In this document: one piece after another, positions 1 to 64,000 of the stretch | How positions within the stretch are numbered: position 1 is the first letter of the stretch | How the letters are laid out: every line of letters begins with the position of its first letter | Assembly (NCBI RefSeq): GCF_020991125.1 | Contig: NZ_CP087715.1 | Span: 682,001-746,000, forward strand | DNA from: Microbulbifer celer | Lineage (GTDB): Bacteria; Pseudomonadota; Gammaproteobacteria; Pseudomonadales; Cellvibrionaceae | Direction: 5' to 3' | Length of the DNA stretch: 64,000 nucleotides | The notes under the pieces: generated by a model | What the model saw: the letters and a program-made list of their open reading frames with translations, nothing else | What the model was told of the DNA's origin: nothing | The model's database searches: none | Position numbers and translations under genes: made by a program

Positions 1-122
1 CCGTGGGCGAGGTTATTGCGGTTCAGCGGGATCCCGGGCGCGCGTTTGCCGAAGTGGATGTCCAGCCACGGGGACGGATGAACCGCAGCCGCTTCGTGCT
101 GGCCGTCATCGGTCAGGAATAA
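1..122 (+). CDS. mreC: MreC, rod-shape-determining protein, C-terminal end (partial)
   Basis: Only the last 39 codons are present; the first complete codon is at base 3 and the stop is TAA at 120-122. The fragment reads VGEVIAVQRD, then AEVDVQPRGRM, and ends SRFVLAVIGQE, which fits the beta-rich C-terminal domain of MreC. MreC is a periplasmic, membrane-anchored scaffold of the elongasome that links MreB to the peptidoglycan synthases. The assignment rests mainly on the adjoining mreD, which follows within 5 bases as in the usual mreBCD operon. The left part of the gene lies outside the window. Confidence 0.8.
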   Translation, partial: VGEVIAVQRDPGRAFAEVDVQPRGRMNRSRFVLAVIGQE

Positions 123-127
123 TCGTG

Positions 128-607
128 ATGGGCGCTCACAACCGCTGGTTCATTCTGCTTACTTTCGTCATCGCCCTTCTGCTGGCGGTGATGCCGCTGC
201 CGCAAGAGTGGCTGTGGTTCAGGCCCTCCTTCTGTGCGTTGCTGGTCATTTTCTGGACCACACGCATGCCTCAGGAACTTGGGGTCGGGTTTGCCTGGTT
301 GGTTGGGCTGACGGAAGATGTCGTCACCGGCGCCACGCTGGGCGCCCACGCACTGGCCCTGAGTGTTCTGGCCTATTTCAGCCTGCTGACTTACCAGCGG
401 ACCCGGGCATTCAATCCCGGTCAGCAGCTGATGTGGGTGTTTGTTTTGGTCGGTATCAACCAGTTACTCGGTAACTGGGTGCACAGTCTGGCCGGCAGGC
501 CGGTGCCGGGGCTGGTTTTCCTGTGGCCGGCTCTGACCACTGCGCTGTTGTGGCCTCTGGTGACGCCGTGGCTGCAGCGGATGACCTACCGGTTACAGGT
601 GCGCTGA
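128..607 (+). CDS. mreD: MreD, rod-shape-determining membrane protein
   Basis: This 159-residue protein is almost entirely hydrophobic, with about five membrane segments, and matches the usual MreD length of about 160 residues. MreD sits in the inner membrane with MreC and contributes to cell elongation. A GTG at 125 directly precedes the ATG at 128; both can be served by the AGGA at 115-118, and I prefer the ATG (spacing about 9). It follows the mreC stop by 5 bases, so the two are co-transcribed. The segment PQEWLWFRPSFCALLVIFW near the N-terminus and the TEDVVTGATLGAHAL stretch are typical of the family. Confidence 0.92.
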   Translation: MGAHNRWFILLTFVIALLLAVMPLPQEWLWFRPSFCALLVIFWTTRMPQELGVGFAWLVGLTEDVVTGATLGAHALALSVLAYFSLLTYQRTRAFNPGQQLMWVFVLVGINQLLGNWVHSLAGRPVPGLVFLWPALTTALLWPLVTPWLQRMTYRLQVR

Positions 608-715
608 GACTCAGCAAGTGATCCATCCGGTCATATCGCCGGTTATTTTTGAAGTGCCGGGTGTAAAGCCGTGTAAATCCCCTGCAAAGGGCGATCAAAT
701 TTCAGCCGATGCCGC

Positions 716-721
716 TATAAT
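716..721 (+). promoter_or_regulatory. Possible -10 element upstream of maf
   Basis: A perfect TATAAT lies 40 bases before the maf start in the 153-base gap after mreD. No good -35 hexamer is present at the right distance (GATCAA at 693-698), so this is a weak prediction for a sigma-70 promoter serving maf-rng-yhdP. Confidence 0.3.
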
Positions 722-760
722 CAGCCCTCTGAAACCTCTGATAACACAACAATATAAGTA

Positions 761-1432
761 GTGCCTGTGCCTGAAACTGTCTCTCGCAATCGTCTGCTCC
801 TTGCGTCCGCCTCGCCCCGGCGCGCCCAGCTATTGATCCAGATCGGCGTTCCCTTTTCATCGGCTGCCACCAATGTGGAAGAGGTGCGCGGTATTGGTGA
901 ATCCCCCACAGATTATGGTCAGCGTTTGGCGGAGGAGAAGGCGCGTGCGGGGCTCGCGATTGCCGATGGAGAGCCCGGATTGTGGGCGCTGGGTGCCGAC
1001 ACACTGGGGGTGGTCGATGGGGAGATCCTGGAGAAACCGCGGGATTTCACCGATTTTTCCCGCATGATGCGTCTGTTGTCAGGCAGAGAGCACTCTGTGC
1101 TGACCGCGATCTGCCTGTGTAGTGCCGGTGAGGTACACCGTCGCCTGGTGGAGACCCGGGTGCGTTTTCGTCGTCTCGACCGGCGCCTGATCGAATCCTA
1201 CTGGGAAACCGGTGAGCCTCTGGACAAGGCCGGTGGCTATGGCATTCAGGGGATGGGCGCGCTGTTGGTTGAATCCATCAGTGGTAGCTATAGCAATGTG
1301 GTGGGGTTGCCTGTGGAAACCCTGGCACCGCTGCTGGAACAGGTGGGTATTGCCTACTGGCAGTTTGATAAACGCGCGTCATCCTCCATGCCACCACGTA
1401 CACCACCCCACACCCCATCCCGTGCGCTTTAG
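761..1432 (+). CDS. maf: Maf/YhdE-family nucleotide pyrophosphatase
   Basis: This 223-residue protein belongs to the Maf/HAM1-like fold, which hydrolyses non-canonical or modified nucleoside triphosphates to monophosphates (dTTP/UTP-type for the YhdE branch). The signature [12 protein letters not shown] near the N-terminus and the acidic motif [11 protein letters not shown] around residues 78-88 are both present. The start is a GTG. The C-terminal 20 residues are rich in proline and serine and probably disordered, which is an addition to the normal length of about 195. Position between mreD and rng is the classical arrangement, and rng starts 15 bases downstream. Confidence 0.93.
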
Positions 1433-1447
1433 ACAGGAGGTCCGGCC

Positions 1448-2935
1448 GTGAGTGAAGAATTACTGATCAATGTGGCGCCCATGGAAACCCGCGTCGCGCT
1501 GGTTGAAAACGGCGTGCTGCAGGAAGTGTACCTGGAGCGCAGCGCGCGTCGGGGCATTGTCGGCAACATCTACAAGGGCAAGGTAGTGCGGGTGTTGCCG
1601 GGCATGCAGGCGGCGTTTGTGGATATCGGTCTCGAACGCGCCGGATTCATTCACGCCTCCGATATCGCCCCCCTGGACGACGAGGGCATGGAATCCCGTG
1701 ACGGTGAGGTCGCGGATATCCGCGCTCTGGTGCGCGAAGGCCAATCGTTGGTGGTACAGGTGGTCAAAGACCCCATCAGTAGCAAGGGCGCGCGACTGAC
1801 CACCCATCTCTCTGTTTCTGCACGCTATCTGGTGTATATGCCCCAGACCCGTCACGTGGGTATATCCAACCGAATCGAAGATGAGTCAGAGCGCGAGCGA
1901 TTGCGCGAGCTGGTGGATGTGGCATCGGCGCGCCTCAAGGAAGAGGGCCACACCGGCAACGGCGGTTTTATCCTGCGCACCGTGGCCGAAGGCGTGAGTG
2001 AAGAGGAGCTGTTGCGGGATATTCCCTTTCTGTACAAGCTCTGGAACGAACTCGAGCAGCGCATCAAATCTGAGAAAGAACCCGCGATCATCTACGAAGA
2101 TCTGCCGCTGTTTATGCGCGCACTGCGGGATCTGGCGCGCCCGCATACCGAGAAAATCCGTATTGACTCCCGCGAGGCCCACGCCCGCGCGGCAAAATTC
2201 TCCGGTAAATACGCTCCGGAAATCGCCGGGCGCATCGAACACTATCCGGGGGAGCGGCCACTGTTCGACCTGTATGGGGTCGAAGAGGAGATCCGCAAGG
2301 CGCTGGAGAACAAGGTCACGCTCAAATCCGGCGGTTACCTGATTGTGGAGCAGACCGAGGCCATGAGCACCATCGATGTGAACACCGGTGCGTTTGTCGG
2401 CCACCGCAATCTTGAAGAAACCATTTTCAAGACCAACCTGGAGGCTGCGACCGCCATTGCCCGGCAGCTGCGGCTGCGCAATCTGGGTGGCATCATCATT
2501 ATCGATTTTATCGATATGCAGGATGCCGAGCATCAGCGTCAGGTGTTGCGCACACTGGAAAAATCACTCGAACGGGATCACGCCAAAAGCAGTATTACCG
2601 GTGTGTCCGAGTTGGGGCTGGTAGAAATGACACGCAAGCGCACCCGGGAATCCCTGGGGCAGGTATTGTGTGAGGCGTGCCCCGTGTGTGAGGGGCGCGG
2701 TACGCTCAAGACCCCGGAAACTGTGTGCTACGAGATTTTCCGCGAAATTATCCGCGAAGCGCGGGCCTACGACAGCGACAAGATCATGGTGCTGGCAGGG
2801 CAAGTGGTGATCGATCTGCTGTTGGATGAAGAGTCCGCCAATGTAGCGGACCTGGAAGAGTTTATTGCCCGACCGATCCAGTTTCAGGTGGAACCCATTT
2901 ATAACCAGGAGCAGTACGACATTGTACTGGTGTAA
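1448..2935 (+). CDS. rng: Ribonuclease G
   Basis: RNase G is an endoribonuclease that matures the 5' end of 16S rRNA and degrades some mRNAs. The protein has 495 residues, the normal length for RNase G and much shorter than RNase E. An S1 RNA-binding domain occupies about residues 37-125. The DVNTG motif places the catalytic aspartate at residue 310, and IIIIDFIDMQD places D353 and D356 in the second metal-binding position. The zinc-link motif CPVC is at residues 411-414. The GTG start is preceded by AGGAGG, 8 bases upstream. It lies 15 bases after maf, as is usual in mreBCD-maf-rng operons. Confidence 0.96.
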   Translation: MSEELLINVAPMETRVALVENGVLQEVYLERSARRGIVGNIYKGKVVRVLPGMQAAFVDIGLERAGFIHASDIAPLDDEGMESRDGEVADIRALVREGQSLVVQVVKDPISSKGARLTTHLSVSARYLVYMPQTRHVGISNRIEDESERERLRELVDVASARLKEEGHTGNGGFILRTVAEGVSEEELLRDIPFLYKLWNELEQRIKSEKEPAIIYEDLPLFMRALRDLARPHTEKIRIDSREAHARAAKFSGKYAPEIAGRIEHYPGERPLFDLYGVEEEIRKALENKVTLKSGGYLIVEQTEAMSTIDVNTGAFVGHRNLEETIFKTNLEAATAIARQLRLRNLGGIIIIDFIDMQDAEHQRQVLRTLEKSLERDHAKSSITGVSELGLVEMTRKRTRESLGQVLCEACPVCEGRGTLKTPETVCYEIFREIIREARAYDSDKIMVLAGQVVIDLLLDEESANVADLEEFIARPIQFQVEPIYNQEQYDIVLV

Positions 2936-3004
2936 ACCTTTACACGCGCCTGCGCACAGCTTCTTGTGTGCGCGGTGGCCGCAGGTCATCGGAGGAGCGC
3001 TTCG

Positions 3005-6000
3005 ATGACCTGGTTGCGCTGGTTTGCGCGAAAGTTCTGGTTACTGGTGGTGGCGCTGGTGGTAGCGCTGGCGATTCTGGTGCAGACCGGACGCCTGCTG
3101 TCGCCCCGGGTAGGAGAATACAGCGGCGAGATCGGTGACTGGTTTTCCCAGCGCCTTGGTGCGCCGGTCACCGTGGAGCACATCGCGTTGCGCTGGCAGG
3201 CTCTGGAGGTGGCACTTCAAATCGACGGTCTCAAGATCGGTGGCGAAGGTCAGGTGGCGCTGGAGCGTGGCCTGTTTCATCTGGATCTGTTGGCCAGCCT
3301 GTGGAACCGCGAACTGATCTGGAAAAACCTGGAGGTGGATGGCTTTAGCGCACGCCTCGAGCAGGGAGGCACTGGCTGGCAGGTATACGGGTTTCCCCGC
3401 GCAGCGAGCGCTGGCGACGCCAATGGAAAATCCCGACGCGTATTGGGAGATCCGGCGCGGATCTTTCAGCTGAGCCCCAAGGTACTGATTCGCGATGCGC
3501 ACTTCGACCTCACGTTGGCGGATGGCCAGACGGCGGAGCTGGAGCTGCCTGAGGTTCAGCTGGAAAATGCGGGTGGATTTCACCGCCTGGTGGCGCGGGC
3601 ATTTGTCTCTGGTGCCATGGAGAGCCTGCATTACGGCGAGGAAAGTCTGCGTCTGGTACTGGAAGGCTATGGCGATCCGCGCCGTGAAGACGATTTCTCG
3701 CTCAAGGGATATGTGCAGCTCAACGAATTGCTGGTAGATCGCGATCTGGTGGATCTGCTGTTCCGTCTGTCTCCGCTACCTGACAAGCTGCGCTGGTCCG
3801 GCCGCAAGCTCGCCGGCGGACGGTTGTGGCTGGCTTCCAACCCGGAAGACGGTTATAGCGTCAGTGGAAGCCTGAATCTGTCACAGATGGGAGACGGCGC
3901 CAGCGGTGAGGATGCCGGCGATGCCGCGGCCACTGAAGCGCAATCTGATACGGAGCCGGGCGGCGGGCTTAACCCCCTGGAGGCGCTGTCCAGTAATATC
4001 TCCGGCCACTGGCAGCCGGGACACTCCTGGGAGCTGGTACTCCAGCAGCTGACTCTCAACTGGGCACAGCTGGAGGTTCCGAAAATCAACCTGCAGGCCA
4101 GCGGTAACGACGGCGAGGGGCTGCAGCTGGCGTTGGATCAGATCGAGTTGCAGGCCTGGCATCATCTGTTGCGTCAGATGGAGCTGTTGCCGGAAAAAGC
4201 CGACGAGTGGCTCACCGCGCTGGCACCCGGCGGGCAACTGAAGAATCTGCGCTTTTCCCGTGCCGAGGATGGTGAGCTGCAGCTCGCTGCCAACCTGTTG
4301 AACGTCTCTGCCGGCGCTCACCGGGGGGCCCCCGCGGTTACCGGGGTCAACGGCTACCTGACCCTGGACAGCCATGGGGGCCGCGTTGAGCTCGCCAGTG
4401 ACCAGGGCTTCAGTGCGCACTTTCCGAAACTGTACGACCAGCCGTTCGTGTTCACCCGCGCCAGCGGTACCGTTGCCTGGGAGATAGACAGTACCGACAA
4501 CGCGGTTGCGGTGTACTCCGGCCCTCTGTCGCTGCAAAACGACGACGGCGTATACAGCGGTCAGTTTCTATTGCAGCTGCCCAAAGTGCCGTTCAGCCGC
4601 GCGGCAGATTTTACACTGGCGCTGGGGCTGAAAGATGTTCCCGTCAGCCGCCAGCGCGATCTGGTGCCCTTTACCGTCAGTGATGATCTGCGCAGTTGGT
4701 TGAATCGCGGTGTCGGTAAGCAAAACAGCGGCGTTATTCCCCGCGCCGGAATTATCTATCGCGGATACAACTACCGCAGTGGTGAAGATGCCGCATTACT
4801 CGCCCTGGGGGAGCACGAAGCGCGCCAGACGGTACAGCTTCAGGCGGATATTCGGGATAGCGCGCTCGAGTTTGCCGATGGCTGGCCAACAGCCGAAGAT
4901 ATCAATGGGCACCTGGAAATCAATGACCGCACAGTGACAGTGGAAGCACCGAGCGCCCGATTGTGGCGGTTGTCGGCAAAAAATGTACAGGTGATGGTGA
5001 CCCCCGCGGAGCATGGTTCGCTGCTGCAGGTGAGCGCGGATGCATCCGGCCCGGCTGCCGATGGGCTGCGGTTGCTGCAGGAGTCGCCGCTGCGTGAACA
5101 ACTGGGGACGGCGTTTGATGCGTGGACGTTACAGGGCGGGCTGCAAGGCCAGCTGAAACTCTCGCAACCGCTGGGTGGTGCCGGTGGCAGTCCCCACCAG
5201 TCGGTGTCGCTTTCTCTGAGTGATGGCCAGCTGGCGATGCAGAATCTCAACCTGGAATTCGAGGCATTGAGCGGCGCCGTACATTACGACACGGAAACCG
5301 GCCTCGAGGGTACCGACCTCAACGGGCAATTGTGGCAACGGCCATTGCGCGCGCATATTCAGCATGTGGACGACCAGGGGATGCGCGATACCCAGGTGGT
5401 GATTGAGGGCGAAGCCGGCACCGACGCGATCGCGCGCTGGAGCCGACGTCCGGAGCTGGAATGGCTTACGGGGGACCTCGAATACAACGCCCGGGTTACT
5501 ATCCCCGCCCGAGCGCGGGAGAAACCCTACTCTGCCGTTCTGGAACTCAATTCCGATCTGGAGCAGGTGGCGGTGAACCTGCCCGCTCCGCTGGGCAAGC
5601 CTGCTGGAGAGAAGAGCCGTTTTGTACTCCGGGTCCCTATTGGTGAGCAGGGAAATCTCTATCACCTGAGTTACGGTGAGCATCTTGAAGGGCAGATCTG
5701 GCAGGTGGACGGCGCCCTGGACCGCGCCGCCATAGCACTCAATGCCGAGGCGAGACTGCCGTCGACGCAGGAAATATCCATTGTCGGTGACCTGTCTGTG
5801 GTGGATTTGCAACCCTGGCGCGAGGCGTTGGCCATATACGGCAACGAAGCGCGTGATAAAGAAGCAATGTCGGCGGGCACCGCGGAATCCTCCCCTCCGC
5901 CCGCTTCCTCCAGCCAGGCAGCCGTAGAGCGCGCACAGGATCCAGAGGGCTATCCCCCGGCAGTGCTCGCCAGTGAAGCGCCCATTCCGGTACGGTTGGA

Positions 6001-7360
6001 CCTGAGCACGGATCAATTGCGCCTGTCGGACAAGGTCCAGATTGACAATATTCATGTAGGGGGCCGCGGACTGGGCCAGGACTGGCAGCTGCAGTTCGAC
6101 AGCGAAATGGCGACCGGTGCAGTCAGTGGCGTGCTGAACGCGGCTACGCCATTGCAGTTGACACTGAAGCATCTGCGCTTGCCCGGGTTGGAAAAAGCGT
6201 CTGAAGAGGTGGGAGATCCCGCTGCTGAGTCGCCACAAGCCGCCTCGGTCGGTGAGGTTGTGGATAAAGTAGATCCTCTGGCCGCATTCGATTTTTCCGC
6301 ATTGCCGATGGTGGACTTCTCCACCAGGCAACTGCAGGTGGGGGATGAGCAGCATGGTCCCTGGTCGTTCCGACTGCGGCCCTCTGCCGATCGCCTGGTC
6401 GTCAGTGAAATCCAGGGCAGTTTCCGCGGAGTGCAGATCGAAGGGCGCGGTGAGAGAGGCGGTGGCCTCGGTGCACAGCTGATGTGGGTGCGTGGTGAAG
6501 AGGGGCGCGAATTCTCACAGTTTATTGGCCGCCTGAGCGGTGGCGACCTGGGGAATGTACTCCAGTCCTGGGGGCAGGAGGCAGCCATCGAGAGCCGGAG
6601 TGCGAAATTTGACACCGCACTGCGCTGGGATGGCTCTCCCGCCATGGCCAGCATCAACGACCTCACCGGTGAGATAGGCATCGATATCCGCAGCGGACGC
6701 TTCCTGCGTGCCAGCGACAACGCAGGCACGTCACTGCTGCGTTTGCTGTCTCTGTTCAACTTCGATACCTGGGCGCGGCGTCTGCGGCTGGATTTCTCCG
6801 ATCTGGTTCAGAGCGGGCTGACCTTTGACCGTGTACACGGCGAGGTATATTTCGAAGGCGATGGCGAGTTGCTGATTGCGGTGCCGATTCAGGTGGAGGG
6901 GCCGACCAGTGAACTGCAGATGGCGGGGCGGGTGAACCTTCAGCGTGAAGATCTCAACCTGACACTGGTGGCAACCCTCCCGGTTGGCAACAACCTCGCC
7001 TTTGTCGCGGCCCTTGCCGGCGGCCTGCCGGCAGCGGCAGGTGTCTACCTGATCAGTAAGGTATTCAAAAAACAGGTGGATCGGGTCGCCAGTGTGAGTT
7101 ATCGCATCAGTGGAGAGTGGGTGGATCCGAAAGTGCGCTTCGACCGGATGTTTGACGACGGCGCTGCGGGGCGGGAAGGCGCCAGTGCGGTGGCCGAAAG
7201 TGCCCGTCGGCGTGAAGAGGCGCAAAACCTATCCCCAAACCCATCCCCAGATGACGCGCCGGTGCCTGAGCAGCGCGCAGACGCCGCTTCAGGACCGAGC
7301 GTACAGCCGGCAGATCCCCCCCCGGTGATGGAATACACTTCGCCGGTGGGCGCGGGCTGA
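3005..7360 (+). CDS. yhdP: YhdP-family AsmA-like protein, large envelope lipid-transport protein
   Basis: The product has 1451 residues, starting with a short basic stretch and one membrane helix (about residues 8-28), followed by a very long periplasmic part predicted to be beta-rich. YhdP and its relatives TamB and YdbH form bridge-like tubes that move phospholipids between the inner and outer membranes. The C-terminal segment around PVGNNLAFVAALAGGLPAAAG and SYRISGEWVDPKVRF is typical of the family. The start at 3005 is chosen because GGAGGAG lies about 8 bases before the ATG; an in-frame upstream codon at 2966 lacks such a site. The last 90 residues are rich in proline, alanine and acidic residues and look disordered. 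It follows rng, the standard arrangement. Confidence 0.92.
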   Translation: MTWLRWFARKFWLLVVALVVALAILVQTGRLLSPRVGEYSGEIGDWFSQRLGAPVTVEHIALRWQALEVALQIDGLKIGGEGQVALERGLFHLDLLASLWNRELIWKNLEVDGFSARLEQGGTGWQVYGFPRAASAGDANGKSRRVLGDPARIFQLSPKVLIRDAHFDLTLADGQTAELELPEVQLENAGGFHRLVARAFVSGAMESLHYGEESLRLVLEGYGDPRREDDFSLKGYVQLNELLVDRDLVDLLFRLSPLPDKLRWSGRKLAGGRLWLASNPEDGYSVSGSLNLSQMGDGASGEDAGDAAATEAQSDTEPGGGLNPLEALSSNISGHWQPGHSWELVLQQLTLNWAQLEVPKINLQASGNDGEGLQLALDQIELQAWHHLLRQMELLPEKADEWLTALAPGGQLKNLRFSRAEDGELQLAANLLNVSAGAHRGAPAVTGVNGYLTLDSHGGRVELASDQGFSAHFPKLYDQPFVFTRASGTVAWEIDSTDNAVAVYSGPLSLQNDDGVYSGQFLLQLPKVPFSRAADFTLALGLKDVPVSRQRDLVPFTVSDDLRSWLNRGVGKQNSGVIPRAGIIYRGYNYRSGEDAALLALGEHEARQTVQLQADIRDSALEFADGWPTAEDINGHLEINDRTVTVEAPSARLWRLSAKNVQVMVTPAEHGSLLQVSADASGPAADGLRLLQESPLREQLGTAFDAWTLQGGLQGQLKLSQPLGGAGGSPHQSVSLSLSDGQLAMQNLNLEFEALSGAVHYDTETGLEGTDLNGQLWQRPLRAHIQHVDDQGMRDTQVVIEGEAGTDAIARWSRRPELEWLTGDLEYNARVTIPARAREKPYSAVLELNSDLEQVAVNLPAPLGKPAGEKSRFVLRVPIGEQGNLYHLSYGEHLEGQIWQVDGALDRAAIALNAEARLPSTQEISIVGDLSVVDLQPWREALAIYGNEARDKEAMSAGTAESSPPPASSSQAAVERAQDPEGYPPAVLASEAPIPVRLDLSTDQLRLSDKVQIDNIHVGGRGLGQDWQLQFDSEMATGAVSGVLNAATPLQLTLKHLRLPGLEKASEEVGDPAAESPQAASVGEVVDKVDPLAAFDFSALPMVDFSTRQLQVGDEQHGPWSFRLRPSADRLVVSEIQGSFRGVQIEGRGERGGGLGAQLMWVRGEEGREFSQFIGRLSGGDLGNVLQSWGQEAAIESRSAKFDTALRWDGSPAMASINDLTGEIGIDIRSGRFLRASDNAGTSLLRLLSLFNFDTWARRLRLDFSDLVQSGLTFDRVHGEVYFEGDGELLIAVPIQVEGPTSELQMAGRVNLQREDLNLTLVATLPVGNNLAFVAALAGGLPAAAGVYLISKVFKKQVDRVASVSYRISGEWVDPKVRFDRMFDDGAAGREGASAVAESARRREEAQNLSPNPSPDDAPVPEQRADAASGPSVQPADPPPVMEYTSPVGAG

Positions 7361-7458
7361 TTGAGTATTTGCGGGATTGACTGGGTGAGACTTTCCCGCC
7401 ATTACTTGATAAGCAGCACATTTACACTGCAAACAGCCGCAATAAATCCTGCCGCTGG

Positions 7459-7487
7459 TTGAAAAAACTGAATAATTGTTCGATATT
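7459..7487 (+). promoter_or_regulatory. Predicted sigma-70 promoter for the membrane protein at 7539
   Basis: TTGAAA at 7459-7464, a 17-base spacer and GATATT at 7482-7487 form a plausible promoter in an AT-rich gap. Transcription would begin near 7494, leaving a leader of about 45 bases. It suggests that the downstream gene is transcribed separately from yhdP. Confidence 0.45.
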
Positions 7488-7538
7488 GGCGTTTACAAGA
7501 TCAAAATCAACAATAATAGAAGTCTGAGGTGTGCGCCG

Positions 7539-8378
7539 ATGTCCGAGGTGGTCTCTTTGGCCGGAATTTCCGTGACCCGCTATGGGCTGTTCCGCCTGTT
7601 CAAATACGCGGTTTATTGTCTACTGGCATACAACGTGTATGCCTTCTTTCTCGAAAATCACGCTGCCGCCAGCACCGTGTTTGCCGACGGGCTCAGTCTG
7701 GGCAAGATAATCGAAGCCTATAACGACACCATCGATACCCTGGCGTGGGTGGTATTGTTGCTGGTTTTCGAGCTCGAAACCTGGACCCTGTCGGACGAGC
7801 GGATCAAGGGGGGGATCAAATGGCTACTCAATATCACCTCCGCCACCTGTTACGTGATTATTGCCTACTCCTTCTACGGTTACTTCTCCGAGATGGTTTC
7901 TCTGACCCACCTGTTGCCGGCCAGTGCTTCTGCCTGTGACCTGGCGGGGCAGGGCGGCTGGTCCATGGTGCTGGAGCAGGATGAATATACCGCGCTGACC
8001 GCGGCCAACTGTGGCGGCCTGGCGGACAGTCAGCTGCTGCGCCTTGCGGATACCCAGATTGTGGGGGATGCGGCGATCTGGCGGGAGATCCAGTGGCTGG
8101 CCTGGGTGGATGTGATCAATGCTGGCGCCTGGTTGTTGGTGGTGGCCATCCTCGCCTTTGACGTCTGGCTGCAGCTGCGCCACCAGCTCTCCGACGCGGT
8201 GATGCGCTATTCCTCTGTGATCAAAGGGTTGCTGTACTTCACCCTGCTGCTGTGTGCGATTTACTGGGGCATCAACGGCAGTTTCCTGGATTTCTGGGAC
8301 GCCTTCCTGTGGCTGGTGGCCTTCTTCTTTATCGAGATGAACCTGTTTGAATGGCAGGCTGAGACCAGCGCTGAGTAA
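7539..8378 (+). CDS. Uncharacterised polytopic membrane protein with a repeated D-W membrane motif
   Basis: I do not recognise this 279-residue protein. It has about six hydrophobic segments (near residues 20-38, 66-80, 98-116, 190-210, 228-246 and 254-270) and a soluble insert at residues 125-185 containing two cysteines (C133, C158). One motif occurs three times with identical spacing: D63/D66/W70, D191/N194/W198 and D251/D254/W258. Each is followed by a hydrophobic run, an acidic residue 8-10 positions after the tryptophan (E78, D208, E266) and a second tryptophan (W82, W210, W272). An RY pair precedes the first and third units (residues 14-15 and 223-224). The ATG at 7539 is chosen over an in-frame start at 7476 because GAGG precedes it and the extra residues look non-coding. 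It has its own predicted promoter. Confidence 0.85.
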   Translation: MSEVVSLAGISVTRYGLFRLFKYAVYCLLAYNVYAFFLENHAAASTVFADGLSLGKIIEAYNDTIDTLAWVVLLLVFELETWTLSDERIKGGIKWLLNITSATCYVIIAYSFYGYFSEMVSLTHLLPASASACDLAGQGGWSMVLEQDEYTALTAANCGGLADSQLLRLADTQIVGDAAIWREIQWLAWVDVINAGAWLLVVAILAFDVWLQLRHQLSDAVMRYSSVIKGLLYFTLLLCAIYWGINGSFLDFWDAFLWLVAFFFIEMNLFEWQAETSAE

Positions 8379-8661
8379 TCTTTCTTGGCGTGTTTCGTAG
8401 ATAGTTTGGGTGGTGGCGCTACTGGGTACTGTCACCTTCACATTCAATTTTCTGGGAAAACGCCGTTAGTGTTTAAAGGCGTTTATGACGCAGGTGGCAA
8501 ATGCGAAGGCGGTGATGCCGGAGATAGGTTTGTGAGACCTTCAAAAACAGGGATGTTTTTGCAGAGCCCCCAGGGATGGGTTCACGGCGTGTCTCACAAA
8601 CCTATCTCCGGCAGCATCGCCGCCACGATGCGAATTTCGAAGCGCCAAAGCATGAAAGGCG
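8379..8661. other. Convergent intergenic region
   Basis: This 283-base gap separates the membrane protein gene (plus strand) from darP (minus strand). It holds repeat copy 1 and a smaller hairpin around 8458-8483 (AACGCC paired with GGCGTT, loop GTTAGTGTTTAAA). I see no gene in it; the 97-codon reading frame that spans it is made by the repeat. Confidence 0.7.
8508..8624. repeat. Structured palindromic intergenic repeat, copy 1
   Basis: Two arms, 8517-8538 and 8591-8612, form a perfect 22-bp stem with a weaker extension on each side to 8508 and 8624. Inside lies a second hairpin (8542-8549 paired with 8554-8561, arm CAAAAACA, loop GGGA). The rest of the interior contains GAGCCCCCAGGGATGGGTTC, which is identical in copy 2. 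The element lies between two convergent genes. There is no T-run next to the outer stem, so it is not an ordinary terminator. A protein-like translation (SPQGWVHGVSH) arises from this conserved core and gives a spurious ORF. Confidence 0.85.
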
Positions 8662-9192
8662 TTACGCCTCCTGCATAAAAAAGTCCCGCAGATAACGGAA
8701 CAGCTTGCGCTGGCTGGAAGGCGGTTTGTTGTGGGAAATTTCCTTTTTCGCTTCGCGAATCAAAGAGCGCAACTGCTGGTGATCTGCGTTGGGGTAGGCA
8801 TCAAAAAATGCACTCTGGGCCTCATTGCCCTGTTCCAGTAACCGCCCGCGCCAGTCTTCCGCCATGCGATCAAAACGCAGGTGTTGTTGATCCATCTCCT
8901 TGCGCTTTTGCAGCACCGCCTCAATCGGATCCGTATCCACCTTGCGCATCAGCTTGCCGATGTACTGCAACTGCCGGCGGCGTGCCTCATTGGATTTGAT
9001 CCGGCGCATGGTCTCGATGGCCTCGCGCAGATCGTCATCCAGCGGTATTTCCGCCAGTTGGACGGGGTTCAGCTCGGTCAGTTGTTTGCCCAGATCCTGC
9101 AGCTCGTGCATTTCCTGTTTGACCTGGGTTTTGCTCTTGGGCTCGTCCCCGTCAAATTCATCGTAGTCGTCAACGTTGTCAGAATGGCGCAT
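8662..9192 (-). CDS. darP: DarP/YjgA, dual-action ribosomal maturation protein (DUF615)
   Basis: This 176-residue protein matches the DUF615 (YjgA/DarP) family, which binds late 50S precursors and promotes assembly of the peptidyl transferase centre. It is highly charged and predicted to be alpha-helical. The N-terminus DEFDGDEPKSKTQVKQEM and the segment IKSNEARRRQLQYIGKLMR are characteristic. It is flanked on both sides by the same structured repeat, so it probably forms its own transcription unit, although mgtE upstream reads in the same direction with a gap of 224 bases. Confidence 0.93.
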   Translation of the reverse strand: MRHSDNVDDYDEFDGDEPKSKTQVKQEMHELQDLGKQLTELNPVQLAEIPLDDDLREAIETMRRIKSNEARRRQLQYIGKLMRKVDTDPIEAVLQKRKEMDQQHLRFDRMAEDWRGRLLEQGNEAQSAFFDAYPNADHQQLRSLIREAKKEISHNKPPSSQRKLFRYLRDFFMQEA

Positions 9193-9264
9193 GAAAGTTC
9201 TCTAAAACAATTTAAATTCTGGTGGCTGCTTTGGCTACTGAAATGCACAGAAGCTTGCCGGGAA

Positions 9265-9379
9265 GGTGGTGCTGCCGGGGATAGCTTTGTGAGACCGTCT
9301 GCGGCCAGGACGGCCGCAGCCGAGCCCCCAGGGATGGGTTCACGGCGTGTCTCACAAAGCTATCCCCGGCAGCACCGCC
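9265..9379. repeat. Structured palindromic intergenic repeat, copy 2
   Basis: Arms 9268-9295 and 9349-9376 are perfectly complementary over 28 bp. An inner hairpin pairs 9299-9306 (CTGCGGCC) with 9312-9319 (GGCCGCAG) around an AGGAC loop. A 37-base block beginning at 9322 (GAGCCCCCAGG...) is identical to copy 1. Where the two copies differ in the stems, both sides change together. It sits between the mgtE end and the darP start. Confidence 0.87.
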
Positions 9380-9416
9380 GCCACTAACTCTGTTCTCTGC
9401 GGCGATCAATCTCGGG

Positions 9417-10784
9417 TCAGGCAAAAAACCAGGTCGCCAGGCCGAGAAAGGACAGAAAGCCCACTACATCGGTCACCGTGGTTAGCGCGACCCCGCCGGC
9501 CAGGGCCGGATCAATGCGCAGCGCGCGCAATACTACCGGTAGTATCGCGCCGGCCACCGCCGCGGTAATCAGATTGATCAGCATCGCGGCAATGATAATC
9601 ACCGCAATGCGCCAATCCCCAAACCACAGCGCGGCAATGCCCCCCATAACCGCAGACCACAGGATACCGTTCAGGGCACCGGTCCCCAGCTCCCGGGACA
9701 GCAGCCAGCGCAGATTGCTGCGCCCGATCTGCCCCAGAGCCATACCGCGGATCACCACCGTCAGGGTCTGGCTGCCTGCTACGCCCCCCATACTGGCTAC
9801 AATCGGCATCAGCACCGCCAGCGCCACCACCTTGTCGATGGTGCCCTGGAACAGGTTGATGACCCAGGACGCGAGCAGTGCCGTAAGCAGGTTGATGCCG
9901 AGCCAGACAGCGCGCCGTGGCGCTGTGCGGATGATCGGCGCAAAGGTGTCTTCTTCCTCGTCGAGGCCAGCTAGACTCATCAGCGAGTGATCCGCATCTT
10001 CGCGGATGACGTCCACCACGTCATCAATGGTGATCCGTCCCAGCAGCCGGTCTTCACCGTCTACCACCGGCGCGGTGATCCAGTCGTACTTGGCAAACAG
10101 CTGTGCCACTTCCGCATCCGGCATATCTGCGGGGATCGGCTTTACATCCGTGGTCATCACTTCGCGCACCGTGGCATTGGGTGAGGAGGTGAGCAGTTTG
10201 GTCAGGGGCAGCAGGCCGATAAACTGATCGCGCCGGTTGACCACAAACAGGCTGTCGGTGGATTCCGGAAGCCGCTCGTGGCGGCGCAGATAGCGCAGTA
10301 CCACTTCCAGCGGCAGATTGGGTCGCACGGATACGGTATCCGTGTCCATCAGGCCGCCAGCGGTCTCTTCATCGTAAGGCAGGACGCGCTCTACTCGCTG
10401 GCGGTCGTTTTCGCTCATGGCGGAGAGCACTTCGCCCATCACCCGCTCGGGCAGCTGCTGCAGCAGGTCTGCCACGTCGTCGGCGTCGAGCCCTTCCATC
10501 ACCGCCACCATTTCATCGGTGTCCATGGTGGCGAGGATCTGTGCCTGTACTTCGTCCGGCAGCTCCTGGAGTACTTCCCCCTCAACGTCGCTATCGATCA
10601 GCTTCCACAGTAGCTGGCGAATACGTGGCGGTGAACTTTCCAGCAACTCGGCGATATTCTGCGGGGACAGGGTGTGCAGCATGCGCTGCACTTCACGTCC
10701 GGTGCCGCTGTCCAGGGCCGCATAGAGTTCCCCCAGTTGGCTCTGGGTGCGGAACTCGATGTCGGTGGGAGCGTTGTTGGGCAC
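9417..10784 (-). CDS. mgtE: MgtE magnesium transporter
   Basis: MgtE is a Mg2+-gated cation channel of the inner membrane. The 455-residue protein has the expected order: an N-terminal helical MgtE_N domain (about residues 25-130), two CBS domains (about 135-255) that sense cytoplasmic Mg2+, and a C-terminal membrane part with five helices beginning near residue 285 (AVWLGINLLTALLASWVI). The pore-region sequence AVLMPIVASMGGVAGSQTL is present. The GTG start has AGGT six bases upstream. It follows ptsO by 114 bases on the same strand, as in several other gammaproteobacteria. Confidence 0.96.
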   Translation of the reverse strand: MPNNAPTDIEFRTQSQLGELYAALDSGTGREVQRMLHTLSPQNIAELLESSPPRIRQLLWKLIDSDVEGEVLQELPDEVQAQILATMDTDEMVAVMEGLDADDVADLLQQLPERVMGEVLSAMSENDRQRVERVLPYDEETAGGLMDTDTVSVRPNLPLEVVLRYLRRHERLPESTDSLFVVNRRDQFIGLLPLTKLLTSSPNATVREVMTTDVKPIPADMPDAEVAQLFAKYDWITAPVVDGEDRLLGRITIDDVVDVIREDADHSLMSLAGLDEEEDTFAPIIRTAPRRAVWLGINLLTALLASWVINLFQGTIDKVVALAVLMPIVASMGGVAGSQTLTVVIRGMALGQIGRSNLRWLLSRELGTGALNGILWSAVMGGIAALWFGDWRIAVIIIAAMLINLITAAVAGAILPVVLRALRIDPALAGGVALTTVTDVVGFLSFLGLATWFFA

Positions 10785-10898
10785 GGAATACCTGCGGAAC
10801 CGTTGATTCGAAATGGGGTGATTATAGCCGCCAGCGGCGCGGGGAGATATTGCCGCAGGCGGGGGACAGGCTCAGGGGCGAAATCGCCGGGAAGGCGG

Positions 10899-11168
10899 TT
10901 ACTCACCCTCGCCAAAGCGGTCGTTGATCAGCGTGCAGATTGCCTCGTGCGCGGCTTCTTCATCGCGGCCATCGATCTCCAGTTCCAGCTCGACGCCTTT
11001 TCCGGCCGCCAGCAGCATCAGTGCCATCACGCTTTTGCCGTCCACGGACTTCCCCTGGCATAACACTTTCACTTCAGAGGAGAAGCGTGCGCTGGTCTGT
11101 GCCAGTTTGCTTGCGGCGCGGGCGTGCAGACCGAGTTTATTGATGATGGTGATGCGGCTTTTTTGCAT
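10899..11168 (-). CDS. ptsO: NPr, HPr-like phosphocarrier of the nitrogen PTS
   Basis: This 89-residue HPr-family protein carries phosphate from enzyme I-Ntr to the IIA-Ntr protein encoded by ptsN in the same cluster. The active-site motif GLHARAA contains His15, and Ser46 lies in GKSVDGKSVM. Gene order rpoN-hpf-ptsN-rapZ-ptsO identifies it as NPr rather than sugar-PTS HPr. It follows rapZ by 38 bases on the minus strand. Confidence 0.94.
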   Translation of the reverse strand: MQKSRITIINKLGLHARAASKLAQTSARFSSEVKVLCQGKSVDGKSVMALMLLAAGKGVELELEIDGRDEEAAHEAICTLINDRFGEGE

Positions 11169-11206
11169 GGACGGATCTGTAGTGACTGTTACTGGCCGGG
11201 GCCGGG

Positions 11207-12073
11207 CTATTTCTGTTGCTCGCGGTGGCGAATCTGTATGTTTTTGAACTGGCTGGCAAAGGTCTTCGCGAGCTGCTCCACCATATAGACCGAGCGATGC
11301 CGGCCGCCGGTGCAGCCGATGGCGACGCAGGTGTAACTGCGATTGCTCTGCTGGTATGACGGCAGCCAGCGCTCCAGAAAATGGGTGATATCCCGTTGCA
11401 TGGCTTCGGTCTCTTCGTGGGAGCGCAGAAACTCCGCTACCTCCGGGTCCATACCGGTTTTGTTGCGCAGCTCCTCTACCCAGTAGGGGTTGGGCAGGCA
11501 GCGCAGATCGAACACCAGGTCTGCGTCTACCGGCACGCCGTGTTTGAAGCCAAACGACTGGAACAGAATGGCCATGCCGGGGGAGTCTTTACCCACCACC
11601 CGGGATTTTATCTGGTCGCGCAGCTGGTGCAGGCTGAGGCTGCTGGTATCTACTACCAGGTCGGCCATGGACGCCAGCGGTGCCAGCATCTCTTTCTCGC
11701 GGTTGAGGGCTTCCAGCAAATGGGTGCGGCTGTCTGACAGTGGGTGTTTGCGGCGGGTTTCGCTGAAACGCTGTACCAGCACCGGGGAGCGGGCGTCCAG
11801 ATACACTACGTCGCAGTCGACGCCACTTTCACGAAGTTCGCGGATGACCTTGGGGGCCTTGTTGACATCGTGCCACAGGTTGCGGGCATCGATACCGAGC
11901 GCGAGCTGGATTTCCCGGTTTTCCTGCTGCGGCTCCTCGGAGACACGCCTGACCAGTTCCGGCAGCAGGCTGGCGGGAAGGTTGTCGATACAATTGAAGC
12001 CGACATCTTCCAGCAGTTGCAGGGCTGAGCTTTTACCGGAGCCCGAGCGACCACTGATTATGACCAGACGCAT
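11207..12073 (-). CDS. rapZ: RapZ, RNase adapter protein and nucleotide-binding regulator
   Basis: In enterobacteria RapZ guides RNase E to the small RNA GlmZ and so controls glucosamine-6-phosphate synthase. The 288-residue protein has the N-terminal P-loop GRSGSGKS at residues 8-15 and the conserved C-terminal stretch YTCVAIGCTGGRHRSVYMVE. Whether a GlmZ-type RNA exists in this organism cannot be judged here. It lies between ptsN and ptsO on the same strand. Confidence 0.95.
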   Translation of the reverse strand: MRLVIISGRSGSGKSSALQLLEDVGFNCIDNLPASLLPELVRRVSEEPQQENREIQLALGIDARNLWHDVNKAPKVIRELRESGVDCDVVYLDARSPVLVQRFSETRRKHPLSDSRTHLLEALNREKEMLAPLASMADLVVDTSSLSLHQLRDQIKSRVVGKDSPGMAILFQSFGFKHGVPVDADLVFDLRCLPNPYWVEELRNKTGMDPEVAEFLRSHEETEAMQRDITHFLERWLPSYQQSNRSYTCVAIGCTGGRHRSVYMVEQLAKTFASQFKNIQIRHREQQK

Positions 12074-12166
12074 GAATCGAGCACTCCTTGCTGGTTGTGG
12101 GGATTACTGGTGTTTTGCCCACCCAGTGCCCGGTTGCCCGGGCGTTGTCAATGAAGATTCTGCTAA

Positions 12167-12628
12167 TTATGCCGCGGCGGCGCTGTTGATGGCCAGTGCA
12201 TAGAGTGCATCGCTGGAATCCGCCTCACGCAGCTTTTCGCGCACGCGACTGTCACTGAACAGGGCGGCGATCTCTGCCAGGGTATCCAGGTGTTCCTGTT
12301 CGGAATCTTCTGGTACCAGCAAGGCAAACAGCAGGTCTACCGGCTGGCGGTCGATGGCATCAAAATCAACCGCCGGGGATGTGGTGCACAGCACCCCGAT
12401 CGGCTTTTCGCAGCCCGGCAGACGGCAGTGGGGAATGGCCACGCCGTCACCGATGCCCGTGGAGCCCAGGCGCTCTCGGGCCACGAGCTGGTTGAATACG
12501 GTATCGGAGTCCAGTTCCGGGTATTGCTCTGAAATCGCCTGGGCGATATTGAGGAGCAGCTTTTTTTTGCTGCTCCCCGCCAAATGGCACAGGCTCAGGC
12601 GGGGAGAGAGTAATGCTTCCAATGTCAT
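12167..12628 (-). CDS. ptsN: PtsN, nitrogen-regulatory PTS IIA protein
   Basis: PtsN is the terminal phosphoacceptor of the nitrogen PTS and regulates potassium transport and other targets by protein contact. The 153-residue protein matches the PTS EIIA type 2 fold, with the phosphorylatable histidine His67 in GVAIPHCRL. It lies 20 bases downstream of hpf and 93 bases upstream of rapZ. Confidence 0.95.
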   Translation of the reverse strand: MTLEALLSPRLSLCHLAGSSKKKLLLNIAQAISEQYPELDSDTVFNQLVARERLGSTGIGDGVAIPHCRLPGCEKPIGVLCTTSPAVDFDAIDRQPVDLLFALLVPEDSEQEHLDTLAEIAALFSDSRVREKLREADSSDALYALAINSAAAA

Positions 12629-12648
12629 AACTTAGCGGTTACTGGTAT

Positions 12649-12939
12649 CTAACGGTGACTGCGTAACTTTTCTTTGTGTCTGAGAAGCTGTCGGTCCAGT
12701 TTATCGGTGAGGCCATCGATCGCAGCGTACATGTCTTCTGACTCCGAGTCTGCAAACACATCCTTGCCGTTCACGTGTACACGGGCCTCGGCTTTCTGGA
12801 TAAGTTTCTCAACAGACAGAATCACCTCGGTATTGGTGATCAGATCGTGGTGGCGGGAGAGTTTGTCCAGTTTGTTCAGGCAGTAATCGCGAATGGCCGG
12901 TGTGACTTCCACATGGTGGCCACTGATATTGATCTGCAT
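12649..12939 (-). CDS. hpf: Hpf/YhbH, ribosome hibernation promoting factor (short form)
   Basis: This 96-residue protein starts MQINISGHHVEVTPAIRDY, as is typical of the short HPF family, which binds the 30S decoding region and promotes 100S dimer formation in stationary phase. The start at 12939 is chosen because a strong GAGGAG lies just upstream; the reading frame stays open for 52 codons further, but that part looks non-coding. The short length, without the extra C-terminal dimerisation domain, fits the rpoN-linked form. Confidence 0.94.
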   Translation of the reverse strand: MQINISGHHVEVTPAIRDYCLNKLDKLSRHHDLITNTEVILSVEKLIQKAEARVHVNGKDVFADSESEDMYAAIDGLTDKLDRQLLRHKEKLRSHR

Positions 12940-13109
12940 GGATTTCTCCTCTTCGGGTACAACACAAACGGCGGCACCCCCTGTCAGGGCGGCAACCCTA
13001 CTAGGAAGTTCGCCAGAATGGAAGGATACACTCGCCCAGTGGTCATTGGTCGTGCAGATTGGCGCGCTAAGAACCGATTTGGGGGAGAGAGTCACTCTCA
13101 GGGTAGTCG

Positions 13110-14600
13110 CTAAACCAGCCGTTTTCTGTCGCTGGAGGAAGGAATGCCCATGGACTCCCGATACTTGGCCACGGTGCGGCGAGCGACCTTGATGCCCTGG
13201 GTGTCCAGCTCCTGGGTGATCTTGTTGTCCGACAGGGGTTTGCGCGGCGGTTCGGCATCGATGAGCTTGCGGATCAGTGCGCGAATGGCGGTGGAGGAGG
13301 CGTCCTCGCCGGAGTCGGTACTTACGTGGCTGGAAAAGAAGTACTTGAGCTCAAACACCCCCCGGGGAGTGAGCATGTACTTCTGGGTGGTGACCCGGGA
13401 AATGGTGGATTCGTGCATGCCGATGGTTTCTGCCACATTGGCCAGCACCATGGGTTTCATTGCTTCCGGTCCCTGTTCAAAAAAGCCCTGTTGTTTTTCT
13501 ACAATGCAGCTGGCCACTTTGAGCAGGGTCTCGTGGCGGCTCTGCAGGCTTTTCAGAAACCAGCGCGCCTCCTGCAGATTGTCACGCAGGTAATTGTTCT
13601 CGCTGGAGTTGTCAGCGCGTTTGATCAGCGCAGCATAGGTGTCATTGATACGCAGCTTGGGGGTGGTTTCAGGGTTCAGTTCCACTACCCAGCGCTGCTG
13701 TTTACGGCTGACGATTACGTCCGGCACCACGTAATGTGGCTCCTCGCCACCAAAGGCCTCACCGGGATAAGGGGTCAGGGTCTGGATCAGGCGCATGACC
13801 TCGCCCAGTTGCGCTTCGCTCAGGCGGGTACGCCGGCTCAGCTGGCGGAAGTCGCGCTTGCCCAGCAGATCCAGGTATTGCTCCACTACGATCAACGCCT
13901 GGGGCAACCAGGGGGTGTGATCCGGCAGTTGTTGCAGCTGTAATAACAGGCTTTCGCGCAGGTCGCGGGCGCCACAGCCGACCGGTTCGAATTGCTGAAT
14001 GGTTTTCAGGACCGCGAGAACTTCATCCTCGTCCACCTGTTGGGCGGCGGCCAGTTCTTCGGTCGGGATCTCCAGAAAGCCGCTGGTTGAGATGGCGTCG
14101 ATCAGCAACTCACCGATCTGTTTGTCGGCATCGGACAGTGCGGTGAGGTTCAGTTGCCATTGGAGGTGGTCCCGCAGGCTCTCCGAGACCGCATTGCGCT
14201 GGTCCAGTGACAGTTCGTCGCCTTCACCGGTGTAGCTGGAACTGCTGGTGTAGATGTCGTCCCAGTGGGTGTCCACCGGCAGGTCATCGGGAATTTCGCT
14301 GCTCCAGTCGCCGTCGGCACCATCGGTACCATTGGCGCTATCGGCAGTGGATTCGCTGCGTTCGCCGGCGCTGTCCTGTCCGTTGTTCTGGGGTTCGGCC
14401 TGCTGCTGGTTCTGTTGCTGGGGTTCGGCTTCACTGCCGTGATCATCCTGTTCGGATTCCAGGAGCGGATTGCTGTCGAGCGCGGACTGGATCTCCTGTT
14501 GTAGATCCAGCGTCGACAGCTGCAGCAGGCGAATGGCCTGTTGCAGCTGGGGCGTCATGGTCAGCTGGGTGCCGAGTTTTAACTGGAGTGACTGCTTCAT
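13110..14600 (-). CDS. rpoN: RNA polymerase sigma-54 factor
   Basis: RpoN directs RNA polymerase to -24/-12 promoters and needs enhancer-binding ATPases. The 496-residue protein has the glutamine- and leucine-rich region I at residues 1-48 (MTPQLQQAIRLLQLSTLDLQ), a long acidic, glutamine-rich region II (about residues 50-120), the core-binding region, and the C-terminal RpoN box ARRTVAKYRE close to the end. It is located upstream of hpf and downstream of lptB, the standard order. A gap of 210 bases separates it from lptB. Confidence 0.97.
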   Translation of the reverse strand: MKQSLQLKLGTQLTMTPQLQQAIRLLQLSTLDLQQEIQSALDSNPLLESEQDDHGSEAEPQQQNQQQAEPQNNGQDSAGERSESTADSANGTDGADGDWSSEIPDDLPVDTHWDDIYTSSSSYTGEGDELSLDQRNAVSESLRDHLQWQLNLTALSDADKQIGELLIDAISTSGFLEIPTEELAAAQQVDEDEVLAVLKTIQQFEPVGCGARDLRESLLLQLQQLPDHTPWLPQALIVVEQYLDLLGKRDFRQLSRRTRLSEAQLGEVMRLIQTLTPYPGEAFGGEEPHYVVPDVIVSRKQQRWVVELNPETTPKLRINDTYAALIKRADNSSENNYLRDNLQEARWFLKSLQSRHETLLKVASCIVEKQQGFFEQGPEAMKPMVLANVAETIGMHESTISRVTTQKYMLTPRGVFELKYFFSSHVSTDSGEDASSTAIRALIRKLIDAEPPRKPLSDNKITQELDTQGIKVARRTVAKYRESMGIPSSSDRKRLV

Positions 14601-14810
14601 AGGGTTGTATTCGCAGAAAATGCTGGCAAAAGGCGATTTCGCCGAACAGTGGGCGGCGTATTACTCGATTTCTGCAGACTACCCCGGAGAAAAACGGAAC
14701 ACAAGCAAAAAGTGTGCCGAAAATATCAGCAGTGCTGGTAGGAAAAAGTGATTAGTGTGATGAGCGTCAACCTGACTGGCAAAGTTGAGGATGACTGATG
14801 CGAAAGTCGC

Positions 14811-15536
14811 TCAAATTGTGAACTCGTGTCCCAGGTAGACATCGCGTACCTGCTTGTTGGCCAGTACATCGGCGGGGGCGCCGGAGGCGATGATGTGACC
14901 CTCGCTGACGATATAGGCGGTTTCGCAGATATCCAGGGTTTCGCGCACGTTGTGATCGGTGATCAGAACGCCGATACCCCGGTCTCGCAAGTGTCGGATG
15001 ATCTGCTTGATATCTCCCACCGAGATGGGGTCGACCCCGGCGAAGGGTTCGTCCAGCAGTACAAACGCGGGGTTGGTGGCCAGTGCGCGTGCGATTTCCA
15101 CCCGGCGGCGCTCACCACCGGAGAGGGCCATACCCAGGCTTGCCCGGATATGGGTAATGGTGAACTCCTTCAGTAGGGCTTCCAGCTGTTCCTGCCGCTG
15201 GCTGCGGTTCAGGTCCTTGCGGGTTTCCAGGATGGCCAGAATATTGTCCTGTACGGACAGGCGGCGGAAAACCGAGGCTTCCTGGGGCAGGTAGCCGATA
15301 CCCTTGCGTGCGCGTCCGTGCATGGACAGGCTGGTAATGTCTTCGCCGTCAATCAGAACCTGTCCGGCGTCGGCCTGGACCAGCCCGGCAATCATGTAGA
15401 AGCAGGTGGTTTTGCCGGCGCCATTCGGTCCCAGAAGACCAACGACCTGACCGCTGGTGACGCTGACGGACACGTCCTGTACGACTTTGCGCTTCTTGTA
15501 CTGTTTGGCGAGATGTAACGCTCTCAGCGTTGGCAT
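14811..15536 (-). CDS. lptB: LptB, ATPase of the LPS export ABC transporter
   Basis: LptB is the cytoplasmic ATPase that, with LptFG, drives LPS extraction from the inner membrane. The 241-residue protein has Walker A GPNGAGKT at residues 36-43, the ABC signature LSGGERRR and Walker B FVLLDEP. The start at 15536 ([17 protein letters not shown]) matches the family; the open frame extends another 32 codons but lies in the spacer after lptA. It follows lptA by 155 bases on the same strand. Confidence 0.96.
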
Positions 15537-15691
15537 AATATTTTCCGCAATTCCCGGGGCTGCTATCGCCGCGGTTAAATCATGACTGATGGAGTGGCTC
15601 TGTACCAGTGGCGCCGCGAGCTGCAGTGGCATCCGCCGGGCAGTCTGTCCGGCGGGGTGAGGGCTGCTGTCAGGGGGTACTGATCAGGGAC

Positions 15692-16234
15692 TTATTGATT
15701 GTTGTCTGGTTGCGGCTTGGACTCCGGTTTCCAGATCATTTCTACCCGCTCTTTTTCCGAGCGTCCCTGGGCCTGCATCTGTTCACTGTTGAGGTCATAA
15801 TCGATCCGTTCAGCGGTCAGGGTGTTGCCATCGCGATCCACATGGGCCTGGCCGGTCAGTAGTAGGGAATCCTTGCCCACCATGAATTCAATTTTCTGTG
15901 CGCGGGCTTTTACCGGGCTGGTGCTCTCTTTCACTTGCTGCTGGAAGTGGGCTGGCTTGCCGGTGGCGATTACCTTGTTGATCTCTCCTTCCGGGTTGCC
16001 GTGCACTTCCACCCGGTCCGCGCGAATCTGCATGGAGCCCTGGGTGATGACCACATTGCCGATATAGACCGACAGGTTTTGACTGCGATTGGCTTCGAGT
16101 TTATCCGCCGACACCTTGACCGGCTGTTGGCGGTCGCCAGGTAGCGCCAGCGCGGGGTTGCCGAGTAGAGCAGAGACCAGCAGGGCAGTGCCCAGCGCCA
16201 GCTTCAGAGGGAGGGCGGATTCAATGGGTTTCAT
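15692..16234 (-). CDS. lptA: LptA, periplasmic LPS transport protein
   Basis: LptA forms the beta-jellyroll bridge that carries LPS across the periplasm. The 180-residue precursor has a signal peptide (about residues 1-30, ending NPALALPGD) and the family segment ADKLEANRSQNLSVYIGNV. The start at 16234 has GGAAAG upstream and overlaps the lptC end by 14 bases; an ATG five codons earlier is an alternative. The C-terminus is rich in proline and glutamine. Confidence 0.93.
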   Translation of the reverse strand: MKPIESALPLKLALGTALLVSALLGNPALALPGDRQQPVKVSADKLEANRSQNLSVYIGNVVITQGSMQIRADRVEVHGNPEGEINKVIATGKPAHFQQQVKESTSPVKARAQKIEFMVGKDSLLLTGQAHVDRDGNTLTAERIDYDLNSEQMQAQGRSEKERVEMIWKPESKPQPDNNQ

Positions 16235-16784
16235 AGCGGCTTTCCACATTGGCCAGAATTTCTACCTTGTCTTGTTTGAGGTCAGCCCGCATGCCCTTGC
16301 CGGTGGTGCGGTTGACGCCGTCACTAATGGTAACAACTTTGTCCGTTTCGGCGAATTCATCCCGGGGCTTGAGTACAATTTCATCCGTGCGCAGGGTGAT
16401 GCCTGGCTGTGGCATTTCGCTGACCACAACCTTGCCTTTCAGGATTACGCGCTGTCCGTTGTTGATGGCGGTACCGGTGCGGGATTCCGTGCGCCAGCGG
16501 GAGTCCTCTCCCTGATAGAACATCATGCGGGGCTCCGTCAGTTCGGCGCGGTCGCGGCGGGCAAACTGGAAAAAAGTGATGCGGTCCGCGTCCACCTGAT
16601 AGGCGAGGGTGCCTTCTACACCGTAATGGCGGGTGCGGGCATCGCGGATAACCAGGTCCGGGGCCTTGTTGTGCTGCTGCTGAGTCGGGCGTTTGCCGAG
16701 CAGGGGCTGGCTCGGGCTCTCGACAAACCAGAGTCCGAGGGTAATCAGTGAGACCACAATGACCAGTGGCAGCCAGGTGCGCAT
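16221..16784 (-). CDS. lptC: LptC, inner-membrane LPS transport protein
   Basis: LptC passes LPS from LptBFG to LptA. The 187-residue protein has a single N-terminal membrane anchor (about residues 5-21) followed by a periplasmic jellyroll domain; IRDARTRHYGVEGTLAYQ and GMRADLKQDKVEILANVES are typical family features. It overlaps lptA by 14 bases, which suggests translational coupling, and follows kdsC by 87 bases. Confidence 0.93.
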   Translation of the reverse strand: MRTWLPLVIVVSLITLGLWFVESPSQPLLGKRPTQQQHNKAPDLVIRDARTRHYGVEGTLAYQVDADRITFFQFARRDRAELTEPRMMFYQGEDSRWRTESRTGTAINNGQRVILKGKVVVSEMPQPGITLRTDEIVLKPRDEFAETDKVVTISDGVNRTTGKGMRADLKQDKVEILANVESRYETH

Positions 16785-16871
16785 GTAGGCTTGTTTCCTG
16801 AGTCTTGTTTCCGTTAAACGGGCGGATTGCCGTGGGGTTGTTTGTGCAGTGACTGTCTGTTCAGTGACTGC

Positions 16872-17408
16872 TTATTCCGCAATATAGGGGGCGAGGGCGG
16901 CATCAAATGTGCCCTGGGCCTGCATGATGCGGTCGCATACCTCGCGTACGGCGCCTTCGCCGCCCTGCCGGGTGGTTACCCAGATTGCGCGCTCCAGCAC
17001 TGGCGGCGCGGCATTGGGGACTGCAATCGGGCAACCGATCCGGGTCATGACCTGAAGATCCGGATAGTCATCGCCAATATAGGCGATGTTGTCCAGGTCG
17101 TAGCTTTCTCCGGCGAAGAGCTCTTTGAAGGCGGTATATTTGTCTTCGCGGCCCTGGATCAAGCGGGTGATCCCCAGATCGTGCGCGCGTTTCTCCACCA
17201 GGCCACTGCGGCGGCCGGTGATAATGGCAACCGCCACACCGGATTGTTGCAGCATCTTAATACCGTGACCGTCCAGGGTGTGAAAAGTTTTCAGTTCGTT
17301 GCCGCTGTTGTCGAAATACAGTTTGCCGTCGGTAAGGACACCATCGACGTCGAGGACAAGGTGGCGTACTTTGGCGAGCTTCTGTTGCAGGATCTCTTCC
17401 GGGATCAC
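16872..17408 (-). CDS. kdsC: KdsC, KDO-8-phosphate phosphatase
   Basis: KdsC is a HAD-family hydrolase that removes phosphate from 3-deoxy-D-manno-octulosonate 8-phosphate, giving KDO for LPS. The 178-residue protein has the catalytic motif LVLDVDGVLTDG with Asp20 and Asp22, the IITGRRS motif II and the acidic metal-binding motif IGDDYPD. It lies between kdsD and lptC, the common operon order. Confidence 0.96.
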   Translation of the reverse strand: MIPEEILQQKLAKVRHLVLDVDGVLTDGKLYFDNSGNELKTFHTLDGHGIKMLQQSGVAVAIITGRRSGLVEKRAHDLGITRLIQGREDKYTAFKELFAGESYDLDNIAYIGDDYPDLQVMTRIGCPIAVPNAAPPVLERAIWVTTRQGGEGAVREVCDRIMQAQGTFDAALAPYIAE

Positions 17409-17543
17409 GTGTGTTCCTTAGTGGTTTCAGGTGTTTGCCGCACTTATCTGCCGCACTTTCAGTTTTCGCGTTATCCGTCGCCTGCCCGCTGCAGGTACAG
17501 TGTGGTGCAAGCTACGGGAAGTTTGTTCAGCTATTGGTTGGGT

Positions 17544-18515
17544 TCAGATAACGCCCGCGCGCAAAATGTCGTGCATATGCAGCAGGCCTACAGGGTGATT
17601 CTCGGGATCTTCGACAACCAGCGCGGTGATCTTGTTGTCTTCCATTATCCGCAGGGCCTGTGCTGCCAGGGTTTGCGCTGACACAGTTTTCGGATGCCGG
17701 CTCATCACCTGATCCATAGTGGCGGTACCCAGCTCAATCTGCTGGTCGATGACCCGACGCAGGTCGCCGTCGGTGAAGACTCCCAGCAGCTGGCCGGCGG
17801 TATCTACGATGGTGGTCATGCCGAACCCCTTGCTGGTCATTTCCAGCAGCGCTGTGGACAGGAGGGTGTCGGGGCTGACCTGGGGGAGCTCGTCTCCCTT
17901 GTGCATCACATCATCCACCTTGAGCAGCAGCTGTCGTCCCAGTGCACCGCCTGGATGAGAAAAGGCGAAGTCTTCAGCGGTAAAGCCGCGGGCTTCGAGC
18001 AGTGCTACTGCCAGAGCGTCGCCCATTACCAGGGTGACGGTGGTCGAGGAGGTGGGGGCCAGATTGAGTGGGCAGGCCTCGGTATCCACCGCAATGTTCA
18101 GGTTGACATCTGCAGATTGGGCCAGCGGTGAATCCGCTTTTCCTGTCATGCTCACCAAGGGGATACCCAGACGTTTGAGTAGCGGCAGTAGGGTCAGTAC
18201 CTCGCCGGAGCTGCCGGAGTTGGAGATCGCAATCACCAGGTCCTGGCGGGTGATCATGCCCAGGTCCCCGTGGCTGGCTTCACCAGGGTGGACAAAAAAG
18301 CTGGGTGTGCCGGTGCTGGCGAGGGTAGCGGCAATCTTGCGGCCAATATGCCCCGATTTACCCATGCCGGAAACAATCACGCGTCCCTTGCATTGCAGGA
18401 TCAGTTCGCACGCTCGGTGAAAATCACTATCGATACGCTGTTCCAGTGCTGCGACCGCGGCGGTTTCCATACGTATGGTGCGGCGGCCGGCCTCTATGGT
18501 CAGTTCTGTAGCCAT
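17544..18515 (-). CDS. kdsD: KdsD, arabinose-5-phosphate isomerase
   Basis: KdsD interconverts ribulose 5-phosphate and arabinose 5-phosphate, the first step of KDO synthesis. The 323-residue protein has an N-terminal SIS domain (about residues 35-180; VSGMGKSGHIGRKIAATLAS and ISNSGSSGEVL) and two C-terminal CBS domains (about 205-320). It is the first gene of the minus-strand kdsD-kdsC-lptCAB-rpoN block and diverges from mlaC. Confidence 0.96.
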   Translation of the reverse strand: MATELTIEAGRRTIRMETAAVAALEQRIDSDFHRACELILQCKGRVIVSGMGKSGHIGRKIAATLASTGTPSFFVHPGEASHGDLGMITRQDLVIAISNSGSSGEVLTLLPLLKRLGIPLVSMTGKADSPLAQSADVNLNIAVDTEACPLNLAPTSSTTVTLVMGDALAVALLEARGFTAEDFAFSHPGGALGRQLLLKVDDVMHKGDELPQVSPDTLLSTALLEMTSKGFGMTTIVDTAGQLLGVFTDGDLRRVIDQQIELGTATMDQVMSRHPKTVSAQTLAAQALRIMEDNKITALVVEDPENHPVGLLHMHDILRAGVI

Positions 18516-18917
18516 GGGTAACTCTGTCTGCTTCTGGCTTCTTTGGTAGGGGCGGACTGTTCTTCAGTTAAGAGACTTCCGCGGGGTAGTATTGCTCGCG
18601 ATATACGCTGTGGCCCGGTGTCGGAGGCCGAGGCTGTGGTCGCGCACTCAGGCGCCGCACTCTGGTTGACATGCTAACCTTTTAGCAGGCTCCAGTGGTT
18701 TGGCAATGAAAATGAGTCGCGCCCCGCCATTCGGATCCAATCAGTGACCGAGTCCTGCTTGTCCGGAGCGCCGCCATGGTATAGTTTGCCGCCGCTATTG
18801 TCAGCCGCGGCGTCTGATTGAGCGCGAACGGCGTGTTCGCGAAAAAATCAGCGCCTCCATGACACTTTTTCGCGCCTCGCGCATCCAAGGGACGACTTGC
18901 CACATGGGAGATATTTT
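18516..18917. other. Divergent intergenic region between kdsD and mlaC
   Basis: This gap of about 400 bases is where mlaF, mlaE and mlaD (and often a YrbG-type exchanger) lie in many relatives. I find no reading frame resembling them and no obvious remnants. It holds a TTGACA at 18666-18671, an inverted repeat GCTAA-CCTT-TTAGC at 18673-18686 and a TATAGT at 18780-18785, so it must contain promoters for both directions, but none can be fixed with confidence. Confidence 0.6.
18756..18785 (+). promoter_or_regulatory. Possible promoter for mlaC-ibaG-murA
   Basis: TATAGT at 18780-18785 preceded by TGCTTG (18756-18761, 18-base spacer) is the best sigma-70-like match reading towards mlaC. The -35 match is poor, so this is tentative. 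Confidence 0.25.
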
Positions 18918-19574
18918 GTGAGCGCACGTATTTTGCCAGTTTCATCCGTTTCTGCTCGCCTGTTTCAGGCAGTGATTGCCGTTTTCCTGTTCTGTAGTTG
19001 GGGGCCAGTGGCCAGTGCGGCACAGAACCCTTATTCGATGATTGAAGGGGTTTCCAGCGATCTGCTGGGCGTTATCCGTTCGAATGGGCAGCATCTGAAA
19101 TCCAACCCGCAGCGCTATTACAGTGCAGTGGATCGGGTGCTGGAACCGGTGGTGGACTTCAATTTTATCGCCCGCGGTGTGATGGGGCGCTACGCCAAGC
19201 AGGCGACCCCGGATCAGCGCGCGCGCTTTGCCAAGGCTTTCCGTCGCGATCTGGTAGCTACTTTTGCCCGTGGTGTGGCGACGTTTGGTGACCTGGACGT
19301 GAAGGTGGTTAACCCGGGCTCGGCGCCCAGCGGCAATCGCGTCAATGTATTGCAGGAAGTGCGTAGCAATGAGGGGTTGACCAAGGTCTCCTATACCCTG
19401 GTGCGCAATCGCAGTGGCCAGTGGAAGCTGATCAATGTGATCCTCAATGGTGTCAATCTGGGTAAAACCTTCCGCGGCCAGTTTGCCCAGTCAATGCAGG
19501 CTAACGGCGGCGATATAGACAAGGTAATTGCCAGTTGGTCGGCGGCTGACAAAGTTGCTGGCGAAGTGGGCTGA
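18918..19574 (+). CDS. mlaC: MlaC-family periplasmic phospholipid-binding protein (Ttg2D)
   Basis: MlaC shuttles phospholipids between the outer-membrane MlaA complex and the inner-membrane MlaFEDB ABC transporter. The 218-residue precursor has a signal peptide (about residues 1-35, ending GPVASAAQN) and the MlaC features VLEPVVDFNFIARGVMGRY and WKLINVILNGVNLGKTFRGQF. The GTG start at 18918 has GGGAGA seven bases upstream. What is odd is the neighbourhood: mlaF, mlaE and mlaD are not upstream and mlaB is not downstream, where they would be expected. The gene order kdsD / mlaC / ibaG / murA is otherwise conserved. The partner ATPase and permease must be elsewhere, or this protein works with another system. 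Confidence 0.9.
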   Translation: MSARILPVSSVSARLFQAVIAVFLFCSWGPVASAAQNPYSMIEGVSSDLLGVIRSNGQHLKSNPQRYYSAVDRVLEPVVDFNFIARGVMGRYAKQATPDQRARFAKAFRRDLVATFARGVATFGDLDVKVVNPGSAPSGNRVNVLQEVRSNEGLTKVSYTLVRNRSGQWKLINVILNGVNLGKTFRGQFAQSMQANGGDIDKVIASWSAADKVAGEVG

Positions 19575-19592
19575 TTGCTGGTTGATAACGAG

Positions 19593-19616
19593 GGCCGGCT
19601 GCGAAGCCGGTCTTAT
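19593..19616 (+). terminator. Weak hairpin after mlaC
   Basis: GCCGGCT and AGCCGGT flank a GCGA loop, followed by CTTATT. The T-run is poor, so it may only attenuate transcription into ibaG-murA. Confidence 0.3.
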
Positions 19617-19664
19617 TCCAGTACACTTGCGCGCTGATTTCCAACCGAGCCTTTATTCCCGCCT

Positions 19665-21216
<1,552 letters not shown>

Positions 21217-21349
21217 CCCGACGACAAGATGAGACACCACTGTCGGCGGGGGGCTGCTGGCAGTGGAGGGAATAAGCGGCAGGGCGTTGCCATCCGATTA
21301 AAAGTGCCGCACCTGACCAAGTAGTCGCCAACTGACCAAATATAACGCT

Positions 21350-21994
21350 ATGCAGATCACAATCGCTCTGACCAAGGGCCGGATCCTCAAGGAAACCTTG
21401 CCGTTGTTGGCGGAGGCCGGGCTGGAGCCCGCCGAGGATATCTCTACCAGCCGCAAGCTGATTTTTCCTACCAACCAGCCGCACGTGCGGTTGCTGATCC
21501 TGCGCGGGTCCGACGTACCCACTTACGTTCAGCATGGCGCGGCGGATATCGGGGTTGCCGGCAAGGATAATCTGCTGGAGCACGACGACAGCAATATTTA
21601 CGAGCCCCTGGATCTCAATATTGCCCGTTGCCGATTGATGACAGCGGGTATCAAAGGCGCATCCCTGCCTCAGGGACGTATCAAGGTGGCGACCAAGTTC
21701 GTGCAGTCCGCGAAACAGTTTTACGCGGCGCAGGGGCGTCAGGCGGATATCATCAAACTCTATGGCGCCATGGAGTTGGCGCCGCTGATGGATCTGGCCG
21801 ACGAAATTGTCGATATCGTGGATACCGGCAATACCCTCAAGGCCAATGGATTGGAAGCGCGCGACAGTATTGCCGAGATCAGCAGTCGACTGATCGTCAA
21901 TAAAGCGTCCATGAAGATGAAATATGCGCCTATCAGCGAGTTGATCGAGCGACTGTCTGCGGCAGTGGCCGCGAGAAGCGCGCAGGACCTCTGA
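21350..21994 (+). CDS. hisG: HisG, ATP phosphoribosyltransferase, short form
   Basis: HisG condenses ATP with PRPP in the first step of histidine synthesis. At 214 residues it is the short (HisGS) form, which lacks the C-terminal regulatory domain and therefore needs the HisZ subunit; no hisZ is in the window. The start [20 protein letters not shown] and the PRPP loop [15 protein letters not shown] are clear. It lies 133 bases after murA, a linkage also seen in Pseudomonas. Confidence 0.96.
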
Positions 21995-22102
21995 TCAGCG
22001 GATTCCAGTAAGGATAAAATGGCAGCTTCACCAGGCCTTGGTGATTCTGCTTTCGCATGTGCGGCGCCTCGATTGGCGAGGCCGCCCCGGACAGATACGG
22101 AT

Positions 22103-23413
22103 ATGATGAGCAAAACCATTCGTCGACTGGACGCCTCCAGTCGGGATTTTTCCACACAACTCGACGCACTTCTGGCCTGGGAGTCTGTGGCGGATTCTGC
22201 CGTTGAGGCCACGGTAGCGGAGATTCTTCAACAGGTGCGCGCTCGCGGCGATGCCGCGGTCATCGAGTACACCAATCGGTTCGATCGCCGCCAACTGACA
22301 ACGGCGCGGGAGTTCTGCCTTGATAAGTCGGCACTAACCGCGGCACTGGAGCGGATTCCCGCTGAGTCGCGGCAGGCCCTGCAGTCTGCCGCAGACCGGG
22401 TGCGCAGCTATCACGAGCATCAGCTGCAGGCTTCCTGGCAGTATCAGGAGGAGGACGGCACCGTGCTCGGGCAGCAGATTTCGCCCATGGAGCGAGTGGG
22501 GATCTACGTGCCCGGCGGCAAGGCGAGTTACCCATCTTCCGTGTTGATGAACGCGATTCCCGCCAAAGTGGCGGGGGTGGACTGCGTGTCCATGGTGGTG
22601 CCAGCGCCGGACGACCAGCTCAATGACCTGGTGTTGGCGGCGGCCGCGATTGCCGGTGTAGACGAAGTGTTTACCATTGGCGGCGCCCAGGCGGTGGCGG
22701 CACTGGCTTACGGCAGTGAGTCGATTGGCCGTGTCGACAAGATCGTGGGCCCCGGCAACATTTTTGTTGCCGCAGCCAAGCGGGCGGTTTTCGGGCAGGT
22801 CGCTATCGATATGATTGCGGGCCCGTCAGAGATTCTGGTGATTTGCGATGGAAAAACCGATCCGGATTGGATTGCCATGGATCTGTTGTCCCAGGCGGAG
22901 CACGACGAGCAGGCGCAATCGATTCTGTTGAGCCCCAATGCCGCATTTCTCGATGCGGTTGCGGTGTCGCTGGAAAAGCTGTTGGCAGAACTGCCGCGTC
23001 GGGAAATTGCGGCGCAGTCCATTCGCGAGCGCGGTGCCCTGATCCAGGTGTCGGATATTGCGCAGGCGATCGAAGTCTCTAACCGCATTGCGCCGGAGCA
23101 CCTGGAAGTTTCGGTCGATGCGCCGGAGCAGTATCTCCCCCAGATTCGCCACGCGGGCGCTATCTTCCTCGGCCGCCACACCGCAGAAGCTCTGGGGGAT
23201 TACTGTGCGGGGCCCAACCACGTTCTGCCAACCAGCGGTACTGCGCGGTTCTCCTCACCACTCGGGGTCTACGACTTCCAGAAACGTAGCTCCATTATCT
23301 TCTGCTCCCCGGAAGGTGCGGACAAACTGGGGCGGATCGCCAGTACCCTCGCCAGAGGAGAGGGGCTGGATGCGCATGCGCGTTCGGCGGAATACCGGGT
23401 CGCCGAGGATTGA
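22103..23413 (+). CDS. hisD: HisD, histidinol dehydrogenase
   Basis: HisD is a zinc enzyme that oxidises histidinol to histidine in two NAD-dependent steps. The protein has 436 residues from this start; [39 protein letters not shown] and [10 protein letters not shown] (zinc and catalytic residues) are all present. The start at 22103 gives the usual N-terminus ([13 protein letters not shown]). An in-frame ATG at 22019 would add 28 residues and actually has the better ribosome binding site (AAGGA, 5 bases before), so the true start is uncertain. It follows hisG and probably shares its transcript. Confidence 0.94.
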
Positions 23414-23468
23414 TTGCTGTCGACAGACTACTGGCTTACTGAAAAACGCGCTGCGTCCGGGCACCCGC

Positions 23469-24605
23469 TCAGCTTCTCTTCTGAGGTTCAGGTCGCTCCG
23501 ATACGGTGGCTTTGGTGGTGTGGACTTCCTGATCGCGGATAAAGGTGATGGTCACGGTCTCCCCCGGGCGCAAGGTGGCCATCGCCGCGACACCGTGTTT
23601 GCCGTCGTTGATCGGGGTGTCATTGATATGGGTGATCACATCTCCGGGTTGCAGTCCGGCCAGGTGCGCCGGCCCGTCGTTGTAAATTGATGTCACAATC
23701 ACGCCATTGGTGGAGGCCAGGTTGAAGGAGCGCGCCAGCAGCGGGTTCAGTGTTTGTGCCTCGATCCCCAGCCAGCCCGGCACCACGCGCCCGAACTCGA
23801 TAATGTCCTGCATGATTTTCAGGGCGATATTGGCGGGAATGGCGAAGCTGATCCCGCCGGCGGAGTCGGACTGGTTCAGAATCGAAGTGTTGATGCCCAG
23901 CAGCTTGCCCCGGGCATCGACCAGTGCGCCACCGGAGTTGCCGGGGTTCACCGCCGCGTCTGTCTGAATAAAGCTCTGAACCCCGTTCAGGTCCCGCCCG
24001 GTGGCGCTGATAATACCTTGTGTGACGGTTTGCCCGAGGCCGAAGGGGTTGCCGATCGCCAGCACCACATCCCCTACCTGAGCGTTTTCCGGATCACCCA
24101 CCTCGATGGTGGTGAGTGCCGACATGTCGATCTTCAACACCGCCAGGTCAAAGTCTGCATCTGAACCGACGAATTTGACCGGTGCTTCCCGTCCGTCTGC
24201 CAGCAGTACCTTGATTGCCTCGGCACCGTAAATCAGGTGGTGGTTGGTGAGAATGTAGCCCTCATCATTGACGATAACACCCGAGCCGAGATTGGACTGC
24301 AGGCGTTCCTGCTGAGGGATGTTCAGTTGGTCCAGCAGGCGCCGGTACATGGGATGGTTGGCCATCGGGTGACGGCGCTGGGGCAGGCGTTGATTGGTAT
24401 AGATATTGACCACTGCCGGCCCGGCCAGGTTGACCGCGCTGGCATAGGATAGCGGGGCCCGTGCTTCACTCGGGGTGGGGGCCGCGGTCTGGCCGCGCAA
24501 GTGGGGGAAAAGTATCAGCAAGGCTCCTGCGACGGCCAATCCTATAACAGCCGGAATGGCCCAGTCTTGCAGAAATCGTTGTATTTGCACCGGCAGCTCC
24601 TTCAT
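23469..24605 (-). CDS. degS: DegS/AlgW-type membrane-anchored serine protease
   Basis: DegS-type proteases sense misfolded outer-membrane proteins through their PDZ domain and cleave the anti-sigma factor RseA/MucA to release sigma-E. The 378-residue protein has one N-terminal membrane helix (about residues 16-34), a trypsin-like domain with His123 (TNHHLI), Asp153 (DFDLAVL) and Ser224 (NPGNSGG), and a single PDZ domain (about 275-370). A single PDZ domain plus membrane anchor separates it from DegP/DegQ. It converges with hisD, 55 bases away. Confidence 0.92.
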   Translation of the reverse strand: MKELPVQIQRFLQDWAIPAVIGLAVAGALLILFPHLRGQTAAPTPSEARAPLSYASAVNLAGPAVVNIYTNQRLPQRRHPMANHPMYRRLLDQLNIPQQERLQSNLGSGVIVNDEGYILTNHHLIYGAEAIKVLLADGREAPVKFVGSDADFDLAVLKIDMSALTTIEVGDPENAQVGDVVLAIGNPFGLGQTVTQGIISATGRDLNGVQSFIQTDAAVNPGNSGGALVDARGKLLGINTSILNQSDSAGGISFAIPANIALKIMQDIIEFGRVVPGWLGIEAQTLNPLLARSFNLASTNGVIVTSIYNDGPAHLAGLQPGDVITHINDTPINDGKHGVAAMATLRPGETVTITFIRDQEVHTTKATVSERPEPQKRS

Positions 24606-24708
24606 TTGCCCTCATTATACGCATTCTGTTGCCGTGAAAGGACACCCTGGAGGCAATTCCCGGTATATCCATAGCACCAGTTGTTCTCAGGCGGTTGGCG
24701 TATAGCGC

Positions 24709-24736
24709 TTGGTGGTGCGCCGGTAATCCGTATAAT
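24709..24736 (+). promoter_or_regulatory. Predicted sigma-70 promoter of sat
   Basis: TTGGTG at 24709-24714 and a perfect TATAAT at 24731-24736 are 16 bases apart, about 50 bases before the sat start. Confidence 0.45.
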
Positions 24737-24787
24737 GTGGCGCTCAAAGAAATGTGATTTAGGTATACTTTTCAGCAGGAGTCCCGA

Positions 24788-25978
24788 ATGTCCCTGGTTC
24801 GTCCACACGGCAGTGAAGAGCTGCAACCCCGGTTTGTCTACGACAGCGAGCGCCACCAACAGTTGATGCACGAGGCGGAGTCCCTGCCGTCCATCGTGGT
24901 CAGTTCTGCGGCGGCGGCCAATGCCGTAATGCTGGGTGCCGGCTACTTCAACCCGCTGCAGGGCTACATGAACCTGGCGGATGCCCTGAGTGTGGCGGAG
25001 TCCCTGCACACCGCGGACGGTCTGTTCTGGCCGGTACCAGTAGTGAATGTGGTTGAAGATGCTTCCGCCATCGCTGGTGCCAAGCGCATCGCCCTGCGCG
25101 ACCCGAACGTCGAAGGCAATCCGGTCATTGCGGTGATGGATGTGGAAGCCATCGAGACCATCGACGACGCGCAAATGAGTACCATCGTCGAGCAGGTATA
25201 CGGCACCCAGGACGACAAGCACCCCGGTGTTGCGGCGTTCAAGAGCGCTGGCCGCCAGGTTATTTCGGGTCCGATCGAAGTGCTGAATTTCAGCTACTTC
25301 CAGACTGACTTTCCGGACACTTTTCGCACTGCCGTCGAGATTCGCAACGAGTTTGCCGAACACGGTTGGAGCAAGGTAGTTGCCTTCCAGACCCGCAACC
25401 CAATGCACCGTGCGCACGAAGAACTGTGCAAAATGGCGCTGGAAGGAGTAGGTGCCGATGGCGTGCTGATCCACATGCTGCTGGGTAAGCTGAAAGCCGG
25501 TGATATTCCCGCTCCGGTGCGCGATGCATCCATCCGCAAGATGGTGGAGGTTTACTTCCCGAAAAATTCCGTCATGGTGACCGGTTACGGTTTCGATATG
25601 CTGTATGCGGGCCCTCGCGAAGCGGTGCTGCACGCGGTATTCCGCCAGAATTGTGGCTGTAGCCACCTGATCGTCGGTCGCGACCACGCCGGCGTGGGTG
25701 ATTACTACGGCGCCTTCGACGCCCAGACCATTTTCGATGAGAAGGTACCGGAAGGGGCACTGGAGATTGAAATCTTCCGCGCCGACCACACCGCCTACTC
25801 CAAGAAGCTGAACAAGGTAGTGATGATGCGCGATGTGCCGGATCACACCAAAGAGGACTTCATCCTGCTGTCTGGCACCAAAGTGCGCGAGATGCTGGGT
25901 AACGGTGTGGCACCGCCCCCGGAGTTCTCTCGTCCGGAAGTGGCGCAGATTCTGATGGATTACTATCAGAGCCTGTGA
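24788..25978 (+). CDS. sat: Sulfate adenylyltransferase (ATP sulfurylase), single-polypeptide type
   Basis: Sat makes adenosine 5'-phosphosulfate from ATP and sulfate, the first step of sulfate assimilation. The 396-residue protein has the ATP-binding motif QTRNPMHRAH at residues 201-210 and GRDHAGVGDYYG near residue 300, both diagnostic for homo-oligomeric ATP sulfurylase. Many gammaproteobacteria use the unrelated CysD-CysN pair instead. A reductase of the CysH type lies 15 kb away at 41149. The gene is monocistronic: own promoter upstream and a strong terminator downstream. Confidence 0.95.
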   Translation: MSLVRPHGSEELQPRFVYDSERHQQLMHEAESLPSIVVSSAAAANAVMLGAGYFNPLQGYMNLADALSVAESLHTADGLFWPVPVVNVVEDASAIAGAKRIALRDPNVEGNPVIAVMDVEAIETIDDAQMSTIVEQVYGTQDDKHPGVAAFKSAGRQVISGPIEVLNFSYFQTDFPDTFRTAVEIRNEFAEHGWSKVVAFQTRNPMHRAHEELCKMALEGVGADGVLIHMLLGKLKAGDIPAPVRDASIRKMVEVYFPKNSVMVTGYGFDMLYAGPREAVLHAVFRQNCGCSHLIVGRDHAGVGDYYGAFDAQTIFDEKVPEGALEIEIFRADHTAYSKKLNKVVMMRDVPDHTKEDFILLSGTKVREMLGNGVAPPPEFSRPEVAQILMDYYQSL

Positions 25979-25996
25979 TGCCAGAATCGGTGATAA

Positions 25997-26056
25997 GCCT
26001 GAGATATGAATCTCAGGCACAAAAAAAGGCGGGGTGACCCGCCTTTTTTTGTGCCT
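25997..26056. terminator. Bidirectional terminator between sat and zapG
   Basis: A hairpin from 26015 to 26056 has the core GGCGGG-GTGA-CCCGCC flanked by an A-run on the left and a T-run on the right, so it works on both strands for the convergent genes. A second 9-bp hairpin (GCCTGAGAT paired with ATCTCAGGC) lies just before it at 25997-26018. Confidence 0.9.
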
Positions 26057-26098
26057 GCAGTTTGTGAGCTGCCTGCAGGCTGTGTGAACGTGCAGCGT

Positions 26099-26563
26099 TT
26101 AGCGATTGACCACCTGCTCGGTGTCGCCAATAGAAGCGGGCTCTTTGTCGAGGCCAAACTCTTCCGAGAGTGTGCCAGTGGTGCCAGGCTCCTTCGGGGC
26201 CCAGTCCCGCGGGGGGAGGACGCTCAGGTTGTCATCGTTTTCACTCAGCTGCCCGCTTCCGGCTTCCAGCATCTGGCGGCCGATGTCCTGACTGGACAGG
26301 CGCATGGCGCTGTTGGCCAGGTACTCGTGCACTTCGCGATAACTGTGAGTCAGGTTGTTGACCAGTTGCGATGTCTGGTCGAAGTGCTCGTTGACCTGTT
26401 GCTGGAAGTCCTCCAGCTTGGTGTTGGCCTCTTTGAGGCGGAGCTCCAGTTCCTGGGTGCGATCAACCGCATTTTGGCGATTGCGAGTGGCGAGAAATGC
26501 CAGCAGGGCGCCCAGGACCAGCCCGAGAACACCTACCAGAATCAAAACCGACGTTGAGTGCAC
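26099..26563 (-). CDS. zapG: ZapG/YhcB, DUF1043 inner-membrane protein
   Basis: The 154-residue protein has an N-terminal membrane helix (about residues 3-22), a coiled-coil stretch (about 27-75; ELELRLKEANTKLEDFQQQV) and a disordered tail. This is the YhcB (DUF1043) family, which links cell-wall synthesis and division. The GTG start at 26563 has GAGGAGG upstream and gives the typical VHSTSVLILVGVLG beginning. It diverges from zapE, as in E. coli, where the order degS-degQ-zapG-zapE-rplM is conserved. Confidence 0.9.
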   Translation of the reverse strand: MHSTSVLILVGVLGLVLGALLAFLATRNRQNAVDRTQELELRLKEANTKLEDFQQQVNEHFDQTSQLVNNLTHSYREVHEYLANSAMRLSSQDIGRQMLEAGSGQLSENDDNLSVLPPRDWAPKEPGTTGTLSEEFGLDKEPASIGDTEQVVNR

Positions 26564-26749
26564 AGCTACTTCCTCCTCAAATAAGTGGTGGCACCGACCA
26601 TCCATGACGTTGCCTTATTATACGCGAATCCTCGCGCTTCGCGGTGATATTCGACCACGGAGTTTTGTGCCAAGTTGCGGCGGATTTGCTAAAGTGCGCG
26701 CCTTTACGCTCCTGGGGTACGCCCTGTCCTTTATAAGGTGGTTGCTTTT

Positions 26750-27883
26750 ATGGTCGCGAATACGGACGGTCCACTCACGCCGATGCAGCGCTACGAGCGG
26801 GATCTGCAGCGCCCGGACTTTGTTGCTGACCCCGCGCAGCGCGCGGCGGTAGAGGAGCTTCAGGACCTGTATCTACGCCTCGTTGAGCGCAGTGAGAGCA
26901 GGGGGCGCAAAGGGTTTCTGTCGGGGCTGCGGGCGAGATTGCGCGGTGTCGAGCCCCCTGAAACGGGGCTTTATTTCTGGGGTGGCGTCGGCCGTGGCAA
27001 GACCTACCTGATGGATGCATTTTTCGAGGCATTGCCGTTTGCGCGCAAACAGCGCACGCACTTCCACCGTTTCATGCGCGATGTGCATCGTCAATTGAAG
27101 GCGCTGGCGGGCGAGAAAAACCCTCTGGAAAAAGTGGCAGATCGCGTCGCCGATCGGGCTCAGGTGTTGTGTTTTGACGAGTTCTTCGTCTCCGATATCA
27201 CCGACGCCATGATTCTTGCCAATCTGCTGGAGGCCCTGTTCGCGCGTGGCGTTACCCTGGTAGCGACTTCCAATATCCAACCGCAGGGTCTGTATAAGGA
27301 TGGTTTGCAGCGGGCACGCTTTCTGCCGGCCATTGATCTCCTGTTGCGTCACACGAAAGTCATCAACGTGGACAACGGGGTGGATTATCGTCTGCGCGCA
27401 CTGGAAATGGCGGAGCTCTACCACAGCCCGCTGGATGAGGCCGCACAGCAGAGCCTCGAAAGCAGTTTTCACAGCCTGATGGTAGAGGGCTGTGAGGTGC
27501 GCGAGCTGGTGACGCTGGATATCGAGGGGCGACCTATTGTCGCCGAGAAGGTTGCCGACGATCTGGCCTGGTTCGAGTTTTCAGAACTGTGTGATGGCCC
27601 TCGGTCACAAAATGATTACATTGAGTTGGCGCGGGAATTCCAGACGGTATTGGTCGCCAATGTGCCGCAGTTTAACGAGCGCTCGGAGAGTCAGGCGCGC
27701 CGTTTTATCAATCTGGTGGATGAGTTCTACGACCGCTGCGTGAAGATGGTGATTTCAGCAGCGGCCCCGGTGGGGGAGTTGTATGCCGGTCGCCATTTGA
27801 CATTTGAGTTCGAGCGCACGGTCAGTCGCCTGCAGGAGATGCAGTCCCGGGAGTATCTTGCCCGCGAGCACCGGCCCGAGTGA
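26750..27883 (+). CDS. zapE: ZapE, AFG1-family division ATPase
   Basis: ZapE is a cytoplasmic ATPase that acts on FtsZ at the division ring late in constriction. The 377-residue protein has Walker A GGVGRGKT at residues 78-85 and Walker B CFDEF at 141-145, followed by ATSNIQPQGLYKDGLQRARFLPAI, the AFG1-family core. The ATG at 26750 is chosen; a GTG four codons earlier overlaps the ribosome binding site AAGGTGG. It lies upstream of rplM as in other gammaproteobacteria. Confidence 0.95.
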   Translation: MVANTDGPLTPMQRYERDLQRPDFVADPAQRAAVEELQDLYLRLVERSESRGRKGFLSGLRARLRGVEPPETGLYFWGGVGRGKTYLMDAFFEALPFARKQRTHFHRFMRDVHRQLKALAGEKNPLEKVADRVADRAQVLCFDEFFVSDITDAMILANLLEALFARGVTLVATSNIQPQGLYKDGLQRARFLPAIDLLLRHTKVINVDNGVDYRLRALEMAELYHSPLDEAAQQSLESSFHSLMVEGCEVRELVTLDIEGRPIVAEKVADDLAWFEFSELCDGPRSQNDYIELAREFQTVLVANVPQFNERSESQARRFINLVDEFYDRCVKMVISAAAPVGELYAGRHLTFEFERTVSRLQEMQSREYLAREHRPE

Positions 27884-27940
27884 GGGCTGTGGGTGCCCGG
27901 AGTATGGGAAGCTCTGGTCAGTTGTTGAGCAACTTTTCTC

Positions 27941-27969
27941 TTGAAAAGGCCCGGGTGCTTATGTAGTAT
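27941..27969 (+). promoter_or_regulatory. Promoter of rplM-rpsI
   Basis: TTGAAA at 27941-27946, 17 bases, then TAGTAT at 27964-27969, followed by a GC-rich stretch (TCGCGC). The discriminator is of the kind found at stringently controlled ribosomal promoters, which is inference. The leader to rplM would be about 50 bases. Confidence 0.7.
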
Positions 27970-28027
27970 TCGCGCTCTTTTCGTGGGACGGCTCCATTCC
28001 CGGGGCCATATACAGGTGTTTTATAAC

Positions 28028-28456
28028 ATGAAGACTTACAGTGCCAAGCCGGAAGCGGTCACTCGCGACTGGTATATTGTTGACGCTGCGGACAAGACTC
28101 TCGGCCGTATTTCCGCCGAGATTGCTCACCGCCTGCGTGGCAAGCACAAGCCTGAATATACGCCCCACGTGGACACCGGTGACTACATCGTAGTGATCAA
28201 CGCCGAGAAGGTTCGCGTGACCGGCAATAAGGCCAAAGACAAGATCTACCACAGCCACTCCGGCTACCCCGGTGGTCTTAAATCCATCAGCTTTGAGAAG
28301 CTGATCGACAAGGCGCCTGAGCGCACTATCCAAAGTGCGGTTAAAGGCATGCTCCCTAAAGGTCCGCTGGGCCGCGCCATGTTCAAGAAATTGAAGGTGT
28401 ACAAGGGTAGCGAGCATCCTCACACGGCTCAGCAGCCGATTGAACTGTCGATCTAA
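28028..28456 (+). CDS. rplM: 50S ribosomal protein L13
   Basis: The 142-residue protein has exactly the E. coli length. It starts [20 protein letters not shown] and carries [20 protein letters not shown] and the conserved [19 protein letters not shown]13 is an early assembly protein of the large subunit. The start at 28028 is the one matching the family; the open frame upstream is leader. It is co-transcribed with rpsI, 15 bases downstream. Confidence 0.98.
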
Positions 28457-28471
28457 ACGGAAAGCATTCTC

Positions 28472-28864
28472 ATGGCAACTACTCAATATTACGGTACCGG
28501 CCGTCGCAAGACCTCCACTGCTCGCGTATTTATCCAGCAGGGTGAGGGCAAAATCAGCGTCAACGGTCGTACTCTGGACGAATTCTTTGGTCGTGAAGTG
28601 GCTCGCATGATCGTGCGTCAGCCGCTGGAGCTGACCGACATGGTGGATAAATTTGACATTAACGTCACTGTGAAAGGTGGTGGTTCTTTCGGTCAGGCGG
28701 GTGCGATCCGTCACGGCCTGACCCGCGCCCTGATGCAGTACGACGAGTCTCTGCGTCAGCCGCTGCGCGCTGCTGGTTACGTGACTCGCGACGCGCGTGC
28801 CGTTGAACGGAAGAAAGTCGGTCTGCGCAAAGCGCGTAAGAAGCCGCAATTCTCCAAGCGTTAA
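28472..28864 (+). CDS. rpsI: 30S ribosomal protein S9
   Basis: The 130-residue protein contains [17 protein letters not shown] at the N-terminus and ends [17 protein letters not shown]. The C-terminal basic tail reaches the P-site tRNA on the small subunit. It follows rplM in the universal rplM-rpsI pair and is followed at once by a terminator. Confidence 0.98.
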
Positions 28865-28882
28865 TTTTTGCTTATATTTCTG

Positions 28883-28908
28883 GCCCGGCAACAGCCGGGC
28901 TTTTTTTT
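28883..28908 (+). terminator. Rho-independent terminator of rplM-rpsI
   Basis: GCCCGGC, loop AACA, GCCGGGC, then eight T residues, 18 bases after the rpsI stop. Confidence 0.92.
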
Positions 28909-29352
28909 GTCAGCTGTTCGCGCCTGTATCGAAAATGGTTGCTGTTGAGGTGCCTGTTGCCCATTGGCGATGGGGTTGCCGACGTTCGCTTCGGCTCCGC
29001 CTTGTATCAATTTGGCATTTTCTTTAACATTGCGCGAATTTCTATCCGCTCGTACTTGGGGTTTGGCCACTTTGTTCTATGGTCAGGCGAGCGGGCCAGT
29101 TGTAGGGGAGTTTCTGTTTTAAGTCTCTGATTTTGCGGCAGAAGTCTGCTTTCTGTCGTGCGGTTCCTCTGTTTTGTCTGGCTTTCGGCTCAGGCTTACC
29201 GGGGTGGCCGTGGCAGCGTTGCCTGGCGTGGAAGCCCTGAAGTGCCACCGTTGCGGCGTTGTGTAGATTTGAACAAGATTTCCAATTTTTGGGTTTGGGC
29301 CAGCAAGTTCCGGGGTTTGGGCTTTGGGACGCTGTGATGGGAGAAATACGTC
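28909..29352. other. Intergenic region upstream of petA
   Basis: This stretch of 444 bases must contain the promoter and leader of the cytochrome bc1 genes. Its composition is more AT-rich than the flanking genes. I find no convincing reading frame and no clear sigma-70 promoter; several partial TTG-containing boxes lack a matched -10 element. Confidence 0.5.
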
Positions 29353-29952
29353 ATGAGTGATGACGGTGTAAATGTGGGGCGTCGCCGGTTCCTGACCGCT
29401 GCCACCTCTGTAGTAGGTGGTGCAGGTGCGGTTGGTGTCGCAGTACCTTTTGTCGCCTCCTGGAATCCGAGTGCCAAGGCCAAGGCTGCCGGCGCTCCGG
29501 TCAAATATAATATCAGCAAGCTTGAACCGGGCCAGATGGTTACCGTCGAATGGCGGGGCAAGCCTGTGTACGTTGTACGCCGTACGCAAGAGTCGCTGGA
29601 TAATCTCTCCAAAGTGGATCCGCTATTGCGCGATCCCAAATCAGAAGAGTCCAAGCAGCCGGCGTACGTCAATCCGGAAAATCGCGCGATCAAACCGCAG
29701 ACCCTGGTGCTGGTCGGCCTCTGCACCCACTTGGGCTGCGCGCCCATGTATCGCCCTGAAGTCGGCGCTGCGGACCTGGGCGGTGATGACTGGATGGGCG
29801 GGTTCTTCTGTCCCTGTCACGGCTCCAAATACGATATGGCGGGCCGCGTTTATAAAGGCGTACCCGCGCCGACCAATCTGGATGTTCCGCCTTACTCCTA
29901 TGAGGGCGATGACGTCATTCTAATCGGCGTAGATCAGGAGGGCAGCGCATGA
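29353..29952 (+). CDS. petA: Ubiquinol-cytochrome c reductase, Rieske iron-sulfur subunit
   Basis: The Rieske protein passes electrons from ubiquinol to cytochrome c1. The 199-residue protein has a twin-arginine motif (GRRRFLTAA, residues 9-17) before the single membrane anchor, so the folded subunit is exported by Tat. The 2Fe-2S ligands are in CTHLGC (C124, H126, C129) and CPCHGSKYD (C153, C155, H156). Its stop overlaps the start of the next gene by four bases (ATGA). Confidence 0.97.
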   Translation: MSDDGVNVGRRRFLTAATSVVGGAGAVGVAVPFVASWNPSAKAKAAGAPVKYNISKLEPGQMVTVEWRGKPVYVVRRTQESLDNLSKVDPLLRDPKSEESKQPAYVNPENRAIKPQTLVLVGLCTHLGCAPMYRPEVGAADLGGDDWMGGFFCPCHGSKYDMAGRVYKGVPAPTNLDVPPYSYEGDDVILIGVDQEGSA

Positions 29953-32150
29953 ACTGGCTAACCGCATTGGGGGACTGGGTTGATCAGCGATTGCCGATTT
30001 ACCGCGCCTGGGACACCCACATGGGCAAGTACTACGCGCCCAAGAACTTCAATTTCTGGTACTTCTTCGGCGTGCTGTCGATGCTGGTACTTGTCAACCA
30101 GCTGCTGACCGGCATCTGGCTGGTAATGAGCTACAACCCATCCGCAGAAGGTGCTTTTGCCTCTGTTGAATACATCATGCGTGATGTGGAAATGGGGTGG
30201 ATCATTCGATATCTACACTCCACCGGCGCGTCGGCCTTCTTTGTGGTGGTGTATCTGCATATGTTCCGCGGTCTGATGTATGGCTCCTACAAGCCGCCGC
30301 GCGAGCTGGTGTGGATCTTCGGTATGTGCATCTACCTGGTGCTGATGGCCGAGGCGTTCATGGGGTATGTACTGCCCTGGGGGCAGATGTCCTACTGGGG
30401 AGCACAGGTGATCGTATCCCTGTTCGGGGCGATACCGGCGATTGGTGAAGACCTGGTGCAGTGGATTCGCGGTGACTACCTGATCTCCGGGATCACCCTG
30501 ACCCGCTTTTTCTCTCTGCACGTGATTGCGCTGCCGCTGGTACTCGTTCTGCTGGTCGTGCTGCATATCCTGGCGTTGCACGAAGTGGGCTCCAATAACC
30601 CGGATGGCATTGAGATCAAGAAGAACAAAGATGAGAATGGTATTCCGAAAGATGGTGTACCTTTCCACCCGTACTACACTGTGCACGATCTGGTGGGTGT
30701 AGCGGTCTTCCTGTTCGCATTCTGTGTGGTCGTGTTCTTCTTCCCCGAGATGGGCGGCTTCTTCCTGGAGTACGCCAACTTCGAAGAGGCGAACCCGCTG
30801 AAGACGCCAGAGCACATCGCGCCGGTCTGGTACTTCACCCCCTTCTATGCGGTACTGCGTGCGGTGACTATAGATATCGGTCCGCTGACGGCCAAGTTCC
30901 TGGGTCTCGTGGCCATGGGTGCGGCGATTGCAGTACTGTTTGTCCTGCCCTGGCTCGACAAAAGCCCGGTACGGTCGATCCGTTACAAGGGTGTGCTGCC
31001 GAAGGTACTGCTGCTGGCGTTTGCGGCGATCTTTATCATCCTGGGCTATCTGGGTGTGAAATCGCCGACACCGGGACGTAACTTCCTCGCGCAGGTCGCG
31101 ACGCTGTTCTACTTCGCGTTCTTCGTGACCATGCCCATCTGGTCCAACCCGCAGTCGCGCAAGGGGCTGGTGTCCTGGATTGTCAGTGGCGTATTCGCGG
31201 TGCTGTTCCTGTGGATGGCGGTGGTGAACTGGAAGGCAAGCCTGTTCGTTACCGTGTTGGGACTGGTATTCACCGCCCTGTTTGCGGCGCTGCCGTGGCT
31301 GACGGATCGCGATACCGTTCACCCGGAGCCGAGCCGTGTGACCAGCCCGTCTGGTAGCAAGAGCTTCATCCTGTTGGTGGGTGGCTTCATTGCGGTGTTC
31401 CTGATGGCGTTTGTGCCGATCAAGGCGGTAGGTGCTGAAAGCAGCGTCCAGCTGGACTATATCAATACCGACCTGCAGGATAAGCCTTCTCTGCAGCGTG
31501 GCGCCAAGTACTTCGTCAACTACTGTATGGGCTGTCACAGTGCCAACTTCTCCCGCTGGGGGCGCGTGGCGACGGATCTGGATATTCCTTCCGAGCTGAT
31601 GCTGGACAATCTGGTACTGGGGGACGACAAGATCGGCAATTTGATGCAGATCTCCATGCGTCCGGACGATTCCAAGGTCTGGTTTGGTACCACACCGCCG
31701 GATCTGACACTGGTAGCCCGGGCCCGTTCTCCCGAGTGGCTGTACACTTATCTGCGCAGCTTCTACAAGGACGACAGCCGTCCTACCGGTGTGAACAACA
31801 AGGTCTTCCCCAACGTCGGTATGCCTCACGTACTGATGGAGCTGCAGGGGTTGCCGGAGTGTGCGCCGGGGCCCAAGCGTGACCACGGCCACATCGTGCG
31901 TGATGAAATGGGCAATCCGATCATGGATGCCAATTGCGGCAGCCTGAAGGTCGACAAGGTAAAGGGCTCCATGACGGATGTGGAGTATGATCAGGCAGTT
32001 TATGATCTGGTTAACTTCATGGAGTATATCGCCGAGCCCATGGCTGAAACCCGTAAGCGGGTCGGTTTCTATGTGCTGGCGTTCATCCTGGTATTCTTTG
32101 TTTTTGCCTGGCTGTTGAACCGCGAGTACTGGAAAGACGTACACCACTGA
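29949..32150 (+). CDS. petB/petC: Cytochrome b-cytochrome c1 fusion subunit of the bc1 complex
   Basis: One uninterrupted 733-residue frame encodes both remaining catalytic subunits. Residues 1 to about 405 are cytochrome b, very like the separate Pseudomonas protein, with haem-ligand histidines in RYLHSTGASAFFVVVYLHMF and FFSLHVIALP...VVLHILALH and the quinol-site motif PEHIAPVWYFTPFYA. Residues about 406-495 add two membrane helices and a third, signal-like helix ending AVGAESS. The rest is cytochrome c1 with the haem site CMGCH (C526) and Met625 in GMPHV, and a C-terminal anchor ending REYWKDVHH. Three extra crossings would place the c1 domain in the periplasm, where a signal peptidase could cut it free. 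In most gammaproteobacteria petB and petC are separate genes. Confidence 0.95.
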   Translation: MNWLTALGDWVDQRLPIYRAWDTHMGKYYAPKNFNFWYFFGVLSMLVLVNQLLTGIWLVMSYNPSAEGAFASVEYIMRDVEMGWIIRYLHSTGASAFFVVVYLHMFRGLMYGSYKPPRELVWIFGMCIYLVLMAEAFMGYVLPWGQMSYWGAQVIVSLFGAIPAIGEDLVQWIRGDYLISGITLTRFFSLHVIALPLVLVLLVVLHILALHEVGSNNPDGIEIKKNKDENGIPKDGVPFHPYYTVHDLVGVAVFLFAFCVVVFFFPEMGGFFLEYANFEEANPLKTPEHIAPVWYFTPFYAVLRAVTIDIGPLTAKFLGLVAMGAAIAVLFVLPWLDKSPVRSIRYKGVLPKVLLLAFAAIFIILGYLGVKSPTPGRNFLAQVATLFYFAFFVTMPIWSNPQSRKGLVSWIVSGVFAVLFLWMAVVNWKASLFVTVLGLVFTALFAALPWLTDRDTVHPEPSRVTSPSGSKSFILLVGGFIAVFLMAFVPIKAVGAESSVQLDYINTDLQDKPSLQRGAKYFVNYCMGCHSANFSRWGRVATDLDIPSELMLDNLVLGDDKIGNLMQISMRPDDSKVWFGTTPPDLTLVARARSPEWLYTYLRSFYKDDSRPTGVNNKVFPNVGMPHVLMELQGLPECAPGPKRDHGHIVRDEMGNPIMDANCGSLKVDKVKGSMTDVEYDQAVYDLVNFMEYIAEPMAETRKRVGFYVLAFILVFFVFAWLLNREYWKDVHH

Positions 32151-32170
32151 GCGGCCTGGGGTTAAATAAT

Positions 32171-32226
32171 CGGGTGGAGGACTGCCGGTGCTACCGGTTC
32201 CTGTCCTGCCGCCCGTTTTGTATTTT
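32171..32226 (+). terminator. Terminator after the cytochrome b-c1 gene
   Basis: A nested hairpin has the outer stem CGGGTGG / CCGCCCG, an AGGAC / GTCCT segment and an inner CCGGT-GCT-ACCGG, followed by TTTTGTATTTT. It separates the bc1 genes from sspA. Confidence 0.8.
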
Positions 32227-32275
32227 GAGTGATGGCCGGTAATGATGCCGGCAACTAGATCGAGGTAGTTCCACA

Positions 32276-32905
32276 ATGGGTGTGCCCACCAACAAGCGCT
32301 CCTCCATGACCTTCTTTTCTGATGGTCGTTGCCACTTAAGCCACCGGGTACGTATCGTGCTCGCGGAAAAGGGCGTATCTGTCGACATTATTGATGTCGA
32401 TCCCGAAGACAAGCCTGCGGAACTCGCAGACCTCAACCCCTATAACTCCCTGCCAACCCTGGTAGACCGCGACCTGGTGCTGTTTGAAACCAAAGTCATG
32501 ATGGAGTACCTGGACGAGCGTTTCCCGCACCCACCGCTGCTGCCGGTGTATCCGGTTGCCCGTGCCCAGAGTCGCCAGATCATGTATCGTATTGAGCGTG
32601 ACTGGTGTCCGCTGGTAGAGAAGATTCTCTCCGGTGGCAAAGACGTGGCTGCAGCCCGCAAGGAGTTGCGTGACAGTCTGGTAGGTATCGCGCCGATGTT
32701 TACCGATCTGCCGTACTTCTTCAATGAAGAGTTCTCGCTGGTCGATTGCTGCATGGCACCACTGTTGTGGCGCCTGGAACAGTTCGAAATCGCGCTGCCA
32801 AAAACCAAGCAGGCCAAACCGCTGCTGGATTACATGGATCGCCTGTTTGCCCGCGAGGCATTCCAGCAGAGTCTGACCGAATTTGAGCGCGAAATGCGCT
32901 CGTGA
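32276..32905 (+). CDS. sspA: SspA, stringent starvation protein A
   Basis: SspA has a glutathione-transferase fold but binds RNA polymerase and alters promoter choice in stationary phase and under acid stress. The 209-residue protein starts [25 protein letters not shown] in the family manner and keeps the P84-H85-P86 surface patch ([15 protein letters not shown]) at the same residue numbers as in E. coli. It lies between the bc1 genes and sspB, a conserved order. Confidence 0.95.
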
Positions 32906-32913
32906 GGTGCTGA

Positions 32914-33321
32914 TTGAACAAGCCGTCTATGACCTCCAATCGCCCGTATCTGTTGCGGGCGTTTTACGAGTGGATAACCGATAACAAGTGCACGCCTTAC
33001 TTGTTGGTGGATACCCACCTCCCGGGTGTACTGGTGCCGCAGCAACACGTGAATGAGGACGGTCAGATCGTTCTCAATGTGTCGGAGACCGCGGTACTTG
33101 GTTTGACCATGGACAACTACGCCATACGTTTCAATGCGCGTTTTGGCGGGGTGCCGACGGATATTCAGGTGCCGGTAGGTGCTGTGGTTGGAATCTACGC
33201 GCGGGAAAACGGACAGGGCATGGTGTTTGAGCCGGAAGAAACGCCGGAACCCCCGGAGCCCACGCCGCCTACCACGCTGAAAAAACCGGCCAAAAAACCC
33301 GCATTGCGCGTGGTCAAGTAA
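32914..33321 (+). CDS. sspB: SspB, ClpXP specificity-enhancing factor
   Basis: SspB tethers ssrA-tagged proteins to ClpX. The 135-residue protein has the N-terminal substrate-binding domain (RPYLLRAFYEWITDNKCTPYLLVD) and a proline- and lysine-rich tail ending in the ClpX-binding type KKPALRVVK. The TTG start at 32914 has GAGGTG five bases upstream; an ATG at 32929 is possible but has no ribosome binding site. A 10-bp hairpin at 33336-33366 follows the gene but lacks a good T-run. Confidence 0.93.
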   Translation: MNKPSMTSNRPYLLRAFYEWITDNKCTPYLLVDTHLPGVLVPQQHVNEDGQIVLNVSETAVLGLTMDNYAIRFNARFGGVPTDIQVPVGAVVGIYARENGQGMVFEPEETPEPPEPTPPTTLKKPAKKPALRVVK

Positions 33322-33536
33322 AAGGGAAAAGCGCGATCAGAGGCCTGGCTCCATCGGGCTTCTGATTGATTCTTGTCTCGCTCTCTCCTTTCCCGCCCGA
33401 TAGTGTCTTGCCGCCAGTCCACCGGCCTGACGCTATCCTCGCTGGCGTAAAAATGTCGCCTGAATCCTGTTCTGGGTTGGTTAATTCCTGCGAATCTTCC
33501 GATACTGCAAACAGACTGTATTCAGGAGGGATCTCA

Positions 33537-34157
33537 GTGCGTTTACTCAGCCATACCATCGGTATCTTTACCAACCCGGACAAAGAGTGGCAGGCGATCC
33601 GCTCGGACAGGCACTCTTTCCTGCAGGTATTCTTGAGTCATGTGCCGATTCTGGCGCTGGTCCCCTGTATTGCGGGGTATATCGGCGTAACCCAGTTCGG
33701 GTTTGAGCTGGGGGGGCATCATTCGAAGTTGACGCCTGCCAGCGCGGGGACGTTGGCGCTGATCACCTATATCTCCCTGCTGGTGGGCATCTATCTGGTG
33801 GGTGAGTTTATCAACTGGATGGCCAAAGCCTACGGTGTCGAAGGGGATGAGTCTACCCGTCACTATGAGGGTACTGCATTGGCGGTTTTTGTTACCACTC
33901 CGGTATTACTCGCTGGAATCGTTCTTCTGTACCCCCACCTCTGGCTGGTAGTGACGGTTATGGGATTGGCTGCCATCTATTCGGTTTATCTCCTATATGA
34001 AGGCATTCCGATCCTGATGAATATGAGTAAGGAGCGTGCATTTCTTTACGCGAGCGCGGTTCTTACCATCGGGCTGGTGGGGATGGTTACCATGATGATC
34101 TGCTCTGTGATCTTGTGGAGTATGGGCGTTGGTCCGGTATATCAGCACAACTATTGA
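33537..34157 (+). CDS. YIP1-family inner-membrane protein
   Basis: The 206-residue protein has about five membrane helices and starts with the hallmark of the Yip1/DUF1282 group, HTIGIFTNPDKEWQAIRS. The biochemical role of this family in bacteria is not known. The GTG at 33537 is chosen because GGAGGG lies 6 bases upstream and the family begins there; the frame is open further upstream but the extra part looks non-coding. The C-terminal helices are rich in methionine. Confidence 0.88.
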   Translation: MRLLSHTIGIFTNPDKEWQAIRSDRHSFLQVFLSHVPILALVPCIAGYIGVTQFGFELGGHHSKLTPASAGTLALITYISLLVGIYLVGEFINWMAKAYGVEGDESTRHYEGTALAVFVTTPVLLAGIVLLYPHLWLVVTVMGLAAIYSVYLLYEGIPILMNMSKERAFLYASAVLTIGLVGMVTMMICSVILWSMGVGPVYQHNY

Positions 34158-34728
34158 CCACCACTGGCCCGGTTCAGCCGATTCCACGGGCAGTGATCCC
34201 ACTGGACGTTGAAATTACCGACCTTGGGCCGTCGAGCCTGTCTGCGATGGCGCGTGGCTGCTCGACCTCTAGGGGCTGGGTAATCTCAGCGCGTACCACG
34301 GCGGCCAACAACAAGCGCCGAGCATCTTTTCAGCCTGTCTGTGCTGACTGGGCCACTGTCACGTTCTGCCTCCCTCAATTGCATGTATCAACACCCGGTA
34401 CAGCGCTGACTCCCTGATTTCTATTTTGCCTTTGTTGCGGTGACCGAAGAGACCGGTGAACAGCACTGGAGGCAAGCGCTGTGGGTAAATGTTGCAGGTC
34501 ATCACGGCATCGCTGAAGGCCTGGCGTCCTGTAAGCAAAAAATGGGAGATTGCCCCTCGTTATTCACATGGGGGATTTGCGCGAAAACGCAATACCTTGT
34601 TGCGACCAAAGACGGGTAGCCGCCCGGGTGTGGGCATCAGGTATAATCCGCGGCGACAAATCGATCGGGCGAGACCCAGTAGGCTGTAGGCGACGTCGCC
34701 CACCCACAGAATTCGGAGCAATCACACT
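34158..34728. other. Intergenic region upstream of the thiolase gene
   Basis: No convincing gene lies in these 571 bases. The only signal I see is TATAAT at 34642-34647, 82 bases before the thiolase start, which may be its -10 element; the position of the matching -35 is unclear. Short open frames here have no family features. Confidence 0.5.
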
Positions 34729-35919
34729 ATGAGCGATCAAAACCGGGACCCAGTGGTCATTGTTGGTATTTCGCGCACCCCGATGGGCGCCATGCAGGGC
34801 GCATTGTCTGCACTGAGCGCCCCGGAGCTGGGCGCTGCAGCGATTCGCGGTGCCTTGAACGATGCCGGGGTTGTGCCCGCAGATGTCAGTGAGGTGCTGA
34901 TGGGTTGCGTGTTGCCGGCAGGGCTCGGTCAGGCGCCGGCACGTCAGGCCGCGTTGGGGGCCGGTATTCCCGAGGGCGTACCGACTACCACCGTCAATAA
35001 AGTGTGCGGCTCTGGAATGAAGACCGTGATGATGGCGCGCGATGCCCTGTTGGCGGGGGATGCCAAAGTTGTGGTGGCTGGCGGTATGGAAAGCATGAGT
35101 AATGCACCTTATCTGCTCCCCAAAGCCCGCTCTGGCATGCGCCTGGGCCACGGCGAGGTGCAGGATCATATGTTCACCGATGGCCTTGAGAATGCCTATG
35201 ATGGCCAGTTGATGGGTAATTTTGCCGAAAGTACAGCGGACAAATACGGATTTACTCGCGAAGAGCAGGACGCCTTTGCGCTGGAGTCCCTGGCGCGTGC
35301 CAGTGCGGCGATTGAGCAGGGCAAATTTGAGCGCGAGATCTCCCCAGTGACTATCTGTAGTCGCAAGGGCGAAGTGGAAGTGACTGTGGACGAGGGCCCC
35401 GGCAGCGCGCGCCCGGACAAGATTCCGCAACTGAAGCCGGCTTTCCGCAAAGACGGTACCGTTACAGCGGCCAACGCCAGCTCCATTTCCGACGGCGCCG
35501 CCGCACTGGTCCTGATGCGCGAGAGTGAAGCCAGGCAGCGTGGCCTCAAGGTGCTGGCTGTGCTGCGTGGCCAGACCCAGTATGCGCAACAGCCGGAGTG
35601 GTTTACTACTGCACCGGTTTCAGCGATGAAGAGTGTGCTGGAAAAAGCCGGCTGGAGTGCCGAGGAGGTGGATCTGTTCGAGATCAACGAAGCCTTCGCC
35701 GTGGTAACCATGGCGGGTATGCGCGAGCTGAACCTGCCGCACGACAAAGTGAATGTTAACGGTGGTGCCTGTGCCCTTGGACACCCGTTGGGAGCGAGCG
35801 GTGCGCGGGTGATCGTGACATTGCTGGCCGCTTTGGAAAACCGCGATCTCAAGAAAGGCGTAGCGAGCCTGTGTATTGGCGGTGGTGAAGCGACGGCGAT
35901 CGCCATCGAACGCGTTTAG
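34729..35919 (+). CDS. Acetyl-CoA C-acetyltransferase (thiolase)
   Basis: Thiolases of this type condense two acetyl-CoA or cleave acetoacetyl-CoA. The 396-residue protein has the active-site Cys93 in NKVCGSGMK, the motif NEAFA, the histidine motif GHPLGASGA and the second cysteine in CIGGGEA. Its size and motifs fit a biosynthetic AtoB/PhaA-type enzyme rather than FadA. No partner genes for polyhydroxybutyrate or acetoacetate metabolism are next to it, so the pathway is not defined. It is flanked by a gene-free region on the left and a strong terminator on the right. Confidence 0.94.
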   Translation: MSDQNRDPVVIVGISRTPMGAMQGALSALSAPELGAAAIRGALNDAGVVPADVSEVLMGCVLPAGLGQAPARQAALGAGIPEGVPTTTVNKVCGSGMKTVMMARDALLAGDAKVVVAGGMESMSNAPYLLPKARSGMRLGHGEVQDHMFTDGLENAYDGQLMGNFAESTADKYGFTREEQDAFALESLARASAAIEQGKFEREISPVTICSRKGEVEVTVDEGPGSARPDKIPQLKPAFRKDGTVTAANASSISDGAAALVLMRESEARQRGLKVLAVLRGQTQYAQQPEWFTTAPVSAMKSVLEKAGWSAEEVDLFEINEAFAVVTMAGMRELNLPHDKVNVNGGACALGHPLGASGARVIVTLLAALENRDLKKGVASLCIGGGEATAIAIERV

Positions 35920-35933
35920 GGCTTTATTCCCGC

Positions 35934-35969
35934 AATAAAAAACGGAAGCCTGAGCTTCCGTTTTTTATT
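35934..35969. terminator. Bidirectional terminator after the thiolase gene
   Basis: A 16-bp stem (35934-35949 with 35954-35969, core ACGGAAGC-CTGA-GCTTCCGT) is flanked by A and T runs, serving the thiolase gene and the convergent dolP. Just after it TATTGGTGT occurs at 35966-35974 and 35981-35989. Confidence 0.92.
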
Positions 35970-36055
35970 GGTGTACTCTCTATTGGTGTGTTCGCTATTG
36001 GCCTATCCTCTTTTTCGGCACAGGTTAGCGCCGATCAAAGGAGCGCGGTGATCGG

Positions 36056-36682
36056 TCAGTCAATGTATTCGACGGCCTTCACTACCTTCTGTACTCCCCC
36101 CACACCGCGGGCAACTTCTGCCGCGTTCTCCGCTTCCTGCCGGGTCAGCAGTCCCATCAGGTAAACAACACCGTTCTCGGTCACCACCTTGATGCGGCTG
36201 CTGTCGACCTCTTTATCCGCCAGCAACACACTTTTTACCTTGGTGGTGAGCCAGGTATCGCTGGTACGGGCAAGTACCGATGTGTTGCCTCGCACCTGAA
36301 TCTCGTTGTAGACCTGACGTACGGAGTGTACTTGTTGCGCGGTGCGACCGGCGAGGTTGCGCAGTTCGCTGTCTGGCACCTGGCCCGTTAGCAGGATGAC
36401 GCCATTGAATGCGACAACGTCGATGTTGGCGGCTTTCAATCCCGGATGGGCTTTGCCTATATTGACGGTGGTGATGGTTTCCAGCTTCTGGTCATCAATG
36501 TAGGTGCCAAAGGAGCGCTCACCCGGATCAGGTTGAATCGGGCCATCGTGGGTGGCATCGAGAACTGTTGCGCAGCCAGTGAAAAGCGCAATCAGGCTGC
36601 CGGCCAGGCCGATGCGAAGTGCCCGGCGAAGAGGTGCGCGATGATTGTTCTGGTTCTGTGTCATTTTGTTGCGGTTTTGCAT
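36056..36682 (-). CDS. dolP: DolP/YraP, dual BON-domain outer-membrane lipoprotein
   Basis: DolP localises to the outer membrane and the division site and supports the BAM complex and peptidoglycan hydrolysis control. The 208-residue precursor has a lipobox LFTGC and two BON domains (NIDVVAFNGVILLTGQVPD and RIKVVTENGVVYLMGLLTRQEAENAAEVA). The start at 36682 follows the diaA stop by 7 bases and has GAGGAA upstream; the basic, asparagine-rich N-terminus before the signal helix is longer than usual, so the ATG at 36664 is an alternative. Confidence 0.93.
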   Translation of the reverse strand: MQNRNKMTQNQNNHRAPLRRALRIGLAGSLIALFTGCATVLDATHDGPIQPDPGERSFGTYIDDQKLETITTVNIGKAHPGLKAANIDVVAFNGVILLTGQVPDSELRNLAGRTAQQVHSVRQVYNEIQVRGNTSVLARTSDTWLTTKVKSVLLADKEVDSSRIKVVTENGVVYLMGLLTRQEAENAAEVARGVGGVQKVVKAVEYID

Positions 36683-36689
36683 AGTGAAT

Positions 36690-37283
36690 TTATTCCTCGT
36701 ATCCGCCAAACAGGCTGCTGTCGATCAGGTCGCACAGACAGAAAATGGTCAGCAGGTGCACCTGGTGGACTTCTGGCGCAACCGTCGAAGGCACCAGCAA
36801 TTCAATATCGTGTACGTCGAGCAGTGCGGTGCAGTCGCTGTCGCCTTCGCCTCCCGTCAGGGCTAGGACCCCCATATCGCGATCGTGGGCAGCGCGGATG
36901 GCCTGCACCAGATTGGAATCACTGCCATCTGTGCTGATGATGACCAGTAGATCGCCAGGCTGCCCCAGGGCGCGGATCTGACGGGCAAACGATTCGGCGC
37001 GGCCGTGATTGCGGGCCACCGTGCCGGTGGAGATTCCGTCGCCGTTCAGCGCCATTGCCGGCAAGCCGGGGCGTTCGCGTTCGTAACCGCCCAGCAGTTG
37101 CGCACAAAAACTTTGCGCGAGGCCGCCACTCAAGCCGTTGCCACAGATCAATAGTTTGTTTTCCGCGAGCAGAGTATGCACGATCATTTCGCTGGCTTCG
37201 GCAATCAATGGTGCCAAAAGTTCACCGGCGTTCATGGTGGCTTCGATGCTGTGGTGGAAGAGGGTTACGACTCTCTGTTCCAT
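36690..37283 (-). CDS. diaA: DiaA-like SIS-domain protein
   Basis: DiaA binds DnaA and stimulates replication initiation; the fold is that of phosphoheptose isomerase. The 197-residue protein has a single SIS domain and ends with VHLLTIFCLCDLIDSSLFGG, very like E. coli DiaA. The sugar-phosphate loop reads CGNGLSGGLAQSF, whereas the E. coli protein has GNGTSAANAQHF, so this loop has diverged. The ATG at 37283 has GAGGAA upstream. It lies between yraN and dolP, the conserved lpoA-yraN-diaA-dolP order. Confidence 0.92.
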   Translation of the reverse strand: MEQRVVTLFHHSIEATMNAGELLAPLIAEASEMIVHTLLAENKLLICGNGLSGGLAQSFCAQLLGGYERERPGLPAMALNGDGISTGTVARNHGRAESFARQIRALGQPGDLLVIISTDGSDSNLVQAIRAAHDRDMGVLALTGGEGDSDCTALLDVHDIELLVPSTVAPEVHQVHLLTIFCLCDLIDSSLFGGYEE

Positions 37284-37311
37284 CGGTAATGCAGTTTCCT
37301 CTTGGCCGTGT

Positions 37312-37674
37312 TCATTGCCCGAATGCGTTGGCAATCCACTGTATGTGAAGATTTTCTTGCGCTTGCCCCAGTTGCTCAATGGCAATGACATCAAAGCGGC
37401 AGGGGCAGTCGAGCTTGCGATATTGCAGGTAACTGTTGGCCGTAGCCAGTAGTTTGCGTTGTTTGCGCTGGTCCACGCTGATGCCGGCCCCACCAAACCG
37501 GTTGCTGCGGCGAAAGCGTACTTCCACAAAAACCAGCGTGTTGCCATCCCGGGCGATAAGATCGATTTCGCCGAAACGACTGCTGAAGTTGCGTTCGACA
37601 ATGGTCAGGCCCGCTGCACACAGGTGCTGTGCAGCGGTATCTTCCATTTGATTGCCAATTTCGGTGGTATCCAT
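37312..37674 (-). CDS. yraN: YraN, UPF0102 nuclease-fold protein
   Basis: The 120-residue protein has the UPF0102 pattern GEIDLIARDGNTLVFVEVRFR with the endonuclease-like E-D-ExR residues and IDVDQRKQRKLLATANSYLQ-like following segment. Its role in the cell is unknown, though its fold resembles Holliday-junction resolvases. The ATG at 37674 has AAGGAT five bases upstream. It lies between lpoA and diaA. Confidence 0.92.
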   Translation of the reverse strand: MDTTEIGNQMEDTAAQHLCAAGLTIVERNFSSRFGEIDLIARDGNTLVFVEVRFRRSNRFGGAGISVDQRKQRKLLATANSYLQYRKLDCPCRFDVIAIEQLGQAQENLHIQWIANAFGQ

Positions 37675-37741
37675 AAGAAATCCTTTTCCATGGTTTACGT
37701 TGTGCACTGCCCGATGACTGTCTCGGGTAATACGGGAAAAA

Positions 37742-39658
37742 TCAGTGGTTGGCTGCGTCCAGGTTCGCCTCTCCTTGTGCCGGTGTTGTGGTGGATGTGA
37801 TGGGTACCGGGGTGCCCTTCTCCATCTTGGCCCAGATCTGTTCCCGCACGATACGCCCGTCTACTGTCAGGCTCAGCGCGCCGGTAAGGCCGTAAACCTT
37901 CTGATCGGGGAACTGGCGCAGCATAGGCAAGCGCGGGTATAGACGGAAAGCGTCTGCACCCAGCGCGTACAGGCGGGCAAACGCCGGAGCCGGAGCCGCC
38001 TGTTGCACGATGTTCTGTCGTGTCTGGTTGTCCTCTTCGAACAGCCATGGCAATGCAGTAAAGCGCACCCCGTTGAGGTCCCGGTCCCGTCGCGGGTTGA
38101 CGGTGCCGGAGAAGACCTGTGAGGTTGAGAATACTGGCAAGTCGCTGGCATAGAAGTATGACAGCATGGGCGTAATCTGGCGTGCTTCCTGAGGCTGGGC
38201 GAGCACAAACAGCATATCCACGTCGCCGCGCCGGCGCGGGGTGAACTTCAGTGGTGATAGCAGCTTGCTGCGCAGTGCGCGTTCGCGATTTTTGCTTTCA
38301 TTGACCAGCAGTACATCGCTGATCAGCTGGGAAAAATTGCTGTTGTCGCGGTAATTCCGACTGACGCTGATGTGGCCACCGAGGCGATTCCACTCCTCGG
38401 TAAATGCCTTGACGCCGCGCTGCCCCCAGCTGGATTCCGGGGACAGGATCATCGCCTGGCGATGGCCCAGATGATATGCCTGCTGGGCCACTTGACGCGC
38501 CTCATCCTCAATCGCGAGGCCAAACTGCACCAGGTCATGGGTGAGGCGACCGGAGTCATCTCCCCATTCGCCGGCATAGTTCAAGGCCAGCGTCGGGATC
38601 GGCAGTTGTTCGGTGGCGAGCAGGTTGGCCACTTTATTTTTGTCCAGTGGCCCCACGATGGCCTGGGCACCGTTGTTTACTGCAGTCTGGTACACCTGCT
38701 CAAACGATTGATCAGTGCCGGTATCGTACACCTGTACCTGAGGGGTGGGCGCGCCGGCATCCAGGCTGCTGTAATAGGCGGCCATAAAACCGTCGCGAAT
38801 AGCGCGACCAGCGGCGCCCAGGGAGCCGGACAGCGGCAGCAACAGGGCGACATTTTGCGCTCTCTGGTTTGCCAGCTGCTCCAACAGCTGCAGTGCCTGT
38901 GGCGGATGGCTGACTGCGGAATGGCCCGGCCACTGCTGGCGCCAGCGGCTCAGCGCGGTGAGCTGGGTGCTGATGTCGGTCTGGGTATTGCGGCCCAGCA
39001 GGGCCAGCTGGTACCAGGCCTGCAGTTGGGGATCTTGCGACTCCTCCGCGCGCTGGCGCAGTTCCTTCGACGGTAACTGAGTGAGCAACTGCCAGAAACC
39101 GTTATTGTTGGCGGTGATGGTCGCTTCGTCTTCGGCGATGGCGGCAATGCGCCGGCGCTCGGCGATACCACTGTCGATATCGCCCAGCAGGCTCCAGAGG
39201 TCGGCGCGCAGGTTGCGCAGGGGAAGCGCGGTTTCAACCGGCAGCTGGTACCAGGTTTGCTCAAGGCGTGGGGCACTGACAAGGTCCAGCGCCTGAAAGA
39301 ATTCGTCCTCTTCGCTCAACAGTTCGCCATAGACATGGGCGTAACGGGCATACTCGGTATCGGTCAACTGCTCCGGGTCGATCGCGGTGGCGGCCTGTTT
39401 GGCCGTCGTTTTATCTCCCAATGTGTATAGAATGTCCGCCGCCTGCAGTTGCAGCTGGTCTTTTTGCGGAGACTGCGCCTCGCGCGCGCTGCTCAGCAGG
39501 GCGACGGCGTTCTGGCGGCTGGCGACCGCTGTGCCGGCCTGGGTCGTACTCTGCACGCCGGGCTGGGTGCTCTGGGTCTGGCAGCCGGCCAGCGCCAAAG
39601 TCAGCAGGCTGGCGGCGACGCCGTGAATCAGGGGTGTGCGCCGGATGAGGGCGGGCAT
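37742..39658 (-). CDS. lpoA: LpoA, outer-membrane lipoprotein activator of penicillin-binding protein 1a
   Basis: LpoA reaches through the peptidoglycan and stimulates the PBP1a synthase. The 638-residue precursor has the lipobox LALAGC with Cys26, an N-terminal TPR-like helical domain (to about residue 245) and a C-terminal periplasmic-binding-protein-like domain starting AQNVALLLPLSGSLGAAGRAIRDGF. The ATG at 39658 is preceded by GGGAG; another ATG five codons earlier is less likely. It diverges from rsmI, as in E. coli and Pseudomonas. Confidence 0.95.
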   Translation of the reverse strand: MPALIRRTPLIHGVAASLLTLALAGCQTQSTQPGVQSTTQAGTAVASRQNAVALLSSAREAQSPQKDQLQLQAADILYTLGDKTTAKQAATAIDPEQLTDTEYARYAHVYGELLSEEDEFFQALDLVSAPRLEQTWYQLPVETALPLRNLRADLWSLLGDIDSGIAERRRIAAIAEDEATITANNNGFWQLLTQLPSKELRQRAEESQDPQLQAWYQLALLGRNTQTDISTQLTALSRWRQQWPGHSAVSHPPQALQLLEQLANQRAQNVALLLPLSGSLGAAGRAIRDGFMAAYYSSLDAGAPTPQVQVYDTGTDQSFEQVYQTAVNNGAQAIVGPLDKNKVANLLATEQLPIPTLALNYAGEWGDDSGRLTHDLVQFGLAIEDEARQVAQQAYHLGHRQAMILSPESSWGQRGVKAFTEEWNRLGGHISVSRNYRDNSNFSQLISDVLLVNESKNRERALRSKLLSPLKFTPRRRGDVDMLFVLAQPQEARQITPMLSYFYASDLPVFSTSQVFSGTVNPRRDRDLNGVRFTALPWLFEEDNQTRQNIVQQAAPAPAFARLYALGADAFRLYPRLPMLRQFPDQKVYGLTGALSLTVDGRIVREQIWAKMEKGTPVPITSTTTPAQGEANLDAANH

Positions 39659-39693
39659 ATTCTTCTCCCACAAAACTTATTCTGGAGTGAACT

Positions 39694-40542
39694 ATGGGGC
39701 TGGATAAAGCGGTGCTTTATGTCGTCGCGACGCCCATCGGGAATCTGGCGGATATGGTACCGCGAGCGGTGGAAATTCTACAGTGCGCTGATCTGGTGGC
39801 CGCGGAAGACACCCGTCACAGTCAGCGACTTTTCTCCCATTTCGATATCGACACGCCGCTGGTGGCCTACCATGACCACTCGGATGACCAGCGTACCGCA
39901 AGGCTTCTGGAGAAGCTGGAAGCCGGGCAGACGGTGGCTCTGATCTCCGATGCCGGTACGCCGCTGATCTCTGACCCCGGATACCGACTGGTGCGGGAGG
40001 CGCGCGAGCGGGGATTCCAGGTGGTGCCGATACCGGGTGCCTGTGCCTTCGTGGCCGCACTGAGCGCGGCGGGTCTGCCCAGTGATCGGTTCAGTTTTGA
40101 GGGGTTCCTGCCCGCCAAGTCGCAGGCAAGAGAGAAGGCGTTGGCCAAGCTCGCAGCGGAAGAGCGCACCATGATCTTCTATGAGGCCCCGCACCGGGTG
40201 GTGGATACGCTGGAGGCCATGCGCGGTGTTTTCGGTAGCGAGCGGGAGGCCGTTATTGCGCGAGAGCTGAGCAAGGCCTTTGAGACCATCCGCCTGATGC
40301 CGCTGGCGGCGCTGGTTGACTGGGTGCGCGCCGACCGTAATCAGCAGCGGGGAGAGATCGTACTCCTGGTGCGGGGCGCAGAAACCGGCAAGGACTCAGA
40401 GCTGGATGAGGAATCCCGTCGCGTGATGCAGATCCTGATGGCGGAGCTGCCACCGAAACGCGCGGCGGCGCTGGCGGCGGAGATTACCGGGGTTAACAAG
40501 AAGGTGTTGTATAACTGGTCACTGACAGAGAAGGAAGGGTAG
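39694..40542 (+). CDS. rsmI: RsmI, 16S rRNA C1402 2'-O-methyltransferase
   Basis: RsmI methylates the ribose of C1402 in the decoding centre. The 282-residue protein has the tetrapyrrole-methylase fold: LYVVATPIGNLADMVPRAVEIL at the N-terminus, AEDTRHS, ISDAGTPLISDPGYRLV and PIPGACAFVAALSAAGLP. A start at 39694 follows GGAG by about 6 bases. It diverges from lpoA across 35 bases and leads to rnpB. Confidence 0.97.
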   Translation: MGLDKAVLYVVATPIGNLADMVPRAVEILQCADLVAAEDTRHSQRLFSHFDIDTPLVAYHDHSDDQRTARLLEKLEAGQTVALISDAGTPLISDPGYRLVREARERGFQVVPIPGACAFVAALSAAGLPSDRFSFEGFLPAKSQAREKALAKLAAEERTMIFYEAPHRVVDTLEAMRGVFGSEREAVIARELSKAFETIRLMPLAALVDWVRADRNQQRGEIVLLVRGAETGKDSELDEESRRVMQILMAELPPKRAAALAAEITGVNKKVLYNWSLTEKEG

Positions 40543-40567
40543 CGAAGAGGCTGCTCCCTTTTTCTTC

Positions 40568-40596
40568 TTGCATTCACAGAGGGGGCTGATTAATCT
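40568..40596 (+). promoter_or_regulatory. Promoter of rnpB
   Basis: TTGCAT at 40568-40573, a 17-base spacer and TAATCT at 40591-40596 place transcription start at about 40603, exactly where the first helix of RNase P RNA begins. Confidence 0.78.
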
Positions 40597-40602
40597 TCGC
40601 GC

Positions 40603-40978
<376 letters not shown>

Positions 40979-41148
40979 ATTCCAACGTCTGGCCAGTGCG
41001 ACGCTTGCGCCACTGGTTAGTGGTCCATGGGAACTGTGGTTCAACTTTCCGCATGGGCCGCCAGCCGGGTTTTAATTGCCTTCCCTGGCAGTACGTCCGT
41101 GTATCTTCCGGTTATCCAATTCTTTGCTGTCTGGAGCCTTGCTGCGGT

Positions 41149-41835
41149 TTATTTTTGCAGCAGCAGGCCGCACTCGCGGTGTTCTTCCCCTTTGGTGGGG
41201 TCAAAGTAGACGTCGTTGTCTGGCAGGTCGTGCTCGTACACATACTCTTCCACGTCGATCTCTTTGAGGTGGAACATGGGTGCGACGCGGATGGTGCCGT
41301 GGTTACCCGGGGTAAAAATGTCTAGGCCCTTGCGGTGTGCATTCTGGTCGTGACGAATACCATTCAGCCACACATCCGGCTTCAACTCCTGCATTGCGCG
41401 ATTGAACGGCTCCAGTTTTACCGTGCGCGAGAAAAAGTCGTGCTCCGGCGTGTCCAGCTCTGGAATGCCGCCGTAGACGGCGTTGTAGTGCGCTGCCGAC
41501 ATCTTGGGAGAGAAGGTGTAAAGATTCAGGTCGAGCAGCTTGATCACGCGCTCAATATGGCGGTAAGTCTCCGGGGTGTTGTACCCGTGGTCGACCCAGA
41601 TTACCGGGATATCCGGCTTGGCATTGGTGATCAGGTGCAGAAAAGCCACCGCCAGAGGGCGGAAGTTGGTGAATACCACCGGGTTGACCGCTTCGCTCAC
41701 AGTGAACTGCATGATTTCACTGGGACGGGCATCCTTGAAGCGCTGGTTGAGAGGGGCCAGATCGGCGCCCTGATAAAAAGTCCGCTCCCCGGTCGCTGAA
41801 AATGCCTGTTTGCCCAGTCCTGCCGATAAGCCCAT
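41149..41835 (-). CDS. cysH: Phosphoadenosine phosphosulfate reductase (CysH) family protein
   Basis: CysH-type enzymes reduce PAPS or APS to sulfite. The 228-residue protein has the C-terminal catalytic motif ECGLLLQK with Cys222 and lacks the two CC pairs that bind an iron-sulfur cluster in APS reductases, which favours PAPS as substrate. The nucleotide loop (VVFTNFRPLAVAFLH) and the NGIRHDQNAHRKG segment differ from the E. coli forms, so the exact substrate is less certain. Together with sat it would supply the sulfate-assimilation pathway. It is alone on the minus strand between rnpB and mraZ. Confidence 0.82.
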   Translation of the reverse strand: MGLSAGLGKQAFSATGERTFYQGADLAPLNQRFKDARPSEIMQFTVSEAVNPVVFTNFRPLAVAFLHLITNAKPDIPVIWVDHGYNTPETYRHIERVIKLLDLNLYTFSPKMSAAHYNAVYGGIPELDTPEHDFFSRTVKLEPFNRAMQELKPDVWLNGIRHDQNAHRKGLDIFTPGNHGTIRVAPMFHLKEIDVEEYVYEHDLPDNDVYFDPTKGEEHRECGLLLQK

Positions 41836-42267
41836 GGGTAGATCCCGCTCAATAATTGAATACGGTAAAGCTACAGTGAGTTTGATCGGGTGAAAAATAA
41901 TAAAAGCTGATTTTTATATGTCGCGATGTTCTAAGCTGCTCGGCAGCGTGTACGTCTGGCGCTCGACTCACTCCTTTATCTTCTTGGATAAGTCTGCGGG
42001 CGGCTGGTCCAGCGCCTGCTATTCTGCGCTGTCTGACGTTATTTTTGTTCTTCGGTGAAGCCTGCCCGTTAGTGCCCGCTTACTTTTCCGTGACTCCTTG
42101 GTTATCAGTGCGCTCTCAGTGAAAGTTAAAGTAACTTCTCAGTTGATGTGAGTAAGTACTTGCCCTGTTGTGCAATTATTTTCCATTTTTTCTGGTTGAA
42201 ATGTGAACACTTCGCCTGCAGGCCGCGAAATTACTGGGATCTGTGCCTCTTCCCGGCCGGGAATTTC

Positions 42268-42295
42268 TTGACTTTATGCGGCTCAGATTTATAGT
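42268..42295 (+). promoter_or_regulatory. mraZ (dcw cluster) promoter
   Basis: TTGACT at 42268-42273 and TATAGT at 42290-42295 are 16 bases apart. Transcription would start near 42303, at the first of the GTGG repeats, leaving a leader of about 210 bases before the mraZ GTG. Confidence 0.72.
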
Positions 42296-42302
42296 GTTCA
42301 GA

Positions 42303-42357
42303 GTGGTGAAAAGTGGAGATTTGTGGGTTGAAGTGGATTTATTGTGGTTGTGAGTGG
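42303..42357 (+). promoter_or_regulatory. Putative MraZ operator, six GTGG repeats
   Basis: GTGG occurs at 42303, 42313, 42323, 42333, 42344 and 42354, that is every 10 or 11 bases, one DNA turn. MraZ is known to bind direct TGGG-type repeats spaced one turn apart at its own promoter. Their place just downstream of the -10 element fits autorepression. Confidence 0.75.
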
Positions 42358-42513
42358 TTGATCACGTCCCTTCGCTGAAAAACGCGCAAATTTTCACCGT
42401 TTTCGAGCGCTGAGGTGTCACTGAATACTTTTCAGCCCTCGACGGGATAAATGCAGGCGGTTTGGCAACAGGCTTCAGGGATACCCTGAGTCGGGGAGCA
42501 CTGAGAAAGCACC

Positions 42514-42957
42514 GTGTATCTGGGAAGTCACGCAATCAATATGGACGCCAAGGGGCGTCTGGCCATTCCGGCACGGGTCAGGGACTCGCTGTTGGAAGAT
42601 TGTGGTGGCCGGCTGGTAGTGACCGCGCACACCGAAGAGCGCTGTTTGCTGGTATACCCGGAGGCCCAGTGGCAGGAAATCCTGCCCAAGATCGAGGCGC
42701 TGTCGAGTTTCAACAAGGTCGCCCGACGCGCCCAGCGCCTGTTGATCGGTTACGCCTGTGAGCTGCAGGTGGATGGCAACGGTCGTGTGCTGATTCCGCC
42801 CACCCTGCGTGAATACGCGGGCCTGGAAAAGAAACTGATGCTGGTAGGGCAGGGCAAGAAGCTTGAGCTCTGGAGTGAAGACCGCTGGATGGAATGGCTG
42901 GATGACAGCGAAGGCGATGGCGAGATGCCGGAAGAGATGGCTTCCCTGTCCCTTTGA
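42514..42957 (+). CDS. mraZ: MraZ, transcriptional regulator of the dcw cluster
   Basis: MraZ forms rings of AbrB-like domains that bind its own promoter. The 147-residue protein has two SpoVT/AbrB domains ([16 protein letters not shown] and [24 protein letters not shown]). The start is a GTG with GAGAAAG upstream, giving [14 protein letters not shown]. It is the first gene of the division and cell-wall cluster and is preceded by six likely binding sites. Confidence 0.95.
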
Positions 42958-43020
42958 TGTTTCGTATCGGTATTTCGCGTCGATGTTTCTTACCAGTGTT
43001 TCGCACCGATGTTTCGACCA
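42956..43020 (+). repeat. Five imperfect 13-bp tandem repeats between mraZ and rsmH
   Basis: Consecutive units begin at 42956, 42969, 42982, 42995 and 43008: GATGTTTCGTATC, GGTATTTCGCGTC, GATGTTTCTTACC, AGTGTTTCGCACC, GATGTTTCGACCA. The first unit overlaps the mraZ stop codon. The repeat ends 47 bases before the rsmH start. Confidence 0.8.
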
Positions 43021-43067
43021 ATGGTGTGTTGCCATTGACCCATTGAATTTACCCCAGGAGAAACCGG

Positions 43068-44009
43068 GTGTCTCAGGATCTGCATCGCAGTGTGTTGTTA
43101 AGCGAAGCCGTCGATGCCCTGGTGGTGGATCCCGACGGTTTTTATATCGATGGCACCTTCGGGCGCGGTGGGCATAGTCGTCTGATTGTCGAGCGCCTGA
43201 GTGACCGGGGGAAACTGGTGGCTGTGGATAAGGATCCACAGGCGATCGATTACGCCCGGGAGCGCTTCGCTAACGAGTCGCGCTTTGCAATATGGCACGG
43301 CTCGTTCGCCGATATGGATCGCGCGGCGGAGGAAGTGGCTGGGCAGTCGGAAGCAGTGGCTACAGGCATTCTGCTGGATCTCGGCGTTTCGTCCCCGCAG
43401 CTGGATCAGGCGGAGCGCGGTTTCAGTTTCAGGCAGGATGGCCCCCTGGATATGCGTATGGACACCAGTCGCGGCATCAGCGCCGCGGACTGGGTGAATA
43501 GCGAATCCGAAGCCGAGATGGCACGGGTGTTCAAGGAATATGGTGAGGAGCGTTTTGCGCGCCGAATGGCAGGGGCCATCGCGCGGCGACGCCAGGACAA
43601 GCCCTTCTCGCGCACGCTGGACCTGGCCGAAGTCGTCAAGGCCGCCAATCCGGCCTGGGAGAAAGGCAAGCACCCGGCTACCCGGGTATTTCAGGCTATC
43701 CGGATTCATGTCAACGGCGAGCTGGAAGACCTGCAGCTGGCGTTGAAGAAATCACTCGCATTGCTGAAGCCCGGTGGCCGGCTGGTGATTATCAGCTTCC
43801 ACTCACTGGAAGACCGGATCGTGAAACGGTTTATCCGCGAACAGGAGCGCGGCCCTCAGTTGCCCCGTGGGTTGCCGGTGATGGAGAGCCAGATTCAAAA
43901 GACGTTGCGCTCCGTAGGCAAACCCGTAAGGGCCGAGGCCAGTGAAGTGGACGATAACACCCGCTCCCGCAGTGCGGTGATGCGGATTGCGGAAAAGCTG
44001 GGCGAGTAA
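43068..44009 (+). CDS. rsmH: RsmH, 16S rRNA C1402 N4-methyltransferase
   Basis: RsmH (MraW) methylates N4 of C1402, the same nucleotide whose ribose is modified by RsmI encoded nearby. The 313-residue protein has the SAM motif [29 protein letters not shown] and [16 protein letters not shown]. The GTG start has AGGAG eight bases upstream. It follows mraZ by 110 bases, which hold the 13-bp repeats. Confidence 0.97.
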
Positions 44010-44031
44010 GCCAGAAGGCAGGAGAACAGGC

Positions 44032-44340
44032 TTGGCTGGCGCGCAAGGTGGAAAACAACGTGACACACCAGGTAGTAAATGGCTGTTGGGCTCGGTGTGG
44101 CTGTTGCTGATGATTTCAGCGCTGGGTGTCGTGTATACCACCCAGGAGAGCCGCGAACTGACAGCCAAATTGGAGCAGGCGCAGCGCCACCGGGACGAAC
44201 TGCGCTATGAGCAGGAGCGGTTGTTGTTGGAGCGCGGTGCCTGGTCGGCCTACTCCCGCATTGAAGAGGTGGCACAGAAAGAACTGAAAATGCATGCACC
44301 GACTCAGGATGAGCGAGTTCTGGTGCCGGCGCGCAGGTAG
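44032..44340 (+). CDS. ftsL: FtsL, bitopic division protein
   Basis: FtsL forms a complex with FtsB and FtsQ and activates FtsWI. The 102-residue protein has a short cytoplasmic part, a membrane helix (about residues 18-36) and a periplasmic coiled coil (about residues 38-70) with QESRELTAKLEQAQRHRDELR. A TTG start at 44032 preceded by AGGAG seven bases upstream is the most sensible; an upstream ATG at 43987 lies inside rsmH. It is between rsmH and ftsI, as always. Confidence 0.9.
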   Translation: MAGAQGGKQRDTPGSKWLLGSVWLLLMISALGVVYTTQESRELTAKLEQAQRHRDELRYEQERLLLERGAWSAYSRIEEVAQKELKMHAPTQDERVLVPARR

Positions 44341-44409
44341 CGCCAAGCAGCATCAAAAAACGAAAGACAGTGAGAAAGCAGAGATAAAACGTTTGGGATG
44401 GTGTGACAA

Positions 44410-46170
44410 ATGGGTGCAGTGAAAAAGCAACAGACTCAGCCGGGTATCGCCCGCTGGCGCTTCGCGCTGGTGGCGGGGCTGCTGTGCGCGCTCGCTGTAT
44501 CACTGATCGTCCATATCGCCGGGTTGCAGGTGTTGCCAGCGCAGGATCACGGCTACCGTTTCCTGCAGGATCAGGGGCGCGCCCGCACCATTCGCACCGA
44601 AGAAATCGCCGCCTACCGCGGCGCCATTCTGGATCGCAATGGCGAGCTGCTGGCGGTCAGTACACCAGTGCAAACCCTGTGGGCGAACCCCAGGCTGCTG
44701 CGGGAAGCGAGCGAGCAAGAGCTGCGCCGGCTGGCCGGGGCACTGGATACCAGGCCCGCCGAACTGGCCCGCCGCCTGGAAAAATATCGCAACAAAGAAT
44801 TTATGTACCTGCATCGGCATATGTCGCCGGAAGAGGCGCATCAGGTGCTGACGTTGGATTTGCCAGGGGTGTTCAGTAAAAAGGAATACCGCCGTTTTTA
44901 TCCCGCGGGCGAAGTCGTGGCGCAATTGCTGGGCTTTACTAATATCGACGATCGCGGTCAGGAGGGACTCGAGCTGGCCTATGACCAGTCGTTGAGTGGT
45001 GAGCCGGGCAAGCGCCAGGTCATGAAAGACCTGAAAGGGCGCCGGGTGCAGGACCTCGCTGTCAAGCAGGAAGCGCGTCCCGGGCGGGACCTGCGCCTGA
45101 CGATCGATATGCGCCTGCAGTATCTGGCCTACCGGGAGCTGAAAAAAGCCGTAACCGACAATGGTGCGGCGTCCGGATTTATGGTCATTCTCGATACCCG
45201 CAGTGGCGATGTGCTGGCGATGGCCAATCAGCCGTCGTTCAACCCTAACAATCGCCAGGGTGTGACCGCGGCCGCAATGCGCAACCGCGCGCTGATTGAT
45301 CAGTTTGAGCCCGGTTCCACCATCAAGCCCCTGACAGCGCTGGCGGCGCTGGAAACCGGGCGCTACCAGCCGGATACCCCGATTGACACCAATCCGGGGT
45401 ATATCCGCCTGCCGGGTAAAACACTGTTGGATCCGGTCAATAGAGGTGTGATTGATCTGACCGGTGTCATTACCAAGTCCAGTCAGGTCGGCATTACCAA
45501 GGTTGCCCTGGACCTGGAGCCCGAGTCACTGCGTGAACTTTTCTATCGCCTTGGGCTCGGAGAGGCGGTTGGCAGTGGATTTCCCGGCGAAGCGCCGGGG
45601 GTTCTGCCCACCAGGGCCCGATGGCACCCCATTGAACTGGCTAACTTTGCCTTTGGCTACGGTTTAACAGTGAACGCAGTGCAACTGGCTCAGGCCTACA
45701 GTGTGGTGGCAAATGCCGGGCTCAAACGCCCGGTTTCGCTGATTAAGACGGAAGGAAAAACAAGTGCCCACGCCGAGCGGGTGGTTCAAGCGCCCTTGGC
45801 GCAGAATGTGGTGGCGATGCTGGAAACCGTCATCGGTCCCCAGGGTACCGGTAAGCGGGCCGCGGTGGATGGCTACCGGGTCGCCGGAAAGACCGGCACC
45901 GTGCACAAAGTCGGAAGCGAAGGCTATGCAGACAATCGCTACCGCTCGGTTTTTGCCGGTTTTATTCCCGCAGAGAATCCGCGTCTTGCGGCCGTCGTGG
46001 TGATTGACGACCCTACCCACGCCAAATATTACGGCGGTGAAGTGGCCGCGCCCGTGTTCGGCAAGGTAATGGCGGGCGCCATGCGCCTGTTGCAGGTGCC
46101 GCCGGAAGAAGTAACGCCCGCTGATCAGCAGCTGGCAACGCAGTTGGACGAGAGAGGTACCACATCGTGA
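44410..46170 (+). CDS. ftsI: FtsI (PBP3), septal peptidoglycan transpeptidase
   Basis: FtsI is the class B penicillin-binding protein of the divisome. The 586-residue protein has an N-terminal membrane anchor (about residues 20-40), a non-catalytic pedestal domain, and a transpeptidase domain with Ser303 and Lys306 in PGSTIKPL and the KTGT motif in GYRVAGKTGTVHK. The second active-site motif reads S357-S358-Q359 instead of the usual S-X-N. The ribosome binding site is weak. Its last bases overlap the murE start (GTGA). Confidence 0.96.
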   Translation: MGAVKKQQTQPGIARWRFALVAGLLCALAVSLIVHIAGLQVLPAQDHGYRFLQDQGRARTIRTEEIAAYRGAILDRNGELLAVSTPVQTLWANPRLLREASEQELRRLAGALDTRPAELARRLEKYRNKEFMYLHRHMSPEEAHQVLTLDLPGVFSKKEYRRFYPAGEVVAQLLGFTNIDDRGQEGLELAYDQSLSGEPGKRQVMKDLKGRRVQDLAVKQEARPGRDLRLTIDMRLQYLAYRELKKAVTDNGAASGFMVILDTRSGDVLAMANQPSFNPNNRQGVTAAAMRNRALIDQFEPGSTIKPLTALAALETGRYQPDTPIDTNPGYIRLPGKTLLDPVNRGVIDLTGVITKSSQVGITKVALDLEPESLRELFYRLGLGEAVGSGFPGEAPGVLPTRARWHPIELANFAFGYGLTVNAVQLAQAYSVVANAGLKRPVSLIKTEGKTSAHAERVVQAPLAQNVVAMLETVIGPQGTGKRAAVDGYRVAGKTGTVHKVGSEGYADNRYRSVFAGFIPAENPRLAAVVVIDDPTHAKYYGGEVAAPVFGKVMAGAMRLLQVPPEEVTPADQQLATQLDERGTTS

Positions 46171-47732
46171 CTCTGCGCAAAGATACAAATCAACATCGAG
46201 ATACAGGTTCCCAAGTGGCGCCGCGCACCATGGCACTGGCAGAACTGGTTCCGGGTTATGCCGGTATTCCACAGACACCGGTGAGCGGTGTGGCCCTGGA
46301 TAGTCGCCAGGTAAAGTCGGGCGATGTTTTCATGGCCCTGCGCGGCACTCAGGTGGATGGTCGCGAATATATTGACGCGGCGATCAGTGCCGGGGCTGCG
46401 GTTGTACTCGCGGATGGCGAAACCCTCAGCACTGCAGCCCGAGACGGGGTGGAAGTCATTACCGTTCCCGGGCTGGCCGCCCGTGTGGGTGAGATCGCTG
46501 CGCGCTTTTACGGGCATCCGACCGAGTCCATGTATCTGGTCGGAGTCACCGGCACCAATGGCAAGTCCACCTGTGCGTATCTGGCCTCCCAGCTGCTCGC
46601 GCAGCATTTTGGCAGTGCCGCAGTGATGGGCACCATCGGTAACGGTGTGTGGCAGGACGGCGAGATCGGACTGGTGGACACCGGGCTGACCACGCCGGAC
46701 CCGGTACGCCTGCAGGCCGATTACGCGGAATTTTCCGCGCGCGGCGCGCGGGCTGCCGCCATGGAAGTATCTTCCCATTCGCTGTCTCAGGGGCGGGTAC
46801 ACGGCCTGGTTTTTGATACCGCGGTCTTCACCAACCTGACCCGGGATCATCTCGATTATCACGGCAATATGGCGGCCTACGGCGCCGCCAAAGAAAAGCT
46901 GTTCGGGCTGCCAAAGCTGAAGCGCGGCGTGATCAATATCGATGACCCATTTGGTGCACAGATGGTGGAACGCTGCAAATTGCGCGGCCTGAAACTGATC
47001 ACCTATGGACTGCAGAATGGCGATCTGCAGGTGCGAAACCTGAAGCGTCTCGACACCGGCTTCACCGCACACCTCCTTACACCGTGGGGGGAAGGCGAGC
47101 TGCGCGCGCCTCTGATCGGCGATTTCAATATCCACAATGCGCTGGCCGTAGTCGCTGCAGTGGCTGCTGCCGGTATGCCGTTGGAGGATATTCTCGCCGC
47201 ATTCCCGAATATACAGCCGGTGCCGGGTCGCATGGAGCGGGTTTCAGCGACTGAAGCCGTTGCCGATGATGTGTCCGTACTGGTGGATTATGCCCATACA
47301 CCGGATGCACTGCGCGCAGCACTGGAAGCCGCACGGCCGTATTGCCGCGGCAAACTCTGGTGCGTTTTTGGCTGTGGCGGCGATAGGGATAGCGGAAAGC
47401 GTGCACCGATGGGGCGTATAGCCGCAGAACTGTCTGACTGCGCGGTGGTGACCAGCGATAACCCGCGCACGGAAGACCCTCAGCAAATTGTTGACGACAT
47501 CGTTGACGGAATTGATGGCGGCAAGTGTGAAGTGAAGATTGATCGCGCCGAAGCCATTCGCTTTGCGATCGAAAACGCCGCCGCGGGCGATACGGTTTTG
47601 ATTGCCGGTAAAGGGCACGAAGACTATCAGATCATTGGAGAGCAGAAGTCGCACTTCTGCGACCGCGAGCAGGCCGCAGCAGCGCTGCAGACGCGTGCAC
47701 GCCAGGCTGATGTGGAGGGTGCCAGTAAATGA
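46167..47732 (+). CDS. murE: MurE, UDP-MurNAc-tripeptide ligase adding meso-diaminopimelate
   Basis: The 521-residue protein adds the third residue of the peptide stem. It has the ATP loop GVTGTNGKST, the lysine/DAP region and the motif TSDNPRTEDP; DNPR is the mark of meso-DAP-specific enzymes. The GTG start overlaps the ftsI stop by four bases and the stop overlaps murF by four bases (ATGA), so the three genes are translationally linked. Confidence 0.96.
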   Translation: MTLRKDTNQHRDTGSQVAPRTMALAELVPGYAGIPQTPVSGVALDSRQVKSGDVFMALRGTQVDGREYIDAAISAGAAVVLADGETLSTAARDGVEVITVPGLAARVGEIAARFYGHPTESMYLVGVTGTNGKSTCAYLASQLLAQHFGSAAVMGTIGNGVWQDGEIGLVDTGLTTPDPVRLQADYAEFSARGARAAAMEVSSHSLSQGRVHGLVFDTAVFTNLTRDHLDYHGNMAAYGAAKEKLFGLPKLKRGVINIDDPFGAQMVERCKLRGLKLITYGLQNGDLQVRNLKRLDTGFTAHLLTPWGEGELRAPLIGDFNIHNALAVVAAVAAAGMPLEDILAAFPNIQPVPGRMERVSATEAVADDVSVLVDYAHTPDALRAALEAARPYCRGKLWCVFGCGGDRDSGKRAPMGRIAAELSDCAVVTSDNPRTEDPQQIVDDIVDGIDGGKCEVKIDRAEAIRFAIENAAAGDTVLIAGKGHEDYQIIGEQKSHFCDREQAAAALQTRARQADVEGASK

Positions 47733-49105
47733 TTGGCGCACTTTCCCTGCAAGAACTACAGCAGCGTTTTGGCGGTGAGCTGGTTAATGGCTCCGTGACA
47801 TTTGATGCGGTGTGTACAGATACACGCAAGCTTGATGCCGGAGCGCTGTTTGTGGCGTTGAAAGGGGAAAACTTCGACGCGCATGAGTTTCTTGGCGATG
47901 TCGACGGCAAAGTACTTGGCGTAGTGACGGAGCGCGCGCTGTCAGGGTCGCGGATGCCGCAGTGGGTGGTGGCCGATACCAATGTGGCGTTTGGCCATAT
48001 CGGTCGCCTGTGTCGTGAGCAATTTAATGGGCCGGTGATTGGTATCACCGGCTCTTGCGGCAAAACCACGGTCAAAGAAATGCTCGCCGCCATTTTTGGG
48101 CAGCGCCATCAGGTGTGCGTCACTCAGGGCAACCTGAACAATCATTTCGGTGTGCCTACGACATTACTTTCACTGCAGCCGGAGCATGAGGTTCTGGTTG
48201 TGGAGATGGGGGCCAGTGGCCCGAATGAAATCGGTTACTTGTGCAGCATCGCGAAGCCGGAGATTACTGCGGTAAACAATGTGATGCCGGCGCATGTGGA
48301 AGGCTTTGGTTCGGTGGATGGCATCGCCACTGCCAAAGGCCAGATTTATACCAGCCTCGCCCCCGGAGGCGTTGCCGTGATCAATGCCGACGACAACTAT
48401 GCGGATTACTGGCGCGGTGGAATGCCGGAAGGTGTACGCAATCTGGAGGTTGGCTTTGGTCATCAATGTGCGGTGCATCCCGACAATATCGAGCTGGACG
48501 GCCAGGGACGTGCGGCCTTCGATCTGGTGATCGAAGGCGTCAGCCATCGGGTACAGCTGCAGGTTCTGGGCGAGCACAATGTGCACAACGCGCTGGTTGC
48601 CGCGGGTTGCGCCTATGCGGCGGATATTCCGGTCAAGGAGATTGCCGAAGGGTTGTCCGTGCTGAGCGGTGTGGGCGGGCGTATGCAGTCTTTTACTGCC
48701 AGTAGCGGCGCTACCGTGATCGACGACAGTTACAACGCTAACCCGGGTTCTGTCAGCGCGGCCATCGAATTGCTGGCTCAGCGCGCGGGTAAAAAAATCC
48801 TGGTACTGGGAGATATGGCAGAACTGGGGCCGGAGGCCGACAAGGCGCATCGCGAGATGGGTGCACTGGCGCGCGAACGCGGTCTCGATCAGCTGTTTAC
48901 ACTCGGCACCTTGAGTGCTGCTGCCGGTACGGCTTTTGCCGCAGGCCGGCCACATATTTTAAGGAATTTTTCCGAGCGCGAATCGCTGATCAAAGCGCTG
49001 GCGCCGGAGCTGGATGGAAACACCACTGTGCTGGTGAAAGGTTCCCGCAGTGCGCGAATGGAACTGGTTGTGCAAGCACTGACCAACGGGAGGGCACCTC
49101 TATAA
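47729..49105 (+). CDS. murF: MurF, UDP-MurNAc-tripeptide-D-alanyl-D-alanine ligase
   Basis: MurF attaches the D-Ala-D-Ala dipeptide. The 458-residue protein has the ATP loop GITGSCGKTTVKEM, NLNNHFGVPTTLLSL, EMGASGPNEIGYL and VIDDSYNANPGSV. It overlaps murE by four bases. The next gene, mraY, starts 155 bases later; that gap holds no gene that I can identify. Confidence 0.96.
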   Translation: MIGALSLQELQQRFGGELVNGSVTFDAVCTDTRKLDAGALFVALKGENFDAHEFLGDVDGKVLGVVTERALSGSRMPQWVVADTNVAFGHIGRLCREQFNGPVIGITGSCGKTTVKEMLAAIFGQRHQVCVTQGNLNNHFGVPTTLLSLQPEHEVLVVEMGASGPNEIGYLCSIAKPEITAVNNVMPAHVEGFGSVDGIATAKGQIYTSLAPGGVAVINADDNYADYWRGGMPEGVRNLEVGFGHQCAVHPDNIELDGQGRAAFDLVIEGVSHRVQLQVLGEHNVHNALVAAGCAYAADIPVKEIAEGLSVLSGVGGRMQSFTASSGATVIDDSYNANPGSVSAAIELLAQRAGKKILVLGDMAELGPEADKAHREMGALARERGLDQLFTLGTLSAAAGTAFAAGRPHILRNFSERESLIKALAPELDGNTTVLVKGSRSARMELVVQALTNGRAPL

Positions 49106-49260
49106 ATCTACTGCGTGCGCGGCGGTGCTGGTGCGCCAGCCCGGTCGGAATGCTCATGTATGCCAAATACACTCCGCTTCCTGTGCTCCGGCGGCCATCA
49201 CCAGCCACCCGCTCGCTACGATTTTTAGAGATGCCCGGGAATCAATAAAAGGGCTCAAGA

Positions 49261-50346
49261 ATGCTGCTTTGGCTGGCGGATTTTTTACAACAGTACGTGA
49301 AAGGCTTTGCGGTCTTTGACTACCTGACGATGCGCGCGATTCTCAGTGCGTTGACGGCACTCGGCATTTCCCTGCTGGTGGGGCCGCGCATGATTACCTG
49401 GCTCAATCGGCTGCAGGTAGGGCAGGCCGTTCGCGACGATGGGCCGCAGACGCACCTGAGTAAATCCGGTACGCCTACCATGGGCGGAACGCTGATTCTG
49501 GCGGCAATTTTTTCCGCCGCGCTGTTGTGGTCGGATCTCAGTAACCGCTATGTCTGGGTGACCCTGCTGGTAACTTTCGTATTCGGTACCGTGGGCTTTG
49601 TCGATGATTACAAAAAGGTAGTGGAGAAAAACTCCCGCGGATTGATCGCACGCTGGAAATATTTCTGGCAATCCGTCGGCGGTCTCGGCGCTGCGATTTA
49701 TCTCTATATGAGTGCGACATCGCCGGCAGAAACCCAGTTGTTTGTGCCGTTTTTCAAGGATATTGCCCTGGATCTTGGCCCGGTGGCGTTCATCCTGCTG
49801 ACCTATTTCGTGGTGGTCGGGTCCAGTAATGCGGTGAACCTGACCGATGGTCTCGACGGTCTCGCAATCATGCCCTCGGTCATGGTGGGCGGGGCCCTGG
49901 GTGTTATTGCTTACCTGGTCGGCCACGTGGAATTTGCCACTTATCTGCATATTCCCTCTATCTCCGGTGCGGGCGAGCTCGCAGTTTTCTGCGCTGCACT
50001 GGGTGGTGCCGGGCTGGGCTTTTTATGGTTCAACACCTATCCCGCGCAAGTGTTCATGGGCGATGTGGGTGCACTGGCCCTGGGTGCGGCACTGGGCATC
50101 ATTGCGGTGATTACCCGGCATGAAATCGTATTGTTCATCATGGGTGGGGTTTTCGTGATGGAAACCGTCTCGGTGATCCTGCAGGTGGCTTCTTTCAAGC
50201 TGACCGGCAAGCGGATTTTCCGCATGGCGCCACTGCACCATCATTTTGAATTGAAGGGCTGGCCGGAGCCCCGGGTAATCGTGCGCTTCTGGATTATTAC
50301 CGTGATCCTGGTACTGGCGGGTCTGGCGACCCTCAAGCTCCGTTAG
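49261..50346 (+). CDS. mraY: MraY, phospho-MurNAc-pentapeptide translocase
   Basis: MraY makes lipid I on undecaprenyl phosphate. The 361-residue protein has about ten membrane helices and the aspartate motifs [17 protein letters not shown] and [15 protein letters not shown] plus [14 protein letters not shown] near the end. It starts [23 protein letters not shown], the usual N-terminus. Confidence 0.97.
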
Positions 50347-50425
50347 CGGGGCTGAAAACCCATAAACAGCAAGAACTGACGGCAACAACCGTAACGAAGA
50401 TAAACAAAGGTCGATCACAGCGACT

Positions 50426-51808
50426 ATGACACTCATCGCGACATCGGACAGAAAAGTGGTTATCGGACTGGGCGCTACCGGGCAATCGGTAGTGCGCTTT
50501 CTGCTGCGCCAGGGTTCTGCGCCGGTGGTGGTCGACAGCCGGGCGCAACCGCCGGCACTGGACCAGTTTCGTGCGGCATATCCGGATGTACCGGTGGAGT
50601 GTGGCGCCCTGAACCGCGGCACCTTGCTGGCGGCGAGTGAAATTATCGTCAGTCCGGGCATTGCCCTGGCCGAGCCCGCGATCGCCGAAGCCGTGGCCGC
50701 TGATATTCCGGTGGTGGGGGATATCGAACTGTTCGCCCGCGAGCTGGCCAAGTGCGCGCGGCCGCCGAAAGTGATTGCGATTACCGGGTCCAACGGCAAG
50801 AGCACGGTCACTACCCTGTTGGGACAGATGGCCGAGCACGCCGGAGTTGCCGTCAAGGTCGGCGGTAATATCGGTGTGCCGGTGCTGGATCTGCTGGCTG
50901 AGCGCGAGTTGCCGGAATTGTTCGTACTGGAACTTTCCAGCTTCCAGTTGGAAACCACATATTCGCTGGCGCCTGACGTGGCCACGATTCTGAATATCAG
51001 TGCCGATCATATGGATCGCTACCCGACCCTCGGTGCCTACCACCAGGCCAAACAGCGTATTTATCGCAATGCGCAGCAGCTGGTGATCAACCGTGCGGAT
51101 CCCTTGACCCGTGGCCCGCTGGCACAGGATTGCCAGGAGTGGAGTTTCGGTCTCGACCGGCCGGACCTGAATCAGTTCGGGGTGACGCTGGTCGATGGTG
51201 TTGCCTGGCTGGCGCGAGGAACAGAAAAACTGATACCAGCGGCGGACATGGCCATGGTGGGTAGCCACAACGTGGCCAATGCACTTGCCGCGCTTGCACT
51301 GGGAAGTGCGGTTGGCCTGCCGATGTCGGCAATGCTGGATACGTTGCGAAGCTTTACCGGCCTCACGCATCGCTGCGAGCGCGTTGCCGATGCCGGCGGT
51401 GTGACGTTTGTGAACGATTCCAAGGGTACCAATGTCGGCGCTACCCGCGCTGCACTGGACGGCCTCGCGGAAGGGGATCGCAAAATCGTGCTGATAGCCG
51501 GTGGCGATGGCAAAGGCGCGGATTTCTCCCCTCTGGCAGACGCCGCGCATACCTTGCGGGGCCTGGTGACCATCGGCGTGGATGGCGACAGGATCGCCGC
51601 GGTCCTGCAGGGAAAAACCGAGCAGCACACCGCAGAAGATATGGATGCTGCGGTTGCGAAAGCGCGGAGTATGGCGCAGCCGGGAGATTTTGTGCTCCTG
51701 TCTCCGGCTTGTGCGAGTTTTGACATGTACCGGAATTTTGAGGCGCGCGGCGAAGACTTCCGCCGCGCAGTGCAGGCGGCGATTGCAGATTCGGGAGGGC
51801 AATCATGA
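50426..51808 (+). CDS. murD: MurD, UDP-MurNAc-L-alanine-D-glutamate ligase
   Basis: MurD adds D-glutamate. The 460-residue protein has a UDP-binding start (KVVIGLGATGQSVVRFL), the ATP loop AITGSNGKSTVTTLLG, NILNISADHMDRYPTL-type motif and VNDSKGTNVGAT. It follows mraY by 79 bases. Its stop overlaps the ftsW ATG by four bases. Confidence 0.97.
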   Translation: MTLIATSDRKVVIGLGATGQSVVRFLLRQGSAPVVVDSRAQPPALDQFRAAYPDVPVECGALNRGTLLAASEIIVSPGIALAEPAIAEAVAADIPVVGDIELFARELAKCARPPKVIAITGSNGKSTVTTLLGQMAEHAGVAVKVGGNIGVPVLDLLAERELPELFVLELSSFQLETTYSLAPDVATILNISADHMDRYPTLGAYHQAKQRIYRNAQQLVINRADPLTRGPLAQDCQEWSFGLDRPDLNQFGVTLVDGVAWLARGTEKLIPAADMAMVGSHNVANALAALALGSAVGLPMSAMLDTLRSFTGLTHRCERVADAGGVTFVNDSKGTNVGATRAALDGLAEGDRKIVLIAGGDGKGADFSPLADAAHTLRGLVTIGVDGDRIAAVLQGKTEQHTAEDMDAAVAKARSMAQPGDFVLLSPACASFDMYRNFEARGEDFRRAVQAAIADSGGQS

Positions 51809-53037
51809 GCCCGGTAGACCTGAATCAGGCGGCCAATACAGAGCAGCGCGAGCGCTTCAACTGGGTGCTGCCTTTCTGCGTTCTGGCGCTGGCCAGTATC
51901 GGCGTGGTCATGGTCGCGTCGGCCTCCATCGCATTTGCGGCAGATACCTACGGTGATCCGTGGTATTTCCTCAAGCGGCACGTGATGTTTCTGCTCGTGG
52001 GCGGCGTGGTGGCACTGATTGTCAGCCGGATACCGCTGGGTATCTGGTCCCGATTGTCGTGGCCGTTGTTGGCATTTGCCTGTGGCTTGTTGGTGTTGGT
52101 ACTGGTGCCCGGAGTCGGCCGCAGTGTGAACGGCAGTATGCGCTGGATAGCCCTCGGGCCGATTACGGTACAGCCGGCGGAAGTTGCCAAATTCTGTTGC
52201 CTGATTTTCTTCGCCAGCTTTTTGACCCGGCGCCACGAGAAGCTCCGTCACTGGAGCAGTTTTATGGTGCCGATCACGGTGCTGGGTTTCGTCGCAGCGT
52301 TACTGTTGCTGGAGCCGGATTTCGGTTCCGTCGTTGTGATTTCCGGTACCGCGCTGGCGATGGTATTCCTCGCCGGTGCCCGCCTGCCGCACACGTTTTT
52401 GCTGGTTGGGCTTGCCGCTTGTGGATTGGTCTTGATGGCACTGATCAGTCCCTATCGCTTACAGCGATTGACCACGTTTCTCGACCCTTGGGGAGAACAG
52501 TTCGGCGGTGGCTATCAGTTGACGCAATCCCTTATTGCGTTTGGGCGCGGCGAGTGGTTTGGAGTGGGGCTTGGTAACAGTGTGCAGAAACTGTTTTACC
52601 TGCCGGAAGCCCATACGGATTTTGTTTTCGCGATCCTCGCAGAAGAGTGGGGGTTGTTCGGCGGTTTGCTGGTGATTGGCCTCTATGCGGTATTGACCTG
52701 GTCGTTGCTGCGGCTGGTGAGTATGGCGCTCGCGCAAAAGGCTTTTTTTGCCGCGTTGCTGACTTTCGGCATCGCGGTACTGATCGCCGGACAGGCGTTT
52801 GTAAACATGGGGGTCGCCTCCGGCCTGCTGCCGACCAAGGGCCTGACGTTGCCTTTTGTCAGCTCCGGTGGCAGCAGCCTGATTATCTGCTGTGCCCTGT
52901 TTGCAGTGGCCTGGCGGGTGCAGAGTGAATTGTGTGGCCGACATCAGGGAGCGTTGGCGATTACCGATCGGATCAGCCAACTGCCGATTTTCAATCCGTT
53001 GCAACTCGGCGACAGAAACACAGAGGAGGCGGCGTAA
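51805..53037 (+). CDS. ftsW: FtsW, septal peptidoglycan glycosyltransferase (SEDS)
   Basis: FtsW polymerises lipid II together with FtsI. The 410-residue protein has about ten membrane helices; WKARLPHTF-like GARLPHTFLLVGL, EAHTDFVFAILAEEWGL and LLPTKGLTLPFVSSGGSSL are SEDS landmarks, including the catalytic-region aspartate in the HTDF loop. It is four-base-coupled to murD, and its stop codon shares one base with the murG start. Confidence 0.96.
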   Translation: MSPVDLNQAANTEQRERFNWVLPFCVLALASIGVVMVASASIAFAADTYGDPWYFLKRHVMFLLVGGVVALIVSRIPLGIWSRLSWPLLAFACGLLVLVLVPGVGRSVNGSMRWIALGPITVQPAEVAKFCCLIFFASFLTRRHEKLRHWSSFMVPITVLGFVAALLLLEPDFGSVVVISGTALAMVFLAGARLPHTFLLVGLAACGLVLMALISPYRLQRLTTFLDPWGEQFGGGYQLTQSLIAFGRGEWFGVGLGNSVQKLFYLPEAHTDFVFAILAEEWGLFGGLLVIGLYAVLTWSLLRLVSMALAQKAFFAALLTFGIAVLIAGQAFVNMGVASGLLPTKGLTLPFVSSGGSSLIICCALFAVAWRVQSELCGRHQGALAITDRISQLPIFNPLQLGDRNTEEAA

Positions 53038-54137
53038 TGAGTGGTAGTGCAGCTTCCAGGCAGCCATTTGTTGGCAAGAAATTTCTGGTGATGGCCGGCG
53101 GTACCGGCGGTCACGTATTCCCGGCGCTGGCGGTGGCCAATGCGCTTCGAGAACAGGGCGCAGAGGTTGAGTGGCTGGGGACTGCGCGCGGTATTGAATC
53201 ACAGCTGATTCCCGCGGCGGATATTCCCCTGCACTGTATTACCGTCGAGGGCGTACGTGGGCGCGGCCGTGGAGCGCTGTTAAAGGCGCCGCTGCAGATC
53301 AGCAGGGCTATCCTGCAAGCGCGCAAAGTGGTGAAGGCGGTAGGTCCAGATGCGGTACTGGGTTTTGGTGGTTTTGCTACCGGTCCCGGTGGTGTTGCCG
53401 CACGGATGAGCGGTATTCCGCTCATCATTCACGAGCAAAATGCCGTAGCGGGGACGACAAACCGGCTGCTGGCGCGGATCGCGAGCCGGGTACTGGAAGC
53501 ATTTCCCAGTGGCTTGCCTGGCGCCCGTCAGGTGGGTAATCCAGTGCGCCCTGAAATCGCACAGTTGCCGTCACCATCGGCGCGTGTGGGCAAGCAGCAA
53601 CCGATGCGGTTGTTGGTGCTGGGCGGCAGCCTGGGCGCGGTGGCGATTAACGAGCTGGTGCCACAGGCAATCGCCAGATTGGAACAAGCGGTTCGCCCGC
53701 AAATCGTGCATCAGGCGGGACAGCGCCACCTGGAGCTGGCACAGAAAGCCTACGAGCGCGCGGGTGTAAAAGCTGAAGTTGTGCCGTTCATCGCCGATAT
53801 GGCTACTGCCTATGAAAATGCAGACCTGGTTATCTGCCGTTCCGGGGCGCTGACCGTATCGGAGATCGCGGCGGCGGGGCTGGGTGCAATCATGGTGCCC
53901 TTTCCCTTCGCCATCGATGATCACCAGACCAAAAATGGCGAGTGGTTGGCTGAAGCCGGGGCGGCGCAGGTGATTCAGCAGGATGATCTCAAGCCAGAAT
54001 TGCTGGCGCAGATCCTTCGCGAACTGTTTGCCGATCCGAAAAAATTGTTGGCGATGGCCGAAGCGGCCCGCCAGGTAGCCAAACCCGATGCCACCGACCA
54101 GGTACTGGCGGTGTGTCGGGAAGAGATGGGGTGTTGA
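53037..54137 (+). CDS. murG: MurG, lipid II synthase (GlcNAc transferase)
   Basis: MurG adds GlcNAc to lipid I at the membrane surface. The 366-residue protein has the N-terminal glycine loop [48 protein letters not shown] and [19 protein letters not shown]. The ATG at 53037 has GAGGAGG in the end of ftsW; an upstream in-frame start lies within ftsW. It is followed by murC after one base. Confidence 0.97.
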
Positions 54138-54138
54138 T

Positions 54139-55620
54139 ATGTCTCTGCAGGATTCAAAGAGTACAGCGGTGACTACGGAAAACCGCTACCACGTGCCGGC
54201 CATGCGACGTATCCGACGCATCCATTTCATTGGTGTGGGCGGTGCCGGGATGAGCGGTATTGCAGAGGTGCTGCAAAACCAGGGATACGAGGTATCCGGT
54301 TCCGACCTGCGCGAGAGTAAAGTCACCGGGCGCCTGCGTGGATTGGGGGTGAAAGTTCAGATCGGACACAGGGCTGAAAATGTCAGCGATGTGGATGTGG
54401 TCGTGAACTCTTCGGCCATATACGGTGATAACCCGGAGCTGATTGCCGCCCGCGATAACCGTATTCCCATTGTGCGTCGTGCGGAAATGCTCGGTGAGTT
54501 GATGCGTTATCGCTATGGCATTGCCGTCGCTGGTACCCACGGCAAAACCACGACAACCAGCTTGATTGCGTCGATTTTTGCTGCGGACAAGAAAGACCCG
54601 ACCTTTGTGATCGGCGGCCTTGTCAACAGTGCCGGAGCCAACGCTGCGCTCGGAGAGAGCCGTTACCTGATTGCGGAAGCGGACGAGAGCGATGCATCTT
54701 TCCTGCACCTGCAGCCGATGGTCACGGTAGTGACCAATATCGATGCCGATCATATGGAGACTTATGGCGGTGATTTCGAGAAGGTCAAACAGATCTTTAT
54801 CGACTTTGTTCACAACCTGCCGTTTTACGGGCTGGCCGTGGTGTGCGGTGATGATGCCAATGTGCAGGAAGTGATTCCGAAATTCGCGCGTCCGGTCACC
54901 ACTTACGGTTTTGACGCGGGCAATGACTTCCGCATCGATAACGTAAAGCAGGAGCCATTGCGGAGTTTCTTTACCGTGCATCGTCCCGACGGCAGCGCGC
55001 TGGATGTCTGCGTCAACGTGCCGGGTATCCACAACGTGCTGAATGCCACCGCGGCGATTGCTGTGGCCACGGAAGAGGCTGTCAGCGATGAAGCTATTCG
55101 CGAAGGGTTGAAGGGGTTCCAGGGCGTGGGGCGTCGCTTCCAGATTTATGGGGATTACCCGGTAAGCGACGACAAGAGTGCAGAGCCGGTAATGCTGGTG
55201 GACGATTACGGCCATCATCCACGCGAAGTGGACGCGACCATCAAAACCGTGCGCGCCGGCTGGCCGGATCGACGGCTGGTGATGGTATATCAGCCGCATC
55301 GCTATACGCGCACGCGGGATTTGTTTGAAGATTTCGTTCAGGTGCTTTCACAGGTCGACAAACTGATCCTGTTGGATGTATATAGCGCCGGTGAGGCGCC
55401 GATTCCCGGCGCCGATGGCCGCACACTCGCGCGCAGTCTGCGCAATCGCGGTCAGGTGGATCCGGTATTCGTAGAAAAGGTCGAGCAGGTTCCTCCGCTA
55501 TTGGCGGACCTGTTAGAACCCGGCGATATCGTGTTGACGCAGGGTGCCGGTAATGTCGGCGGTCTCGCGCAGCAGCTGGCTGAATGGCGATTGGGCGATC
55601 GATCTGCCCGGAACAAATAA
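54139..55620 (+). CDS. murC: MurC, UDP-MurNAc-L-alanine ligase
   Basis: MurC starts the peptide stem with L-alanine. The 493-residue protein has the UDP-binding start [17 protein letters not shown], the ATP loop [32 protein letters not shown] and [15 protein letters not shown]. It begins one base after the murG stop. In most relatives ddl follows; here ftsQ follows directly. Confidence 0.97.
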
Positions 55621-55648
55621 CTAGCGGACGACAAAGGATTAAGTCGCG

Positions 55649-56473
55649 GTGGCTCGGGATAAAAAGGCAGATATAAAGCGCAGCCGTAAGAAAACGGTAC
55701 GTGGCGCGCGGGCACTGCCTTCCCCGGAGCGGCAATCTGCCGGCGTATTCCGCCTGGTGTTACTTTGCAGCCTGTTGGGGCTGGTAGCCGTGGGGCTCGG
55801 TTACGGCGCCCGCTGGTTGTGGCAACAGGCGCCGACAGTTGAAGCGTTGAGCCGGGTGGATGCACTGGAAAATGTCCGGGTTAAGGGAGCTTTCCGCGCG
55901 GTCACACAAAAAGAAGTGGAAGACATCCTGCTGCCATTTTTGAGCCGCGGGTTTTTCTCCCTCGATATTGATGCGGTGCGCGCGGCATTGCTGCGTCATC
56001 CATGGATTGAGCAGGCTTCCGTCAGCAGGCGTTGGCCCAACGGTATTCTGGTTGAGGTCGAGGAGGAGCAGCCGCTCGCGATCTGGGGAGAGGATCAGTT
56101 GCTGATTGCCACCGGTGAGTTGTTGCCGCGACCACCGCAAATGCAGTCAGTACGTCTGCCGGAGCTGGCGGGCGATGCGCAGCTGGTAGAACGGATTATG
56201 GCGCAGTATCAGGCGCTTGCCGGCCTGCTGACCACGAAGGATATGGAAGTGAGGCGCCTGTCATTTGATGACCTGGCAGGTTGGCAGTTGGAGCTGGTCA
56301 GCGGAATCCGATTGCAGCTGGGGCACGACGAACTACTTGAACGGGTGGATCGCTTCCTCAGTCTGACTCGCGGTGTACTGGCGCCGCATCTGCAAAAAGT
56401 GGCGGGGGTGGATACCCGCTATAACAATGCAGTTGCGGTGCAATGGAAAGATAGCAAGGCCACTAAAAAGTAA
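55649..56473 (+). CDS. ftsQ: FtsQ, bitopic division protein
   Basis: FtsQ scaffolds FtsB and FtsL. The 274-residue protein has a basic cytoplasmic tail, a membrane helix (about residues 33-53), a POTRA domain (about 70-140; VRVKGAFRAVTQKEVEDIL) and the beta domain (HPWIEQASVSRRWPNGILVEVEEEQPLAIW). The GTG start has AAGGAT upstream. It follows murC after 28 bases without an intervening ddl. Confidence 0.94.
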   Translation: MARDKKADIKRSRKKTVRGARALPSPERQSAGVFRLVLLCSLLGLVAVGLGYGARWLWQQAPTVEALSRVDALENVRVKGAFRAVTQKEVEDILLPFLSRGFFSLDIDAVRAALLRHPWIEQASVSRRWPNGILVEVEEEQPLAIWGEDQLLIATGELLPRPPQMQSVRLPELAGDAQLVERIMAQYQALAGLLTTKDMEVRRLSFDDLAGWQLELVSGIRLQLGHDELLERVDRFLSLTRGVLAPHLQKVAGVDTRYNNAVAVQWKDSKATKK

Positions 56474-56564
56474 ACAAAAGCAGTATTAAAAAAAGCTGGG
56501 CGGCTCCCCTGATCCTACATGCCAGATGAGGGTCGGAGTGAACGCTCAACGAGGTTGAAAACAG

Positions 56565-57800
56565 ATGAGTCAGTCAACAGATCCCCGCATGGTTGTGGGC
56601 CTCGATATCGGTACCTCCAAGGTGGTTGCCATCGTTGGTGAAATGTCCGGGGATGGCGACCTGAATATTGTCGGTATCGGCTCTCACCGTTCCACGGGGA
56701 TGAAGCGTGGTGTGGTGGTGAATATTGAATCCACGGTGCAGTCGATTCAGCGCGCGGTGGAAGAGGCCGAGCTGATGGCCGGTTGTGAAATCCATTCAGT
56801 GTATGCGGGCATCGCCGGCAGCCATATCCGCAGCCTGAATTCTCATGGCATTGTCGCGATCAAGGATCGTGAAGTGACCCAGCAGGATCTGGACCGGGTC
56901 ATCGACGCTGCCCGCGCCGTGGCAATTCCAGCGGATCAGAAGATTCTGCACACGTTGCCGCAGGAATATCTGATTGACAGCCAGGAAGGTGTCAAAGAGC
57001 CGTTGGGGATGTCCGGGGTGCGCCTGGAAGCGAAGGTTCACCTGGTCAGTGGTGCGGTGAATGCGGCACAGAATATTGAAAAGTGCATTCGTCGCTGCGG
57101 ACTTGAAGTGGAAGATATCATTCTGGAGCAGCTGGCCTCGAGCTATGCAGTGCTCACCGATGATGAGAAAGAGCTGGGCGTCTGCATGGTGGATATCGGT
57201 GGCGGAACCACGGACATTGCGGTGTTCACCGGTGGTTCCATTCGCCACACCGGGGTAATCCCGATCGCCGGCGATCAGGTGACCAATGATATTGCTATGG
57301 CACTGCGCACGCCGACGCCACATGCAGAAGACCTGAAAATCAAATACGCCTGCGCACTGGCAAAACTCGCCCGCGAAGGCGAGACCATCAAGGTGCCGAG
57401 TGTCGGTGATCGCGCGCCGCGGGACCTTTCCCGTCAGGCATTGGCGGAAGTGGTTGAGCCGCGCTACGACGAGCTGTTTACCCTGGTGCAGGCAGAATTG
57501 CGTCGCAGTGGTTTCGAGGATCTGTGTGCGGCGGGCATCGTGCTTACCGGCGGCTCCTCAAAAATGGAAGGCGCGGTAGAGCTGGCGGAAGAAATTTTCC
57601 ATATGCCGGTGCGACTCGCCATTCCACAAGGGGTGCACGGGTTGACCGATATCGTCAGCAACCCCATTTATTCCACGGGTGTAGGGCTGTTGATGTATGC
57701 CCTGCGCTCAGAGGAAAACCGCGGTAGCCAGAATGCCGCAGTGCAATCGGAAAACGCCTGGTGGGACAAGGTGAAGCATTGGTTCCGGGGCAACCTGTGA
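56565..57800 (+). CDS. ftsA: FtsA, actin-like division protein
   Basis: FtsA ties FtsZ filaments to the membrane. The 411-residue protein has the actin-fold phosphate motifs VGLDIGTSKVVAIVGE near the N-terminus and MVDIGGGTTDIAVFTGG in the middle, GVVLTGGSSKMEGA-type adenosine motif late, and a C-terminal amphipathic membrane-targeting helix (WWDKVKHWFRGNL). It lies between ftsQ and ftsZ. Confidence 0.97.
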   Translation: MSQSTDPRMVVGLDIGTSKVVAIVGEMSGDGDLNIVGIGSHRSTGMKRGVVVNIESTVQSIQRAVEEAELMAGCEIHSVYAGIAGSHIRSLNSHGIVAIKDREVTQQDLDRVIDAARAVAIPADQKILHTLPQEYLIDSQEGVKEPLGMSGVRLEAKVHLVSGAVNAAQNIEKCIRRCGLEVEDIILEQLASSYAVLTDDEKELGVCMVDIGGGTTDIAVFTGGSIRHTGVIPIAGDQVTNDIAMALRTPTPHAEDLKIKYACALAKLAREGETIKVPSVGDRAPRDLSRQALAEVVEPRYDELFTLVQAELRRSGFEDLCAAGIVLTGGSSKMEGAVELAEEIFHMPVRLAIPQGVHGLTDIVSNPIYSTGVGLLMYALRSEENRGSQNAAVQSENAWWDKVKHWFRGNL

Positions 57801-57864
57801 ACCGTGAGATACGAGCAGTATTGAGAATTTAAAAGTTGGACATGAGCAAAAAAGGGGAACAGCA

Positions 57865-59091
57865 ATGTTCGAACTCGTAGATAGCGTACAGGATAAACCT
57901 GTCATTAAAGTAGTCGGTGTCGGCGGCGGTGGTGGTAACGCCGTCAAGCACATGATTGCCAGCGAAATTAACGGTGTGGATTTCATCTGTGCCAACACGG
58001 ATGCGCAGGCGCTCAAAGATGTAGAAGCGCACACCATCATCCAGCTGGGTAATACCATTACCCGCGGTCTGGGTGCCGGCGCCAACCCGGATGTGGGACG
58101 TCAGTCTGCACTGGAAGATCGCGATCGTATCGCCGAAGTACTCGACGGTGCGGACATGGTCTTCATCACCGCGGGTATGGGCGGCGGTACAGGCACCGGT
58201 GGTGCACCGATTGTGGCGGAAATCGCCAAGGATCTGGGCATCCTTACGGTCGCGGTAGTGACCCGTCCGTTCATGATCGAGGGACGCAAGCGCGCCGTCG
58301 TTGCAGAGGATGGCATCCTCGAACTGCGCGACAAAGTGGATTCCCTGATCACCATTCCCAACGACCGTCTGCTGGAAGTACTCGGCAACAAGATCACCAT
58401 GAAGTCCGCATACAAAGAAGCGGACAACGTGCTGTTGGGTGCGGTGCAGGGTATTGCCGACCTGATGATCCGCCCGGGCATCATGAACGTGGACTTTGCC
58501 GACGTACGCACCGTCATGTCAGAGATGGGGATGGCGATGATGGGCTCCGGTGCTGCCGTGGGTGAAAATCGCGCCCGTGAAGCGGCGGAAAAGGCGGTGC
58601 GCAGCCCGCTGCTGGACAACGTCAACCTGCAGGGTGCCCGCGGTATTCTGGTGAATATCATCACCGGCAGTGAAGAGGGCGGCTGTCAGGAGCTGACTCT
58701 GGGCGAGTACTCTGAAGTGGGTGCCATCGTACAGGAGATTGCTTCCGACGATGCCACCGTGGTGATCGGTACCGCGGTAGACGACAAACTCGGCGATGAG
58801 ATGCGGGTAACCGTGGTAGCTGCCGGTCTCGGCGATGCCAACTCCCAGGTCGCACGCCCGACCAAGGTGGTCGACAATACCCGCCGTCAGGAAGCCCGCG
58901 AAACCGCCAGCCGTCCGGCGGCTCCGGAAGTGACCCGCGATGCGCATCGTGAGTCCCATCGCGAAGCCCAGGAGGTGCGTAACCGGGTGGATAGCGAGCG
59001 TCCGAAGCGTGCCATGCCGTCCGTCAATCCGGCGGATCAGGATATGGAATACCTGGATATTCCCGCGTTCCTCCGCCGGCAGGCGGACTGA
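57865..59091 (+). CDS. ftsZ: FtsZ, tubulin-like division GTPase
   Basis: FtsZ polymerises into the Z ring. The 408-residue protein has the tubulin signature GGGTGTG at residues 106-112, the T7 synergy loop [15 protein letters not shown], a charged linker rich in arginine and glutamate (about 325-385) and the conserved C-terminal peptide [14 protein letters not shown] that binds FtsA and ZipA. AGGGGAAC lies 5 bases before the ATG. Confidence 0.98.
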
Positions 59092-59619
59092 TCTCGCCCC
59101 GGAGTGGGGCAGAGAATCTGCTCATGTCCCCGCCCGGCCGGTTGGTCGGGCCTCTGCCCGCTCTGGGAACAGGCGGAAGGTCAGGGAGTGAGGTAACGAT
59201 GCAGGGAAGCAATTCAGGAAAGACAGGCGAAGAAACGGGTATTCCGGTTCTTCGTGGGCGGGGGACGAAAGTGCCCCTGTGCGCAAATGTGGTTGACCGC
59301 CATCGGTGACTGAGAAGCTGGTGACCACAGAGTTCTCCGGTCGTTGGTTAACACTTATTAACCGCAGACCCACCACAGCCAGAGTACAATTTACTCTGAC
59401 TTGTGCGCTGGTTTGGCGCATTAGTCGTTATGCTGGGCTATGCTGAACAAGATGACGGGCCAGAATGCCCATATGACCGATGGGATTCATATGGTATTGG
59501 CATTTAAATTTTGTTACTATTGCCGGCTCGCCGCGGATTGTACGCGGTACAACCCTGCGGGCGTAATTCCGTGGTACGTGGTACTGCGACCCAACGATTG
59601 AATGGGAACCTGAACATAG
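59092..59619. other. Intergenic region between ftsZ and lpxC
   Basis: These 528 bases hold no gene that I can support. They contain several inverted repeats: GGTTAA-CACTTA-TTAACC at 59346-59363, CAGAGTA-CAATT-TACTCTG at 59380-59398 and a GC-rich one around 59130-59150 (GCCCGGCC with GGTCGGGC). The last 150 bases before lpxC are AT-rich and probably include its promoter, but I cannot fix the boxes. Confidence 0.55.
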
Positions 59620-60531
59620 ATGATCAAACAGCGCACTCTCAAAAATGCTATCCGTGCTACGGGTGTCGGTCTGCACACCGGCAAGAAGGTCGTTCTGACC
59701 CTCAAGCCGGCGCCGGTAAACAGCGGTATCGTTTTCCGACGGATCGATCTGGATCCGGTTGTTGAGATTGAAGCGCGTGCTGAGAATGTTGGCGATACGC
59801 TGTTGTCCACCACGCTGGTGAAGGGCGATGTACGTGTGGCGACCGTCGAGCACCTGCTTTCCGCGATGGCGGGGCTGGGTATCGATAATGCGATTATCGA
59901 GCTTTCTGCCCAGGAAGTGCCGATCATGGACGGCAGTGCCGGTCCCTTTGTGTTCCTGATCCAGTCCGCCGGTATTCAGGAGCAGTCCGCGCCCAAGAAA
60001 TTCCTGCGGATCAAGAAGCCGGTGACAGTGGAAGAGGGTGATAAAGTAGCCAGCTTCCTGCCGTTCAATGGATTCAAGGTGTCTTTCACCATCGATTTTG
60101 ACCACCCGGTCTTCCAGGGGCGCAACCTGAGTTCCGCGGTGGATTTCTCCAGCACCTCTTTCGTCAAGGAAGTGAGCCGTGCGCGCACCTTCGGTTTCAT
60201 GCATGAAATCGAATACCTGCGCTCCAAGGGCCTGGTGCAGGGGGGGAGCGTAGACAACGCGATTGTGATCGACCAGTACCGCATTCTGAATGAAGGCGGG
60301 CTGCGTTACGAAGATGAGTTTGTAAAGCACAAGATACTCGATGCCATTGGTGACCTGTACCTGCTGGGTACCAGCGTGATCGGTGAGTTCAAGGCCTATA
60401 AATCTGGCCACGCCCTGAATAACAAGTCACTGCGTACTCTGATGGCGCAGGAAGACGCCTGGGAAATGGTGACCTTCGAGGACGAACAGGAAGCACCGAT
60501 CTCTTACGTCAAACCGATTTTGGCGGTGTAA
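59620..60531 (+). CDS. lpxC: LpxC, UDP-3-O-acyl-N-acetylglucosamine deacetylase
   Basis: LpxC performs the committed step of lipid A synthesis. The 303-residue protein has the zinc-site motif [15 protein letters not shown] with Glu77 and His78, the second zinc motif [14 protein letters not shown], and [10 protein letters not shown] with the catalytic histidine. The start [21 protein letters not shown] is exact for the family. It follows ftsZ, as across gammaproteobacteria. Confidence 0.98.
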
Positions 60532-60550
60532 GCGAAGCGCGTCAGTACAG

Positions 60551-60579
60551 AAAGCCGGCACCTGAGTAGCCGGCTTTTT
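60551..60579 (+). terminator. Rho-independent terminator of lpxC
   Basis: AAAGCCGG at 60551-60558 pairs with CCGGCTTT at 60570-60577, followed by further T residues. Confidence 0.82.
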
Positions 60580-60826
60580 ACATTCAAGGTATCGCAAACA
60601 GGATTCCCGCTGCCTGAGCGGCGTTGAGAGCCAATAGAAGCTGAGCGAACAGAAGCTGACCGGAAACTGAGTAGTAGTAAAGATTCTTTGTCGCCACTGG
60701 GTGTTACAGTGGCAGTGCCAGCCAGGGAGCAGGGTTGGCGGGGGCATAGCAGGATGCGGCAGTCCCGCACCGTTTGATCGGTGCAGATAAATACAACAAA
60801 TTTTGTCGCATATTCGTACGCCTGAT

Positions 60827-61765
60827 ATGAAAGTAATCCTTGTCAATGAGCGCGGGGGAACCTCCCGCAGTTTCAACTTTGGTGGACTGAGCAAAGCCCT
60901 GCTTGGTCTCTGCCTGTTGGGGCTGCCCGTGGGCGCCTTTTGGCTGGCGACGGCTCTGCCGGTTGCGGAGTCCGATGTGCTGGATGGCCGCGCGGTAAAG
61001 GCGTGGAACAAGGCCCTGCGCAAACAGCAGGAGCAGATTGGCGACGCCGAGCGCGACGCCCGTGAGCAGCTGACAGCGCTTACCGTGAAACTGGCGGAAA
61101 TGCAGGCGCGCCTGACCCGCCTGGATGCGCTCGGAGAGCGCCTTACCAGTATCGCCAAACTCGACGAAGGCGAGTTCCAGTTCGGAGTCAATCCCGCAGT
61201 GGGCGGCCCTGAAGACCCCGGTATCAGTGGTGTTTCTGACCTGCCGTACCAGCCCCCCGAATTCCTCGATGTGATCGGAGATCTGGCGGACCAGATCGAA
61301 GACCGCCAGATGCAGCTCTCCACCCTCGAATCGCTGATGGCCCGTCGCAAACTGCAGGATGAGCAGTTCATCGCCGGCCGCCCGATCACCAAGGGCTGGA
61401 TGTCTTCACGCTACGGCTATCGGACCGATCCTTTTTCCGGGCGCCGCTCCTGGCACAAGGGGGTGGACTTTGCCGGTAAGAATGGATCAGATGTGGTTTC
61501 CGTGGCCGCCGGTGTCGTTACCTGGGCAGAAGACCGCTACGGTTACGGCCAGCTGGTGGAAATCAACCACGGCAATGGCTACACCACCCGCTACGGCCAC
61601 AACAGTGAGCTGAAGGTCAAGCCCGGGGATATCGTCAAGAAGGGCCAGGTCATCGCACTGATGGGCTCCAGCGGCCGCTCCACGGGGCCCCATGTGCACT
61701 TCGAAGTCTATAAAAACAACCGCCCGGTTGATCCCGCTACCTACATCCGCCGAACCGGCAGATAG
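60827..61765 (+). CDS. M23-family (LytM) metallopeptidase, membrane-anchored
   Basis: The 312-residue protein has an N-terminal membrane helix (about residues 25-45), a coiled coil (about 60-115) and a C-terminal LytM domain. The zinc residues are kept: HKGVDF (H-x3-D) and HVHFEV (HxH), so it should be an active peptidoglycan endopeptidase rather than an EnvC-like activator. A gene of this type commonly lies between lpxC and secA in non-enteric gammaproteobacteria. The ATG at 60827 is chosen over a TTG at 60803; neither has a good ribosome binding site. The 247 bases upstream hold no gene I can support. Confidence 0.92.
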   Translation: MKVILVNERGGTSRSFNFGGLSKALLGLCLLGLPVGAFWLATALPVAESDVLDGRAVKAWNKALRKQQEQIGDAERDAREQLTALTVKLAEMQARLTRLDALGERLTSIAKLDEGEFQFGVNPAVGGPEDPGISGVSDLPYQPPEFLDVIGDLADQIEDRQMQLSTLESLMARRKLQDEQFIAGRPITKGWMSSRYGYRTDPFSGRRSWHKGVDFAGKNGSDVVSVAAGVVTWAEDRYGYGQLVEINHGNGYTTRYGHNSELKVKPGDIVKKGQVIALMGSSGRSTGPHVHFEVYKNNRPVDPATYIRRTGR

Positions 61766-61794
61766 CAACTATCCTCTATCCTTGCAGTAGCTGT

Positions 61795-61857
61795 AACAGG
61801 CGCCCGCAACCCTGCCCTTAAAGTGGAGATGGTTGCGGTGGTTGGCGCCTTCCTGTT
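61795..61857 (+). promoter_or_regulatory. Structured leader upstream of secA
   Basis: Two nested pairings are visible: AACAGG/CGCC at 61795-61804 with GGCG.../CCTGTT at 61844-61857, and CCGCAACC at 61804-61811 with GGTTGCGG at 61831-61838. There is no T-run after it. The inner stem covers the start of the small ORF at 61829. Confidence 0.5.
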
Positions 61858-61951
61858 TACTTGCATCCTTTCGCAGCGCCGTGTCGCAACCATGAGTAAT
61901 GCCCGGTCCTGTGAGACATTCTCAGCTCTAATGCTTCAATGTGGTTTCTGA
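61829..61951 (+). CDS. Possible short leader peptide upstream of secA
   Basis: A 40-codon frame begins MVAVVGAFLFTCILSQRR, with a hydrophobic, signal-like start, and ends in LMLQCGF and TGA three bases before the secA ATG. A GGAG directly abuts its ATG, so the spacing for ribosome binding is poor; a GTG six bases upstream is possible. It resembles SecM in position and in having a hydrophobic beginning, but no SecM arrest motif is seen. It could equally be chance. Confidence 0.25.
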   Translation: MVAVVGAFLFTCILSQRRVATMSNARSCETFSALMLQCGF

Positions 61952-61954
61952 ATA

Positions 61955-64000
61955 ATGATTGGCAAACTGATAAAGACGGTCTTCGGTTCAAAAAATGACC
62001 GCGAACTCAAGCGTATGCGCAAGGCAGTGGCAAAGATTGCCGCGCTGGAAGAGGAATACAAGGCGCTGGACGACGCCGCACTGAAAGCCAAAACGGATGA
62101 ATTCCGGCAGCGCCTGGAAAAAGGCGAGACCCTGAATCAGATACTGCCCGAGGCTTTTTCCGCCGTGCGCGAGGCCAGTGGCCGCGCGCTGGGGATGCGT
62201 CACTTTGACGTACAGATGATCGGTGGCATGACCCTGCACGAAGGGCATATCGCCGAGATGCGTACCGGTGAGGGTAAAACCCTGGTGGCGACGCTCCCGG
62301 CTTACCTGAATGCGCTGGAAGGCAAGGGCGTGCATATTGTTACCGTTAACGACTACCTCGCCTCCCGGGACGCCAACTGGATGCGCCCGGTGTATGAGTT
62401 CCTCGGCCTGACCGTGGGTGTGGTGGTCTCCCAGCAGCCACCAGAAGAAAAAAAGGCAGCCTACGCGGCGGATATTACTTACGGCACCAACAATGAATTC
62501 GGTTTCGACTACCTGCGTGACAACATGGTGCTGCGCAAGGAAGACCGGGTTCAGCGCCCGCAGAACTTCGCCATTGTGGACGAGGTGGATTCGATCCTGA
62601 TCGACGAGGCCCGTACCCCGCTGATTATCTCCGGTGCGGCGGAAGACTCTTCTCACCTGTATATGGCGATGAACAAGCTGGTGCCCCAGCTGCAGCGTGC
62701 GGAAGAAGATGGCGAGGGCCACTACACGGTGGACGAGAAGACCCGTCAGGTGGAAATGACCGAAGAAGGTCACCAGCTGATCGAGGATCTGCTTTCCCGT
62801 AACGGCCTGCTGAACGAAAACGAATCCCTCTACGCCCCGGGTAACCTGGGACTGTTGCATCACGTCAATGCCGCACTGCGCGCGCTGGTGCTGTTCCACA
62901 AAGATGTGGACTATATCGTACAGAATGGTCAGGTGGTCCTGATCGATGAGCACACCGGCCGTACCATGCCCGGCCGCCGCCTGTCCGAGGGCCTGCACCA
63001 GGCCCTGGAAGCCAAAGAGAATGTGCAGATCCAGAGCGAGAGCCAGACCCTGGCCTCTACCACCTTCCAGAACCTGTTCCGTTTCTACCCCAAGCTGTCC
63101 GGTATGACCGGTACGGCGGATACCGAGGCGTTTGAATTCCGCCAGATTTACGGCCTCGATGTGGTGGTGATCCCCACCAATAAGCCCAAACAGCGGGACG
63201 ATCTCAACGACCTGGTGTACCTCACCAAGGATGAGAAGCTCGAAGCGATCATCGAAGACATCAACTACTGTCGCGAGAAGAAAGCACCGGTTCTGGTGGG
63301 TACCGCTTCTATCGAGACCTCGGAGGAGATGTCCCGCCTGCTGCAGAAGGCGAAGATCGAACACCAGGTTCTGAACGCCAAGTTCCACGAGAAAGAAGCC
63401 CAGATCATCGCCCAGGCCGGGCGTCCGGGTACGGTCACCATTGCCACCAATATGGCGGGCCGCGGTACCGATATCGTGCTCGGTGGTAACTGGGAAGCGG
63501 AAGTTGAGGAGCTGCAGGAAAAAGAAGGCCGCGAAGCGACGGCAGAAGAGATTGCTGCAATCAAGGCCGATTGGAAACAGCGTCACGATACCGTGATCGA
63601 GGCCGGCGGCCTGCACATCATCGGTACCGAGCGTCACGAATCCCGCCGTATCGACAACCAGCTGCGCGGCCGTGCGGGCCGTCAGGGCGACCCGGGGGTG
63701 ACCCGTTTTTACCTGTCACTGGAAGACAGCCTGATGCGGATCTTTGCCTCGGATCGGGTGAAGAACTTTATGCAGATGTTGGGGATGGAGCGCGGCGAAG
63801 CCATCGAGCATCGCATGGTTTCCAATGCCATTGAAAAGGCCCAGCGTCGCGTGGAAGGGCGCAACTTCGATATCCGTAAGCAGCTGCTGGAATACGATGA
63901 TGTTGCCAATGACCAGCGCCAGGTCATTTACTCCCAGCGCAATGAACTGCTGGAAGCGGAGAACATCAGCGATACCATCACCGCAATCCGCGATGACGTG
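61955..64000 (+). CDS. secA: SecA, preprotein translocase ATPase (partial, N-terminal 682 residues)
   Basis: SecA drives proteins through SecYEG. The first 682 of about 900 residues are present. The sequence has [17 protein letters not shown] (Walker A), [37 protein letters not shown] (Walker B) and [14 protein letters not shown] and [23 protein letters not shown] (helicase motifs). Its start codon has no clear ribosome binding site; the region upstream holds a structured leader and a small ORF ending three bases away. The gene runs off the right edge. Confidence 0.98.

Follow-up and report, generated by a model that had tools for sequence, protein, structure and literature searches.

Known CsrA-binding RNAs and palindromic repeats

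CsrA/RsmA proteins are global regulators, and most of their restraint is thought to come from a small number of dedicated sponge RNAs. They bind hairpin loops of the form ANGGAN, and the sponge RNA CsrB carries CAGGA(U/A/C)G repeats in its hairpin loops (PMC7652899). The CsrA SELEX consensus is RUACARGGAUGU, most of the selected ligands have four or fewer contiguous pairs, and a single CsrA dimer is able to bridge two sites at a distance of 10–63 nt, with an optimum above 18 nt (PMC7652899). The CsrA homologue RsmA is bound by RsmU of Xanthomonas campestris, an RNA with GGA motifs that begins 25 bp past a stop codon (PMC7694677). Another structured RNA, TwoAYGGAY, was found by comparative genomics in the human gut, gammaproteobacteria, and Clostridiales (PMC2864571) and was later proposed, from its loop motifs, to bind CsrA (PMC4333381). 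A different class of folded elements is the REPs, which are single palindromes of 20–40 bp that are tagged at one end by GTAG or CGTC (PMC3733652).

Two elements beside darP

The window analyzed here is a stretch of 64,000 nucleotides from the genome of Microbulbifer celer (contig NZ_CP087715.1, positions 682,001 to 746,000). A sequence-only reading of this DNA had pointed to two elements of about 115 bp around darP, and both are present, at window positions 8508–8621 and 9265–9379. The gene between them (8662–9192, minus strand) has an open reading frame and conservation of its own and is an ordinary gene outside the repeat. In copy 1, read on the plus strand, the 31-nt 5′ arm of the outer stem (8508–8538) pairs with the 3′ arm (8591–8621), which lies 40 nt past the stop codon of darP; the genes on either side are convergent. 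In copy 2, also on the plus strand, the arms lie at 9265–9295 and 9349–9379, the 3′ arm is 37 nt past the stop codon of mgtE, and the element is antisense to both neighbors. The outer stems had been described as perfect over 22 or 28 bp. They are indeed near-perfect, and the uninterrupted 28 bp of copy 2 stands, but the run in copy 1 is 23 bp, and both stems reach 31 bp when one mismatch position is tolerated.

Each outer stem carries two hairpins. Hairpin A of copy 1 (8539–8564, plus strand), with the sequence ACAGGGATGT, presents the loop ACA-GGGA-TGT with its GGA at 8551–8553, similar to the CsrA SELEX motif (PMC7652899). Hairpin A of copy 2 (9296–9322, plus strand) presents C-AGGAC-G with its GGA at 9308–9310, that is, the CAGGACG of a CsrB repeat (PMC7652899). 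The inner stems read CAAAAACA/TGTTTTTG in one copy and CTGCGGCC/GGCCGCAG in the other, so that the sequence differs and the pairing is kept, as had been claimed. Hairpin B follows on the same strand at 8566–8588 and 9324–9346, with a GGA at 8574–8576 (20 nt after the first GGA) and 9332–9334 (21 nt after it); in copy 1, its 3′ side has the bulge TTCAC. The 37-base core common to both copies, gagcccccagggatgggttcacggcgtgtctcacaaa, is identical. The two copies have folding z-scores of −9.8 and −10.5, and not one of 200 shuffles folds equally well. In the 64 kb window, copies 1 and 2 are the only matches to a covariance model trained on 35 copies of the repeat. When the window was compared with Rfam at gathering and relaxed thresholds, both copies gave only chance hairpins (mir-3199 and others). 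Above the gathering score, the only Rfam family matched in the window is the bacterial RNase P RNA of class A, at 40603–40978.

Copy number and distribution

The repeat is abundant in this genome (4.35 Mb, one contig), for which full-genome statistics were computed on fetched stretches. A 25-base core gives 106 matches when up to three mismatches are allowed (reversed control 0), the exact 16-base core occurs 115 times, and the structural model gives at least 149 matches, a lower bound with 150 candidates scored. A covariance search, as suggested by the sequence-only reading, has thus turned up further copies in the genome. Across the searched genomes of the genus, the model-based copy number ranges from 0 to at least 149. 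Exact-core counts had suggested a strict on/off pattern within the genus, which the structural model corrected; one relative has 5 exact cores and 122 model matches.

Beyond the genus, a core scan of the genome collection found at least 118 stretches, with some 30 genera, nearly all gammaproteobacterial, among the matches listed. These include Stenotrophomonas, Xanthomonas, Marinobacter, Rheinheimera, and Microbulbifer, as well as Oceanisphaera, Zobellella, Arenimonas, Methylotuvimicrobium, and Erwinia. The outer-stem arms of the copies in this genome resemble arms at named Microbulbifer loci. Two alphaproteobacterial catabolic plasmids also match, at two places each. On the conjugative catabolic plasmid pDCA (NZ_KU922118.1) of Ancylobacter novellus, the repeat occurs twice, and the genes flanking one of these copies are annotated as ISAs1 and Tn3 transposases; the plasmid is a possible vehicle carrying the repeat beyond the gammaproteobacteria. 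No match was seen in the phages and viral contigs searched or, with an Erwinia copy as query, in E. coli and the plasmids searched. A 3228-base contig from a metagenome bin labeled Klebsiella pneumoniae, which may be misbinned, has two model matches.

What stays constant in the repeat

The repeat measures about 115 bp, or roughly 125–135 bp when its weakly conserved ends are counted; the aligned copies have the end consensus GCGAAGG ... CCGCCAC, and conservation ends about 43 nt (5′) and 40 nt (3′) outside the apical junction. The layout is constant: hairpin A and then hairpin B sit on top of an outer stem of about 31 bp, in which one mismatch position is conserved, and a bulge of five bases (TTCAC or TTTAC) interrupts the 3′ side of hairpin B. 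The sequence of the outer stem differs from copy to copy, and for hairpin A there is a small set of discrete alleles, found together with many different outer stems.

The invariant of the family is the pair of GGA loops and not the 37-base core. The core stem in hairpin B, CCC/GGG, is swapped for TAC/GTA in many copies and for CAC/GTG in a few, and the plasmid copies have GTC/GAC and CTC/GAG. Both hairpins have their GGA in 143 of the 146 forward-strand model matches. Over all 150 matches, the GGA is found 144 times in hairpin A and 145 times in hairpin B; of the rows without it, four come from the palindrome being matched on its reverse strand. When palindromes of this size were sought with no GGA required, 113 were found in 0.44 Mb of this genome, 99 of them with GGA in both loops; the stretches scanned came from the surroundings of known copies, which makes the scan a test of the loops rather than of a genome-wide frequency. 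The base at −1 of the GGA is free, the one at −2 is usually A, and the one at +1 is mostly T or C, which matches ANGGAN; many copies have AGGGAT or AAGGAT. The two GGAs are 20 or 21 nt apart in 133 of 143 copies. As judged from their sequence, both hairpin loops keep ANGGAY, a loop of the CsrA/RsmA recognition type, which had no place in the earlier interpretation.

Several variants of the layout were seen. An inserted module, GGCCGAAGGCGCCG...GCGGCCGG, opens the loop of hairpin A and abolishes the GGA there at G000:C1 near 2376718, 2381005, 3747815, 3244371, 162895, and 3554061. In hairpin B, the 3′ side reads GGGGGGCGCCTAGCTCG instead of the usual ACGGCG at G000:C1 near 463120, 2140549, 2381005, 2592318, 2628964, 2660326, 3251786, 3421784, 3793371, and 3985597. 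At five loci of Methylotuvimicrobium buryatense, another repeated sequence is nested in hairpin A, e.g., ...CAAAATCTGCATTCACGCCATCC... Insertion of the core into pre-existing palindromes was considered and rejected, since the core-less palindromes with similar arms nearly all turned out to carry a different stem in hairpin B or an insert.

Genomic placement and mobility

The sequence-only reading had asked whether the copies are always intergenic, and all 102 copies examined are, with genes called by a simple codon model. The contexts comprise 43 sense-tandem, 31 antisense-tandem, 23 convergent, and 5 divergent copies, and the tandem ones lie a median of 57 or 37 nt past the stop codon. Orientation is nearly free, so a cis role in the 3′-UTR cannot explain everything. 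In three other species of the genus, the model finds a match just downstream of darP, in the orientation of copy 1 but very different from it in sequence, whereas for copy 2 the comparison gave no counterpart. The matches beside darP could be one old insertion that was rewritten in place, or the same site could have been used repeatedly.

An intergenic placement and a patchy distribution are what is expected of a mobile non-coding unit, one of the roles suggested at the outset. The arms differ completely between genera and no target-site duplication of fixed length was found among 76 copies, unlike a classical MITE moved by a DDE transposase. The best locus for an empty-site comparison is a Stenotrophomonas array that is missing from two other genomes of that genus, which amounts to the gain or loss of a whole array and not to a precise junction of a single unit.

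The main rival to a role in CsrA binding is that the repeat is mobile DNA of the REP/REPIN kind. The GGA strand would then fold as single-stranded DNA, for instance while the lagging strand is synthesized, and the loops would be a signal for a transposase (Y1/HUH or other) rather than for CsrA, with the transposase copying the unit to sites past stop codons. This would suit an extragenic element of high copy number that is patchy within the genus and commonly forms inverted pairs, 41–102 bp apart, and Y1 elements likewise leave no target-site duplication. However, no Y1 transposase was found whose presence tracks the copy number: the only Y1-domain gene of this genome, a weak one, is of a type that is also present in relatives with no or few copies. 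The GTAG/CGTC tag is absent from the ends as well, and the specificity of the ANGGAY loops and their fixed distance would be left unexplained. We consider this explanation unlikely, though it is the most serious of the alternatives.

Another possibility is that the repeat is a transcript-end element, whose long stem serves as a barrier to 3′-end exonucleases or as a transcription attenuator, the GGA loops being secondary. The very stable fold, the short distance to stop codons, and the surplus of convergent over divergent copies all agree with such a function. A stem of this sort, however, has no need of two conserved GGA loops at a fixed distance, and the nearly free orientation does not suit it either. 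T-runs are also absent, as the first inspection of the two copies had stated: T4 occurs within 15 nt past the stem in 2 of 102 copies and A4 before the stem in 7 of 102, so the G+C-rich hairpin followed by a T run that defines an intrinsic terminator is lacking. This explanation is improbable.

Compensatory changes in the stems

The double changes that had been noticed in the stems of the two copies are real, both genome-wide and across genera. Among 35 ungapped copies from this genome, both-sided changes occur in 35 of 46 pairs while 98.1% of the cells pair, and shuffled or slid alignments come nowhere near the observed pairing. Over 150 matches, most of which come from other genera, 45 of 46 pairs show such changes and 93.7% of the cells pair, with 2293 double-changed cells compared to 644 in shuffles; this alignment was fitted to the model and is therefore biased towards structure, which is not true of the 35-copy alignment. 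At one locus common to several Stenotrophomonas genomes, all three helices differ and the pairing is kept.

The mismatches have a strand preference. On the GGA strand, G.U outnumbers A.C by 153 to 43 across genera under a scoring that treats both alike, and by 62 to 8 in the basal third of the outer stem in this genome. Such an excess indicates a strand-specific single-stranded fold. The test cannot tell RNA from single-stranded DNA, and so the asymmetry also fits the REP-like explanation. The apical 20 bp of the outer stem in this genome behave differently, with 1493 Watson-Crick, 10 G.U, and 5 A.C cells. These intermediates are far fewer than the double changes imply, so correction of the arms at the DNA level, or conversion between copies, may partly maintain the complementarity. 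The earlier claim of selection on a folded RNA or single-stranded DNA is thus supported in part by the excess of G.U, with the qualification that some of the covariation may have arisen by such correction or conversion. That the repeat is a passive palindrome, its arms kept complementary by quasi-palindrome correction or inter-copy conversion without selection on a folded RNA, would account for the scarcity of one-step intermediates in the apical part and for the discrete alleles of hairpin A on many outer stems, which suggest conversion, but it is very improbable in light of the G.U excess and of the GGA kept in both loops, which lie outside the palindrome.

A predicted CsrA-docking repeat

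The best reading of the repeat is a high-copy, mobile relative of the TwoAYGGAY kind, and we put the probability that its twin hairpin docks CsrA/RsmA at roughly 0.55. The sites have the properties of CsrA targets in silico: a GGA in a hairpin loop, an ANGGAN context, and a bridgeable distance, the 20–21 nt between sites falling within the 10–63 nt range of CsrA and above 18 nt. Both loops are kept while every helix varies, and the loop of hairpin B is retained where its stem has become TAC/GTA or CAC/GTG, a swap likewise seen between species at a shared locus. The excess of G.U on the strand that carries the GGAs is in agreement with docking, as is the location of the copies, which are close to stop codons and rare at divergent promoters. 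The layout is also that of TwoAYGGAY, a member of the CsrB clan and itself a proposed CsrA binder (PMC4333381).

There is one csrA gene in this genome, and csrA is present in 42 of 44 other hosts examined; it was not seen in two draft hosts. To our knowledge, CsrA is near-universal in these bacteria, which makes its co-occurrence with the repeat a necessary but weak test. Other observations count against docking. Because orientation is nearly free and copy 2 is antisense to its neighbors, many copies may lack transcription of the GGA strand, and no conserved promoter was seen upstream of the aligned copies. The hairpin stems, at about 7–10 bp, are also longer than those of most SELEX ligands (PMC7652899).

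If docking occurs, a mechanism can be outlined. Transcription of the copies would come from outside, often as the 3′-UTR of the preceding gene, a route proposed because of the apparent lack of a promoter. One CsrA/RsmA dimer would dock across both loops of the twin hairpin. A docked copy could stabilize or mark the transcript that carries it, and 100 or more copies could jointly titrate CsrA in the fashion of a CsrB-type RNA. The repeat itself would spread as a non-autonomous mobile unit that lands just past stop codons in either orientation, and it may in this way be a mobile, genome-wide CsrA decoy. A more speculative extension, possible but doubtful at present, is that a selfish or domesticated repeat has spread twin CsrA-docking hairpins through gammaproteobacterial genomes and into the 3′-UTRs of 100 or more genes, creating a distributed sponge that couples the availability of CsrA to overall transcription.

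Were docking to be true, many marine and plant-associated bacteria would have a pool of CsrA sites much larger than has been counted, and its size would vary sharply even among closely related species. TwoAYGGAY, a structured RNA with no assigned function, would thereby be offered both a function and a natural history. Under the distributed-sponge extension, copy number would help to set the CsrA threshold of a species. Apart from CsrA, the repeat is a clean case for separating compensatory changes from palindrome correction at the DNA level.

Comparison with known systems

Neither by sequence nor by topic was a description of the repeat found in the open-licence papers searched, and no description of TwoAYGGAY as a repeat of more than 100 copies per genome was found in the literature searched. 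As far as that literature shows, the high-copy repeat is undescribed so far. The REP/REPIN/BIME elements, including SMAG of Stenotrophomonas, are likewise extragenic high-copy palindromes that often form inverted pairs. The present repeat differs in its two hairpins and in its size (about 115 bp compared to 20–40 bp) and has no GTAG/CGTC end tag, and no Y1 transposase that follows its copy number was found. The suggestion of a REP-like element in the sequence-only reading is not supported as far as membership in the REP family goes.

RsmU, in the 3′-UTR of comEA, is an RsmA-binding RNA with GGA motifs just past a stop codon, and the repeat is GGA-bearing as well. RsmU was considered as a studied member of the repeat and rejected, as the 3′ regions of comEA in Xanthomonas and Stenotrophomonas have neither the long stem nor the repeat. 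What these regions do have, in nine stretches from the two genera, is a run of many short GGA hairpins similar to CsrB, and these runs look like a wider family of RsmU. CsrB/RsmB and the related CsrA-sequestering small RNAs (RF00018 and its clan) share with the repeat the GGA in the loop, the CAGGA(U/A/C)G or ANGGAN context, and paired sites within reach of one dimer (PMC7652899). They are single genes with many sites and a promoter of their own, whereas the repeat is dispersed, has two sites per unit, and showed no conserved promoter.

The closest described system is TwoAYGGAY (RF01731, in clan CL00106 with CsrB), which has two GGA-loop hairpins on a long outer stem, as here. With respect to a match to a described repeat family, which the sequence-only reading had named as a refuting outcome, the repeat fails on REP tag and size and shares the TwoAYGGAY layout, albeit with scores below the cut-off. 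The best score in the genome is 39 bits against a gathering cut-off of 43; five matches have E ≤ 10, none of them over the cut-off, and the two copies in the window are unmatched even at E up to 5. A strict AYGGAY is seen in only part of the copies, the second base also being G or A. The RF01731 model nonetheless aligns end to end with copies of the repeat, and with scores below the cut-off the repeat is best filed as a divergent, high-copy variant of TwoAYGGAY rather than as a member of RF01731.
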